From Marasmius tenuissimus (lineage: Eukaryota > Basidiomycota > Agaricomycetes > Agaricales > Marasmiaceae), in assembly GCA_029532415.1 (NCBI GenBank), contig JAQOTA010000055.1, positions 186,001-250,000 of the forward strand: a stretch of 64,000 nucleotides of DNA. Reading direction: 5' to 3'. The notes below the pieces were generated by a model, which worked only from the letters and a program-made list of their open reading frames with translations, did not search any database and had not been told where the DNA came from. Positions within the stretch are counted from its first letter, which is position 1. Each line of letters starts with the position of its first letter. The position numbers and the translations under genes were made by a program. Positions 1 to 64,000 of the stretch are shown here, piece after piece.

Positions 1-500
1 TCTCTCTTCGACCCGACTTCCTTCAGAGGTACAATCTGAAACCGATGGGGAGACTTGTCTCTGACAGCAACGCGTGTCTTCATCGTGTGCAACTGGGGAG
101 TGGTTTCCACTAAGGACGACGTTGAAGCACTAGGACGGGAGATTTGAAGACGCTGAGGACCCGGATCAATAGTCTCGCTATGGGTCGCCGACGCAGGTAT
201 ACCAGCTTCCGATGGAGTGACGGAACGGCGAGTCGCAAGAGCGCTCAGGTTCCCGGGATGCTGGAGGGGAATCTTTGCGGCAGGCCTTAAGGAGTGAGGT
301 AAGGGAGGTTCTGATTCACGAACTTTCTTCCTGACCGCTTTGCTGGTGCCAATAGAAGAGCCGATTGTACAAGTACCTGTAGTGGACGGTCCTTTCGCTG
401 CGAGGCTACCAGTCGTTTTGGTTCTCGTTCTTCGCGCAATTCCTGAGGCAGGTATGGAGGTTGGGAACGCAAAGTTCGGGTCCAAGATCCTAGTAGCCAT
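1..500 (-). CDS. N-terminal part of an unrecognised low-complexity protein (cut by window edge)
   Basis: An uninterrupted reading frame starts at an ATG on the minus strand (498-500) and stays open to base 1, giving about 166 residues. It begins MATRILDPNF and is rich in Ser, Thr, Pro and basic residues, so it is probably disordered. No domain is visible in the part that can be seen. The frame is open for 500 bases without an intron, and the composition is protein-like, which supports a real gene. The next gene (688-2319, same strand) ends 188 bp upstream of this start, so the two lie head to tail. The function cannot be told from this fragment. Confidence 0.55.
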   Translation of the reverse strand, partial: MATRILDPNFAFPTSIPASGIARRTRTKTTGSLAAKGPSTTGTCTIGSSIGTSKAVRKKVRESEPPLPHSLRPAAKIPLQHPGNLSALATRRSVTPSEAGIPASATHSETIDPGPQRLQISRPSASTSSLVETTPQLHTMKTRVAVRDKSPHRFQIVPLKEVGSKR

Positions 501-687
501 CATATAATGAGGAGCAAAGAATGAGAGGGAGGGTCAAAGGAGGGGGATTAGTTTTGAGGGGCGATGGTAGTGGTAAGAAGACAAGCACGAGATACTAAGC
601 GCCCGACAGCCAAGCTGTTGAAGTTTGAAGGTGAGCATGTGGCAAATCATGCACACTGCATCTGAAGCACTACAAATACATAGTGTA

Positions 688-2319
688 TCACTGTATTCTA
701 CATGGGGCAGAGGGGTACCCTATCTCCCCTGCCGGTACACCGAGCCAAACGCGTCCGTTCACGAACTTCAGCATATCATCGCAACCCTGTAGAACTTCAG
801 TCTGAGTTCCACGAATTTCTTCGAAAAATGACGACTCACTTGAGTTAAATTTGACAGAGCTGGAAGCAGCGTGAGCGACTGTACAGAGAAGTGAGATGAA
901 GAGGACTCAACGCACCATATGTAATCCCCGGAAGGTCGCGTAAAGCTCCCATCAGGCAGTTGATTTGATCGCGAAGCTGGCACAAAGACGCGTTCCTATC
1001 GTTCAAATCGGATTGAACATTCCGTTTCTCGTGCCGTAGCTAGAATCAAAGCGAAGTCAAATATATACGCCAAAGAGCGGCTGAGGAAGCGTGATCCTAC
1101 CTGTCGTACTAGGGCTTCCAGCTGAATTTTGACGTGGACAAACATGATATATGAGAAATCGAAGGAACAATAGACGAATCTGACAATCAAACCTCCTGTA
1201 TCCGTGCTCTTTCCGCCTGAAACTGCTTCTCAAATTGCAACTATTCCAGGTTCATTTGTTAAGCCCAGCACACAAAGACATGGCAGCTAACGTACCAGAA
1301 GCGGCCGTGCTGCACGAGCTCGCGACTCTTCCTCCATGTCTATGTCGGAATCAAACGCGGAAAGCGATGGTCGCATATTATGAGCCACGACGCGCGACGC
1401 GTCAAGTCTGGCCGATCGTTGAAGCTGAAGGTTGCTGGAAAAGGGGAACTTTCAGAACCTCGACGACCAAGAACACCGCTGCAAATTTTATCGCACCTTG
1501 AACCGGCTGAGCATTCTTGCATCTGTACATCTTCCGATCTACAAGTCAGGTCAATAGGCGTTCAGGTGCGGGGCCAAATGCGGAATATAACGCACGTCGA
1601 AGGCTCATCAAGATCCATAGGTACCTCCAACCTCCTCGGAGGGCGTCTGCCTCGCTGATGAACTGGGCTCGTATTCTTCTTGGGTGCTCTTTGTGGGCCC
1701 AAAATCTGCGGGACGACGAGTCAAATGTAGCCACAACGTATGATGACCAAGGGAACGCGATGCGAACATTGTGTTTGTGTGAACTCGCCTCAGTTCGAGG
1801 TGACTTTCTCGACGTATGTCGATATGAAGTGCGTGGAGACGAGATTTGGCGATCTATAGGCATTGCAACTGGTGCCTCCGCTCCCTGCGTCAAATTCGGG
1901 GCTTTTCTCTTCCTGCTTGAGGTAGATTGCAGTCCCCTCCGGTCGTGAGCATGGTGAGCAGAGCTGATGTCTGGCAAGGGGGTCATGTAAGGGGGGTCGT
2001 GATGCTTGGTCGGGGCGGAGGGGAACGAAGGCGGAAAAGCTGCAGAACAAGACACATCTAAACATAAACATAGCATGAGCCTTCCCGAGCAACGCACCTT
2101 GACTTTGTATAGACGCGAGCTGCGACTGTAAGCCTCCCAGATCATACGCATCCTCACGGGACCACATGCCTGGAGACGCAAGGTGGATTGAGTGTCGAGA
2201 AAGGATATCACCCCTTTAACAGACTCACGAGCGTCGAGAGTGCCGCCACTCGTCTGAGTGCCAGGCTGACTGAGAGCAACGCGTCTACGTTCTCCAGGAC
2301 TAGAACCCAATCGAGCCAT
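688..2319 (-). CDS. Ten-exon coiled-coil protein, function unknown (356 aa)
   Basis: Reconstructed exons on the minus strand: 2319-2229, 2169-2098, 2039-1625, 1538-1497, 1434-1296, 1240-1193, 1121-1101, 1039-916, 859-840 and 786-688. They sum to 1071 nt, exactly 357 codons, and every junction has GT donors and AG acceptors (for example GTGAGT at the first and last introns). The N-terminal half is Ser/Pro/Arg rich. The second half holds heptad-like stretches such as LQFEKQFQAERARIQ and LRHEKRNVQSDLNDRN, so a coiled coil is likely, followed by a compact C-terminus. I do not recognise the family. A small kinetochore or cytoskeletal coiled-coil protein is possible but this is a guess. Start chosen at MARLGSS (2319); an in-frame upstream ATG at 2496 would add a hydrophobic leader that looks like untranslated sequence. 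Confidence 0.6.
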
Positions 2320-4004
2320 TGGGTAGAATTCCGGAAAAGTATATGTTGTAGGGAGGTTGTGTAGTGTAAGGGGTAAGAGTCCAAGGATGTAAAGGAAAGA
2401 TACGTTGCAGACCCGCCGCAACTTAAGTGGAAGATGAAAAGAATGACAGGTGCTAGAGGGCAGAGAGTAGGATGGGGGTGGGAGGGAAACGTTCATCGGT
2501 ATAAATGTTCCTGCGAAGGGATCTCAACGCGCCTTTGTCACCCGGCTATCTTCTTTATGCACGCCACTGATATCTTCGTTCCTTGGTAGTTGAGCCTTTG
2601 TGTTCTCAGGTGGACGAGTATTTCAACAAACACGTGTTCATTGGGTTAAGGGTGCTACAAAGGAATATAAAGGCAACTTTAGGCCAAAGAAAGAATGCGC
2701 ACCATCTTCCTGCAACGATCTAGCACGTTTACTAGCACAGCACGGTATATTAAGCGGCGTCACATTGTTCAGTGTGAGCGAGAGGCCCTCAATTCAATTT
2801 CGAGTCTGGTCGTCCAAGTTCGTGTTTGCATGACTTATCCAAGACCTTGCTCTCGAGAGCCGTAGACCTCCGCATACTACGTTCCCTGAATGCGACACGA
2901 CAGTGCAGGGACGACATAGCGTTATTCCCTGCGATAGATGCTCAATAAGCCTTTGGCACCTCTTCTCTTGCGTCCTTCCTCCAGCTGTTGTTTTCCGCGC
3001 GAGCTCCAAACGTACTTTCCGTACTGAGTTGACATGATGTCAGTCAAATGGCTCGGACTGGAACATATCGTTGTAGATTCAACGTGGTCTTCTCACCAAG
3101 TTCATCAATATCCGACATGTTTCCGCTCGCTGGGCGATCCAGCATACCGAGGAGATACCGAGACGACAGCCAACGCTCCCTTCAACTCCTCCGTGACGGC
3201 AGGCTGTTGTTCCAGGTTTTTCTACTCCTGCAGTGAGATGTCGTCGATCTTGTTTGAGTTTCAACCTCCACTTCTCAGCCTTCTGTTCGTTTGAACTCGG
3301 GCGTGATGTGGACTGCATATGGTATGATGGAAGATGCCTGTCGAGCCCGATGGATAGAGGCTTTATCGAAACCAGAGCGAGGTTCAAGCGTTGAATGGAG
3401 TTTTTGAACAACTTGATTGTAATGGCAAGTTGCTGACCGTTGAAGGTAACAGGTCAAGTCCCATGTTCAAGTTTTGAACTAAACGGACGGACCGTCGAAT
3501 GGTACTGTATTGCCAGCAGAAGTTGAAGTAAAAAGTCAACCTGCGGGGCACGAGTGACGTAATGGGATTACACCCCTCCTCCGGCCCGCAATGCGCCAGT
3601 GCCAAGCCAATGCAATTTCCGAGCTAATTTCCACATCCATCATCCACCACCGTCTACGAAATTCTACTCAACGATTCGCATAGCGGTCAACTCCTTTAAC
3701 CGCCTTCATATTGTCATGCTCTTGCTGAGAATGATTGCTCAGATCCCGTGCTATATGCCAAGCTTCGCGCACCAGACTTCCAGTTTCGACCCTTGTTCCG
3801 GAAATGATCTGTGCTCTTTGGGGAAGATCATCTCCTTTTTGGAAGGATTCTGTGACCTCAAACAACGCGTACAGAACTCATGGCTTGACTTGATTCTTTG
3901 CTGAGATCTTCTATGCATGTAGTAGCCGGGTGCTATGGCGTCCGAAAAGGATCAGCTGGAGTAGAAAATTACCGTCATTTATCCCATTTTTCTCCTTGGG
4001 TTCG
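2320..4004. other. Intergenic stretch, no supportable gene
   Basis: Only short open frames occur on either strand. None has a recognisable motif or joins by plausible introns into a longer frame. It contains the promoters of the coiled-coil gene on the left and the metallopeptidase gene on the right. Confidence 0.6.
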
Positions 4005-4012
4005 TATATAAG
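4005..4012 (+). promoter_or_regulatory. TATA box of the metallopeptidase gene
   Basis: The octamer TATATAAG lies about 60 bp upstream of the ATG at 4073. That distance fits a fungal TATA element with a short 5' leader. It suggests a regulated rather than housekeeping promoter, in line with a secreted enzyme. Confidence 0.5.
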
Positions 4013-4072
4013 TTGGTTCAAAGTCATGCAATTGTTAATTGACACGCAATCGCGGTTGCTCTCAAGCTCACA

Positions 4073-5286
4073 ATGCGCGGAATGCTCACTCTTCTGCCAG
4101 CCTTCTTGCTCGCAGCCACGGCCATCGGTGCTCCTTCAACAGAACCCGTGGAGAAACGCCAAACGACGTGGAACCCCCCTTCGAACCTCGTCCAGCCTTT
4201 GAACGAAGTGTGGAGCCACTATGAACAGACATACAACGGCGGCAATCCATTGAGCTTCAAGAATTATGGTTTTGATGTTCGTCTAGTCCTCTCTTCAAAG
4301 CTCTAACATCCCATTCTCACATGTCCGGTTCAACAGATAGTCATGGCCAACAAGGGCCAACTTAACTACTGTGTCCGTCTGGACACCTCGCGCACGATAG
4401 ACGCAGCCACACGAGCCAACATCCAGAGCGCCGTTCAACGCCACATCAACAAATGGAACTCTTGGCTCGCCGGATGGAACGGTTGGCCATACGCCAATAT
4501 CCCAGTCAACGTCGTCGGGTATGCTGTTAGAAACCGCAATCAGCTCACAGGAGACCTTTCTGGTCTCGACATCTACACCGACACTGATAGGGACGGAATT
4601 CCTCAATGCGCAGAGGCCTGTGGACGATTCTTCCACCAAAACAATGACTACTCTAAATGTCCTGGCGGTGCTGCCCGACACTACGGTGAGTCGAATTGCC
4701 GTTCCACTTCGGGGTTTTGGAGATTGAAAGGTTAGAAAAACAGACATGAGTGTTTGGCCTACCGATGGGTTCGGTGGAGGTGCTGGCGGTGACTGGGGTC
4801 AAAGGATCGATGCCGACTACTTCTTCTCGACACTCAACGGCGACGACTACATGCTTCTTCATGAGATGGTAGGTAGTCTCTTTCACGAGTTGTCGTCTCA
4901 ATTCTCACAGTCTCTCGTCATACTAGGGACATACCTTTGGTTTAGATGGTAAAGAGCACGAGTCTTTTTTGCCTGCGTCTCCCGACTAATAATTCTACCT
5001 TTTAGATTTCTACGACTGGACTCCGACTGGTGTCAGCAGCTTCGTCATGAAGGCCTGGACCGCACTCTCGATTACGGACTTTGACGGCTGGGTGAGTTTT
5101 CTTCCAATAAAGCGATAGTCTCAATTCCTCATGATCACTCTTACCACCAAACAACAGATGTTGCGAGACTGGTGGAGACATCTCAAGTCCCGCTACGGTA
5201 TCAGTCTCACGGACGATGCTAGTAGCACGGCTGCAATTGAAGAGCAATCCGAGGGTGGTTCGTTGAACTTTGACGACCGAGTGTAA
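4073..5286 (+). CDS. Secreted metzincin-like zinc metallopeptidase (304 aa)
   Basis: Six exons (4073-4276, 4337-4685, 4744-4868, 4927-4948, 5006-5091, 5158-5286) sum to 915 nt, 305 codons. The protein starts with a signal peptide (MRGMLTLLPAFLLAATAIGA) and then a Lys-Arg Kex2-type site (EPVEKR), so it is predicted to be secreted with a short propeptide. The catalytic motif is HEMGHTFGLDD at residues 224-234, the HExxHxxGxxD/H zinc site of metzincin-like peptidases. The motif is encoded across introns: HEM ends one exon and a 22-nt exon supplies GHTFGLD. Similar small secreted proteins of fungi and actinomycetes are often labelled 'cellulose-binding family II' or neutral zinc metallopeptidase; I see no carbohydrate-binding module here. 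Substrate unknown. It converges on the esterase gene, with 361 bp between them that hold nothing recognisable. Confidence 0.85.
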
Positions 5287-5647
5287 AGTAGGATATTGAA
5301 TATGTGTCCTTGTGTAACGAGTCGGAAACCTGAAAAATCTGCTGCGGGGAGCAGTAGAGCGATGAGCGTCGTGGTGTTGTGTCCGTCAGGGTGTATCACG
5401 GAGGGAGGACGAGTTCCCGTTCTATGATCGACATGATTCTAGAGACCAAGGATGGCAATGGAGCTGGACCGGTAAAGAATAACTGGATGTGTGATTGACC
5501 CGAATGAATACAAGATTGGTAAGGTATAGTTAAGCGACGTAATAATCATAGCCTATAGCTAGGGGTATCTGGAGGAACTAAGCTTCGAGAAGCAGGTTTA
5601 CTTACTACTACTATTCGATATCCAAAGTCCTTCGAGAGTGTCCCAAT

Positions 5648-7202
5648 CTATACAGCCAAAGAGTCCGACCAATGCCTCACAACCCCCTCCCCAATAATCT
5701 GAAACTTGAACCGCTTCACGTCCCTCATAATAATCGACCCGTGCGAATTAAACACCGCATCCAAAAATGCGAAATGCTTCTTGATGGGCAGTGTGTTGAG
5801 TTGTCCTGCCATCTTTCTTTGCAGGGGGGACAGAACCGCAGGTTTCTCGTCCCTCGGTCCACCCTCGTCAACTTCCTTCGCAGTCATTGGCCGTTGAGGT
5901 TCTTCTATGAGTTCAACAACGGCCTCTTCCATATCGTGTTCGAGTCTGGCCAGGGTCTGTGCGAGACTTTCTGTGGATCGAGAGTCTTTCTCCAGAGCCT
6001 TGATCCTTTGTCTAGATTTTCTGGATGCCTTCGTGAAGCGTATTATGACGAGTGTCGCCACCGTTGGGATTAATAAAGGTATGAGTGCGTAGAATAGCTG
6101 AGAAATTCATGATGTCAGACCCTGTCAGAAGATAGAGTAGGATTAAAAGGGCTCACGATGTTAACGGGGAAACGGAATCGTAGGAAAGGTGGAAGGAATG
6201 GACGTTTAGGCTTGGTTCTCCGCTGTTCGAACCAATCCTTGGTTAATACTGTCGGCTTAGGTGTTGGTGCAGGTGGAACGGGAGGTAACGAGTATGAGCT
6301 GATGACCCGCGAGTAATTGTCCTCGTATTCTCTGTTTGCGCAGTCAGCAGAGAGTTCAAGCATAGAATAGATAGACCCACATCTCGATGCCATTTGTTGC
6401 GTGATCAGCAAACGGATCATCGACCTCTATCGCTGCGGTGACGAATGGTACTGTCGTGTCATATACACTAAACTCAAATCAGCATGGTGAACATGAGAAT
6501 ATGTCCAGAGAGCTTACGCATTGGCATATATCCTAACTTGCTGGAAGGAAGCGAGCGCTCGGTAGAATACTCGTTCTATTAGTAGTGATCACTGATCAGC
6601 AACCTGCTCCGTTCTCTGAGCGCACATTGGACGAACCTGGGTCTGCCATGACTTCGAGAAGAGGTTTCCCTGTATTTGACCAACTATCGGCGCAGTAAAA
6701 CTGCTCTCCTGTTCTTGACAAGAGTCTGGGTCCCAATGCATTCGAAAGCATCGACAATATAGACGGATATCGAGGCAGCCCGAGGTGCGGTGTTGCGATG
6801 GTATTGAAGTTCATGGGTGTCACATCCTTGAAGAAGCCCTTCTGGTAGAGAATCCCGACAACATATCTTGAAACAAGCCCTCCCAGACTGTACCCAGTGA
6901 TAGAGAACTTGTCAACTTTCTTTCCGTCTTCTGCCAGTTGCTCGACCTCGTCGATGACCTAGGTCGGATCTCAGAGAACTGAATGCAACAGAAAGCTAGT
7001 CATAACGCACCTCTTGAGCGACGCGCTCACCTCCCCAATCTATTCCGTCGTATGTCGAATCCTCAGCATTGGTTTTGGCCAGCATTACATGGAGGGTGGT
7101 ATCTGTTTCGACCTCCTTCTCTTTTGCGATCCGTTCGAGTTCCTGGAGATGGGTAGGGTTTCCCCACATTCCGTGGACCAATACGAGGAGATGTACAGAC
7201 AT
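5648..7202 (-). CDS. Lpl1/Rog1-type lipid-droplet serine esterase (DUF676)
   Basis: Six or more exons on the minus strand; the first is 7202-7011 and the second starts at 6958. The N-terminus (VLVHGMWGNP) and the nucleophile elbow GYSLGGL identify the DUF676 putative serine esterase family, an alpha/beta-hydrolase group that includes yeast Lpl1, a phospholipase B of lipid droplets. Other family traits seen are FNTIATPHLG after the elbow and the C-terminal segment ending GEGVVRHWSDSLAV. A hydrophobic stretch near the C-terminus (NILFYALIPLLIPTVATLVI) could anchor it to the lipid-droplet or ER membrane. Start chosen at MSVHLL (7202), just before the first beta strand; an upstream in-frame ATG at 7256 adds only unconserved residues. 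Role: probably phospholipid or acylglycerol deacylation. Confidence 0.85.
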
Positions 7203-8111
7203 TGTGGGGGAGGACTTTTGTTGGCTTGCAGTAATGGACGTTACAGTATAAATCATAAAGTGTTGCGGTGACGAACCGAAGGCCTCATGAAAATGTCATG
7301 CGGAATGACACAGCTCAATTCATGCCCGGCGATCATCACTGCGGCTATACGCGTCGAATCGGCACTTGTGTTCAGGGCATTTCGGGCGCTTGGGCGGAAA
7401 GGTCCATATCCGCGTATCCGTACACAAAATTAGTATCGCAACAGAAAAGACTGTCGTATTTGCGAAGGAGGAGGCGCGATTCGTAGCCCACAGGCTCATC
7501 ACCGTCCTGATATCATCGAAGTCATCACTTCAAGCTTCAATCGCTCAAATTGGCTAGCTTGCAGTGGCGGGAAAAGCCACTGCCGCCTCACAGCCTACGG
7601 GTTGGCGACATGTAAGGGATTATGTCGAAAGGATATCGCGGGCATGACGGACTCGGACGAACGACGAGTACGGCGCCTCGCAACCGTCGCAGCTTTGACT
7701 GTATACGCTTGGGATTTACCGACCTAGGACCACTCACTGACTACTTCGAGTCTTCTTTCCTCTAAAGACTCCTCATAGATGAAAGACGAAGCGTATCGGT
7801 AATCTGATCAGAGCAGCGCCCTGAGATTTCATATTACAAACCACAGCAGCCTAACCCGGATGTAAGAACGCTCGGCGCACAAGAGCGAAGTAACATCCGA
7901 GAGCTCTGGGAAGTCTGGCTGTGATAGATACCTGATAATGATCGTGAAACGTCAAATTGGCGACGTGCACGCCGCTTACCAGACTAGGATTTCAACACGT
8001 ACTGTACACCCGCTGTAAGCTGAACCCTGTATTAGAGCCTTGAACGAGAAATATATCGATACACGGAGAGTCTTCACTGTTCAGTCAATAATGTTCCACA
8101 AGTACCCCAAA
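7203..8111. other. Intergenic stretch, no supportable gene
   Basis: Both strands carry only short unrelated open frames. It lies between the start of the esterase gene and the end of the BTB gene. No promoter element stands out. Confidence 0.55.
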
Positions 8112-9098
8112 TCAGAATTCAATGTTCAAAGTCATCTGTTGAGCAAGTGGTTGTAAGAGTTGAGTGATCTATCTAATCATTCGGACACATACCATATCAG
8201 TTGTACGCTCAACCTCCTTAGCGAAATCATCCGTAAACTCTCGCATCTCCACGAGCACCCGGTCTTTGCAATACGGACATTGTACCGCTTTCCTGAACGT
8301 CCTGTTCATGAGATCAGGATCCTTCACCGTGACTCCGCACGGCCGCTCCTGGAGTAACAACGCGGCATCCTGCATGTATTCCACCCACCACGACCGAGAC
8401 GGTATGTTTTGGTTGTCGTACCCGGTCACTATCTCCTCGTTCGAGCACTCAGGACACTCTCCACCCGCTCCAAACTTGATATACGACGCCATATCTATCC
8501 AACCGAACGCGGTAGCCATCGCTCGTGCGGCCTTTCCGCTTCTGTGATGATATTCGTGTAGTCGATGCAAGGCGGTAGCGGGGATGAGGTCTAGCTCTCT
8601 GACGAATCGACGAGGAACCAAGGGTTCTCTGAGCAACATCTTTGCGGCTTTTTGGACCTGATCGTGGAGTTTGAATTGCCACGCGATACAGTAGGAGCGA
8701 AGAGGTTCTGCAGCAATGAACGGATCGAACTGGATTACGATCCGCTTCACTACTCCTGTCATGTCGTATTTCGATGCCGGTTCGAGGACCAAGCGGATCT
8801 CATCGAGGGATTCGAGGATAGGGCAGTGAGCCGGATGACAGAACATCAACAGTTTCTCGATGGCCTTGCTGGATTCTGGCATTGGTACTATGGGTAGACC
8901 GTCGTGATTCTGGATAGCAGTAGAGCGGGGTTCTGGTTGCGGTAATGAGAACATTCCCTCGAAGAAAGGAGATGCGAATGAGAGAAGGGATTTGTACATC
9001 CTAAAGTCAACACCGTCAACTGTCCGAAGAATAACGTCTGCCTTGATATCGTTGAAGATGGAATTGACTAAAGACGTAGCTGAAGGTTCCACCTCCAT
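8112..9098 (-). CDS. BTB/POZ-domain protein with two CxxC pairs (309 aa)
   Basis: Two exons: 9098-8193 (302 codons) and 8135-8112 (eight codons including the stop), split by a 57-nt GTATGT...CAG intron. The N-terminal third is a BTB/POZ domain of the type expanded in mushrooms: ADVILRTVDGVDFRMYKSLL, then SFASPFFEGMF. A helical middle follows, then two cysteine pairs, CPEC and CPYC, that could bind zinc. BTB domains mediate dimerisation and often dock Cullin-3 ligases; the function of this fungal group is not established. The paralogue at 42179-43207 has the same architecture, the same 57-nt terminal intron and the same eight-codon last exon. Without splicing, the frame would run on six codons into the intron and stop. 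Confidence 0.85.
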
Positions 9099-9321
9099 TT
9101 CTGTATATTCTGTTCTCGTGCGAGCTACAACATGTGCTTTCGTACCGGCAGATTGACCGGAGGTAACGAGAGATGATGGAAGTAGAGAGATAAGAGGCGG
9201 TGACGCAGCGCGTCAAATTTCGATGACATTGTCGCTGTTACCGCGTTCAGTATAAACGGAGGCTACTCAGATAACTAGCTGTAGATAGTGCCCTGGTTTA
9301 CGCTGTACAGGATAACAATGC

Positions 9322-11024
9322 CTATTCACTCTCTTCTCCGACTTCTTGCTCCTCTTCTACTTGCTCCTCCTCCTCTTCTCCTTGTTCTTCCTGTTCCTCG
9401 TCCCCAGATCCCTCAGATCCTTCATCTCCAACACCTCCCCATTCGCCACCTCCTTCATTCTCATTCTCATCATCTTCATTCTCATCATCGTCTCGTTTTC
9501 TTTTTCCGACCGATACTGGAGTTGAAGGTGCGTCATCGCTCGCAAGAGTGACACAAGTCAGACGTGTCCCTTTGGTATCGTACTGAGCCGCAGGCGAAAG
9601 CTCCACCACCTCTTTGCGGTCGGCCGGAAGACCTGCAAGATCATAGACATGTATCATTCCATCCGAAGACACGGTGCTGACGATTACTGTCGACTTTGGG
9701 GGGGTAGAATTCTCGTCCCTCGGAGGGATGGACACTGAGAGGGTTTCTATTGCTTTTATTCTGCTTTGGTCGTTAGAAACCAAGACAAACGGGGCAAAGG
9801 GAACAAGCACACCGATTTGAATGCCCAACCATCTTGCCTATTATCTGTGGTGGGTGATCCTGGTCGGTAGGAACATCGTAGATGGAAACATTTTTGTCTT
9901 CAGCTCCGATGAGGAGCACTTCAGTCTTTCCGTCGGCACAGAGAGTAAATTTAGCATCATGTAGACGCGATGGATGGTTGGTCGTATGGGTGAGCGTCAT
10001 TGCCTTGTACAAAAAATGCTAGGTTTTGTGCTGCAGTGCGGAAAGTGTGATGAGGACTGACTGTGTCATAAACATCGATAGTAGAACCAGAAAGAACGAC
10101 GAAACGCGTGCCGTCAGTCGACCACCGTACTATTTCGCCCTCTAAGTAAACGTCGTGAGATGAGGTGCAGAACAGACCACAATAGAACCTCAGCCTGACC
10201 TTTTCCGAGTTTTGTACTCGCAACACCCTTTCCGCGCATCAAATCCCACATCCTCAGTGCCCTATCTTTTCCAACACTGAGCGCGACTTTCCCTGAGGGA
10301 TGGACGGCCACACAGTTCACCCGTGCTTTGTGACCTTTCAGAGATCGCAATACTGACCAATCCCTCGCATGAAAGAGACACAACGTTCCGTCTTCAGACG
10401 CAGAAAGCAGGTATGATCGAGACGCAAAGTGAAGCTGTGTTATTGAGCCTATAAAAACGCGACAATCGCCAGTTTTACTCAGCTGTTTTTCAGGAGATCT
10501 CCAGAGGACGTACCTTCGTGATGCATCAGCCCTCCAATCTCTTTTTTCCTCCTCAAATCCCACACCTTGATAATCTCATCCGCACTTCCTGTCGTAAGCC
10601 ATTTACCCCCTGGAGACGCTGCAACTGCTTTTATACACGAGACGTGTGCAGGAAACATGAAGATAGGCTTGAGATCGAACTGTGTTTCCTTCGATTCTGA
10701 GAGTGAGGTGCTACCCTCTAGACCATAGAGCAATTTTTCGTACGATCCAGCGACAATCTTGAATTTCCCAATCGGCAAAGACACATTTTTTGCCGTAGCT
10801 GATTGAGAGGAGTCCTCCTTCTGTTTCCCTTTGCTCTTCGCGGATAAAGGAGGATCCGTATCGAATTTAACGCTTTCCTTGCGTTTCGCGTTCTGTTTTT
10901 TGGTTGGTGGTGGTGATTCTTTGACCCGAACGGTCTTCTGTTTTGAAGGTGGTTCCCCTATCCGAGCCCTTTTAACGGGCTTTTGAGCCAGCTTTGTCGA
11001 TGAAGAAGCTGGCTGTTTTGCCAT
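9322..11024 (-). CDS. MAK11: WD40 ribosome-biogenesis protein MAK11 / PAK1IP1
   Basis: At least five exons on the minus strand; exon 1 is 11024-10514. A basic N-terminal tail (starting MAKQPASS) is followed by WD40 repeats: AHVSCIKAVAASPGGKWLTT with a VWDLRRKK end, GSITQLHF...SASEDGTLCLFH, GHKARVNCVAVHPSGKVALS with RMWDL, EGEIVRWSTDGTRFVVLSGS, and later repeats at 10000-9600. The C-terminus is a very acidic Glu/Asp tail, common in nucleolar proteins. Family knowledge: Mak11 acts with Rlp24 in early 60S ribosomal subunit maturation. The 5' end and promoter of this gene are duplicated in decayed form at 19058-19574, next to gatA, so this copy may have moved or been copied from there. It shows no internal stop or frameshift and appears to be the working copy. 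Confidence 0.88.
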
Positions 11025-11133
11025 GGCGATTGGTGAAGTTGAAGGGAGAGCAAAGGAAAGTTCCTGGAGAGTTCTGACGCAAAGTAACAAAAATCGACCG
11101 GCAGGCAATTTTTTCGGTATGCGCGTTGCTGCC
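11025..11133. repeat. Promoter segment shared with the gatA / MAK11-relic locus
   Basis: This upstream region of MAK11 matches 19481-19574. Both contain a block reading aaaaatcgaccggcaggcaa, a T-run, then cggtatgcgcgttgc. In the other copy that ATG is the start codon of gatA. Here only five gatA codons (ATG CGC GTT GCT GCC, 11119-11133) remain before the similarity stops. It is therefore one copy of a bidirectional promoter that carries a small scrap of gatA. Confidence 0.75.
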
Positions 11134-12069
11134 TCTGTATATCGGAATGGTTCCCCCTGAGTCCCTTCCTCTTGGTATCCATGCATACGATGACGTGCTT
11201 GACTGCCTCTATACACTAAATCGACTAGCATCAAATCAGCACTCAGCGCTCAACTCCAGATGTCTGTGGCGGTATGTACATCTTTCTCATCAATATGAGG
11301 CCTGAGGGTTCTGTCTTGGTTAAATGAAGTCTTTGCGATTTAGTCTAAACGCCGTGAATGGATTAAACTCGGTCTCCACCACAATACAGCGCTGCGAAGC
11401 GGATGCGGCAGTCAATTTACCCAGCGCCTGGCCTTGCTGTCTTACTACAATTCCAACCAGGTTGAGTCTGTGTATTCACTGTGGCTTCGCAGCGGAAATG
11501 GATTTCTCGGATGCTCCGGTCAGCGCATTTATGTTGTTTTTGTGATATCTGTATACATAAATGTTGTTCAAAAGAGTCATCAACCTGACAACGGGCGGCG
11601 CTACGATACGTACGATGAACGGGGAGTGTAGGTATTCAACGAATCACCCTTGGGCCTTCGATAGGAAGTGCAGGTTCTGATGATCATGATGTAACGTTCC
11701 AAACTTATTGAGTAGATTGTACTAGAAAATCATGTAAAGAAGAAACATGACTGTCGAAGTGTGTGGCTCAATCGACGCAGGAGGCTGCTGGCATGCCACC
11801 CCGCGGGGTGCCCTAAATGTCCTGAAGGTCAAAGCTGTAGTATGAATAGGTTGAAGGAGGTGATCATGTAGGTAAATGATGGGGAGAGCAACGGTCTGAA
11901 AAGAGTAGTCGAAGTGAAGAAACCAAAAGTGGAAAGGCGGGAAATCATGTAATCTCGAACATGCCAAAATGAATTGTGGACTTCAGCAAGAATGTTGAAA
12001 ATTTTGTTCAATTGTTTACCGTTTACGTTTCGGGCGTCGATTTTCGCAAGGGATGTAAATGGATGCTAT
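11134..12069. other. Intergenic stretch, no supportable gene
   Basis: It lies between the MAK11 promoter and the end of the C2H2 gene. It has short frames only. The minus-strand frame at 11722-11967 is hydrophobic but shows no family motif, and I do not call it. Confidence 0.5.
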
Positions 12070-13186
12070 TCAAGATCGCTGGCAGGGATTTTTTTGGTTT
12101 TCGTGTCGCCGGCGATCGCTACGTGAACGGAAAGAGTGTCCGCATCCGAGATTACATTCATAGGGCTTTTGACCCGTGTGAGAGAGAATGTGATCTGGAG
12201 ATTAACAACTGTAAGCGAACGATGCACCAATAATAGCTATCAGTGAACCGTAACGAAACTAACACTCGTAGTTGGATTTTGCTGTAAAACCTCGAGAAAG
12301 GCATCCTTGAACGGTGCAGTAGTAGCGGGGCACTGTTTTGCGACGAGCGATTGAGGCTTCAGTTCCGGCGCGCGATCCTACTTCACGGCGACCAGTGTAA
12401 CCGGAAGGCAGGGAAAAGAAATGATGCTCAACACGCGAGGAATGGCTTCTAGAACCACCACATGTTCGCCACGGCGATGACAAAGGCTTCTGAAGGACAT
12501 TGGCATAGCCGCTGTCACCATGATGTATGAGTGGGCTGATAGAGGTGCATAGACGCTGGTCACTTTGGTCTGTTGGTGGCAAGGCCCTGTGTGAAGAAGG
12601 CTTTATTGGTCGGCGCCTGTGATTTGGGATAAAACACGACCAACATGTTGCCGAAGGCGTTATTATAACCCTCGAACGAAAAGGGAGATTGAACTTCTGA
12701 TTCGGAATTTTGAACTTGGTGGGCGCCTCGTGGATCATAGCTTATGTCGATAGCGACTGATGCAGAGGCCCGCTGACACTCACCAACGATGGTCGATGCG
12801 TGGAACACGTCCCGGGGTTTATGGTGGAAGCAGGCCTCGTCCTCCAAACTTCCAGGGTAGGGATTTGCGGGAGTGCGATAATCAATTCCAGGTGGGCGCA
12901 CACCAAAAAAAAAAACGCACTTCGGTCTTTTTCTACTGTCGCCGTCGTAGGCCAGGGTCTCCCAATTGACACCATGAATGTTGTGGGCAAGGTCGTAAAG
13001 AGGGGTGAAGTCCCATGGGTTCCCCATAGCAGAGGCCAGGTCGTCAAGCGTCTGGCATCTAAGCGAAGCAGTGGAGGGAGAGATGAGAGTAGGATCCTGC
13101 TGCTGGTCAAGACAATAGGGCTCTGAGTCCTGAGCATTCCCGCTCATGCTGGGCGGAGACGACCTCGGCTGTCGTTTGGTGGACAT
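12070..13186 (-). CDS. C2H2 zinc-finger transcription factor (334 aa)
   Basis: Three exons, 13186-12784, 12740-12264 and 12194-12070, sum to 1005 nt (335 codons). Two tandem C2H2 fingers sit at the C-terminus. The first reads YYCTVQGC then 12 residues and HILSH, a perfect C-x4-C-x12-H-x3-H; the linker TGQKPYEC is the classic Kruppel linker; the second has CNLGC, RSRSDRRRH and a late basic tail. The first finger is split by an intron with a GTTAGT donor. The rest is Ser/Pro/Gln rich and likely disordered, as in fungal regulators. Exon 1 contains a long T-tract (around 12902-12914 on the plus strand as A-run) that could also hold a small intron, so the middle of exon 1 is less sure. Targets unknown. 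Confidence 0.75.
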
Positions 13187-16100
13187 AGCATAAACAGGCT
13201 GTCTTTATACCTCGTTGCAGAGGGGGCTTAGTGAGATGCTGGTATGTAAACACGGTACCGCGCCACAATCCACTCGTGCAGGGCCGCCATCTCATAGGAC
13301 AAAGTCCACGAACTTCCCAAATCGGGCGACGGCGATCGTCCTGCTCGGAGGTGCAAGTGCCTCAGCGGGTACTACGAGGCTCACGTCCTGTCCGAGATGG
13401 CTATCTCCATTGAATTGAAAGAGTCATGTCTGTAATCTGGACGTGCGACTGATTGTGGCTGTAGATAGATACATAGCTTTGCGACCGGGTCGGGTTGGTT
13501 TGCTTCGTGCTCAGAAAGTGAAGGAGGAGTGGGTATCGAGACCCCATCTAATAAGACGTGAGTACCTGATGCGTGCAATCATCCTCCAAGTCGAGACATG
13601 CACCTTGGTATGAGCAAGAGCGTCGGCCCTTTGTCTCTCGTATTCCTTCTCCCAAGCGATGTTTTCTGACATCCGATTTGGTGTCCGACATCCCATAGTC
13701 CACCGCCCAACATGTAGCCCGAAGCCGAAGGGAGCGACCTATGACTTGATGTGGAGAGCCGCTGATCTACATGAGGGGTCAACGAAGTGCTGTTGAAGGG
13801 GCTGTTTGGTCTGAGAGGACTTCAGATCGTGTTCCTCCATTCGGAAGCCACCGTTGCCTTGCGCTTTGACGATGTCGCTCGTTCTTCTAGCTCCGGGTCA
13901 TCCTTTAATCGTTTAGATGAGGGTCAGTTCATGCCAAAAAGGCCTAGAATGGAGTCGACCGATAATTTTAGGCTTGTCGCTCTATCCGAGGAAACGGGAG
14001 GGTGAACCGTCATTTGTTGGCCCTGAAAGCCGCTCTTAGATTTCGACATCACGACCCCCTACAGCTCTTCATTACCACCCACCGTCAGCTCAACGTATCC
14101 ACTCAGATCTTGCCATAAGCGCTGTAGTTATTTCGGTTGGATCCTTCCTTGCTGCAGGTCTTGAACACACTTGGGCACATATGCGCCCCGCATAACCAGG
14201 TAGGCCGGTCGACGCAACATGAAGCAAGAGGTACAGAGCGTCGGACGCTTCGTGCCCTTCCGATCGACGAGACGAGAGGTCATGTAGTATATTGCTTCCT
14301 CTGAACGAGAAATGATCCGCGAAAACCAAAGATGCGTAGGGGAGCCTCAAAACCTCCGAGAAGTCAGGGTCGTCCGTGATCCTGGATGCAGAAAATCTGG
14401 GTGTCCAATGATGCGCGATCGGCAGAGATCGCAATACGTATACGCTCACGGGAAACCTTCCGTGTGGTTATGTTGTCGATGGGTAATTCGGGATCTGTAT
14501 GGGGGCCGGAGAAGAGGGGTCGACAAAATAGTTTCTACGGGGCTTAAGGAGCTATTGGGAAAGTCTTAGCCACGCCTAACGAGTTCTGGAAATGGACATA
14601 AGGCGCGTAAACTCGTGAAAAACAGGCTGACAATATCTTCCCGCCGACTTCTATGTAGGTTAATATGTATGTGCGTAATTTCGTCCCCAGTGACCGGGGG
14701 CATGCTGTAAGTTCTTGGTCCATGCTACAGCTATTTGTCGATGGTGTTTCCGTTGGAGGCATGTTCTGACTATCCAGAGCCTGCTCGTGAGATGAAACAG
14801 GGACGCGTTTCGCTCAGAGACAACTAATTCGAATGCTTTGGAGAGTTCGAACGCCTGAGCTCCGCCTAACCAGACGATTTCTACGGCAGATAGCAGCTCC
14901 ATACATTTGCCACTGAGCCCAAGGCAAGCTGGAGGATCGTTGGAACATTGATACCGTGGGACAAGATCCAGACGACCGTACACAGACGGGGGGAGGGGGG
15001 AACTCGATACACGAGCTGTTGTGCGCATCGGAATGGCAGTGAGATGATAATAGGAAATGGAAGTGGGCTTAAGTCTGCGCAAAATTGTTAACCAGATCAG
15101 AGAAAATCGATGCGGAATGTCTTCGTCGCCTACCTATCGAGATTATTCAATTGGTAAACCTGGCCGAGAGCTCTTAATGCCTTTTGGTCACAGCCCGAGC
15201 CGAAGATCATTGTCGTCGTTGCCAAATAAAGGGTCGAGAATATATCAGGACCTGAAGGAACCTGAGTTGTGGGACCCTCGGAGATAGGATCTCATAGGAT
15301 CTCGTTTACTCCCCGGGGGGGATCCTCATGCTAGATCAATGTTAATTAGTTTCTTGAGGCTACTCATATCGTACAACTTACGAAGGCCGATTCGCAAGGA
15401 GAACAGCACAATAATGTTGCATGTTCATTTCGGAAGACGGGCTCATATCTCAATACTGAGATGTTACGGTAGCTCGTCAAGCCATCCATCCAGAAAGCAT
15501 CCTCGAGACACGGACTCTGGGCGCGGCGGGTGCGTCGGCACGAATGGGTTGTGTGGTTGACCTCCGGGTCCCAACTATGGCGGTGCTTTGTGAACCTGGA
15601 AATGAATCAGGAGGTTTACATCACTCACAAGCACTATTAGGTGTTTCCATGCGTTTATACTTATGATTTCGGGCTCATACTGGGTTTTCCGAACTCCGCC
15701 AGGTTTCTCTAGACCCCCGTGGCCCTATTAGTATGCATCATCTTACTGGGACCATGCTGTTCCGTGCCATCGTCTCTAGGGGAGGACAAGGCCCGTCCTC
15801 TCGCTGGAAAGACTGACGTGAGTGACTGTGGTCGGGGGGGGGGGGGGGGGGCGCTATGCGACAACGTACGTCAGTCACGCTCAGGGAGCGTATCATTGAA
15901 ATCACACCCAGACACCATGAGTGGACAGCCTGTCAGACACTAACTTCAGAAATCAGATAGTAGCTAGTCGTGTATGAAGCTCACCATTTATATATCTATC
16001 TGTCAGCGCTCAATAACAGATTCTTCGACGCTCCTGCAACCCTCGGTCTCAGAACCGAAATCCGCGTTCCTGGCATGGGAAAGTGGCTGCCAGAAACTCA

Positions 16101-19057
16101 GATACAACACAACGGATGCCCGGGAGAGTCCAATGAATCATCCCAGAGAGACGAAGAGTCTACTAGAAAGAGGACGACCAACTAGGTTATTGCCAGCTAA
16201 CAGAGAGGCAGACTCGGGCACCGAAACAGTACCTTAGGTTCAATCCAAGTCATCGCCGAAGAGCTCGAAGATCCTTCGACGACCTCAATTCACTACCATC
16301 GGCAGTGGCTATCGACGGCCGTTCACAAGGGAAACCCGTCATGGTACAGGGGAGAGGAAAACTTTCCTCCGACGTCCACTTGTCCTGCGAGACCTCGCGA
16401 TATGAGTATCCTGCTGCTTTTTGCTCGGGCTCGCGGTATGATCCGTGGCAGTGCAATCACCCCGTCTTGCCATTCGGTCAAGGAGTTGGATAATGATCAT
16501 GTTCTGTTAGAGTAGTTCCAGGGTATCAATGCAGAGACATGCTGCGCGAACGCCAATTCGTTGCTCTTGGAGCTCCTTGTGATATGAACATCCCTCCAAG
16601 CTTCCGACATTTGCAGCCCGGATACGACCGGGTTACCGCCCCTCCCCTTCACACCATTTAATGAGTTGCTGACGCGACTGGCGATCTCTTACGTCAGAGA
16701 AACCTGTGAGAACGGGGAGTCAGGTTGCCGATCATCGTACCCGTAGAATGAAAAAGGGATCGGACTTTGAGCCAACATACTTGAACAGTGTCCCTCAGAA
16801 GGGTTCTGGCCCGGCCATTATTCCCAGCAGCGCTCGTGTGGTGGAGTCGTACTTGGACGACGTCAACAGAGGTTTTTCCAGTTGCCTGATAATCGTGCGT
16901 GTTTATTGGTGGCGAGATGGAGGCGAAACTGTTTACGGCATGGGAGAAATGTCGTTTGAGCTTTCTCTTTGGGCTCGGAGACAGCGATACGTGAACATGT
17001 TCTAGGTGGAGGTAGCTTGAAGCCAGGACAGGGTCAATGAGAGCCACAACATCAGAACCCGAGCGCACTCAATCTTTCAGAGCTTAAAGGTACCAGAAGC
17101 TCGCCTGGGACGTCGAAAAGACCTCTTCTGACGTTGATGGAAATCGACGCAAGTAAGCCGTCCTGCATCAGTGCATGCTAATGCGAACTCCTCCAGCGTC
17201 ACGAGAGTCCGCTTTGATGCACTGTTTCGCTTGACGCCCGCTTTACTTTGGGTGGCATGTTTCTGCAACGAAGGTGTAGGAAATCAGATTGCCTGCACAA
17301 TACAACACGAACAAGAACGAACAAGTGCATAGCTTGCAGGCGGGTGGAGAACGTTGTTGAAAAAGGTCGTCGGCCTTTGGCTGATCACCATCACCATCGC
17401 ACCAGACGGCGATCCGCAAACCCATCCCGAGGTGGCAACCTCCAGAATGATATGCGCTGCCTTGAATTTGTTTCGTCTCTAGAGCGCGAGGATGAACTGG
17501 GCCAGAGCCTGTTGGTAGAGCTTGTTGGCAGGGTGCCCCGTTCCTCGGACTGGCGCTGGATGATTCGTGTCATCAATCTGTACGACCCAATAACCATTTC
17601 GAGTAAGTGAGCATCGGCCGATACAGCAACGTTGACCAGAAGAAACAGAAACTGGGAGTTGATCGCCGTGACTGACACGTCCAGAAGCGTCGAAGTCCCT
17701 TGCGAAAGAAGGTGGTAGACTGCAAAAAGCTGGTTTGGAACTCACCTGAACGTCAAGATTGATAAATGATCCCATAGCAATCGTGTCAAGACCGGGATGT
17801 GGCTGGCTGGTCGACCTCTCGGTTCAGAGTCTCGGTAGGGAAAGGAGAGGCGAAACGGGGAAAAGGGCCCAGGGCATTGTGCTTATAAGACTGGATAGTC
17901 TCATGGCGTTGACGTGCATTGATGTCCGCTTTTGATCTGTTCTGGACACTAGTCCCACTAAGGTAGACAGGTTAAAGTTTAGATAATATCCAAGGAGGGG
18001 TCGAAGGGAAAGGAGAAGTGCCGGTAAACAGGTCCCCAGCGTCGTTGGGGGAGGCAGACGCGGATGCATTCGCGTCCTTGATTGACGCTTCCCCCCTCCA
18101 GTCCCTTCCACGGTGAACTCGTCGAGATTACTGCGATGAGGTTCACTTGTTCTCATATATCGAAATGCTATTGTCCACAGTCGTGGCTCGACAGCCGGTA
18201 TTGATCAGTAATGAACGGAGGGTGAAATGTGCATTTGAGCTGTTGAGGAGTTCAAGATTGAAGAGACTAACGCAGCGCTGTTGGCATGTTATAGAGCAAG
18301 CTCGGTTCAGAAGACGGTGACTGGCACGACAGTACAAGTCCCAAACAAGAAATACGAAATATTGGAGGAGGAAACTATAGTTAGGTGGGAGTAGGATAGA
18401 GAGGCGGTGGAACCTTTGACTCTAGATATGTATGCTTACCGAACTGTGCTTGCGCTGGACCTAGCGAATTGAGGAGTTATAGCTCCATAATGAGGAGGAA
18501 TCCAAGATGATATTGGGGTCAATCCAAAGGCAGGGACACCGATTGAGCTGATTGAAGGAGTGTGTAATGGCTTAGCACCGGGGATGAAGGGGGGTCACCA
18601 TTCATTAAAATCAGTGCTGTGGATATCGACTGGATGTACTTACGAACGTCAAGTCGTCGACGTTGACCTTGTTAGGTCGATGCCCACCGCAGAGGGTGCC
18701 ACATTCATTGACCTTGGTCAGAGAACTATTGGTTCGAATTGGCTGGAGAGATTGTGCGCAGGGTCGGGATTACCGCATCTTGTTGTACCCGGGATTCGGT
18801 AGACGGATTGAGATAGAAATGGGTGCCAGGTACGACAAAAGCCGGATTTCAACTTTTCCCCCCCTGACTAGCCTGGAGACTTAGCAGGAGAACAAGAAGG
18901 TCTTGAAACGAACAAGGCACGCTTTACGCACATAGATGATGGTTGTTTGAATTTCAGGTCCCACCCCGAGAGTCGATGCACGTCACGTCGACGTGTCTCG
19001 TGTCAACCGTCGAGTCTCTTGCTCAAATTCCACCTGGAATTCCTGTAGACTCAGACT
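13187..19057. other. Gene-poor region of nearly 6 kb
   Basis: No frame longer than about 125 codons, and none has a recognisable domain. Some short pieces look protein-like, for example minus-strand ENIAWEKEYERQRADALAHT near 13600-13670, but I cannot join them into a supported gene. No transposase, reverse transcriptase, terminal repeat or target-site duplication was seen. It may hold decayed genes or old mobile DNA. Confidence 0.5.
15834..15851 (+). repeat. Run of 18 consecutive guanines
   Basis: An uninterrupted G18 homopolymer in the gene-poor region. It could fold as a G-quadruplex. Its exact length may be affected by sequencing error in homopolymers. Confidence 0.8.
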
Positions 19058-19480
19058 GCAGTGAGCCATTCATCTCCCGGAGACGCTGCGACCGCCTTTA
19101 TACACGATACATGAGCAAGGAATATGAAAATAGGCTTGAGATCGAACTGTATTTCCTTCGATCCGAGTGCTAGCGAGGTGCTGGCCTCTAGACCGCAGCA
19201 ATTATTCGTTTGATCCAGCGACAATCTTGATTTCTCATAATGCGAAGACAAATACTTCGCCATCGCTGCTCCAGAGAGCTCTTTGTGTATTACTTTGCTC
19301 TTCGTGGACAACGGGGGGTCCGTATCGATTCCAACGCTTTCCTTGTATTTCGCGCTGCTTTTTGGGTGGTGGCGGCGATTCTGTGACCCTGACGGTCTTC
19401 TGTTTAGGTGTCTTCTCTATCCGAGCTTTTGGTATGCTTTTGAGATAGCTTGTCAATAAAAAAGCTTGCTGTTTCGTCAT
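19058..19480 (-). pseudogene. MAK11: Truncated, frameshifted 5' copy of MAK11
   Basis: The minus strand matches the start of MAK11 (11024 down to about 10594). Shared pieces are TVRV.ESPPP in the basic tail and the first WD40 repeat (FDLKPIF, AHVSCIKAVAASPG). The start codon is kept (MTKQQAF, 19478-19480). The frame is broken between the tail and the WD40 repeat, so the two parts read in different frames. Similarity stops within the first repeat, after PGDEWLT, so at least four fifths of the gene is missing. It lies divergent to gatA, 81 bp from its ATG. It is a relic of either the ancestral location or a partial duplication. Confidence 0.85.
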
Positions 19481-19574
19481 AGTGATTGGTGAAGTTGAAG
19501 GTAGAGCAAGGGAGTTCTGATTGCAAGAAACAAAAATCGACCGGCAGGCAAATTTTCCGGTATGCGCGTTGCCG
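19481..19574. repeat. Shared promoter segment between MAK11 relic and gatA
   Basis: Second copy of the segment at 11025-11133. It includes the first five codons of gatA (from 19562). Here it still works as the gatA promoter, and it once served MAK11 in the other direction. Confidence 0.75.
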
Positions 19575-21578
19575 CTACCCACCACGTTCGACGCTGTCTC
19601 TCTACCTCTACCTTCAATCCACGATCCGCAATATACGAGAAAAACGCTAGTGTGAATGCATTTGTTCATATTCATGAACCTCCGCCGTCATTAGAAGGAC
19701 AAACTTTCGAAACGACAACTCCTATTGCGAAATCGTTACAATGGACGACGGTTGCGGTGAAGGACAACATATGCACGTCGGATATGCCGACGACGTGCTC
19801 GTCTACTATGTTGGAAAGTGCGTACTTCTGCATCTCTGGTTCAGGAAATGTTATTGAGAGCTTTTGTAGACTTCACGTCGCCTTTTGACGCGACAGTCGT
19901 CAAGTTACTCAAAAACGCGGGTGCTGATATCGTTGGAAAGACCAACTGTGATGAATTTGGGATGGGGTATACTTCTGAGCTTGGCTGTTGGATGAAAGAC
20001 TGAGAACACAACATTGCAGTTCCATGAATACCCATTCAATTCACGGACCGGTTGTGAATCCATACCAAACCTCACAGTCAGCGAAATCTACATCATGGAG
20101 AAACCGCGAAAAACGAGTTGCAGGGGGGAGTTCTGGTGGTAGCGCAGCAGCAGTCGCAGCTGATATGTGTGATGTGTGCGTGATTCTACGTTTTCCGTCC
20201 ATCTACAAGTTCTTGAAGGTTGTAAATAGCGCGTTAGCTACCGATACGGGAGGCTCTATAAGATTGCCAGCTTCGTATTGCGGTGTCGTTGGTCTGAAAC
20301 CGTCGTATGGCCTCATCAGCAGGTGTGTTCTCTATGCCATGCATCTCGACAGGTTCTTATTCCAATCCTTCAATCCAGATACGGCGTAATATCGTATGCG
20401 GATAGCCTAGACTGCGTGGGACTCATGGCGAAGAGCATCTTCCAAGCAAGGCGTGCTTTCGGTGCGTGTTATTCTACTTGGGATCCTCACGAAAGAGTGC
20501 TGAAGCCGCGTGGGCCAGATATCCTCGACGTGCCGGACCCCGAGGATCCGACCTCAGTCTCGAAACACCTGAGAGAATCTGCGTCGAAGCTTTTGCGAGA
20601 TTCTTCGCCCTTGAACCAATCTTCCACGTCAGAACAGCCTAAGTTAAGAGTCGGTGTACCGCAAGTACGTCTTAATCGACAGCATTTACATCCTCACGTT
20701 AAGCTTTTCATTTCAAAGGAATATTTTGCACAAGAACTATCTCCGGTCGTCCAGAAATCTGTTCGAAAAGCCTTGCAAGCTCTCCAGAACCTAGGAGTCC
20801 AGATCATACCAGTCTCCCTTCCATCTACCTCTTACGCCCTCAGCGCGTATTATGTCCTTGCCAGCGCAGAAGCCAGCAGTAATCTGGCACGTTACGACGG
20901 AATCGAATACGGTGAGCCTTATGATCTAGATATGCTTGAATATACTTATGCCCCCCGTTTCTAGGTCTACGTGCAACACCTCCACCAGGTTCTGACTTAA
21001 CCAAGACATCGAAGGTCTACTCTCATACGCGAATCCAAGGCTTCGGAGATGAAGTTCGCAAACGGATTCTCCTAGGCACCTATTCACTCACCGCGGAGTA
21101 AGTCCTGATATCCAACCCTCATAACCTCGCCTTCTTTTAACCTTTCCCCCCTCTTTTCAGCGCTTTCGACAACTACTTCCTACAAGCCCAAAAAGTGCGA
21201 CAACTGGTCCGAAATGACTTTGATAGCGTGTTTCGGTGGCCCAATTTACGCGTCTCGACGTGTGAACCGACCGTCTCGATGGAGGGTGTAGACGTTTTGA
21301 TTCACCCTTCGACAATACGTACCGCGCCGCGTCTCCCGTCGATGGGCCAGAATAGCGTGGAATCGCTGGATACGTATCTGCAGGACGTATTGACGGTTCC
21401 TGCTTCTCTTGCTGGGCTACCGGTGTTGAATGTACCCGTTCCTGTGGAAACGGAGGATGACGCAGACGAAGCCGAGGAGTGGCCGATTGGGATAAGTATC
21501 GTAGGACAGTGGGGATGCGATAGGCTTGTCATGAATGTGGGGATTATTGCCGAAGCTGCGATGGCTGTGGGAGGTTAG
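19562..21578 (+). CDS. gatA: Mitochondrial glutamyl-tRNA(Gln) amidotransferase subunit A (543 aa)
   Basis: Eight exons (19562-19817, 19870-19966, 20020-20175, 20230-20322, 20379-20664, 20719-20911, 20965-21097, 21161-21578) sum to 1632 nt, 544 codons. The amidase signature is clear: [23 protein letters not shown], the Gly/Ser-rich [14 protein letters not shown] with the catalytic serines, and [23 protein letters not shown]. The catalytic Lys is in VKDN. The N-terminus [17 protein letters not shown] is basic and Ser/Thr rich, as expected for mitochondrial import. Role: with GatB and a GatC/F-type subunit it converts Glu-tRNA(Gln) to Gln-tRNA(Gln) in mitochondria. In the last exon a stretch after DFDSVFR (about 21220-21281) is unlike the family and could be an unspliced in-frame 57-nt intron. 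Confidence 0.92.
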
Positions 21579-23577
21579 TACCACTTTTATCTTTTCACAC
21601 AGACATGAGCACGAGGAATGGCGTACTTTATCAAACTTTTAACGACCACTAAAAACCAGATTGGGTGTTTTTGAATGTCGAAGCAAGAAGTGACCGTTTC
21701 TCTCACGGTTCAAACTCGACCGAGTCGGAGGTCTCACGACGAAAGGTCCAGCTTTGACCGGTGACTTTCTGCCGTTGTATTTGGTGAGAAAGGCGGCCTG
21801 GGCGGGTTTCAGTTGATCACATTGGAGTGTCCTCCCATTGGATTCTCTTGCACGTTCGATTGTTGGTCCCGTTACGCGACATGCTACATACGATCGAAAG
21901 ATCGGAACGAAGCGCTCACAGGAAAATCCTAAACTTCCGGCCTTACGACTTGTTGGGGGTTGGGGATCGTCGACTTTACCAAGCAGATGATCAGGCGGGA
22001 TGCTTCAACCATGAAGCAAAGGAGCTATTCTGCTCTTGGGTGGTCTTGTGAACATGGCGGGAGTCCCGGTGCGGTGATTGTCGCAATCCGTGACGGCGCC
22101 AGTGGTCCCGCTGTTTGAAACAAAGGAGTGATTCAATCACATGAGAGTCAAGCTCGGAAGTTGATGCATGATGAGAGATATATATTTGATTCCGTTGGTC
22201 ACGACAAAGCAAGACGCCAAAGGAAACAGGTCGAATCCGACCACCAAGTGCACGGTAACCACGGCTCTTAAGGAGGCGGCCTTGTGGGGTATTAGTTCCA
22301 TTAGGATGAGGTAGATGGAAATGATGAATTGAGAGCCACTGAGAGCCACTTTAGTTCCTCTTGCACACATTGAAAACTGTGGAGATGAAGACCCCGGACG
22401 TGTCATATCGAAGCCCGGATTCATGAATTCATCAAATCATGCGCTTTGGTCTTGTTCCTGGAAGCATTGAATTCTGAGCCGGCTGATTGTAGACTCCGCG
22501 GGGGACGCCACGGAATGTTTTTTGAAACGAAAGCGAAAACAAAACGAGGTGATTGCGCCAGGAAAGGGGACTGCTTGCTGGCGACTGAGCGCTGATTTTG
22601 CTGAAAGGCTTCCCTGAACGGTCGGAGCGACAAATCACTTGCTGTGTAACGTGAAGCTCATGGTCCATCCGGAATTGAGTATGGAGCGTGGGCGACGTGT
22701 AGAATGAGGGCGCCCACGTTCTGTCCGCGAATTCAGTACGAGGGACCCTGGTTGTGTCAGCTCGGACTGCAAGGTGGCGGAACAAAGTAACAACAGACTC
22801 GAGATGAGGTTGGCTACCGAGTTAGGTTGTTAACAACGACCGGTTTCGAGGCTGATACGATTGATAGGATCGATCGTCCAGCATGCCCTTGACCCATTGG
22901 ACCGATAGTTGAGGGTGCTTGCGACCTAGACTGCAGCGGGACGCAGGGAGCAATAAAGGAGACCAACTTACAGAAGTTGCCGAATATCTTCCGGAGCAAG
23001 AATTAAACATCAAGAAGGTCCGTGCGTACTTATGTTGAGCGGGAAGACCCGGAAAAGGTCCATGGGTTGGTGGTGAGAAACCAGCTGATAACCAGGGTGA
23101 TAAGGTCCTCACGGTACATGTACCTCAAGCTCTCCTTACTGGACGGTGAAAATACTATCGGAGTGGGAACTATGATTCATATTGAGCTCATAGGAATTCG
23201 TTCGGGTGCAAATCTGAGAATTTCTACTCGACTTGAGAATACTGTGGATAGGTCTCGAGTCGAAGATGATTCGAGGGGCAGCGAGGGGCACAAGTACAAT
23301 CTCGGAAGTGATAATTGTCGGGGAAAATCGCTGCAGAAATGAAGAAATAACGAATTAGGGAACAACGTGCAGCCACCAGATTACCTAATCTTCGGACAAA
23401 CGGAACGTTGGCTGACCGCTACTGAACGGGTGGAGCCTGTTACTATTTCTCAACGTCCACCGTGCATCTCATTTTCTTTCTTTCTTTCCCTTTTTTCTCT
23501 ACTTCGCCGTCACCATTCTCTACATTACGCCCTCATCGACCCAATAACCTAATTTTTCCTCGTCATCGTGCTCCACG
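21579..23577. other. Intergenic stretch, no supportable gene
   Basis: About 2 kb with short frames only. A pyrimidine-rich tract at 23467-23500 precedes the next gene and probably belongs to its promoter or leader. No mobile-element signature seen. Confidence 0.55.
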
Positions 23578-26500
23578 ATGGCCCACTACCTCCCTGTCCT
23601 AATGCACTCGGTTACAGCCAACGTCAGCGCTGTACCTGATGACTCTTCGCTGGAAACCCAAGCGACAGGTCAGGTCGACTATCTTAGCCATGAATGGAGG
23701 GAAGAGGATGTATGGCGCTCATGGAGAAACATGACAAGACAGAAGAACGAGATTGCCAATGGCATGCGATTAGAGAATGCCAGCTGGAGGACATGGTGGA
23801 AACAGAGAAATAAGCTGAAGACGGTCAATCCGGAGACCCTTAATTGGTCTGTTGCACGTTCACTGTTCCATATGCTCTCTAACTCTATGATTTGCTCTTT
23901 CTTTTTTCACGTTGTCTTGTTTTCGGGTCAACAAACAGGCTCAAGGACTCAGATGTAACTTGGCTCTATGGTCCGTTGCACACAGCAGTCGAATGGACAC
24001 CACCTCCAAGACCGACCAGAGATGAGACAGAGCGCAAACCAGCCTCTGCCCAAGATCGTCTGGACCTCTCGATGCCTAAATACAAATCTATTCTCAAGTA
24101 CAGGTCCATCAGCGAGCTTTTAACAAGTGAGCTACCCAACAGCCCGGTTTTCAGTCCTTCTGAGAGTGAAACAGAGGCAGAAGGTACGTTCTTGGCTATC
24201 GTTGCTTATCGTTTGGGCTGGCGTGGCTTACTGCTGCATCTTTTTCCCCGTTTCGCTTTAGCAGCGGCTGTTTCAGACTCTCAAGCCAGTTCATCGTCAA
24301 AATCAAGACGATTATCCTTGGTTCACACTAAATCGGATACTCATATCGCCCGCTGGGGACCTGACAGAACCTTCCGCAAAGACTCTCCTCCTCGCGTTGA
24401 GCCTCCCGGTTCCACCGGAGCTAGTTCGAAATCAGATTCCAACACGGTTGAGAATCCAGCCCCTGCTCGCGTCAGCAGCTCGACGAATCTCACGGGCTAT
24501 TTCAATCCACATCTGCCCGGGCAGCAATCCAACAATGCTTCTTCGTCCTCAAATTCTAACTCGGCTTCGGCCTCACCCCGGGGAACAGCAAGTGAACTTT
24601 CGAATAATCACCCCCAGAAAAAGAGGCACATCACATTTAACACGTTCGTCGAACAATGTATCGCAATCGATAAGCCGAAGTCGCCAGGAAGTGCGACTGG
24701 AAAGGGGATGGGCGATCATCACTACGACACGGATGAGGATGCGGGACCAGGCGACGATGACGGGTGAGTGTGCGCACTTTTTGCCGTCGCGTATTTTATT
24801 TATAAACGCTCCCCTTAAATCTCATTCTTTCCATCAGGTATGATGAAGATGTCGAAGGTGGCGATGAGTTTGATGCCGATTGGGGTCTGAACGAGTGTGC
24901 AATCACAGACTCCGATTCGGAATACGAGGAGGAGATTTTCATCCAGGACGAAGATGATGACGACGAGGAAGACGAGGAAGAGCCGACACATGGCGATGAG
25001 GGGGTCATCGAGATGCGGACATCGAGACAGACAAAAGACTCAACAAAACCGGCACTGCGGTCTAAATCGAAAGTATCGACGTCGTCTTCTTCGTCAGCCG
25101 ACTCATGTGCTTCTTCTTCCGGGAGTACGAAAAAACGGCAATCATCAATTTCCACACTCCCGCGCCGGAGACGGTCTGGCACGGGAGCTGACCCTCTTCT
25201 CAGGAGGACGAGTAACTCTACCGCAAGACCCTCATTCAGTCACGGTCTCTCGAGACATTCTTCGACCTCATCTGAACGTCATGGTCAACAACATGCCTCT
25301 CAGATGGTGACGATCGCTCCCATAGCACCGACAATGCTCAAGACTGGTTCATCAAATTATGCCCACCCGGCTCACTACCCGGCTTGGGATGGATTCGGTG
25401 TGCATCCTGACAGTGGGTCTGGGCTCGGTGATTGGATGGATGGGTTTGGAGATGAGGCGCTCAGTGATGACGGTGGTGGGTTTGGTGCGCCCTTGGGGAA
25501 GAGCAGTGGGCTGAATGGCTGGAGGAGTAGTGAATCAGATCCGGAGGAGAATTTGGGAACTCCGGTCGAGTTGGTGTACGTGCCGCCGCCGAGCGGAAGA
25601 TATGGGTCGTATGGCGGGAGGTCGTCGCATAGTAGTCAGTCTGGCGGGATTAGGATCAATTCCAGCGTGAACGGTGAGGATGCCGAGGTGGAGCAGATGG
25701 AGGAAGCGGATGAAGCGAGACGGTTAGGTCGAAGCGATGATGCGGAAGTGCAGGTGAAGCAGACGCATTCGAACTCGCAATCGCAACCGACGGCAGAGAA
25801 GAACGGCGAAGCCCAACCCGACGCGGCGCCTACAACGTCAAGCTCCGACGCGCTTCGAGAGCCTGATAACCAATCGAAAAGAAACCCAACATCAAGCCTT
25901 GAGTCGTTTGGACCTTCTCTGCCCATCGTGGTGCGCACGCCCCCTGCCGTCGAGCGACCCAGTAGAGGCTCGGAGGATGAGACAGAAGAGGATGCCTATG
26001 ACTACTTTGGCGGTCCTGATCTCGGAGGGGATTATTCCACGAGGCGGAATCCTAACCGACGGAACAACAAAGCGCCCGAAGTCGGAAGGAGTGGTTCGTC
26101 GTCCAGTCTGAACGAAGAGCGAAAGTCCCGTTCCCGGTCCAGAACGCCTTCTCCTCAGTCTGCTACACCGGCAATTGCAGTCCCGGGACAGCACCCCTCG
26201 TCGCCTGGGTCGTCGTCGGCTTTACTGTCTCCTCCGCTACGGGGCCGAGGTGCACACGGCAGTGGGTTTGGTGATTCGTCTTCCCGTGGGCGTTCTTCAA
26301 CCAGAACGTCTTCATCTTCACTATCAGACAGGGAACGGCCTCGGTCTCGATCCAACCACAGCTCGCCTATAGGTAGCTTGTCTCCCGACGGCAGCGGGAT
26401 TGGTCTGAACTATGGGGTGTACGCTACTGGGAGGATTGGAGATCGGGAACACAGAGAGAGGGACCGTCCAGCACAACGAACTGGAGGCCGAGGGAGGGAG

Positions 26501-27163
26501 AGGACGGAGCGAAGGCTGAGTCACAGTTTGAGCCCCGATGTTGAGGGTGTGACGTCGTCTCCAGCTCCTTCATTACCTTCGACCCCTTCAAGAGAGATCC
26601 CACCCAGCAGCCCTTCATTGCAATCTACGTCAGACCTGTCCGAAAGCGCGTCCTCAGTTTCTAGTTCACAGACCATCGTCCCCTCCTCCCCCACTTCTAC
26701 GTCACGGCATCCCGTGTTTCCCTCACATGATGACGGGTCAACGCCCAATGTACCAACGAACACCCCTGTTATCAGTATCAGTGGTGCTGCGCATGCCATT
26801 GCTCGGATGGACAACCAAGATCATAATCAGGATGGCGAGGAAATTGCAAACCGTCCGATCAAGACGAAGCAGAGGTCACCACCTATTGATATCACTCAGC
26901 CTCATATGTCCTCGCCAAAGACTTCATACTCAGTCGATCCATCCTCAATCGCGACCGAAGCGAGAGCTGTACCGAAGGATACGTTGGCACAAGCTCCTGC
27001 TATTCGGAAATCGACGGGGCGTGGTGATGGTCAGGAATCGGAGAGTCAATTGCCTCAAGGTCCGGACGGATCTATTGTTGGAAAGGCTGCTGGTATAATG
27101 TCCTCTGCTAGAGCGTACCTGGGCCTCTGGGGTAATGGTGACAGGGAGAGAAGTGAGGGCTAG
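23578..27163 (+). CDS. REG1: REG1-type regulatory subunit of protein phosphatase 1 (about 1113 aa)
   Basis: Four exons (23578-23846, 23939-24183, 24262-24763, 24838-27163) sum to 3342 nt. The first exon pair encodes the fungal DUF1752 block: VDYLSHEW, DVWRSWRNMTRQKNEI, RLENASWRTWW and WLKDSDVTWLYGP. RHITFN at residues 293-298 is a PP1-docking RVxF-type motif, in the same sequence setting as in yeast Reg1. An acidic patch follows (about 24838-25010), then a long Ser/Pro/Arg-rich disordered region. Family knowledge: Reg1 directs PP1 to Snf1 kinase and to glucose repression. The acceptor of exon 3 is ambiguous between 24262 and 24265 (one Ala more or less). The long minus-strand frames here are antisense shadows of the Ser-rich sequence. 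Confidence 0.87.
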
Positions 27164-29670
27164 TGCGCCCCGCGTCGCTGTGATTTCGCCTTCCTCTCTA
27201 TCCTTTCTCTTCCTCTATCTCCTCCTCTAGGAGTACATACCTATTTTCCAGGCATACCCTGTCCTTCTTGTCCATAATCGCTTGTCTCCTTGCATCCATT
27301 TCCTTTCACACCTTCTTGTTTCATTGCTTTCAATTTGCCTCGGTTTCGAGCGTCCTTACTTATTGGTATTTGTCTCATCCCTGCTACCTCCAAGGACCTT
27401 CTCTGTTGCATTAATGACCTCTCCATCACTTGCAGTATCCAGCTTATGACCTCATATTCATCCTCCTCTACTCTTCCTCTGTCCGTTTATCATTCGTCTT
27501 CCGACCCCCTATCAATCAGTTCCTTTAAGCCAGCATATCATATTATTCTCTCTAAGCTTCTGCATCGGGCTTCGCTACGAATGTATAACGTATGGCTAGT
27601 ACCTGCATTGTACTTGTGTATTTGTGTACAGTTGCAATTCTAATTTTGAAGACTCATTGTACTGGCCGACGTGGTCATTAAAGTATACCATCTCCGGCAA
27701 CGGAGTCGGGGCTTGGGGACCTATAACCACCCACAAACCGAAGACTCCTTGTTTGATACCCGTATGATATTTTGTGTCTTCGCCGACTTCTATTGAATCA
27801 TGGTGCTCAGATTCCTGAGTTCCGGTATATAATTGGCTCCAAGGAAAGTAAGGTAGATTGGACATATGCATCAGTGATCTTCGAAGTTCGAACTCGCGCA
27901 TTGACAATTGCTCACGCGACGCGTAGCTTCTTTTGCCTTGACCACCATCTCTGACCGGAATCTGTGTCCGCTTACGATGTCTGTGCGAAAATTATTCCCT
28001 CAAATACGTTCACTTTCTCAAACGACAGGTCTCTCACCGAGGCTTCAGATAAGAAGGCTATCGGACATGTTGGTTGCAGTAGTTGGGCATAGAATGCCTT
28101 TCTTGAGGTCACGATTCATCGTTCAATAGCTCAGTATGGTGCGCTTTCAGCAACATCAACGTTCACCATTAGATCCGTTGATCTCTTATTCCTAGCAGTT
28201 GAGCAATACGACGACGAACCATCATGACTAGTGCTCCGGTAAAATCTTCATACACGTACCAGACCGAACTCACGTTTAGAGTTGCTCTCTTAGGTCTCTA
28301 GATCTCGAACACTAGTCACCCCATTCAGAAGATGTCCTCAAGAAGGGCAAATCACAAGTTTTTGGGGATTCTCGTACTTGCGAGGCATTACCCCGCCTCA
28401 TATCCGTGCTTTGACATTCACTGGTATGTGAACGTCTTGAAAAGTGATGGCATTCGAGCCAGTGGCATGAAACTGTCTACAGATGTATGGTAATACACGT
28501 CCTGAGTCAGTCAAGGAGCTATGGCGACAATATGGGGATGGCTCAAATCCCGATGAACTGTTTATCCGAATCTATTGGATGGGCCTCCAAGACAAATTCA
28601 CTCCCCTTGCATGAGGTGCCTTGGATTGGCAGCGGGCAGCTGGTATGTAAGTGTAAGCCCTGGATCATGGATGTTCAGTGCCTCTCAGTCCAGACTGACC
28701 AGTCCTAAACAAGCTACCGTCCTTCCACGGACCACGGTGTCGCTCCAACATGTACTCACCTCTCGGGCTCCGAGTTCCCACCTACAGAGCGTGCACTCAC
28801 ACTACGCGGACCACCAATTGGAATCTCGCCCTTCGCGATAACACGACTCAATGACCCAGGAGGACCCAGGTGAAGAGTGGATATCTCTCCTTCCTGGATC
28901 CTTAATTGATCAGATTTCCGTCCACAATTTTACTGCAACTTGCAACATACGGGCTGATAGGGCGCATGGATTCGGATCTATCTTTTGCACTACGAGATAT
29001 CTCGACGAACCCGTGGATGATGCGTAGATTCCTGGGGACCACGAAAGCTGTTGAGCAACGTTAAACCTCTGACCAAGGGCTATCAGGGGCTATCGAGACC
29101 ACTCATAGCGCACGGGTTTGTCTGAGACGACGACCACTCCACAGGCCTCAGATTATAAGGACTGTCGGTGTCTAACATAGAACGTCAATGTCCTTCATCT
29201 TTTCGACCAGGTTCCTCTGTGTACGACTAACCCACCGCGCACTCCACAGAGAGGGCACGCGAGAAGCAATAACTCGCTTGGTATCACACTGAGTGACGGA
29301 TATAACAAGACCAAGCTGGACTCCCAGATGGGAGAGCAACGGGAGAATACACACAAGAAGTTCCTGGAGATTCCGGGACGATTGTAGATATATCCGCGAG
29401 CATCCCGGACGCTGTCCTCTACCCATAGATATATACCAAGCTGTTCTCGTCTGTCTGACTGTCGAAAGTCTCTTCATATACGGCTGGAAAGTGTTCTAAG
29501 ATGACAGGAAAAGCACGGGAAGCCATCGCTACCCGCTGAATAGTTCGCGTGCGCGAAATTTTCAATAGAACGCGAGAGGAATTCTGAGAAATTCTATTTT
29601 GATTCGTCAATCATTTCCAGGGCCGTATGCCGACAGCGGGTTGCCCCCGTGGGGTCGGTGACCTCCTCTC
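27164..29670. other. Gene-poor region with two doubtful coding fragments
   Basis: Two pieces look coding but remain unplaced. A minus-strand frame of 103 codons at 27596-27907 contains GLWVVIGPQAPTPLPEMVYF and resembles no family I know. A plus-strand pair is listed separately at 28315-28614. The rest shows nothing. Confidence 0.45.
28315..28614 (+). CDS. Possible gene fragment of unknown family
   Basis: An open stretch from an acceptor-like CTAG at 28311-28314 reads DVLKKGKSQVFGDSRTCEAL. It can be joined by a 78-nt GTGCTT...CTACAG intron (28406-28483) to a frame starting MYGNTRPESVKELWRQYG that ends at TGA 28612-28614. The two exons sum to 222 nt, a multiple of three, and the peptide looks natural. 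No start exon is evident upstream, and no family was recognised. It may be the end of an unrecognised gene or a decayed remnant. Confidence 0.25.
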
Positions 29671-29678
29671 AATCAGCG
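29671..29678 (+). promoter_or_regulatory. Possible TATA box of the first symporter gene
   Basis: TATTTAAG lies 69 bp upstream of the ATG at 29748. Position and sequence fit a weak TATA element. Confidence 0.35.
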
Positions 29679-29747
29679 ACTATTTAAGGATTTGGTCATG
29701 CACTTACTTCACCTTGACCTCCCTCCCGCCTTCTTACCGTGACCATC

Positions 29748-32469
29748 ATGTCGGACGAGAAACAGGCCATTTCGAACTCGGGCTCAGACAAGGAAGCATC
29801 CAGCTCTATTGCAGGATCAGTACACGAAACTCCTCTCTACAACGCCCATGTTGATGTCAGTGGGATCGACGAGAAAAAACTACTACGCAAGCTCGACTGG
29901 GCTCTGATTCCCTGGCTATCATTCTTGTACCTGCTCAGTTTCTTGGATCGTACAAGTATCGGAAAGTGAGTCGTCTACGCTTCAGTGGCTCGGAGGTGAA
30001 GCTGATCCATGTTTTGCTTAGTGCCAAGGTACATCTATTGAGTCCGTCAAACTATGACATCCTCTAACGCGCTTCGTGGCAGCTCTATCATCTCGAAGAG
30101 GACCTAGGCATGTCGGATGACCAGTATCTGATATCCTTGACCGTCTTCTTCTTCAGGTGAGTACATTCTATCCACCGGGAGACAAATGGCCCGAGCTAAT
30201 CCGGTGATGTGGGAAGCTACGCCATATTTGAGGTATGGCGTTCATGCCGTTTGTCCATTCCCGGGAACTGATTCAGAACATGATTAGGTCCCCTCGAACG
30301 TTTTCCTGAAAAGATTGCGGCCCTCCATATGGTTGTCTGGCCTAATGTTACTCTGGGGAGTCATGATGGTGTGTGGTGATTCTCACTGGAGGTTGCACTT
30401 CCCGTTAAACATGTTTTAATCTGTTCTCTAGACAGTCCAAGGACTCGTTCATAACTACGGGGGCCTTGTTAGTACGTAGGAATTGTGCGAGCCTCTCGTC
30501 CATATCCTGACATTCACTTTCCAGCCATGAGATGGTTCTTGGGAACGTTTGAAGCAGGCTTGTTCCCCGGTGTGAACTACTACCTCTCCTGGTTAGGTCA
30601 CCCTTTGGAGCCCTCGTGATAACAATGCTGACCACCGGTCTCACAGCTGGTACAAGCGTTCCGAGTTTGGAATACGCGCTGCGCTCTTTTTCTCAGCCGC
30701 CACCGTTTCCGGCGCCTTCGGAGGGCTGTTAGCGGTAAGCTTGGTGACACCGTCGGCTGATGCACCGATGTCTGACATTTTTCGGGAACCAAGGCTGCCA
30801 TCGCGAAGATGGAGGGTGTCGGTGGAAAGCCCGCTTGGGCGTGGATCTTGTGCGTACATCTTATGTAATGCCGGAGCTATGCTCATTGCATGTTTAGCAT
30901 ACTCGAAGGTCTTGCTACTGTCATTGCAGGCATTGCATCGTTCTGGATTATTCAAGACTTCCCGGATACCGCCAAGTTCCTTTCCGAGGCCGAGAGGACC
31001 GTTGTCGTTCGACGTCTACAGGGAGACGACCAGTTCAGTGCCGCCGGAGAAAAGCTCAAGTGGAAATACATCCTACAGAGTTTGAAGGACTGGAAAACTT
31101 GGATCGGAAGTGAGTAGTCTTCGGCACTTAAGGGATTGTGATTTTCATTCAGATATCCCGCTCTAGTGCTTATCTACTGTGGTTGTGATATGCCGTTATA
31201 CGCATTCTCACTTTTCCTCCCTTCGATTATTAATCAGGTATGTTGCTCTGTGGTACCGATATGCCGCTATACGCGTTCTCACTTTTCCTCCCTTCAATCA
31301 TCGATCAGGTTTGTCGCTCGTTCTTCCTGTGTTTGTATCATCTGCTGATACTAAGATCACCCTCATAATAGCTCGGTATGGTACAGAGTATTTCGAGCTG
31401 GGGGCATTTCTCATCTCGATGCAGGTTTCCAGGCTACAAAAGCCAACTTATTGACAGTTCCCGTCTATGTCTTTGCCTGCATAATCACATGTTTGGTTGG
31501 ATTCGTCGCCGATAGGAAGGGTAAGAGAGGTTACCTCAATATGTGAGTCTTCCTTGCCTCATGAAGTGAAACCAGGTCCCCACACTTATCCATTCTTTTA
31601 GCGGATTCCTGTGCCTCGGTAAATAACTTCAGTCGTCGCATCCGTACGGCTACTAAAGGAGCTGATAGGTGGTGCTGGCTATATCATCCTCATCTGTTCA
31701 AAGAGCGCGGCCCTGTCGTACTTTGCAGTGTTCCTTGCCACCTGGTGCGGGTCCCCCTCATAACTTCCTGACTTCAACTCACTCTCTACGCTTTCGAAGT
31801 GGTATCTATCCTGTCATTCGTGAGTCAATCAAGCCCTCGAAATTATACTGGTGGCTGACTCTTCTTTCCAAATAGCGAACACTATGTATGTCAACTGCCA
31901 TCATAGTGCGCATCCCTCGCTAACTGCATCTTTTGTAGAGCTTGGATGTCGAATAACGTCGAAGGGTCTTACAAGCGTAGTGTCTCGCTCGGTATGGTCA
32001 TCAGTTTGTAAGTTGTTGGACCAATAGGTATTCCCGTCGGAGTCTAACTCTCTTCCAGCGGCAATATCAATGGTGCCGTCAGCTCCAATGTTGTACGTGG
32101 CTTGCTTCTTTCCGCCCTGTAGCCTTCCTCTGAGTTCTCCTCGTTGTACAGTATCGGAAAAAGGACGCGCCCAGATACGTTCTCGGTCACGGTCTGTCTC
32201 TTTCTTCCTTCCGTTGAGCTCGCTCGCTCGCTCACTGCCATTACCTCAATCTAGGTCTGGTTCTGATGTATATTGGCATCGGTCTCATCACTTCCACGAT
32301 TTACCTAGTCCTCGTAAATCGGGAGAATGCTCGCAGAGAAAGAGGAGAGCGCGACGAGCTTATCAAGGGACAATCCGGTGGCCATGAGAAGAACGGTGTG
32401 TTTGAGAATGTGGCTGAAGCGAAGAGAGAGAAAGGAGATGATTGGAGTGGTTATCGTTACACGACTTAA
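29748..32469 (+). CDS. Anion:cation symporter (MFS, Dal5/Tna1-type transporter), heavily split gene
   Basis: The start ATG is 29748 (MSDEKQAI); the frame upstream of it begins at a GTG. Recognised blocks are KLDWALIPWLSFLYLLSFLDR (first helix, ending in the R of the family), GMSDDQYLISLTVFFFSYAIFEVPSN, MRWFLGTFEAGLFPGVNY, YKRSEFGIRAALFFSAA, GFQATKANLLTVPVYVFAC and CGIYPVI. This is the allantoate/nicotinate-type ACS family of the major facilitator superfamily, a plasma-membrane uptake carrier. The first 15 exons were traced with consistent phase. Some are tiny: 30022-30028 (7 nt), 30217-30232 (16 nt), 31372-31375 (4 nt) and 31602-31618 (17 nt). The C-terminus is a charged cytosolic tail ending GDDWSGYRYTT. 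Substrate is not predictable. A related partial gene lies at 62934-64000. Confidence 0.88.
31187..31328 (+). repeat. 71-bp tandem duplication inside the symporter gene
   Basis: Two adjacent units, offset by 71 bp, repeat gatatgccgttatacgc...ctcccttcgatt...atcagg with about ten substitutions. Unit 1 is the coding end of an exon (DMPLYAFSLFLPSIINQ) with its donor GTATGT. Unit 2 reads the same peptide with IIDQ and is followed by GTTTGT. Because 71 is not a multiple of three, and no acceptor lies between the units, unit 2 seems to be spliced out with the intron. Confidence 0.85.
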
Positions 32470-32716
32470 AAAGGACGACTCAGATTTATTTTTTTTATCT
32501 GTACGATACAACGACATTACATCAAGAACTTCAATACCTTTTTCATGACCTCATGCAGTGTGGTCTCGCCATTCCATCCTCTGATAACTCGTCGACGCGA
32601 CGCGACGAGTCACGTGGATGCGCATGCCCACGTGGTATACTTCATATTTCCACGATCGCGATTTCGTTCGCGTTGCATTCTATCACCATTACCACGATTC
32701 CACAGCTCTCAACGAT

Positions 32717-33193
32717 ATGCACGCGCGAGTCTCTGCAACGGTAGAGAGATTTGAGCCACAGTATACTCATTGCTGACTCCTGTTCTCATCAGCAACAAGA
32801 AGCACGTATAAATGCATTGCAAGACGAGGCAGAAAGACTTGAGCGAGAACTCGGGCAAGTGTCTTTTCTTTCGTCATGACGTGACTTACATCTCGCTATA
32901 GGCCCGGAGAGGACGCAAGTAAGATTGTAGACAGTCATATCAAGCTTTTGCATCGTTATAATGAGGCAAAGGATGTGACTCAGGTGGGATGCTCTTGGCG
33001 TTTTTATTCGTCTGGGATTGACGACCAATGCTGCATGGTCTAGATGTTGATAGGAAGGGTGAGCTCGATCTGTGCTTCTCTCTTGTTCTCCTTTGCTGCT
33101 CCTTATTGCTTACAATGGACACAGCTCGCGAACATGAAAGAGACGACCGTACGCGAGATTCATCGAGAGCTGGGGCTACCAGAGACAGACTGA
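32717..33193 (+). CDS. swi5: Swi5-type recombination mediator (83 aa)
   Basis: Five exons (32717-32740, 32793-32854, 32902-32983, 33044-33058, 33125-33193) sum to 252 nt, 84 codons. An N-terminal coiled coil (INALQDEAERLERELG) leads into the conserved Swi5 core IVDSHIKLLHRYNEAKDV, then MLIGRLANMKETTVREIH and a C-terminal GL. Length matches Swi5 proteins (about 85 aa). Family knowledge: Swi5 pairs with Sfr1 to load and stabilise Rad51/Dmc1 filaments. The second intron starts with GC (GCAAGT, 32855) rather than GT; only this donor keeps the frame. The fourth exon has 15 nt. The first exon (MHARVSAT) is the least certain part. Confidence 0.85.
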
Positions 33194-33970
33194 GACCAGG
33201 AGGCAGTGTGTCGTCAAGTTCAAGCATCAAGTATAGCTTCAAGGATAATACACATGTGCAACAAACCAACAAATTGTATCGATGTACTGGAGATCGGAAT
33301 GTACCTATTTTCAGATACCTCAGCTTATTCATCAGAGTAGAACTTCCGGCAACGACTCTCAAGACCCTCATGATCAAAGCCTGTTCAATGTATCTACCTA
33401 CATTGGCACTATTCAAGCTATCTTGGGATGCTTAGACGTCCTCCGCGCCGCCTTTCAATCCAGATCGCCTGTTTCTTTTTCCTAGGGTCAATTCTTGTAT
33501 AAGTAGCTGTCGTTCAAAGAGTTGCTGTGTTGTTTTGGGTGCTCCTGATGAGTGGAACGGGTCCTCAGCTGAACGCTCACAGTATCTCACGGTGCTGATA
33601 ATCGTTGTCCTTCTGATTGTTGAAGCTGTAACAGCCAGTAAATTGATATCGAATGTGTCGGATTCGGACATGTGAGGATCGCTAGATAGCTATACATACA
33701 GATTCTCGGAAGAGGCCCAAGTTTCGATAACGGTCGTTCTTGGATCAAATTCATTATAGTACTTATCATCGTCTGAGCTTGAGGCTGACGCAGCACCGGT
33801 GACCCGGCGATGAGAGGTACACTGGCGAGCACAGCCACATTGCCTTGAGTCGTTCTGAGTCCTGACATGACTCTCACGCTACCGAAATGATGGAACTCAT
33901 CCTTGAAAGGCGTTAACATATTCATGTTCAAGACACATTATCTCACAAACCCTCAAAGCCAGGCGATCTC
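33194..33970. other. Stretch between swi5 and the RNA-repair gene
   Basis: It holds only the doubtful small minus-strand gene listed next and the short promoter of the RNA-repair gene. The plus-strand frame at 33028-33435 overlaps swi5 in another phase and is an artefact. Confidence 0.5.
33577..33931 (-). CDS. Possible small protein gene, unknown function
   Basis: A minus-strand frame starts at 33931 (MNMNMLTPF, alternative Met at 33919) and reads FKDEFHHFGSVRVMSGLRTT. Further on, a different frame reads SSSDDDKYYNEFDPRTTVIE and can be spliced (GTATGT...TTACAG) to a last exon ending HREIL at 33577. Joining the first two parts needs a 38-nt intron, which is unusually short. The start lies only 39 bp from the divergent RNA-repair gene start. 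The peptide looks natural but no family was recognised. Confidence 0.3.
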
Positions 33971-36612
33971 ATGGCCAATTTGCACAAATCTCGCGGCTAT
34001 ATGGCCCTCGTCGGACACCATATTGACACCTTCGCATCCGATGCCGCTAACAATTCAGGATTAGAGGCAAGTCTATTGGATGCGCAGACGCCGTATCATG
34101 TTACAGTCATCACCAAAGAAGAGCTCAAAGGGATCTCAGAAGGCAGTCTCACCAACATACAAATCGATACGAAGCGCTTATTTCTCGCCGGAGTCGGTGG
34201 TAGCAAAAGCAAGGGGGTATATTTTGGTGTTGTGATCTGGGCAGAAGGTCAGCAACTCCGGAAGCGCTTGGGCCTACCGCCAAAGAATTTCCATATCACC
34301 TTGACAAGTCGTGATGACCATGACATAGACAAGGGAATCGACTCCTTGCTTCTTGATCAGTTTCCGGACAGCCCTTCTCCCGACTTCTTGGACCACCTAG
34401 CCTTTACTCTCCATCTCTTCGCTCAATACAGCAAGGCTCAGAATTATGCTGCGCGCTTGATAAAACTTCTTCCCGATTCTCACCGAGGATGCTTGAGGTA
34501 GGTCGGAATCTCCTTCGGATGTGGTACGCAACTCAATGTTCTAACAGGTTGGCGGACTCTGCATACTCAAATGCACAATACAAGCTGGCTCTTTTGTCCT
34601 ATGCCGCTGCTCACGACCGTTCTCATGACGATAAAGTTCAGAGATATTGTTTGAAGCGGCTCACGGCGTGTTCCAAGCACTCCGAGTGGGGCTGTGTCTT
34701 CCAGGAGTTCGAGATGAACCAATTAGTCGGCGGAACTGGATCCATGCTCTTTGAGCCATGGTCATCCCAGCTCCGATTTGCTCTCAGCGAGGACCCACCG
34801 GTACCTACGCTCTGCTTGGAACCACGGGATCACCTGTACCTTCCCAGGTTCACTAATACCTCGGCACTACAGTTCAGCAAGCTTCCCCGTTTCTTCCGAT
34901 GGATCATTCCGTATCACCTTGCAGTTATGTCCACACCTCGCAATGAACCCGATATCGACTTACTCTCTTCTATCGGTATTGAGCACGTCCTTACATTGAC
35001 GGAAGAGACTCCTTTACCAGAAACATGGTTTGCGAACAAGCCTATCACCAACACTTTCCTTCCTATCCCGAACTTTCATCCACCCTCCATTGAGCAGATG
35101 GACTTGGTCATGAGACTTGTGGAAGACGAGTCGAAGCTCCCTATGCTCGTGCATTGTGGTGGTGGCAAAGGTCGCGCAGGGACCGTGGTTGCCTGCTATC
35201 TTGCTGCATATGGCTTCAGCAAGCCCAAACCTGACCAGGATCATCCGGAAATGTCTGCGAAAGAGGCAGTTTCCACTCTTCGATCCCTCCGGCCTGGCAG
35301 TATAGAAACAACTCAGCAGGAAGATTTTGTATCCAAATGGTGTAGTACGATATGGAAACGACAGTCTATCTATCCAGAGCTTCCGTCGGAGCCTCCACCT
35401 TGTCCGATGGAGATCGAGGGACAGCTAACCAAAACAGCCGACTTGTTTGTTTTGGTCGGACTTCCCGGTTCAGGCAAGTCGTGGTTCTCCCGTTCTCTCA
35501 TCGTCAGGGACTCCAAGTCGTGGACCAGGATCTCTCAGGATGATAGCGGGAGCAGGTCGTCCTGCGAGACTGCGATCGGCCATGCCCAATCAGGAAGGGT
35601 ACTTTTGGACCGGTGCAATACGGCTGCAACAGACCGGAAGCTGTGGCTCGACCTTGCGTCCACTTGGGCCAAAAGCCCGGTCTGCGTGTGGTTTGATTAC
35701 GACGCGGACTTATGCACAGCTCGAGCTCAGATGCGAGCGGGACATCCCACCCTCCCGCCTGGGAGCCGCGTACGCAATGCGGTTAATCAGATGGGGAAAG
35801 CCTTCGTTCGACCTTCCTTGAAGGAGGGGTTCCAGGCCATCATCATCCTCCGTTCCTTCTCAGCTGTGCAAGAGCTTGTCTCGCGTCTATCCCCACCCGT
35901 CAACATCTACAAATTTCCCCGAACATCTCACATTATCAATCTTGGCGCAGCGACGGATGATGATCTATTAGTAGAATCAGACACGACCGTTTCACAGTCC
36001 GCCATGGGTGGGCACGTTGTGATCACCGAAAAAGTAGACGGGGCAAACATGGGCTTTTCCCTTTCCTCCGACCGTACACAAATCGTCGTCCAGAATAGGT
36101 CTCACTACGTCAACTCATCCAGTCACGAACAGTTCAAGAAGCTGGGTCTCTGGATTGAGCGTCACCGGGAGGACCTTTTTGCAGTTCTAGACCGCGATGA
36201 GCTATTCGCAGAACGGTACATTCTGTTTGGTGAATGGCTGTACGCTACTCATTCTATCCCTTATACTGGGCTTCCCGATCTTTTCATGGCATTTGATCTT
36301 TATGACCGGAGTACTGACACGTTCATCGATCGGAAGACGCTCACGTCTCTTCTGAAACCAACTGGGATTGCCATCGTTCCTGAGATATATGAAGGGCCCA
36401 TGGTGTCTTCAGATGATCTCAAGGCGATGGTTGAACGGCAATCAAACTTTTGGGATGGGAGGGTCGAAGGGATTTATGTCAAATGGGAGAAGGCCGGGAG
36501 GGTAATTAACCGCGGCAAGGTAGTCAGAGCGGATTTTATCGCGGGGAATGAACACTGGACAAGAGGGAATTTGCGCGCTAATGGACTATTACATCCCGAC
36601 GGCGCTGCGTAG
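33971..36612 (+). CDS. Multi-enzyme RNA repair protein: 2H phosphoesterase - phosphatase - kinase - RNA ligase (863 aa)
   Basis: Two exons (33971-34497, 34548-36612) sum to 2592 nt, 864 codons. Modules in order: a 2H phosphoesterase with paired H-x-T motifs (HVT at 43-45, HIT at 108-110), expected to open 2',3'-cyclic phosphates; a helical TPR-like linker (about 150-220); a DUSP23-like phosphatase with HCGGGKGRAGT (Cys379, Arg385); a P-loop kinase with GLPGSGKS at 480-487 and LLDRCNTAATDRKLWL, the polynucleotide-kinase style seen next to such ligases; and an Rnl2-family RNA ligase with EKVDGAN (Lys671 nucleotidyl-transfer site), FGEWLY, EGIYVKW and a GKVVRADF end, i.e. motifs I, IIIa, IV and V. 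All catalytic residues I can check are present. It resembles the multi-domain 'Swiss army knife' RNA repair proteins. In fungal tRNA ligase Trl1 the order is ligase-kinase-phosphoesterase, the reverse. RNA substrate is inferred. Confidence 0.85.
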
Positions 36613-36745
36613 CATAGAAACTCTCAATTATTGTTCTGTTATGTTCTGTACAGTAAGTTTATGTCCTAAGTTATGACGTGCCAAGTGCACAATTGTCTTT
36701 CCAATTTCGATGCTGTCCATCCGGTGAGGAGAAAACTGCGAGTAT

Positions 36746-39386
36746 CTACAAGTAACATGAGAAGCGGGAAGATGTCGGTTTCCATCCAACTGGAATGACA
36801 ATGAGTGTTCGTCCCTTAGTGCCATAGGAGAAACGTGTAGTCTTACCGCAATGCCAGCAGTCCAGCAGGTGGTCGGGATCACTATCAAAAGATCAGGGTA
36901 CCGAACTTCCAAAAGGCACCACGACCTACTATTTCCTCTTGATCTCTAATAACCGCTCGTAGTTGGATCCCCAAAAGGTTTCTGCAGATATAAGAGTTGA
37001 GCGGGCGAGTACGGGATCGACGTATTGAAACTAACCCTCGTGGTTTTCCTCGTATATATCAGCCTCGTTCTGTTTCAAAATCACGGGTACTGAATGAGCG
37101 CCCCGAGCAGAACCCGCCTGTTAGAGGAAATTCGATAACTGACCAAGTATGCAGCGTCGGGAGTGAGATCCCTAAGGAAATCCATAGATCGTGTTACTGC
37201 CTTGTAAGCTTTCCTTTTGTCTTCTGTTGTTGCATTCCAGTTCCAAGACGAGATGACAGTGATATGATAGACGCTGGAGCGCCACGCCTCGTTGACACTC
37301 GTAGCACCATCCCCGGCATATGAGAAAGGAGCGGAGCTATGCATGATGAGTCGTGGTGTAACCTTACTTGCATCAAGAAGAGCGGAAACGAGTGCGGATT
37401 GCTTTTCTGGTGATTCCAGATTCTCCTTGTTGATTAGCCGTGAGCCCAATGCCAGGCTTATACCAGCAGCCTTTAATTACGAGGTAAGCGGTGAGTATAC
37501 GATCCTGCAAAGACCAGGAATATCTGACACGTACCGCGACGTTCTGACTCGCAAACCACTGGAAGTACTTGGCCCAGCTCGGGAATTCCATCATAGTCGC
37601 TGCAGCACCGGGGACGTCCCGCCGAACTTGTTTACCGAAATCAATCAAGGGTGTCATCGATTTCAACGCCTCGTCCTTGTCCAATCGTGGATTGATGTAG
37701 ATCGCAATCTGCGAAGTTGCGATTCCACCCCACCCTTCTTTTGCCCATTGCACGGCGTTCGACGTCATGGTGTTCCAGAGACCCTTGGTGAATTTCCCTT
37801 CGGTCGAATTGAATGACACCACTGCCATCTGTAGGGTGACCTGTGGGTCAGCCAAGACGGTGCTCTCCATTACCACCCCGAAAGTACCACCTCCGCCTGG
37901 CATATTGGTATGTTCATGAGAACTTCCGGCTGTGTGCGGTGAAAAAATGGATAGCCCACTTACCTCCGCGCAGGGCAAAAAATAGATCCTGATTCTGACA
38001 AGCGTTCGCCGTGAGGTATTGTCCGTCCGCAGTGACGACTTTGAACTGTAACTATAGCGAGGAAGCCGGGGTCCGTTAGTAAGTCTGTCGCTCCATCGCT
38101 CTCGGGTCCGTCTCGGAAGGTATAGGCTTACAGCTCTGTCGACACCGAGCCCCATGGTGTTTGATAGCATTCCGTGGCCCCCGCCCTTTGGATTGATCGT
38201 GAGGTTCCACTCAACTAATCAGTAGTAGATGCACTCACCTGGAGCCACCCTCCTACAGAGCCTACGGATCTATCGGATCCTAGCGTTTGGTCGGGAGCGC
38301 ATCAGTCGTAACGATCAAGCCAGTTTGCCGATGATCTTACCTCCGACTACAGTAATGTTGTGTTTCTCCGCGAAGTCATAAGCGTCTTGCCATTGAACTC
38401 CGGCCTAAATGGAACGTGTCCTCAACGGGCTTTCCGGTCGAAAGTGACGCCGAAAACATACCCCCATCGAGACGCCGCGATGGACTTCCTGACTCGAACA
38501 CCCGTCAGCGCGGAAGTTTGGCTCATAGGAAATCTGTGCAATGCAATTCAGTTTTCCGTGTTCGCGAGCGCCTATAGCAGACACTCTTACACTCTTGAGA
38601 TTGTGAGTCTAAGGGCCTGGTTAAGCACGGAACATCGCGTGAACAAAATTCTGGGCTACTTACCCACAACGCCAATGATCCCGGAGCACTGCTTCTGCCC
38701 TTGTAATCGTGCTTGGGTTTGGTATCGAGGGTTAGATCTGAACCGTAAACGGACATGGTTCACTTTACCCCTGTATTTTTTATGACGAGCGGCATATTCG
38801 TGTTCTTGGAAAACCGGAACGCAGCCTGGACATCTTCGACCTCTCGAACATCAATCTGGTGGTGCAGGGATAGACATGTGAGCCCTGACTATGAGGCACT
38901 GATTATTAATGGACGTACATAATAGGACGGTATACTTCCTAAGTGACATCCACGAGGGGGTAATACTGGGAAAACGTCCGAGGTGTTGGTGTAGTCGAGG
39001 AGGCACTGCTCCTCTGTCATTTGGCAGGTTTCCCATTGAGTGTTCACGTATGCACCAGGGGTCCTTGAGCGATATGCTGGGGATGATGCATCATTCATGG
39101 AGGTAGATCGCGTCGAGACCAGCATGGCTAACTTACCAGCATCGAGGTACCCTTTCTGGGCACTGCGACACGCGTCTGAGTCGGGATCTTCGAAACAGGA
39201 CATGGCGAGTGGTGTGCCGTGAAAGAGACGTCCTTGTACGGTGGCATTGAGCGTGTCGATAGAAGAAATGGAGGATGTGTTGATCACTTCAGAGGAGGGA
39301 TTGAAGAGAGACAGGGATGTGAAAAGAGTTGGCAACCATGTCCAACTTGAACTTCTGGGGTTGGGGAGGTTCAAGAGGATATCCAT
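36746..39386 (-). CDS. Secreted FAD-linked oxidoreductase, berberine-bridge (BBE) family
   Basis: A multi-exon minus-strand gene. Blocks in order: CFEDPDSDACRSAQ near the N-terminus, PLVIKNTGHDYKGRSSAPGS (FAD_binding_4 domain), ISYEPNFRADGC, GGGHGMLSNTMGLGVDRA, the flavin region GGGGGTFGVVMESTV, and the C-terminal BBE element FWGSNYERLLEIKRKYDPDH then LLDCWHCVGWKP. The last junctions are sound: a TA|GTAGGT intron inside KYDP and a GTAAGA...CCAG intron before VGWK; the stop is at 36746. The substrate-domain region with SWNWN fits the family. These enzymes oxidise sugars, alkaloids or other secondary metabolites outside the cell; substrate unknown. It converges on the RNA-repair gene with 133 bp between. 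N-terminal signal not sharply defined. Confidence 0.87.
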
Positions 39387-39433
39387 GGAGGAGACTGACT
39401 ATGAAGGATTGTGCGATCGGCCAACGAGACAGG

Positions 39434-39440
39434 TTTTATA
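39434..39440 (-). promoter_or_regulatory. TATA box of the BBE oxidoreductase gene
   Basis: TATAAAA on the minus strand, about 48 bp upstream of the ATG at 39386, at a normal distance for a fungal gene with a short leader. Confidence 0.5.
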
Positions 39441-40973
39441 GGCGGGACGTATTTAGGATACCGAGCCGGCATCTGTTCCGTTCTCCATATCGAGGACCGA
39501 ATATCAGCTTGATGACCTGTCCATCTAAACTGTGATTCTCAACCTGCACAGCAAGATCTTCAAGAGCGCGAACCCCCTTCCTTCCTGTGTTGTGAAAGAA
39601 GACCGCTGAGCCGTGATGAGAACGAAAGCGATATGACAAACTGGTAGACGACTCACACGGCGCCCGAATCCTCTTCAGAATCGATGAGCTATTCTTCAGT
39701 GGTGTCCTCAGGGCCGGTGAAGACGCCGAGCATTTTCATCTTGCCTGAACCTTGCCCTTAGATGAACAGTGGCGCTCTGCTTTCCCGGATCTAGAGCTAT
39801 CCGGATTGAAGCAGTCGACTTTCAACAGGGGGAAGAAAGGCTGAGTCAATGCGGTCAAGTTCCTGAATGTTCGGCATTTCCCGTGTAGCGGTGCCACGCT
39901 CGCTGCGGTCGTTGACGGTCGTTCACAAGTTTGCAAGCTCGTCAAACGCAAAGAGCTCTTACTGGCTAAGGTCTACCGTCGTTACCTTCCCTCTCACCGC
40001 TGCGGGGGCTAACTTTATGTTGAACTTGGGACTTCGAACTATGACTCCGTCGATTTCCTTCTCTTTTCTCCGTCATTCCGCTTCGAATTTCCAAAAAGCC
40101 TCTGGCAGTTTCATCGTTTCCGCGATGATGCAGTCCGTTCATCGGGTGTCTCTGGAGTACTTAAGCCCAACATATCAGTGACTTTGAGATTGTTGAACCG
40201 ACCCATCATGCCTTCTAACGACTTTCACGATTCACCCCATAACGACCTCTGCCATGAATCACCAAACTGTATCACACCCGACATGACAAATGGAAATGCT
40301 GGTTATTATACGCCCCAGCAGCGTATGCTTCACAAGAAGAGAAGCTCTCATGACCTCCGTGACGCCTTCTACCAGGACGCCGTAACTGTGCTCAACCTGC
40401 TCTTGCAAGAACCACCTGTTACAAGGGATGTTCCCCTCAAGTCGGAATCGTAGAGGTATGTTGTCCATATGCAGCTGGGTACAACCTTTTGAGCCATTTG
40501 TCTAGGGCGACTGTGTGGATGTTGAAGTTGTGTCCTATATGACCCTCTAGCCAGGAAATATCATGCACCTCAACGACGGCCGCATCCTCCACGAACACGC
40601 ATGCTCTCTAGATGACTTTGGACATTGTATTCGATCCGGGTTGTTGGTGGGACGTTGTTGACCGAACAGTGAAGATTCTCCATGTATCGATATGTTTTTG
40701 TTCAAGGCTTGAATACACCATGTAGCGACTCGCAACAGTTATGTATGACGAAGTTCCTGGTCTGTTTGACAGGGGCGAGGACCGAATCCTCGTCTTACTC
40801 TTGTGCTGAACAGCTAAGCTAGTTGAAACTGCAGAATAGGATTGATTCCTAAGAATAAGGTTCGTGCTCTACATTAGCGTAATCTGTGCATTGGTCAGAG
40901 TTTGCGAGCTCTCATAATAAAACAAGACGCGTACCTATCGTTCCGCCCCCTTCACAAAGCTCGAATGGTTCTT
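39441..40973. other. Gene-poor stretch
   Basis: No supported gene. The plus-strand frame at 40208-40453 (from MPSNDFHDSP) looks somewhat protein-like but has no family or splice context. Minus-strand pieces near 39640-39900 (TREMPNIQELDRIDS, then TGPEDTTEE followed by a stop and LIDSEEDSGA) may be a decayed coding remnant. Confidence 0.45.
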
Positions 40974-41580
40974 CTACTTGAGAGTCGCGAAGAGTTTTGG
41001 TGCAACGCAGTCCTGGTGATACGGGTGTTCAGAGCAAGGCCTTGTCAGAGTCGGAGGTGAGCTTACATCAACGCAGTGCATCATGCTGCGAGTAATATAG
41101 TTCAGTATACTCTCTCGAAAAATATTGCGGGTTGGTAGACGTACTGGACTAAGGGAAGTGATGGCGGGTAGAAATTCAGCAGGTCAGTAGACGCTCATTG
41201 ACAAAGGTGAACGTAGCACATACAACTGAAGAGGATAAGAGTCGTCAGTCGTTATACTAGAGAGGTTCGACTTATAAGAGCACGTACAGTTCCTCGACAC
41301 AATCTTCACCCTTGAAACCCTCGCCGTTCTGAACCTTCTCGTTACAATGCTCAAAGTGCTTTGCAAGCTGGGCACATTTGCCAGAGTTCGTGCAGTCCTC
41401 CTTGATGGCCGGGTGAGTATCTTCGGGCTCTTCTTCCTCCTCTTCCTCTTCGGCGGCAGCTTCTGGCTCCTCTTCCTGGGCCTCTTCCGTTTCGGTTTTA
41501 GCCTCGGTTTCAGGCTTCTCCTCCGAGTCGTTGTGGATAGTAGAGAAGACAGAAGAGAAGAACGAGGAAAGACCGGACAT
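40974..41580 (-). CDS. QCR6: Cytochrome bc1 complex acidic hinge protein QCR6/UQCRH (118 aa) with microexons
   Basis: Exon 1 is 41580-41288 and encodes MSGLSSFFSSVFS, a long Glu-rich acidic segment, then THPAIKEDCTNSGKCAQLAK and GEDCVEEL: the complex III hinge protein with its Cys residues. The end, MMHCVD (41085-41067) and DCVAPKLFATLK (41012-40974), is also plain. Between them lie a 2-nt exon (41225-41224, TT) and a 4-nt exon (41148-41145, TCCA), flanked by three introns of 62, 75 and 59 nt with donors GTACGT, GTATGT and GTACGT. With them the join reads EELFHMMHC, whose spacing equals that of animal UQCRH (EELF then three residues then H). Total 357 nt, 119 codons. Skipping both keeps frame but loses two residues. 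Role: cytochrome c1 interaction at the inner membrane. Confidence 0.87.
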
Positions 41581-42178
41581 TTTGAGTTTCAAAAAACGGA
41601 ATTAATGGACTGAGTTGGTGGTTGGTGACGACGACGAGCAGTCAAACGAATTTCGCGACTGGTGTCGGAAGGACCGGGAGCACGGGTAATCGTGAGAATT
41701 ATTACCATTTATGTATATAGCCTGGAATTTTTCCGCCACACAAATTCGACCAAGTTGGACACACTGTTGAAGTACTTACAAGTAGAAGCACAAAGCTGGC
41801 CTTCCAAGGTTCAATGTCACTATACTCTCGTTGAAGCATGAGATAGTCAGAGCGGGGTGCACTATGATAGCGTATCTATATGAACGTTACAAGAGGCTTC
41901 ATGTTTTCAATTGGCAATGTCCAATTCCTTCGGGCCCTCCACTGCCAGCTATTTACTTCGACACGTCAAGCTCCAATCGAAATCGTTCATACAACACAAC
42001 TGAGTGGATAAGCTATCGTCATTGTATTTTATCTGCACAACCCTGTGGCCTATTCAGGACTGGAGCCAGCATGACAACACAAATGTTGTTCCGATCTGCA
42101 CCAGGACAAATCCCCAGAAAAAGGTACATATTCGAGCAACAAAAGTGGGGCACAGAAAAACCTGACGCCCATCCCACA
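41581..42178. other. Divergent promoter region of QCR6 and the second BTB gene
   Basis: Non-coding. The BTB frame stays open upstream to 41831, but the extra residues resemble nothing in the paralogue, so I treat this as 5' leader. Confidence 0.5.
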
Positions 42179-43207
42179 ATGTCGGACGCACCAGATTCCC
42201 CACAACCCGGTGAGATCGTTGAGGTCCTCGACGCGCCATTCAACCATCCAGATGCCGATATTATCGTCCGCTCGACCACAAGCAACGTCGACTTTCCCGT
42301 CATCAAAGCTTTCTTATCCTTTGCGTCCCCGGTATGGCACGGGATACTGTCCATCCCAGTATCAAAGAGCTCGTGTGCGGACGAGGTGAAAGGAGACTTA
42401 CATGTCATCCCTTTCCAGGAGGACGCGGATACGCTCAAAATCCTGCTATGGTTGTGCTACCCTCCCCTTCCGACACCACCAACCCCAAAGGTGCCCAGTT
42501 TCGAGGCCGCTGCCCGTGTCTTTGAGGCTGCGAGGAAGTACTGCGTAGAAGGGGTGGAGAGGGTTATCATGGAACAATTAGTCCAAACCTTTTTGGAAAC
42601 AGAACCCCTCCGCCTGTTCGCGTTCTCTTGGCGGTTTGGGATGCAGGAGGAGATGAAGATGGCGGCAAAGAATACTCTTCGGGATTCCCTACTTGAACGG
42701 GAGTATGTCGAAGAACTGGAGTGGATATCTGCCGGAGCCTACCACCGCCTCCAACAGTACCACATCGAATGCGGAAAGCTGGCCAGCGTGCGTGCTGTCA
42801 ATATGAATTGGCTCTCCAAAGACACTTTCGTTTGGTTCGAATGTTCGGAGTGTTCGAGGAAGGAAGGGGCGACCTGGGTGGTGACTTTGGCGGAGAACCG
42901 TAACAAGTGGGTGTACTGTCGATGGTGGCGGAGGTTCATGACAGAGCTGAGTGAGGCGCTCAAAAAATCCCCATCCCGGGCGACTGTGGAGAGGAACCTC
43001 GAGCTCCTAGACGACACATTGTCCCAGGCCGCTATGAACTGCCACATATGCCGAACGAGAGCGTCCAAAGACTTGCGGGAGTTTCTGGAATTACTAGCGG
43101 ACCAGGTGGACATGGTCGGAGACACAGTAAGTCAGTTCAAGCTCTTCCGTATAGCGTTGGATGTTGACTTCGTTCAAATTCAGGTGGAGTTGAATATCCC
43201 AAAGTGA
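42179..43207 (+). CDS. BTB/POZ-domain protein with two CxxC pairs (323 aa), paralogue of 8112-9098
   Basis: Two exons, 42179-43126 and 43184-43207, separated by a 57-nt GTAAGT...TTCAG intron. The start at MSDAPDSPQPGE was chosen because the BTB domain begins about 30 residues later (ADIIVRSTTSNVDFPVIKAF, then SFASPVWHGIL). The helical middle and cysteine pairs CSEC and CHIC correspond to those of the first BTB protein, as do RLQQYH and the last exon (VELNIPK here, MTLNIEF there). Sequence divergence is high, so the duplication is old. The function of this family is not known; a dimerising adaptor is likely. It is flanked by genes for mitochondrial proteins but shows no targeting signal. Confidence 0.85.
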   Translation: MSDAPDSPQPGEIVEVLDAPFNHPDADIIVRSTTSNVDFPVIKAFLSFASPVWHGILSIPVSKSSCADEVKGDLHVIPFQEDADTLKILLWLCYPPLPTPPTPKVPSFEAAARVFEAARKYCVEGVERVIMEQLVQTFLETEPLRLFAFSWRFGMQEEMKMAAKNTLRDSLLEREYVEELEWISAGAYHRLQQYHIECGKLASVRAVNMNWLSKDTFVWFECSECSRKEGATWVVTLAENRNKWVYCRWWRRFMTELSEALKKSPSRATVERNLELLDDTLSQAAMNCHICRTRASKDLREFLELLADQVDMVGDTVSQFKLFRIALDVDFVQIQVELNIPK

Positions 43208-43264
43208 TACCATTCATGCGAAGTAAAGGTCTTGTATTCGAGGAACGCATTGGACATTCTATAT

Positions 43265-43790
43265 TTATGCAACGCCAGAAGCAGCTGGTACAACAGCCTC
43301 TCCGTCTCTCCCTGAAAAGCAAAGTACATGAAGCCTGTATTAGTTATAATGCTAGTGAATCAAGTTACGATACGCACCTTCGTAAAACTTCTGCAAGAAC
43401 GACTTCTGTGGTCTCGGTTTCTCGTTCAACAAAAGCCCAGTAACATGATCAGGCATCTTCCAAATGTTTATCGTCTCCTGGTACTCCAACCGGCTCTTGT
43501 GAATGAGTACTTCGATTGCCCGCAAGTCGGTGACATCGCGGTTGTTTTCGAATTTCTTGCGGATTTGGTGCCTCACATAGGCGGGCGACATGTTGAGAGA
43601 GTATATTGAGACAATTTCCGGAGCCTATTACCTGTTGTTTAGACGAACTGGTAGACCTACGGAGTAAAGAACTCACGGAACGATACCAGTCCCTGTAGAG
43701 TTGAATGACACGCTTCCTTGCCTCCTCCGGCGATCTAGTGATTGTAGCTGGCCGTGCAAGACGGGAAGGTATTGTGAAAGCGCCGGCCAT
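43265..43790 (-). CDS. Mitochondrial complex I subunit NDUFA6/B14, LYR protein (135 aa)
   Basis: Three exons, 43790-43677, 43624-43378 and 43311-43265, sum to 408 nt, 136 codons. The LYR motif is in RVIQLYRDWYRS, followed by the family traits APEIVSIYSLNMS, VRHQIRKKFENNRDVTDL, HKSRLEYQETINIWK and PRPQKSFLQKFYEG. Length fits NDUFA6 (about 130 aa). Role: accessory subunit of NADH:ubiquinone oxidoreductase that binds the mitochondrial acyl-carrier protein through the LYR fold. It is divergent from cardiolipin synthase, with 217 bp between the two start codons, so they probably share a promoter. Confidence 0.92.
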
Positions 43791-44007
43791 TATCCTCGAG
43801 GCTCAGGCTATCAACGAGGAACTAAAGGAAGGAATCGGAGTGGAAGTTGGAGGTTGAAGAGACAGTTTGTGACAAGGATTCTGTCACGCTCCTCCTCCTC
43901 ATCCGCACCGGCCATCACAACAGCTCCTCGATATTACCCTCAATCAAGTCCAATAGCCCTCGGGAATCTTGCTCAGAGAAACTTGAAAGTCCCTCGACTT
44001 GCAAGTC

Positions 44008-45029
44008 ATGATTTTCAGGACACTGCTGCGCCCATGCACGCGACATCCAGCATTTCCGATCCTACGACACGCTACACCCAGGACATATCGTTCATTCAGT
44101 GCTACTTGTCTAGCGAGGAACACAGAGGAGCGCAAGCCCACCATTAGAGAAAACATATACACGCTCCCAAATCTTTTAACGACATCCAGGATTCTGGCAT
44201 GTCCGGTTATAGGTTACTCAATCCTCCACGGTCAATTCGACGTCGCAACAGCCCTGTTGGTTTATGCAGGTTTAACAGATTTGGTCTGCTATTTACGTTC
44301 CTGACAGTGAATTTGCGAAGAATCTGAAGGTGTTTGACGAAAGGCTGACGGGTATCTCGCGAGAAGATTCAAGATGAGCTCGGTGCTTGGGACGATATTG
44401 GACCCTGCTGCAGACAAGACGTTGATGACTACGCTCGCTGTGACATTGACGATGAAGGGGATGATACCTGGTACGTTGTGCCGTTCCTTTTATGCGAGGT
44501 ATAGTCTCTAACGTTCGACGACAGTACCTCTAGCTATCCTCATCCTAGGCAGGGACGTCCTGCTGAGTTTGTCGGCATTTTACATTCGGTACACGTCGTT
44601 ACCACCACCAGTGCGTGCCTCAATCCAGGATCACCCAGCTTTTTCTTGACCCCGTGATGCAGAAAACCTTCTCGCGGTACTGGGACTTCTCAATACCCTC
44701 CGCTGAAGTTCACCCGACTGGTATAAGCAAGGTTCGATTCGTGGCTCTGGAACGGACAAGAAGTAGCTAAAACACGTTCAAGGTCAACACTGCTCTCCAA
44801 CTCTTACTTATGGGGACAACCACAATCAGCCCTGTGCTTCCTTTCGCTCTAGATGTTCCGCTAACGGGCCTTCAGTGAGGTTCTTCTCTATCCACAAGGT
44901 ACTTCCTCACTGACCACTACTTCTCAGATGGATTGTCGGTGTTACTACAGTATGGAGCGGGCTATCCTACATCTTCTCGAAAGACGCAGTACGAATCGTT
45001 TCCCAGCGTCAGAAAAACGATAAATGAGA
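44008..45029 (+). CDS. CRD1: Mitochondrial cardiolipin synthase (CDP-alcohol phosphatidyltransferase)
   Basis: About six exons from ATG 44008 to TGA 45027-45029. The N-terminus MIFRTLLRPCTRHP with RTYRSFSATCLARN is a typical mitochondrial presequence. ENIYTLPNLLTTSRI opens the enzyme. The signature D-G-x2-A-R-x8-G-x3-D-x3-D is complete: DGYLARRF, then GTILDPAAD; it is assembled across the first intron (donor after TDL, acceptor before ADGY). Several membrane segments follow (VPLAILILGRDVLL, VNTALQLLLMG). The C-terminus is WIVGVTTVWSGLSYIFSKDA. Role: joins CDP-diacylglycerol and phosphatidylglycerol to make cardiolipin, needed for respiratory complexes, two of which have subunit genes next door. 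Confidence 0.92.
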
Positions 45030-45205
45030 GTCGAGTATGGAACCGAAAAATAACATTGTCATACGGTAGATATTATACATTGTACATAATCTTAATCATA
45101 GTGACACAACAGGGAAACATGGATAATGGGTCTATGTGTAGATACGAGAGAAAATGTCCAAGATGCGACAGCGAACAACAAACAGACAACGAAATGGGCC
45201 AGAGA

Positions 45206-48200
45206 TCACGAAGTAGGAGCTGCATTTACACGTCTTTGGCGGACCTCCTGCAATGCCGCAGCTATTGCTTGTTTTGAGGCAGTGTGTGCCCGCCACTCGT
45301 GGCTGAACCGTGCCAGCCGGTTCAGGAAAAGGACAGAAAGCGCTACAGTTTTAAGCTTCTTCTGCTTCTTGTGCTGAGGTGGTGGAAGTACGGGGAATCC
45401 GATCTTCGCTATAGCAGCGCAGATGGTTTGCTCGCTGTCAGACAAGGGTCAGTTGTCGCTTTATCATCGACACACAAGTCGAAGACATGCCTTCTCTCGA
45501 ACTTGGCAAGCAGAACCAACAAATACTGCTTCTGGTACGCCAGGTCGAATCGTAACATCGACTCCCGGGTGAATTTGGCCTTTAGGTATCGAATTTGTAC
45601 GATGAGCCCTTTGCACTCTTTATTATGCTGCAGCTTCAGGCTTGTTAATTGAGTGTCGTCCCTGCCAAAACATCCTAGGTCAGAATCCAAATTTCGGGTT
45701 CCAAAGCGGGGAATATACATTGCACATGTATGGCTCTTCAGCTCGTTCCTGGCCAGGACCACCTTGGTTTTCTGCTCATCGAGCTGTTCCCCAAGAAGCT
45801 TGACCTGCGTCTGCAACTGCTTCTTCACCCGTTCGGCCTTAGCAGTTTCGTCCCTATGTCTGACCTCCAACTTCTCCTTCTCCGCGCGCAAAAGTTTCAA
45901 GTCTCGGCCAAAGGCTTCAGCATCTCTCTTCACCCGTCTGAGATCTGACTCCAATGTAGTGACCGTTTGTGCGACACCGTTACTCTCAGCAGTCAGCCTC
46001 TCCTTCTCCGCTTCCGCACGATGGAGTTCTTCCGCCCGATCCGAGAGCGCTTTCCTCAGCTCGTCGATTTCGCCCATGTGGAGATCAAGTTGATGACGAC
46101 GGTTCTCGTGTGTTTGTTTCGTTGAGGCTTCTTGTTCACGAAGACGTTGTGCTTGCTGCATGGTAGAAGTCAATCATTGGAATGTGCAGTCCGTAAGGAC
46201 CTCCACTCGTACCTCGGAGATCTTCGTGAACTTCTTCTGGAGTTCCTTGTGTTCTACCACCAACAAAGCGCGTTCCTCTCGCAGCTGCTCCATGGTCTCG
46301 GTGTTTTCCTTGACCTTGTTCTCAAGCAGCCGGACTTTTTGCTCCGCAGTAGAGTGGACTAGGTATCGGGCATTCGTTACTCATACCTCAAGATCGTTTC
46401 GAAGAGGAAGACTCACGGCGAAGTTCATTCTCCATCTCTCGGTTCTCTTTCTTGAAGTTCTGCATTTGTTCCTTGACATCGTCCATGTCCTACGTCAGGA
46501 CGAGTGTGAGAGACATAGAATCCACGATACGAACGCGCAAAGACTCACGGATTGAGTCCTCTGTAGCTGGAGCAATACTTCATCCTTTTCTTTGGCGACA
46601 CGATTCTGCTCAGCGTTCATACTACGAATGCGCGCTCGTTCAATCTTCAGGTTTTCCTCCAAGCTTGAGATGGTCTGCTTGGCCTTATCCAGTTCCTACA
46701 GAATCAGAGTCAAAATTGATCCCGGAATACATGCAACGGAGTCGGATTTACCGTCCGGAGGTCCTGACGGAGGTTTGAATCGACCTTCTGCAGCTCTGAT
46801 GCTTTATTGAACTCGTCCCTGGTTTCCCGGACTTGTTTGTTCAGGCGGTTGGCAGCATCTTGAAGCACCACCTTTTCGCCTTCGAGTTGGCGTCTCTCCT
46901 TATCCCATTGATTCTTCAAGTCCGCCAGCTGAGCATTGACAGACTGAAGGTTGGCTTTGAGAGCTTCGCTCGTCCTCGTAGGAGGAGTAGGGGGTTCACT
47001 TGGTAAGTCGTCTTTCGAGCCGTTGAAGAAGCTAGATGACTGATGAGCTTGTGCGGAGATACGATTATTGTGGTTAGAGTCTTACCTCTCGTCAGATACA
47101 TGGCTTAGGCTTCGCACGTCGACCTTGGTCAGACATTTCTTGCACCGAGCTCGTTCGAGGCGATGCAGACGGCGTTCCTCACCACGCTTGAGTCTGGCGA
47201 GCTCATCCTCCAAAGCTTGGATACGCGATCGAGCTTGCTCGAGCTTCCTGGTCAACCCGACGACGCCGAGACCGGCATCCTCGAGTCGATCGAGTTTGTC
47301 GTCGATGCTCTCGTTTGCTAGGTCCAATTCGCGCTGTAGTCGAGAAAGCTCTGCCACGAGGGGAGCAACAGAAGAGTCGGCCGCGAAAGTGTTGTTGAGC
47401 CAGGACATCTATCGCAGGTTTTCAGCATCTGAGGAGAGGCAGAGTGAGTGCCACTTACGTCTCGAAGGGGCCCGCCGGGTGTTTTGGGCGTGCGCAGGGA
47501 CATAGCGAGCGCTTGTCTGTGAATCGGAGAGATATTGCTGTGATTTGCGAATCTTCCAGGAGTATTCATGGTGATATCGGCTATCGAGACTCGCATCGTT
47601 TTTATCCTTTCGGCCAGCGCCTCGTTCTCCTTCTCCAGCATCTCGATTCTGACGTCTTTGGCCTTGTCCATGGCCTTACGAGCAGGAGACTGGTTCAAGA
47701 TCGTGTTGAGTTTTGCGATTTCCTTGTTTGCGCCATCCAACTCCTCCTCGAGCGCCTCAATCTCTGCTGCTGCTGCCACTGCCGCCGCATCTGGTGCTGA
47801 AGAGCGCGAAAGATCCATTGAGCGAGAACTCAACTCTTTCTGGCGCTCTTTGTCCTGCTCCAGAGTCGCGATGCGACCCCGCAGTTCGGCCATTTCATCC
47901 TCATCTGCCTCTATCTTCGTCTCAGCAGCTTCTAATGCCTCCTCCAGTTGCCTCGCAAGCTCCTTAGTTGAGTCACGTTCTTTGATCGCACTTTCCAGTT
48001 GATCCTCTGTGTCCTGAATTGCCAAGTTCAACCGTTTGATCTCTTCGGACCCTTCATTGAGCTCGCGGTCCTTCTCCTCAATCTGCTCCACAGCCATCGC
48101 CGCACTTTCCTCGAGCTCGTGAGCATAAGCCTTAGTACCCTTCAACTCTTCCTCCATCCTCATGTTCAAATCTTCCAGATGCCTGACCTCCACCTTCTTA

Positions 48201-51200
48201 GCCTCTACTTCTCTGCTGACCTCGTCCAGCTGGGATTCAGCCCTCTTGCGGTCTGCAACGCTCTTGTCCTTCAAAGCCTCTAGATCCCGGACCTTTTGCT
48301 CCATCTTCTCGACTCGTTCATCAGCCTCGGCCAGAAGTACTTCAACTTCTTCCACCCGCCCATTCGCCCTTCGCAGTTGACCCATGAGACGGCTCAATCT
48401 TTCATTAGCCTCTCGCAATTCACCACCAAGTTCCGCACCCGCGTCCAAAGCCTCCGCGGCTTTCTTCTCTCGCTCAAGAGCTTCATCTCGCTCGGCGACT
48501 GCATCAGCTATACGTTTCTCCATCTCGACTTGAGATTTACGCGCGCGGCTCTCCGACTCTTCGAGTTTCCTCTCGAGGTCTTGAACGATCGATTCTACGC
48601 CTCGTTCAACCTCTCCCATGCGTTCTTTCCACCGTTCCTTATCTCTAGCACGTTCTCGCACTTCATCCTCCAGCACACGCGCCATCTCCTCATTCTGCTT
48701 CGCAAGAGCTTCCCGCTCGTCGGCGAGAGCCTCGTTCTCCTTCCTGGCGTCCTCGATCATTTGCTCAATCTCGTCCTTCTCCGCAGCGAAACCTGCACGT
48801 TCGACCTCAACCGCACGTTCAAGGACACTTTTCTCCAAGGCCCGTGAGTCGATCTCTGCCTTAAAAGCGTCAATGATTGCTTCGAGTTCTGCCTTCTCTT
48901 CAGACCACGCCGCGTAGTTCCGTTCCTCGTCTTCCCTCTCCTCTTCCTCCAGTACGTCGCCAAGAGCCGAACCCGCACTGACTCTTCGATTGGCACCACT
49001 GGAGCGGCGACGCGACTGAACGCTCGAAGAAGATACAGAAATAGAGACAGAGCCGGAGACAGAAACATCGCCGTTCGATCCAGGGGAACCTCCTTTAGCT
49101 TCGAGCTTTCGTAGTCGGTCCACAAGTTTCTCGTTCTCTTCCTGAAGTCTCCGGTTGAGACCATGTAGGTAGTTGTTCAATTTATTGGCATTGAATCTCC
49201 CTACACCGTGAGAAGTGGTTCCCGTCCGACCACCGAATCCCAGAGCAGGATCGAAAGAGGTATTAGCTCGAGGATGAGCTGTCAAGTCATGTGAAGACGC
49301 AGTAGAAACGAAGGAAGCATCGGTGGTGGCTGGTGCAAGATAAGGTGATGCCCTGCTGAAGGGGGAAGGAATCTTTCCAGGAATAGGAGCAGGGGTTTCC
49401 CAGGGAAGAGGAGCACGTCCCTCCGTGGCCGCATTGTCGGAAGCCTCCCTCTGAACATCTGACGCAGTGTCCGAATGGGGTGAGCTGGATCCGGCGTCAA
49501 TCGCGCCCTCAGACGAGGAACTAGATTCCACGGTATGAGTCTGAGATAGAGGATGCGATCCCTTGAGAAACCTCGGTCGAGGTGTCGCGCCTGCGAAGGC
49601 GGTTCGGAGCCCAGGGGTGGCTGACGGCTTTGGAGGGATAGGTGTACCAGGGCCGGGCGTCTCCTCGCTAAACCTCACAACGGTCCTATTGCCACCAGGA
49701 GCAGGCGTCTCAAGTTCAGGGGCAACGGACCCAATAGACTCTCTCCCCCTATTCTGGAGCAGCCTCTGTTCGAACTTCCCTGGTCCTTGTTGCTCAGGTC
49801 GTTTTGGATGAGGTGTAGGTACTTTGTTGAATTTCGGCCGAGGTCGTGCTGTTGAGTGTATAACTGACAGCAGAAAAGACTTGCGGCGAGTGTGCGGCGT
49901 CAGCAACTCATCTTCTACATCGCCTCGATCCTGATGCACAGTTTCAGGATGGTGATCTTCGTCTTCCCGTGGTGGCATTTGAGTCTTTTCCCACTCATCC
50001 GCAGACGGAATACCTTCCTGCCCCTCATCATCCGACATCCCCGTTTCAACCGTATCACCTTCATCGTCTGCCCTCTGTTTCGCACTTCCTGGCCTCGGCC
50101 TCGGGGTATCCTGGGAATTGCTGGATGTGTTGGATGGCGCAAATCTGGGCCGAGGGAGTGCAGGTGTGGGCGTTGCGAGTGAAAGGGAAGCCGAGGAGAA
50201 GGCACTAAGTTCATCTCGCAGGCCACTGAACCCTCCCATACCACCCCGCGGTGACGCGGTCGTCGGTCGTTGTGGATAAGGCGTGGCACCTTCACCCTCC
50301 GAGGAAGTGAACGTGGGTTCCCGCGAGGACTCTTCCTGCTCCCCATCACGAGAAACAGAAATATCTGTCACAGTCTGAGGCTCATCGTTATCGAATCTTC
50401 GAACAGGTGATATGTGGGCGTCGGTGATGTCCATCGATGCAGTGTCATTCGCCTCATGGGTACTCCTGTAGGACATGTTGGTTCGCTCGCCTTGCTGCGA
50501 CTGAGGGCTGGCATATCTGGGCTCATGAACCGCCGGCGAGTTTGTATTCGAGCGAGGGAGTGGTATCGACGCAGGCTGGAACTGTGAGGGTGAGACGGAT
50601 CGATTGCTCGACTCTGAGGGTGACCCGATGGAGTTGGCTCGCAAAGACCGCCCAGATTTGTGACTCTGTGGTGTGGAATGGGTAGGTGAAGATGCGGGAG
50701 AAAGTGTTGTTCGGGTGAGTGAAGGTGTACGAGTGCGTTCGAGTGCCGGTCTACGAGTCACAATATTGCGAAATTTGTCTTTGCTGAAAGGAGATGGCTG
50801 ACACGAGAAGGTCAGTTTTTGTTGGGTCCCAAAACTCTATGACACACCTTTGGCTCCGATTTTAAGCTGACTTCGTAGTCAAAGTATTTTGTCTTGTTGC
50901 CTGGTGTCTCCCCGGGTGGTTCTATAGGTGCTAAGAACGGAGAACTCGCTCTGCTCACGGAGTCTAAGGCATCGCTGAGGTCATTTGTAGTGTCCAGGTC
51001 GATATCTGAGCCTTGTACTGCAGCATCAGGTAACGAGGGGATAGCACTGATATCGAATGATTCGAGTTCCGGCGGGCCTTGACCATTCTTCGATGCCAGA
51101 GATACTCCCGAGATGCTGCTAAACCGTGACCGGGCAGCTGAAGACCTGCTCGAGCGAGCTATTGAATTCGCAAAACGAGCAGCACTCCCAGTGTTGGATG

Positions 51201-51471
51201 AGGCCCCCATCGAGCCCACGCTAGCCCCTCCACGAAACGTTCGAGTTGAGTGATGTGATGATACGGCAGGTGTAGAGTGAATGGGCGATGCAATATTATT
51301 GACACTGTCTTCGCTGTCACCGATGCTGAGCGAGGATTCTTGTATGTTGATGTCGTCGTTGGAGTCGTCCATTGGGGGTAGGGAAGGCAGCGAGGGCATG
51401 TCTCTGTCATCGTCTGCTTCTATGCGACGCCATATCCGCGATGGCGATTCCAACATCAAAGCCATGGTCAT
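45206..51471 (-). CDS. Giant coiled-coil spindle-pole-body protein with PACT-like C-terminus (Pcp1/PcpA type)
   Basis: About nine exons. Exon 1 (from 51471) and the start of the long exon (about 50770-47460) are Ser/Pro-rich and disordered. From about 49200 the protein becomes one continuous coiled coil (starting FNANKLNNYLHGLNRRLQEE), which goes on through all later exons; MSWLNNTFAADS opens the next exon at 47408. Near the end comes HNKECKGLIVQIRYLKAKFT then RFDLAYQKQYLL, which matches the fungal PACT (pericentrin-AKAP450 targeting) domain pattern, and a basic-hydrophobic terminus KLKTVALSVLFLNRLARFSH. Such proteins anchor gamma-tubulin complexes to the spindle pole body or septal microtubule centres. 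The number of small exons between 46700 and 46150 is approximate. Plus-strand frames here are antisense shadows. It is divergent from the RING gene, 150 bp apart. Confidence 0.75.
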
Positions 51472-51621
51472 CGTTGGCGTCGGCGAGCACGAGGTGTTGG
51501 GGAACGAGCATTACCGTTACGCGAGGGTTGTTGAACACTGTAAATCCACGTGATCGCGCAAACAAACGCGTTGTTGATTCGGCGTTTAAGGGCGCTTATA
51601 TCCTCTTTGCAGTCCACCACC

Positions 51622-53029
51622 ATGACCGACATCCCCTATAAGGTTCAGTGTCCCGTTTGCCTGGAGTCTTTCCGACTCCCTACTAAAAAGGAGGATAACT
51701 ATGCTATACTGCCTTGTCGTAAGCCTCTGTACTATCATATCGTCTCCCGCGGTTGATTTTTGTCTTTTCAAGTCCATGGATCGTGCCGTACTTGCCTCAC
51801 TGCAATATTCAGCCGCTCACGGAGCCCCACAGAGGCCAACTGTCCAACGTGTCGCCAGACATTCAAACGTGACGCGGCTCATCACTTGTACCTCAGCTTT
51901 GAACGAAGTGTTATTGCTTCCACAATCACCACTGTCGAGGGATTGGGCGAGATGGACGCAAAATCCAAGCTGATCAGCGTTAGGACTGCCGGGGAACGCG
52001 TCAAGAGGGCCTCAGAAGAGCTTAAGTGTCAAGATACGGAGGTCGCGGTATGCGTTGCTGCCCTCTGACGCGTCGTTTACACTGATATCGCCGGGCAGAC
52101 CTCTCTCATCCAAGCCGTCGAGGAATTCAAAGACAGGATCGTTCCTGTTTTTGAAAAGCAACAACATGACGCGGAGGAACTGTCACGGCTTCGTGAGGAA
52201 TTACGGGTCGCTAATCGACAAGTTGCACGGTCGAAATTGGTCACCTCGCAGCTCACGCAGAAGGACGAGGAGATTCAGGCCCTCCAAAAGGACCTCCGTG
52301 AAGCCAACCAAGCTCGCCTGGAAGCCATCAACATGTCTCGCGGTACCGGCGAGAGGATTAGACGTCTTGAGGAACAGAATGAAAGTCTTTCCAGTACGGG
52401 GATCGAGTCGAATGCCGAAATCAGTCGCCTGAAAGGAATCCTGGAGGAACACGGGAAAACTGTTTGTACCACCATCACGTCTACTTCTGGTCACTTCGTT
52501 TACGCCTTGCTTTGCAGAGTCGATCTTACAAGGCCAAAATAAGAGGACTCAAGGAGGAGAACCATCGACTTGAGGCGCGGCTTAGCCTGGCTCAAGAGAG
52601 CGAGCACGTCACGTTAGACGAGTCTTTGATACTTGAGAGTAGCCGGCAGACTCTCCAAGAGGTGTGTTCATGTCAGGGCCGGCACGTACTTTGCAAGCTC
52701 ATTCATGCGTCTAGACCCAAATCGGTTTGACGACCCCCTCCCCCTCTCCGCCATCGCCGAACAATGTCCTTAGCCACTCGCCGCCCTTCAACAAGGAAAA
52801 TGTCCACTCAACATCGAACTCTTCCTTTGTCTATGAAGGTTTACCCCCTCTGGGTTTCAAGTCAGACTGGACGGTCGACGGCGGTGCCACGAGCACTGCT
52901 ACCAATCCTCTCAAGCGAAAGGTGTCGGGTAACGCAGGACGGTCAACTAGCGGTATTACCTTGGATAGAAAGGGCCGGCCAGTGGGATCGGTGCAATTGG
53001 GTCCGAAACGCTCTCGAAAGGCACCATGA
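51622..53029 (+). CDS. RING-finger coiled-coil protein, TRAIP-like E3 ligase candidate
   Basis: Five exons. The RING domain reads CPVCLESF, then ILPCLHGSCRTCL (completed across the first intron) and CPTCRQTF: a full C3HC4 pattern with C-x-H-x2-C-x2-C in the middle. A long coiled coil follows (VEEFKDRIVPVFEKQQHDAE, then SQLTQKDEEIQALQKDLRE, and KIRGLKEENHRLEARL). The C-terminus is Ser/Pro rich and ends with a basic segment, GPKRSRKAP. The layout RING - coiled coil - basic tail resembles TRAIP, a replisome-associated ubiquitin ligase, but I rely on layout rather than on diagnostic residues. The first ATG after CCACCACC is used. It shares a 150-bp divergent promoter with the spindle-pole gene. 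Confidence 0.75.
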
Positions 53030-53639
53030 ACCTCTTCGTCAGCCCACTTTTGAACTACTAGTACTCATCACACCCATACCCTCACGTATCCTCACCATAC
53101 CCAGCGCATGTATAGCGAAACCTGGAAGTGGTAAACAACATTCTTGAATGAATCGTTCCGCCAATGGGCGGTCCGCGGTGCGTCTCGACTCTCCAGACTC
53201 CCAGGCACCCCGGAAATTCACTCCTCCAAAATTGACACCGATTGAGTTGTTCTTAACCTGGTTCATTGACAGTTCGATGTTACCCGCTTGATCTGCACGC
53301 CGATTACTTCTCGATTAAACTCTGTCTAGTAGAATTTCGATAGATACACACCTTGAAATCTCGAAATGCCTCCTGTTGTAGTTCCGTCCCACCAGGAACG
53401 AGGTGTGGGCCGATCTGCTGCCGCGGCGGCTAAGGGACTGACCCATTTGTTATTCGGATATTTAGCGAGACTGCGGCTTTCTCTCAACCTCACTCTGGGT
53501 ACGGTGGAAATCTGTGCCCGTTGCAGTCCCGTCGTTGAAGAGCTGTCGCTCGCCAAAGCTAATGGTTTGGCCTCCTACCATTCCAAAGCGATGGTTTGGG
53601 AAGGCTACCCCTGGATCTGCCTCCATCAAGGGCGTTGAG

Positions 53640-56600
53640 ATGGATAGCAAGATTCAGAAAACTTCAACTTTGGACAACAATTCTCCTCAATTTTTTACTG
53701 CAAGCACGTCTATTGTCGGTCTTCCCCAACCGGTCACTCATTCGCGAAGCAAAAGGGGCAAAACACGATGCTTGCAGCCGACGAAGCTCGACCTTGAGGA
53801 ACCGTCATCCAGGTCTTCTATATGGACGCGAATAACAGAGGGTGTATCACGGTCTACTCGACCTTCTACCGCTACGACAACAACCAGAGCCAATAGCGAA
53901 GCCATCGAGAGAAGGGGCAAGTCTTCTGATGAACTTCATGGCGACTTGGACTACGGAAGCGATGAAATTGACGAGGTTGTGGTTGACCGACTTTGGTCTC
54001 AACCAATATCCGTTCAGTCTTCAACATACGGCGATGAATCCAGCGCTGACTCCGAGTCGACCCACAAAAGTATCCCAGGAGGTCGTGAAGAGCCTTGGAT
54101 GACATCGTACAATCCCTTGATGGTTCTACGTTGGCGCATATGGCCCTCAATTCGACATTTCTTTTTCCCTCGCTTCAGCGATCCAAGGGTGGAGAACGAG
54201 TTCCAGAGCGAGGATTGGCTGCAGTCGAAGAGGCCTGCGCTCGTCTCATCGATGTTCTTTATTGTGAACTGGATCTTGGGGGTGACGTTAATTCAATCAC
54301 CGGTGGTATTGGGGGATGAGGTGCGTCTGTCTTTACTCAATTACGCAGCTAATCTTCTCACTCGTGTGAACCACAGATATACTATTACGGGGTAAGAGAG
54401 TCAGTGCGGTGCCTCCATCAGTCTTGTTCACGCATTTACAGTTGGGACCCGTTCTCTCCATTCCACTCGTTTTAATGTGCGCTTACAACTGGCCACGAGA
54501 CCACTCCATGGTTTACCAGTGTTTTCTATGCGTATCCGCGTGGTCATGGTCCGTTCAATGGAACTTGGCGCTGAATCGATTCAACCAACTGACGACATTA
54601 ATTCTAGGTCGTTCTATCAAGTCGTTTTCGCGAGCTTGTGCGGTTATGGTGGAGGGGAGATTGTGTTCACGTGTGGAACAAAAGACTTTCTCAACACGTT
54701 TTAGTCAGTCTTTGCTTTTGGTTTTTTGGGATCGATGAACTAATTCCCACCAAAGCTACACCACGGCCCTTCAAACAGTCGCTCTTTTTGGAACAAATCT
54801 CAAACGTCTTCCCGCGTTGCTGGGAGCTATCGCGTTTTTTGTCATGTGTGCAATTCTTCGACTCAAGATCCCGGAAAAGGCGACTGACCATCACTATAGA
54901 GCCTCTGTTTTGATTATACCTTCCCGCGACAACTGGTATCGGTGTACGTCTGAGAGCCCATTCGTGCAACATACCGACTGAATGCGAGTCCCACAGATAT
55001 CATAAATTTCATCGTGTTCGAAGGCTTCCTTCTCTATGTGCACTACAAGCGCGAAATGGTAAGTACGATTCTTTCTCCGCCTCTTCTGTACTCATCCATT
55101 CTAGAATTACCGACGGGTTTTCGATTTGAGACTCGAGTTGAAATACCAGTTCGAAAGGACGAGGAAGGCCCAAATGAACGAACGCAAGGCAGCTGACTCA
55201 AAGTACCGTTTGACCTCGTATGTTGCCAGGCTTCATACCCCCGTATCGCTAGCGCTCACGTCTCCTTCGCTAAGTTATGTTTTCCATGAAGTCAGGGTCC
55301 CCTTAAACACCGCATGTGAGCCTTTCCTCTCCGATATGGCTTCAAGTAACCTGATTCCGTCTTCGTACAGTACTCGCTGTCCAGAACATGTCTGCGTCGG
55401 GAACCATTGCAAAAAGTCAAGAGCTTGAATTCCACGCGTTAGAAGGCAGTTTGAGCATGATGTCGAAAGGTGCGCTCTTGGTACCCATCGATTAATTTTA
55501 CGTTGGCAGCCAACATTAACTCCGTTGTTAAAAGTCCTGAATGACGTCCTGGATTTGTACGTGCTTCCATGGTCCGAACTTGGACCTTCGCTCTAATCGG
55601 TTTCTTTACTAGCAACCGAATGGACAGCGGCAAATTTGAATCTTTGGCTCGGGTATGTATGTTGCGTTTCCGGACGGAAGTTGCGGCTAACCTTTGTCGT
55701 TCATAGCCATACGCTTTCCATCAAGTGATGCGCTCGATGTTCTTACCTCTTCAACTGGCAACCAATGCCAGAGGACTGGAGTTTGTAACTGACCTCGATG
55801 TCCAAATTGACGAAGTGAGCTTTCTTCGCGTGCACGGATCTACGGGGTCTTACTCTTGCTACTACAGGTTGCTCGTAGAGCTGCGTATGAGTTCATGGGA
55901 GAGAAACCCGAAGTCATCGAGAAACACTTGAGAGAACAACCGAGCGGAGAAGATCATTGGGGAATCGTCGTCGGTGACGAGACCCGCCTCCGTCAAGTGG
56001 TTACCAATTTAGCTAGGTACGCATCGTCTTTCCGCTCGTTACCCGCGATATAATCCTCATCGACTCTGTTTAACAAGCAACGCTTGCAAATTCACGCCCG
56101 CGGGAGGGAGGCTCACCATCTCTACCCGCCTGATCTATCCAGACCCTCACTCGTCGACGAGTGAACCTCCGGTGGAGGGTACCTCGTCCCCCGGATTTGC
56201 GCCTCCGGAACTTAAAGCCGTGGACGGTTTGACACTGGAGGACCTCTCCGTCGAGAACCTCGAACGACACAGCCGCCACATAGATCCGCCAAACTTTACG
56301 GACCGCATAATCGTGCGCATTGAGATTACCGACACTGGCTCTGGAATTCGACCTCAAGATATGGCACAGTCAAAATTGTTCTGTGGGTCAACATTACATC
56401 GTCCTTTTGTTCACTGAATTGAAGCTGCTCCGTCTATAGCTGCGTTCAACCAAACCGAACAAGGCCGTCGACAAGGTACGGGTGTTGATCATGAACCCGA
56501 GATATCCATGCCGCATTTCATTAACGAGTACTGTAAACGTTTCAGGTGGAAAAGGAACAGGCCTCGGACTTGCTCTTGTACGGCTAATCGTTAAGTTGAG

Positions 56601-58041
56601 TGGCGGGCGTTTGGGTGTTCGCTCAAAGGCTGGCCAAGGGTCCACTTTCTGGGTTGAACTCCCGCTTGGAGTCGGGGCAAAGGCAGTTCTTCCGCCCGAC
56701 GAGTTCCCGGTGCCTGGAAATGTTTCTATGAACATCCCCAAAGACGCGGCTTTCACCGAACTCTACAAAGTTGCTAGTAGAGCTAGTCGCGGCGGTGGGT
56801 CAGTGCTCTCTACCGATAGCATGGTGGAGGTAGTTGATGCCGCTGCGAAACTCCGTGCCACGCAAACTTCCCCTCTCTCGTTGCGGTCTAGCTCCGCTTT
56901 GCACTCTCTGATGGACCAAGGTATGAGCATTGTCGATCTCCGGGAAACAACGTCTACATGTGTTGACCATGTGCTTTCTTGTAGGTGGTAGTGTCGAACT
57001 CAATCTATCGAAGTACGACTCTCATTCCCACGTTCCGACGAGGGCTATCGGAGATTCTTCAACCGGAACAGATGTTCCATTGACGGACTTAATCGTCGAT
57101 GCATCCCGCCAATCTGAAGCTGACTCAATACCAGCACATTCTATCCTTCGAGAACCCACACCTCCACCAACCTCATCACATGGCGACTCCACTTGCTTAC
57201 CCGCTCCCACCCCTCCTGCATCTCCCCGATTACTAACTCCTGCGACGACAACATCAGAAACAACTTCTAAACGGCCGCGTCCCAATTATGTTTCCCTTCC
57301 GAGCAGTTCTACAGCGCCTCCATTAGACCTCCCTGCGACTCCCGCTTCAACACTGGTCGCTTCGCCATTCAGAACCCCTTCTGTTCTTTTCGAAGCTCTG
57401 AATGTTCTGGTGGTGGATGATGACCCGATGACGCGAACACTTATGAAAAGATTGCTGGAGAGACTGGGCTGCAACGTAACAACCGCTGAAAACGGCGCAA
57501 TTGCTTTGAAGCTTTTGCTAAGCCAAGACGAGAGCACTCCTGGAGTGGAGACTGACGATTGGGATGGGGTGTCTGAGCGTCGAAACTCTGATTTATTGTC
57601 GAGGAATAAGTTCGCGTGCATCTTCTTGGACAATCAGATGCCGGTCATGTCGGGGCTGAAGGTCGTCGAGGAATTGCGGAAGGTTAGAGGTAGACGGGAT
57701 TTCGTCGTCGGGGTTACAGGTGGGTTGGAATCCTTTGTTTATTGAAGCTGACACACTAAACCTTTGTGATATTTGCTATTCAGGGAACGCGCTGATTACA
57801 GACCAGAAGGTGAATTCGAGTAATAAGTTTTTTTCAACCTTGTCATTGATCTGATTCGTAAACTCTGTTACAGGAATATCTGGACGCGGGCGCCGACCAG
57901 TGAGTTTACGTTTTACTAGACAATACCGTTAGTCAATCTTATTTGTCTAACAGTGTTCTAACCAAACCTGTACTGGAGCGGAGCCTGAAGAGTATGCTTC
58001 ATCTCGCGGACGAGCGTCGTAAACAGGGTTCGTATCATTGA
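53640..58041 (+). CDS. Membrane hybrid histidine kinase with receiver domain
   Basis: A multi-exon gene. After a polar N-terminus come several hydrophobic helices (ALVSSMFFIVNWILGVTLI, VLSIPLVLMCAYNW, LLGAIAFFVMCAIL, FIVFEGFLLYV), then a histidine kinase core: H-box FHEVRVPLNTA (His at 55285-55287), N-box NACKFTPAGG, G1 DTGSGI and G2 GKGTGLGLALV. A long Ser/Pro-rich linker leads to a receiver domain: LNVLVVDDDPMTRTLMKRLL, phospho-acceptor Asp in FLDNQMPVMSG (57629-57631) and the Lys of LTKPV near 57970. All catalytic motifs are present. It would start a His-Asp phosphorelay towards Ypd1 and Ssk1/Skn7-type regulators; the signal is unknown. Start is uncertain: ATG 53640 is used, with 53562 in the same frame. 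Stop TGA 58039-58041. Confidence 0.85.
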
Positions 58042-58403
58042 GGACTTACGGTTTTCATCTTTCCATCGCTTCATTTACCACTTATTTTTCGTTCCACCTA
58101 TCATCTCATCCAGGATCCCTATTTTCACTTGTATATGTACTCATACTGTATCACTAGAGATCTATTCTACATTTATTTGCTTGCACATCTTTCGATCCTT
58201 AATCTGACCGTCGCCATTCTCTTGGACTCGTATTTTATTCACGGACATATAATGCATCTTAATGGTCTGGAATTTTCGCGTAGTGCGTCTCTCGGAAGGA
58301 ATGGCCCTAAGGTTGTGTATTACATATGGCATTGGCATACAATCATAAGAACCACAAAGAGGAAGACGCAAGGAAAGGCGCGGTGAAGGTGGGGCGAAAC
58401 AGT
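58042..58403. other. Convergent 3' region
   Basis: AT-rich 3' flanks of the histidine kinase and uL5 genes, with no coding evidence. Confidence 0.5.
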
Positions 58404-59100
58404 TTATTTCTGCGTGAGTAAGAAAATAAGAAGTTTGAGCCAGCGAAATTAGTTTCGATACTCACGAGGATGATACCGTCAAATCTCTGCTTGAACCAGG
58501 CCATGGTGTCCTCCTTTTTTATGCGGTGTTGGAAGCCCACACGAGCCTTCTTCTGCTTTCTCTTTGCAACTCGTCCTCCCGGTCGTCCCATGACGACGTA
58601 GAAGTCCATACCGAAGATACCAATCTGGGGGTCATATCGGGCACCGAGATCGATGTGTTCTTGAATACCAAAACCGAAGTTGCCAGTCTCCGAGAAGTTC
58701 CTCCGTCTCAACTCGTATTCCTTGACTTTCAGACCACGCTCAAGGATTTCTTCGGCTTTGGGCCCGCGAATGGTGACATGAACCGCGATTTTCTCGTTCC
58801 TTCGGATACCGAAAGTTCGGACAGTGTAGCGGGCCTTGCTGGTAACGGGGGTCTGACCGGTGAGCTGTTCCAGGACCTTCGAGGCTCTGGTAAGACGATC
58901 ACCAGATTCACCGACGGAGATGTCTTTAGAAAACGTATCAGTATTCAGGCTGAGCGATAACCTGAAGTGAGACGCACTGATGACCAGCTTATCAATCCTG
59001 GGCTCCTTCATAGGGTTCGTGGGCGCGGTCTTCTGGTCGGCCTGTAGATCATAATCTCAGCATTGCAATGACGAGCAGTAATTTCATTGACGCTGACCAT
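58404..59100 (-). CDS. RPL11: 60S ribosomal protein uL5 (L11), 176 aa
   Basis: Four exons, 59100-59098, 59041-58978, 58923-58466 and 58409-58404, sum to 531 nt, 177 codons. The first coding exon is only the ATG and the last is AAA TAA. Sequence: [98 protein letters not shown]. Role: large-subunit protein at the central protuberance that binds 5S rRNA. Splicing right after the start codon is common in fungal ribosomal protein genes. Confidence 0.95.
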
Positions 59101-60012
59101 TTTGAGGGTGTTGAGGATGTTGAGGACTTGCTTACCGAATTATTGGTGGGGTCTGTGTGTTGCTGTGAGGGCTGTGTGTGGCTGAAACCTTATTTTGAAA
59201 ACTGCGTATGGCTCGGCAGATCCCGATGCCGCTTTCGGCAAGCCTGAGCTCTGGACAGCAACCGCCATGTTCGCGACCGCTTCCATGAATCAAGCCCTCT
59301 TTGCCCCCTACGATCCTAATCCATCCTGAAAGTTTATCCCCTTCTTCTTCTCCTTGTCATGCGGTCATTTGAGAAATACTTTGAGCCTTTTCAAGGCATG
59401 TTCGTCGCATTGTATGGTGTGTTCAATGTTTCTAACCATATCAGATTTGTGGCCTTACATTCAGGCGCTGCTTCAGACCGAATTTCCTCCAGAGCGAGGA
59501 TCAGAACATTAAGAGGTTAACGCGATTCATTCGTGCTGCTGACCGCTGAAGAAACGCATGAAAGGCAGATCCCGCATCTGTCCGTTCTTATACGAAATCC
59601 ATGGCGAATTCAGGGAAGAGCAGACCCTGAAGGACACTAAATCCCGTGGAATCTGGATAAGCCGAGCTTTCTCTCGAACCTAATCAGGGCATTACACAGG
59701 TCGCCCGTACTTGTCCTTATGTATAGGCGTGTGACTTGGCCGCATACTGGAAATTGGGCCCTATAGTCACCCTATCGGCCGCGGGTAGAATAGATCCCCG
59801 TTTCGTCATGGTTGCCTCGGCGTGGCCAATTCTTCCAGATCTTCATGTGCCGGAGTACTAAAGCAAGACGTCAGTGTGCCTCGGAAGTCCCAATCCGCCT
59901 TCTCGTCGCATCGCGTCCATCGTCCTTATAAAAATTATCCCTTCTTCCGGACACCACTCATCCACCTCCGCTATTCGTTCTCCCTCACACGACCTCTCTC
60001 GACCTTCGCCGA
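59101..60012. other. Divergent promoter region of uL5 and the second RING gene
   Basis: Non-coding. It contains the strong uL5 promoter and leader. No ORF has a family match. Confidence 0.5.
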
Positions 60013-60931
60013 ATGTCTTTGTGCAGTATTTGTCTTGAGGGATTAAAGGGCCCGGTATCAATACCTTGTGGTACGTTCTAGGACCTTTGTAGTCTATCAA
60101 AGATGATTGAAGTTTTATTCTAGGCCATGTTTTCTGCGACAACTGTCTGCTGGGCGCTGTGAGTGTCAAAAGGCTCGACTCGAGTATGCATGCATGCCCT
60201 ACGTGTCGGACACCATTTTCCATAGGTAAGGCTTCCTTCGTTACGAAAATTTGATGGTGCTGACCCCCCGTTTTTGTTCTGACAGTCAATATTGACCCCG
60301 CATTGGTCCCCACTCATCTCCGCCCTTACGTCGTACCTTCGATACGAAAACTCTACATGGATGACTCAACCAGTCAAAGTTCAGAAGCAACATCTTCTGC
60401 TTTTGCGGCATCCGAATACAACCGCCTTATGGCGGAAAACAAAGCTCTCAAAACCAACTGCTGGGTGTGGCGCAGACGAGCTGAAACCCATGCCGCCGCG
60501 ACAATCGGGCTCCTCAACGTTGCACGTCTGACGAAAGATCGTGCTGCTCAGTTGCAACATGAAAAGGAAGAGCTTGAACGAGATTGTGCACTTTTAAGGT
60601 TGAAGCTGGAAGAGTGAGTCACACCAGTATTGTGTCCTCGATCTCTGTTCATGATTGTTTCAGAGCTTCATTTCCAACAACTAGTGATATGTCCCAGTAT
60701 CGCTCCTCCTCACCCGCGTCCTCTGACGACACCAACAACCACGAACTCCTCCTTTCTCCCGATCTCCATGACATACCCGCAGACAATTGGCTAGGCATGG
60801 GACCTTGCAATCCAAGTCATGACGATCAGTCTGCTCCAACTGTAAAGCGACTGAGGAGAAGAACTCTGGACTCTTCGTCGATACTACGCCGGTCTTCACG
60901 AAGACACCATCCCTATCTCAGTCATCCATGA
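60013..60931 (+). CDS. Small RING-finger coiled-coil protein (251 aa)
   Basis: Four exons (60013-60070, 60124-60225, 60286-60613, 60664-60931) sum to 756 nt, 252 codons. The RING starts at once: CSICLEGLKGPVSIPC, then GHVFCDNCLLGA (the codon for Gly is split by intron 1) and CPTCRTPF, a standard C3HC4 finger. Next come a short coiled coil (YNRLMAENKALKTNC, then QHEKEELERDCALLRLKLEE) and a basic, Ser-rich C-terminus with RLRRRTLDSSS. A ubiquitin E3 ligase role is likely from the RING; targets unknown. Such short RING-coiled-coil proteins are frequent in agaricomycetes and I know no named orthologue. It is not closely similar to the RING gene at 51622. Confidence 0.8.
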
Positions 60932-62933
60932 CGTCTGGACGGTTGGTTTCCTTTGTGTTGATGGTTTGAATTCGATTCTAGTGTATATCAATCATATTGG
61001 TGATTCAGATACCCGGACCCAGTTATCCCACTTGTTATCATAGCAGAGATTGTATTTTATCGTTCATCTAAACTTGCATGACATTCACGACCTTCTTGAA
61101 CTTAATCCTCCTCCAGGAGTAAGAAGCAACTTCTGGCCCTCGGAGGGCGGCCTGGGATGCATGTGGTACGTCGACCCCGCTGACCAACTCGCGAGAAACT
61201 CCTCGGGTGACAGTTTATAGCGGATCCGGAAGAAAACCATGGTACGCACGTATGGGGGCGCACGACTTGCGGCGGATTAGATCTCGTTCTTTTCCTCCAT
61301 ACACGTCATTCTCGGGCTATACAAAATATGCCTTAGTGACGAAACAGCGTAGAATTTCCGTCAAACCATTGAGGGGCGCGACGCGTCAGGCGCGTCAGAC
61401 CTACTAGCACTTTGCCCACACTAGTACTAGTCTGCTGTCTCCACTTCCGGGACCTCGACCCTGTCTCGATGGGGGCCATAACATCTCATGACACTCCTTG
61501 CAGGGATGTAAGCATTATACATTTCATCCAGGAGTTCATTCAAACTTCATTGATGATTGTTGAGACCTTCCTCGTACGCCGCCAAAATATCCTTAAAAAC
61601 CCTTAGGCGCGTCGGTTCGCATATTTTTTTCGCGTTAATCATTGTTATAGGGTTTACCCAAGGACTTGGGATGAACCTGAATGCTCCCTGACTCAACACA
61701 TAGTCCTGACCTGTATGTAACTTCGAAGGGCAGTCGACGGAGGCGTCGGCCGTAATTGTCATCGACGCCGCTTCAGAAACTTCCAGGTTTCATGCTCACC
61801 TTCACCGCTCGGCCAGCACCGCAACCTCTCTCCACTGACAGGATCAACAGTGGCCCTCATTATCATGGCTTTCGTTCGATTACGAAGAATAATAACCTCG
61901 TGGAAGGAAATTAGACTTCAAGCGACCAGTTGAGGCGTGTTGGAAGCGTGATGATATTTCGACGACGGCCGCAAACAAGATTTGATCAATCGGGGAACAG
62001 CCACTACGTATTGAAGATGTCAACTCATCTGATACTGCGTGGATTGCGCGTGGAGTGTATGAGGTCCCCGTCATGATGCAGGTAGGGAGGATATTACCAA
62101 CGAGCTGAAGTAGTAGCAATACCATGTAACCGGCTGGAGGATGCAGTCTTTCTCTTGACCAGTAGCGACCGACCGATTTCGGGGTGGATAAGCATACCAG
62201 CCCCGCATATTGAGCAGAAGATCGACACCACAGGACTCCCAATGCGTCGCATCGGTGTCTGCCCCTCCACCGCCGCCATAGCCGATCTTCCTACACTAGA
62301 GTTCCGTAAAACTCCCGATATCTGCACGGACTGTATCTCCCCGAAGGCTTCTGCCAGTCCAAAGAAAGCCTATCACTATGCAGCACACTGTCTGGTAATT
62401 CTGAGTCGCTCGGGCCACGAGCTGACTCCGACGAGCTGTAAGATCCGCAGCAAGGAAGTATAGAAGGTTAATCATGAACACTGGCCGTGGCCGAGTCGGA
62501 TGTTGATGAGTCCTGACAAAGTCAATACCGGCTCTGTACCCTTGACCTTGTGTTCGTCGTCTGGGACGTTGTGCGGCCAACGGAGCTTGTGGATCCAAAA
62601 AGGGGTCTTGGGATTCGCTTGGGATGTATACCACGCCATTCCACGGCGTTGATAGATGACGGAATTCTTCAATTGGTGGCAGGTGCAGGCATTCAGCCTC
62701 CATATGGCTAGTACTAGTAGACAAATTTGTCGTCCACAGGCACAAACAACGCGTCTCCCTTCGCAAGTTCCTCCGGTCGTAAGTATATTGCTCACTGCTA
62801 CCTCGGCCTCAGGGTAGCAATCGTGGTTGAGGAGGGTCACAGTCAGTGCATTCACTTGGTTGCAAGGGGTATGTAAGAAAACGCTAATCAAATACCGTTG
62901 AGATTTGCCACTCAATTCACCAGGTGTGAATGT
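60932..62933. other. Gene-poor stretch with one doubtful fragment
   Basis: Short frames only. On the minus strand at 62915-62714 one frame reads VNALTVTLLNHDCYPEAEVA and a second reads RPEELAKGDALFVPVDDKFV up to a TAG at 62714-62716. They could be joined only through an intron of about 31 nt. It is more likely the remnant of an unrecognised gene than a working one. Confidence 0.45.
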
Positions 62934-64000
62934 TCATGCTGTATACACGAAATATATATTCCTGTAGCATTTGCTCAGAGTTAACGTCAGAGCATGTTAT
63001 AGATGTCGTACTCACTGCTTGTCGGTAAGGTCCGCGAACGCATGTCTGTCCCTCTCGTTCTGCACATCCGTGTCCGACCATCCATTCCTCGCCTTCAGCT
63101 CCTCGATCTGTGCCCGCTTCTTCTTATTCAGGCGGAGGTTGACCCACCGCAACAAGAAGCATACACCTAGCTGGATGGTGAGAAGGACCATAATGGCAAC
63201 CTTTCCAGGTATGAATTCGGGGGCGTCCTTTGGCAAAAATATCTCCGTGCCGACTATATTCCCAATGCTGAACGATACCAATGTCATGGCGTTGATGGTG
63301 CTCTTCTTTGTGTGACCTCCCGTGTTGCTCGCATTATAGGCGTAAACCGTGGAGAGCGCACTTCCGAATGTCCCAATCAGATACACCGCTTCACCATTGG
63401 ATTGTCAGTAATTTAGAGTAATTACCTGAACAGACGGAACTTACCAAATAGGAGCGCGCCTTTTTGACCCGTTCCGTTGAGACCAATTAACAATGCTGGA
63501 ATTTTGAACGACTTTTTCAGCGAACTCCCGACGAGCCCAGCCTCCTGGCTTACCGGATCCAATGATGGTTGGCACCAAAGCGAATACAATGGGAATCATT
63601 CTTTCGTTCTTGAGGTCATTTTAGTCATGTATCATCGGAATAGCAGGGGACGAGCCAACCTTTCGATCTGAATACCAACCACAGAACAGCACCATAGCAG
63701 AAGCCACGGCCCCCGCTGGTGTTGATAGAATCAGGGTCTGCTTCGTTCTGCGATGTGTTGCACTCAGACCGGTTCGGTTCCTACAATGAATGAACTCACG
63801 TATAACCGAAGCTCTTGATAATGATGTTGCTGACTGAAGCATCGAAGCACTTGAGCGACGTGTGATAACGGACGAAGAACAATCAGTGATCACTTACAGT
63901 TGCTAATCCCACCATTCGGGATACTCGCTGGATAAAGCTATGAACGAGTCATCCGAAGTTGGCAAGAGAAAAGCGACGTACTCATCAAAGTTGTAATGAC
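62934..64000 (-). CDS. C-terminal half of a second anion:cation symporter (MFS), cut by window edge
   Basis: The minus-strand gene enters from the right edge and ends at TGA 62934-62936. Exons encode LYPASIPNGGISN, then GYTxxQTLILSTPAGAVASA, MVLFCGWYSDRK, LIGTFGSALSTVYAYNASNT, NAMTLVSFSIGNIVGTEIF, FIPGKVAIMVLLTIQLGVCF, and a cytosolic end with KARNGWSDTDVQNERDRHAF. The last exon is joined by GTGAGT...CTACAG and gives TDKQNIYFVYTA, the usual C-terminus of allantoate-permease-like ACS carriers. It belongs to the same superfamily as the gene at 29748 but is clearly a different subgroup. Substrate unknown. Confidence 0.85.

Follow-up and report, generated by a model that had tools for sequence, protein, structure and literature searches.

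A Swiss Army Knife protein of Marasmius tenuissimus with predicted RNA end-healing and sealing domains

Can one fungal polypeptide carry the domains of a complete RNA break-repair pathway? The question is raised by a gene in a stretch of 64,000 nucleotides of contig JAQOTA010000055.1 from M. tenuissimus (hereafter the window), where an earlier interpretation made from the letters alone (the sequence-only reading) had placed paired HxT motifs, a cysteine phosphatase site, a P-loop kinase and an Rnl2-type ligase in a single chain of 863 residues.

Gene structure and domain layout

Among the GT-AG pairs tried between positions 34440 and 34639, one (34498-34547) joins both open reading frames into an open frame of 863 amino acids, and the spliced product shows 100% identity with the database entry "hypothetical protein PM082_011155 [Marasmius tenuissimus]". 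The two-exon frame and this identity bear out the single chain of the sequence-only reading, and the motifs lie where it had put them, including CGGGKGR at residues 379-385, GLPGSGKS at 480-487 and KVDG with K671 (Table 1). The profile searches that had been proposed as a check (2H, DSP, AAA_33/PNK and RNA_ligase) gave matches far beyond chance for all four enzymes, with scores of 201 bits for PTP-SAK and 80 bits for 2H-SAK against a Pfam cut-off of 27 in both cases. Structure prediction with AlphaFold2 (mean pLDDT 94.2, pTM 0.88) agreed with the assignments of the phosphatase (PTP), kinase and ligase.

Table 1. Position of the gene and of its predicted domains and sites in the window.
Feature	Position	Strand	Residues	Basis or remark
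Exon 1	33971..34497	+	1-175 and part of 176	
Intron, 50 nt, GTAGGTCG...TCTAACAG	34498..34547	+		GT-AG; spliced protein equals deposited protein
Exon 2, through stop codon	34548..36612	+		
2H phosphoesterase domain (2H-SAK)	33995..34321	+	9-117	Pfam PF22547, 2e-22; HVT 43-45 and HIT 108-110
Helical TPR-like linker, five helices, spans intron	34379..34671	+	137-217	AlphaFold model
Cysteine phosphatase domain (PTP-SAK)	34885..35331	+	289-437	Pfam PF22784, 1.2e-59
Asn351, at place of DUSP23 WPD-loop acid Asp65	35071..35073	+	351	Alignment
PTP P-loop (CGGGKGR), then Ala386	35155..35175	+	379-385	C379 and R385 in 148/148
Glu429, matching DUSP23 Glu134, proposed as general acid	35305..35307	+	429	148/148; alignment
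P-loop polynucleotide-kinase-like domain	35431..35892	+	471-624	Pfam AAA_33, 1.3e-9
Walker A GLPGSGKS	35458..35481	+	480-487	K486 in 148/148
Compact RNA ligase (nucleotidyltransferase) domain	35896..36594	+	626-858	Pfam RNA_ligase, 4.5e-33; structure matches
Lys671, predicted AMP-accepting lysine, motif I (EKVDGAN)	36031..36033	+	671	148/148

The modelled TPR-like helices between the 2H and PTP domains were absent from the sequence-only reading. A family profile of this linker matched an engineered TPR chain with a whole-chain E-value of 3.9e-10, yet no single stretch fell below 0.1, and the match to Pfam TPR_14 reached only 0.019. A single-sequence search of the 2H part against the PDB returned no relative; the structure search with the whole model barely covered the 2H and linker parts, and the missing 2H match there carries no weight. 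The kinase was closest to fungal kinases and polynucleotide kinases and resembles mammalian PNKP. It shows the Walker A motif, the conserved acidic residue D507 and the PNK fold of Pnkp-type kinases, with the role of D507 assumed by analogy.

Directly upstream of the gene lies a Swi5 homologue with several exons (about 32795-33193, forward strand; Pfam Swi5 at 2.8e-22 for a fragment assembled by eye). Elsewhere in the window we observed a ribosomal protein L5/uL5 family gene (58343-59011, reverse strand), a possible housekeeping marker, and two BTB-type proteins that look similar by eye (8169-9098, reverse strand, and 41831-43207, forward strand), of which the first alone clears the 1e-5 threshold for Pfam BTB. 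An open reading frame at 56930-57745 (forward strand) matches the first part of a response regulator receiver domain (1.1e-13) and probably forms one exon of the gene for a larger two-component protein, and an amidase fragment (2.1e-17) is located at 20278-20964 on the forward strand.

Membership, spread and conservation of the SAK family

The protein is an ordinary member of the named "Swiss Army Knife" (SAK) family, and no difference from the family was found. Its architecture is not new, since Pfam already has the 2H-SAK and PTP-SAK families; the name is said to come, probably, from a paper by Burroughs and Aravind of 2023. A literature search by name and topic, which covered mostly papers outside subscription journals, showed no functional study of SAK among the results listed.

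Three protein searches, from which the best 120 of 647, 586 and 371 matches were listed, yielded 280 distinct proteins. Scanned with domain profiles built from the SAK family itself, which also served for the identity and flank scans, all 152 proteins of 780 or more residues among the matches listed have the order 2H-PTP-kinase-ligase, although in two of them one domain appears as two partial matches. The proposed survey for the fusion thus found at least 152 proteins with this order. The domain order and the phosphatase partner, which the sequence-only reading had called unusual, do differ from Trl1, but they are common to the listed full-length members of a family that already has a name.

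Named members among the matches listed are fungi of three phyla, green algae and bdelloid rotifers. Those with the Pfam 2H-SAK domain include many Agaricomycetes, Tilletia, the ascomycetes Myriangium, Bisporella and Pseudogymnoascus, two green algae (Trebouxia and Apatococcus) and the rotifers Rotaria and Adineta. Lineages were looked up for Pseudogymnoascus, Apatococcus, Kwoniella, Tilletia and Sorochytrium. The Sorochytrium protein (Blastocladiomycota) has the length of a SAK protein and a 2H match to the family profile, but neither a Pfam 2H-SAK match nor an intact motif pair. No 2H part was recognised in the proteins found from oomycetes, Aureobasidium and Kwoniella, some of which came from a length-limited search. 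That search was also the source of the short rotifer rows, and the idea of rotifer members without 2H was rejected, as the full-length rotifer proteins carry the domain. Annotation of the family matters because many homologues are labelled "ATP dependent DNA ligase", others "dna ligase iii" and one "Dual specificity protein phosphatase 23". A fusion of another kind, in which two RNA_ligase domains flank a kinase, was seen in a eukaryote transcriptome record (P0228).

In a quick LG+G4 tree with SH-aLRT support only, built from 67 rows chosen from a 98-row alignment, the ascomycete Pseudogymnoascus grouped with Coprinopsis (SH-aLRT 96), the tremellomycete Kwoniella fell inside the Agaricales (92-93), and the rotifers and two unnamed rows made up a single clade (100) that adjoined the Agaricomycetes (81). 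Contamination is unlikely for Pseudogymnoascus and Kwoniella, because the longest contigs behind these members exceed 1 Mb. With SH-aLRT as its support, the tree suggests, short of proof, horizontal transfer of SAK, including between fungal groups, and we consider these likely transfers a new point.

Conservation was assessed in the 148 proteins of 781-959 residues among the 280 retrieved, a set that includes the M. tenuissimus protein and leaves out 128 shorter and 4 longer ones. All 148 have C379, R385, K486, D507, K671, E738, E816 and K833. In the 2H domain, an intact pair of HxT/S motifs is found in 118 proteins, among them the M. tenuissimus protein and three named full-length rotifer proteins; in the other 30 the motifs are altered or missing, and a near full-length 2H match is still found in 23 of these. 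A residue other than His occupies a catalytic His position in 22 of the 148, and in all three Auriculariales rows both motifs are changed. Some of the losses may reflect poor gene models, such as the algal ones. Across 3000 random pairs, identity averaged 0.41 in the 2H domain and 0.40 in the linker, as compared to 0.65 for the PTP and 0.60 for both the kinase and the ligase. The contrast therefore points to a fixed PTP-kinase-ligase core, next to which intact 2H motifs can be lost, and given the 30 proteins with changed motifs, the opening of cyclic phosphates would not always be supplied in cis. We consider this asymmetry between core and 2H to be new.

The cysteine phosphatase and the compact ligase

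The assignment of a DUSP23-like phosphatase held up: the domain has an HCX5R P-loop, and its closest relatives in both sequence and structure are DUSP23 and archaeal PTPs. The WPD-loop Asp and the P-loop Ser/Thr of DUSP23/VHZ were, however, not found in the SAK PTP. In five PDB alignments (25xa, two DUSP23 chains, ShufPTP and Tk-PTP), Asn351 takes the place of the Asp, and Ala386 that of the Ser/Thr that follows the P-loop Arg. Asn351 is present in 144 of the 147 rows with a letter at this place (Asp in the other 3) and Ala386 in 147 of 148 SAK proteins, whereas Glu429, aligned with Glu134 of DUSP23, is invariant. Lys383 in the P-loop is found in 147 of 148 proteins, and in 88 of 98 rows of a more diverse alignment, with Val in 8. 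In DUSP23, the remote Glu134 serves as primary general acid, with Asp65 subservient to it, and RNA triphosphatases such as MCE1 and PIR1/DUSP11 are described as having no WPD motif (PMC9038691). The SAK PTP probably uses Glu429 alone as its acid. With the canonical Asp and the P-loop Ser/Thr missing, turnover may therefore be slow or the substrate a different one; an anhydride, such as a 5'-triphosphate, is possible. We consider the altered chemistry predicted around an invariant Glu429 to be new, and it poses the chemical question of how a cysteine phosphatase turns over when Asn occupies the WPD site and the Arg of the P-loop is followed by Ala.

The ligase shows the features of Rnl2/Rnl5-type enzymes in its nucleotidyltransferase fold and in motifs I (KxDG) and III-V, to which we take E738, E816 and K833 to belong and which are present in all 148 proteins. 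Foldseek matched it to a Naegleria RNA ligase (6.9e-8), to T4 Rnl2 (5.9e-7) and also to REL1. A single-sequence search of the ligase part against the PDB gave chance matches only, mostly to calcium-binding proteins and none to a ligase, and a profile that includes prokaryotic relatives also matched PDB chains deposited as DNA ligase (e.g., 3qwu). Rnl2 has an additional C-terminal domain and Rnl5 an OB domain; the SAK ligase has neither, and its chain ends 27 residues past R836 of motif V. The Rnl2-type label of the sequence-only reading is thus sustained by motifs, fold and the RNA_ligase match, but goes no further than the nucleotidyltransferase core.

The ligase domain (residues 626-858) and standalone prokaryotic proteins align over their full lengths, with 36-42% identity in the six compared. 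A pattern scan gave at least 538 confirmed prokaryotic loci, of which the best 80 were analysed with flanks of up to 5 kb on each side. In 60 of these 80, the open reading frame spans 225-262 codons from stop to stop; the rest are longer, and one has 1215. As these compact relatives likewise have no C-terminal domain, its absence is a subfamily trait rather than a truncation. In a quick LG+G4 tree of 112 rows with SH-aLRT support only, one branch (95) separates 25 chosen SAK ligases from 87 prokaryotic and viral ones, consistent with a single fusion, and we regard the origin of the SAK ligase from compact ligases, as suggested by these comparisons, as a new point.

The ligase part was matched in the best 80 of the at least 538 prokaryotic loci, where no PTP or 2H profile match was obtained at E<=0.01, flanks included, and the same holds for PTP and 2H in 80 of 91 viral loci. 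A kinase-like open reading frame was nearby in 1 of the 80 prokaryotic and 18 of the 80 viral loci. A viral scan with a single sequence found nothing. Recent import of the whole gene from bacteria was rejected on the strength of these loci; a four-domain prokaryotic homologue should outrank them, but a pattern scan can miss one, which limits this rejection. The loci L016, L017, L031 and other prokaryotic ones represent a widespread compact ligase family, three tested proteins of which match only TIGR01209, far below its cut-off, and which deserves a name of its own. At viral loci such as L103, L104, L148, L150 and L168, a SAK-like kinase frame lies near the ligase frame, as in T4-type repair.

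Proposed role and comparison with known systems

Profile searches of the M. tenuissimus genome (71 Mb, 70 contigs) located a Trl1 gene on contig 21, with PF09511 (in three stretches) and PF08302 at one locus, that is, ligase and CPD matches. Tpt1-family (PTS_2-RNA) matches were found at two places 13 kb apart on contig 12, 1103677-1104455 and 1116489-1117282 (L005-L009), the second of which is read through stop codons and possibly contains introns or is a decayed copy. The RtcB profile had no match in this genome. The SAK gene is the only match to the 2H-SAK and RNA_ligase families; to PTP-SAK it matches at 1.4e-59, with four other places no better than 1.2e-8. With Trl1 and Tpt1-family loci in the same genome, SAK therefore looks accessory to tRNA splicing.

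We think it probable that SAK is an RNA end-healing and sealing protein, accessory to Trl1/Tpt1 and fit for RNA damage such as that inflicted by ribonuclease toxins. The gene, its domains, three domain folds, the conserved sites and the distribution are observations; the catalytic steps, substrate and biological role set out here we infer. The 2H domain would open 2',3'-cyclic phosphate ends, and the VHZ/DUSP23-type phosphatase, using Cys379 and Arg385 and probably Glu429 as acid, would strip the remaining 2' (or 3') monophosphate to leave a diol. The kinase would phosphorylate the 5'-OH end, and the compact Rnl2/Rnl5-like ligase would adenylate Lys671 and seal the 3'-OH to the 5'-phosphate, giving a junction without the 2'-phosphate expected from Trl1. 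The most likely role is repair of RNA cut to 2',3'-cyclic-phosphate and 5'-OH ends, perhaps by ribonuclease toxins, and the patchy, probably horizontal spread fits such a use. In a study of rotifers, horizontally acquired RNA ligase genes were among the most upregulated under fungal attack and not enriched in desiccation, and its authors suggest ribotoxin damage; the top matches of these genes were bacterial or phage RNA ligases, and PF09414 was also analysed (PMC11258130). Since these top matches, as given there, are not fungal, the rotifer genes may not be SAK. The Pfam accession given for the main set of that study we take to denote a 2H-type family.

Other readings place the activity elsewhere. 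The 2H domain might mainly bind RNA or have a structural role, with cyclic phosphates opened in trans (e.g., by the CPD of Trl1) and PTP-kinase-ligase as the engine, in line with the low conservation of 2H and linker, the replaced catalytic His residues and the double changes in Auriculariales. We regard this as unlikely in view of the motif pairs kept in 118 of the 148 proteins, those of M. tenuissimus and of three named full-length rotifer members included, and of gene-model errors that may explain some losses. That the PTP is an RNA 5'-triphosphatase, with ligation of RNA carrying a 5'-triphosphate in addition to RNA with a 5'-OH, is distinctly unlikely. Acid catalysis matters less when the leaving group is an anhydride, and Lys383 would suit a polyanionic substrate. 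The canonical acid is replaced by Asn351, and it is also described as missing from MCE1 and PIR1/DUSP11 (PMC9038691). Set against this are the invariance of Glu429, the counterpart of the primary acid of DUSP23, the change of Lys383 to Val in 8 of 98 rows, the closest relatives (DUSP23 and archaeal PTPs), and the presence in this chain of a kinase that would act on 5'-OH ends, which points to cleavage products.

A housekeeping ligase for the splicing of tRNA or HAC1-type mRNA, backing up or replacing Trl1, would find in SAK domains for all the activities that such joining needs, but the presence of Trl1 and Tpt1-family loci and a patchy family, whose tree positions suggest horizontal transfer and are unlike those of a core gene, make this very improbable. 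Action on DNA ends or nicks, as stated in the annotations, hardly deserves credence: the kinase does resemble mammalian PNKP, the ligase profile also matches 3qwu and a Swi5 recombination gene lies just upstream, but the ligase matches Pfam RNA_ligase and is structurally like RNA ligases, it is hard to see what a 2H domain would do on DNA, and gene neighbours mean little in a fungus.

The reading of SAK as an accessory RNA repair protein can be extended, tentatively and with more doubt than belief, to a single-gene antidote against toxins that cut RNA, one that would have spread by horizontal transfer among fungi as well as between them and bdelloid rotifers, and whose Glu429-based PTP would be an NAD-independent RNA 2'-phosphatase that leaves an unmarked junction, separate from Trl1/Tpt1. 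If true, many mushrooms and some ascomycetes, algae and rotifers would hold a self-contained RNA break-repair enzyme, which, at least in the M. tenuissimus genome, would exist besides the tRNA-splicing ligase. It would also offer a single recombinant protein for joining RNA cut by RNases or toxins and a tractable test of eukaryotic RNA repair as defence.

A known parallel in a single chain is Trl1, which has the order ligase-kinase-phosphoesterase; the order in SAK is reversed relative to it, as the sequence-only reading had said. No match of the SAK protein to PF09511, PF08302 or PF08303 (RNA_lig_T4_1, tRNA_lig_CPD and tRNA_lig_kinase) was listed at E<=1, and a rearranged Trl1 was rejected, as the two share no Pfam families. 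SAK has an additional cysteine phosphatase, and no 2'-phosphate is expected at its junction. Compared with DUSP23/VHZ, it has Asn351 for Asp65 and Ala386 for the P-loop Thr, and its phosphatase is fused to RNA enzymes; the compact prokaryotic ligases share the ligase domain but, in the best 80 loci, no neighbouring PTP or 2H. The bacterial Pnkp1-Rnl-Hen1 system we take, as a whole, not to be homologous to SAK. It heals and seals ribotoxin-cut RNA as a heterohexamer of three proteins (PMC4411300), in contrast to the one chain of SAK. Trl1/AtRNL combines ligase, kinase and 2H-type phosphoesterase activities in one polypeptide, as predicted for SAK, while the CPD of yeast and plants leaves a 2'-phosphate and T4 Pnkp a diol (PMC3400036). 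T4 Pnkp and Rnl1/Rnl2, as that text describes them, heal ends to a diol and a 5'-phosphate before 3'-OH/5'-phosphate sealing, the course proposed here for SAK, but they do so as separate proteins and with a DxDxT-type phosphatase (PMC3400036) in place of 2H and a cysteine PTP. By this analogy, SAK appears to give fungi an encoded path of their own to a diol of the T4 type.
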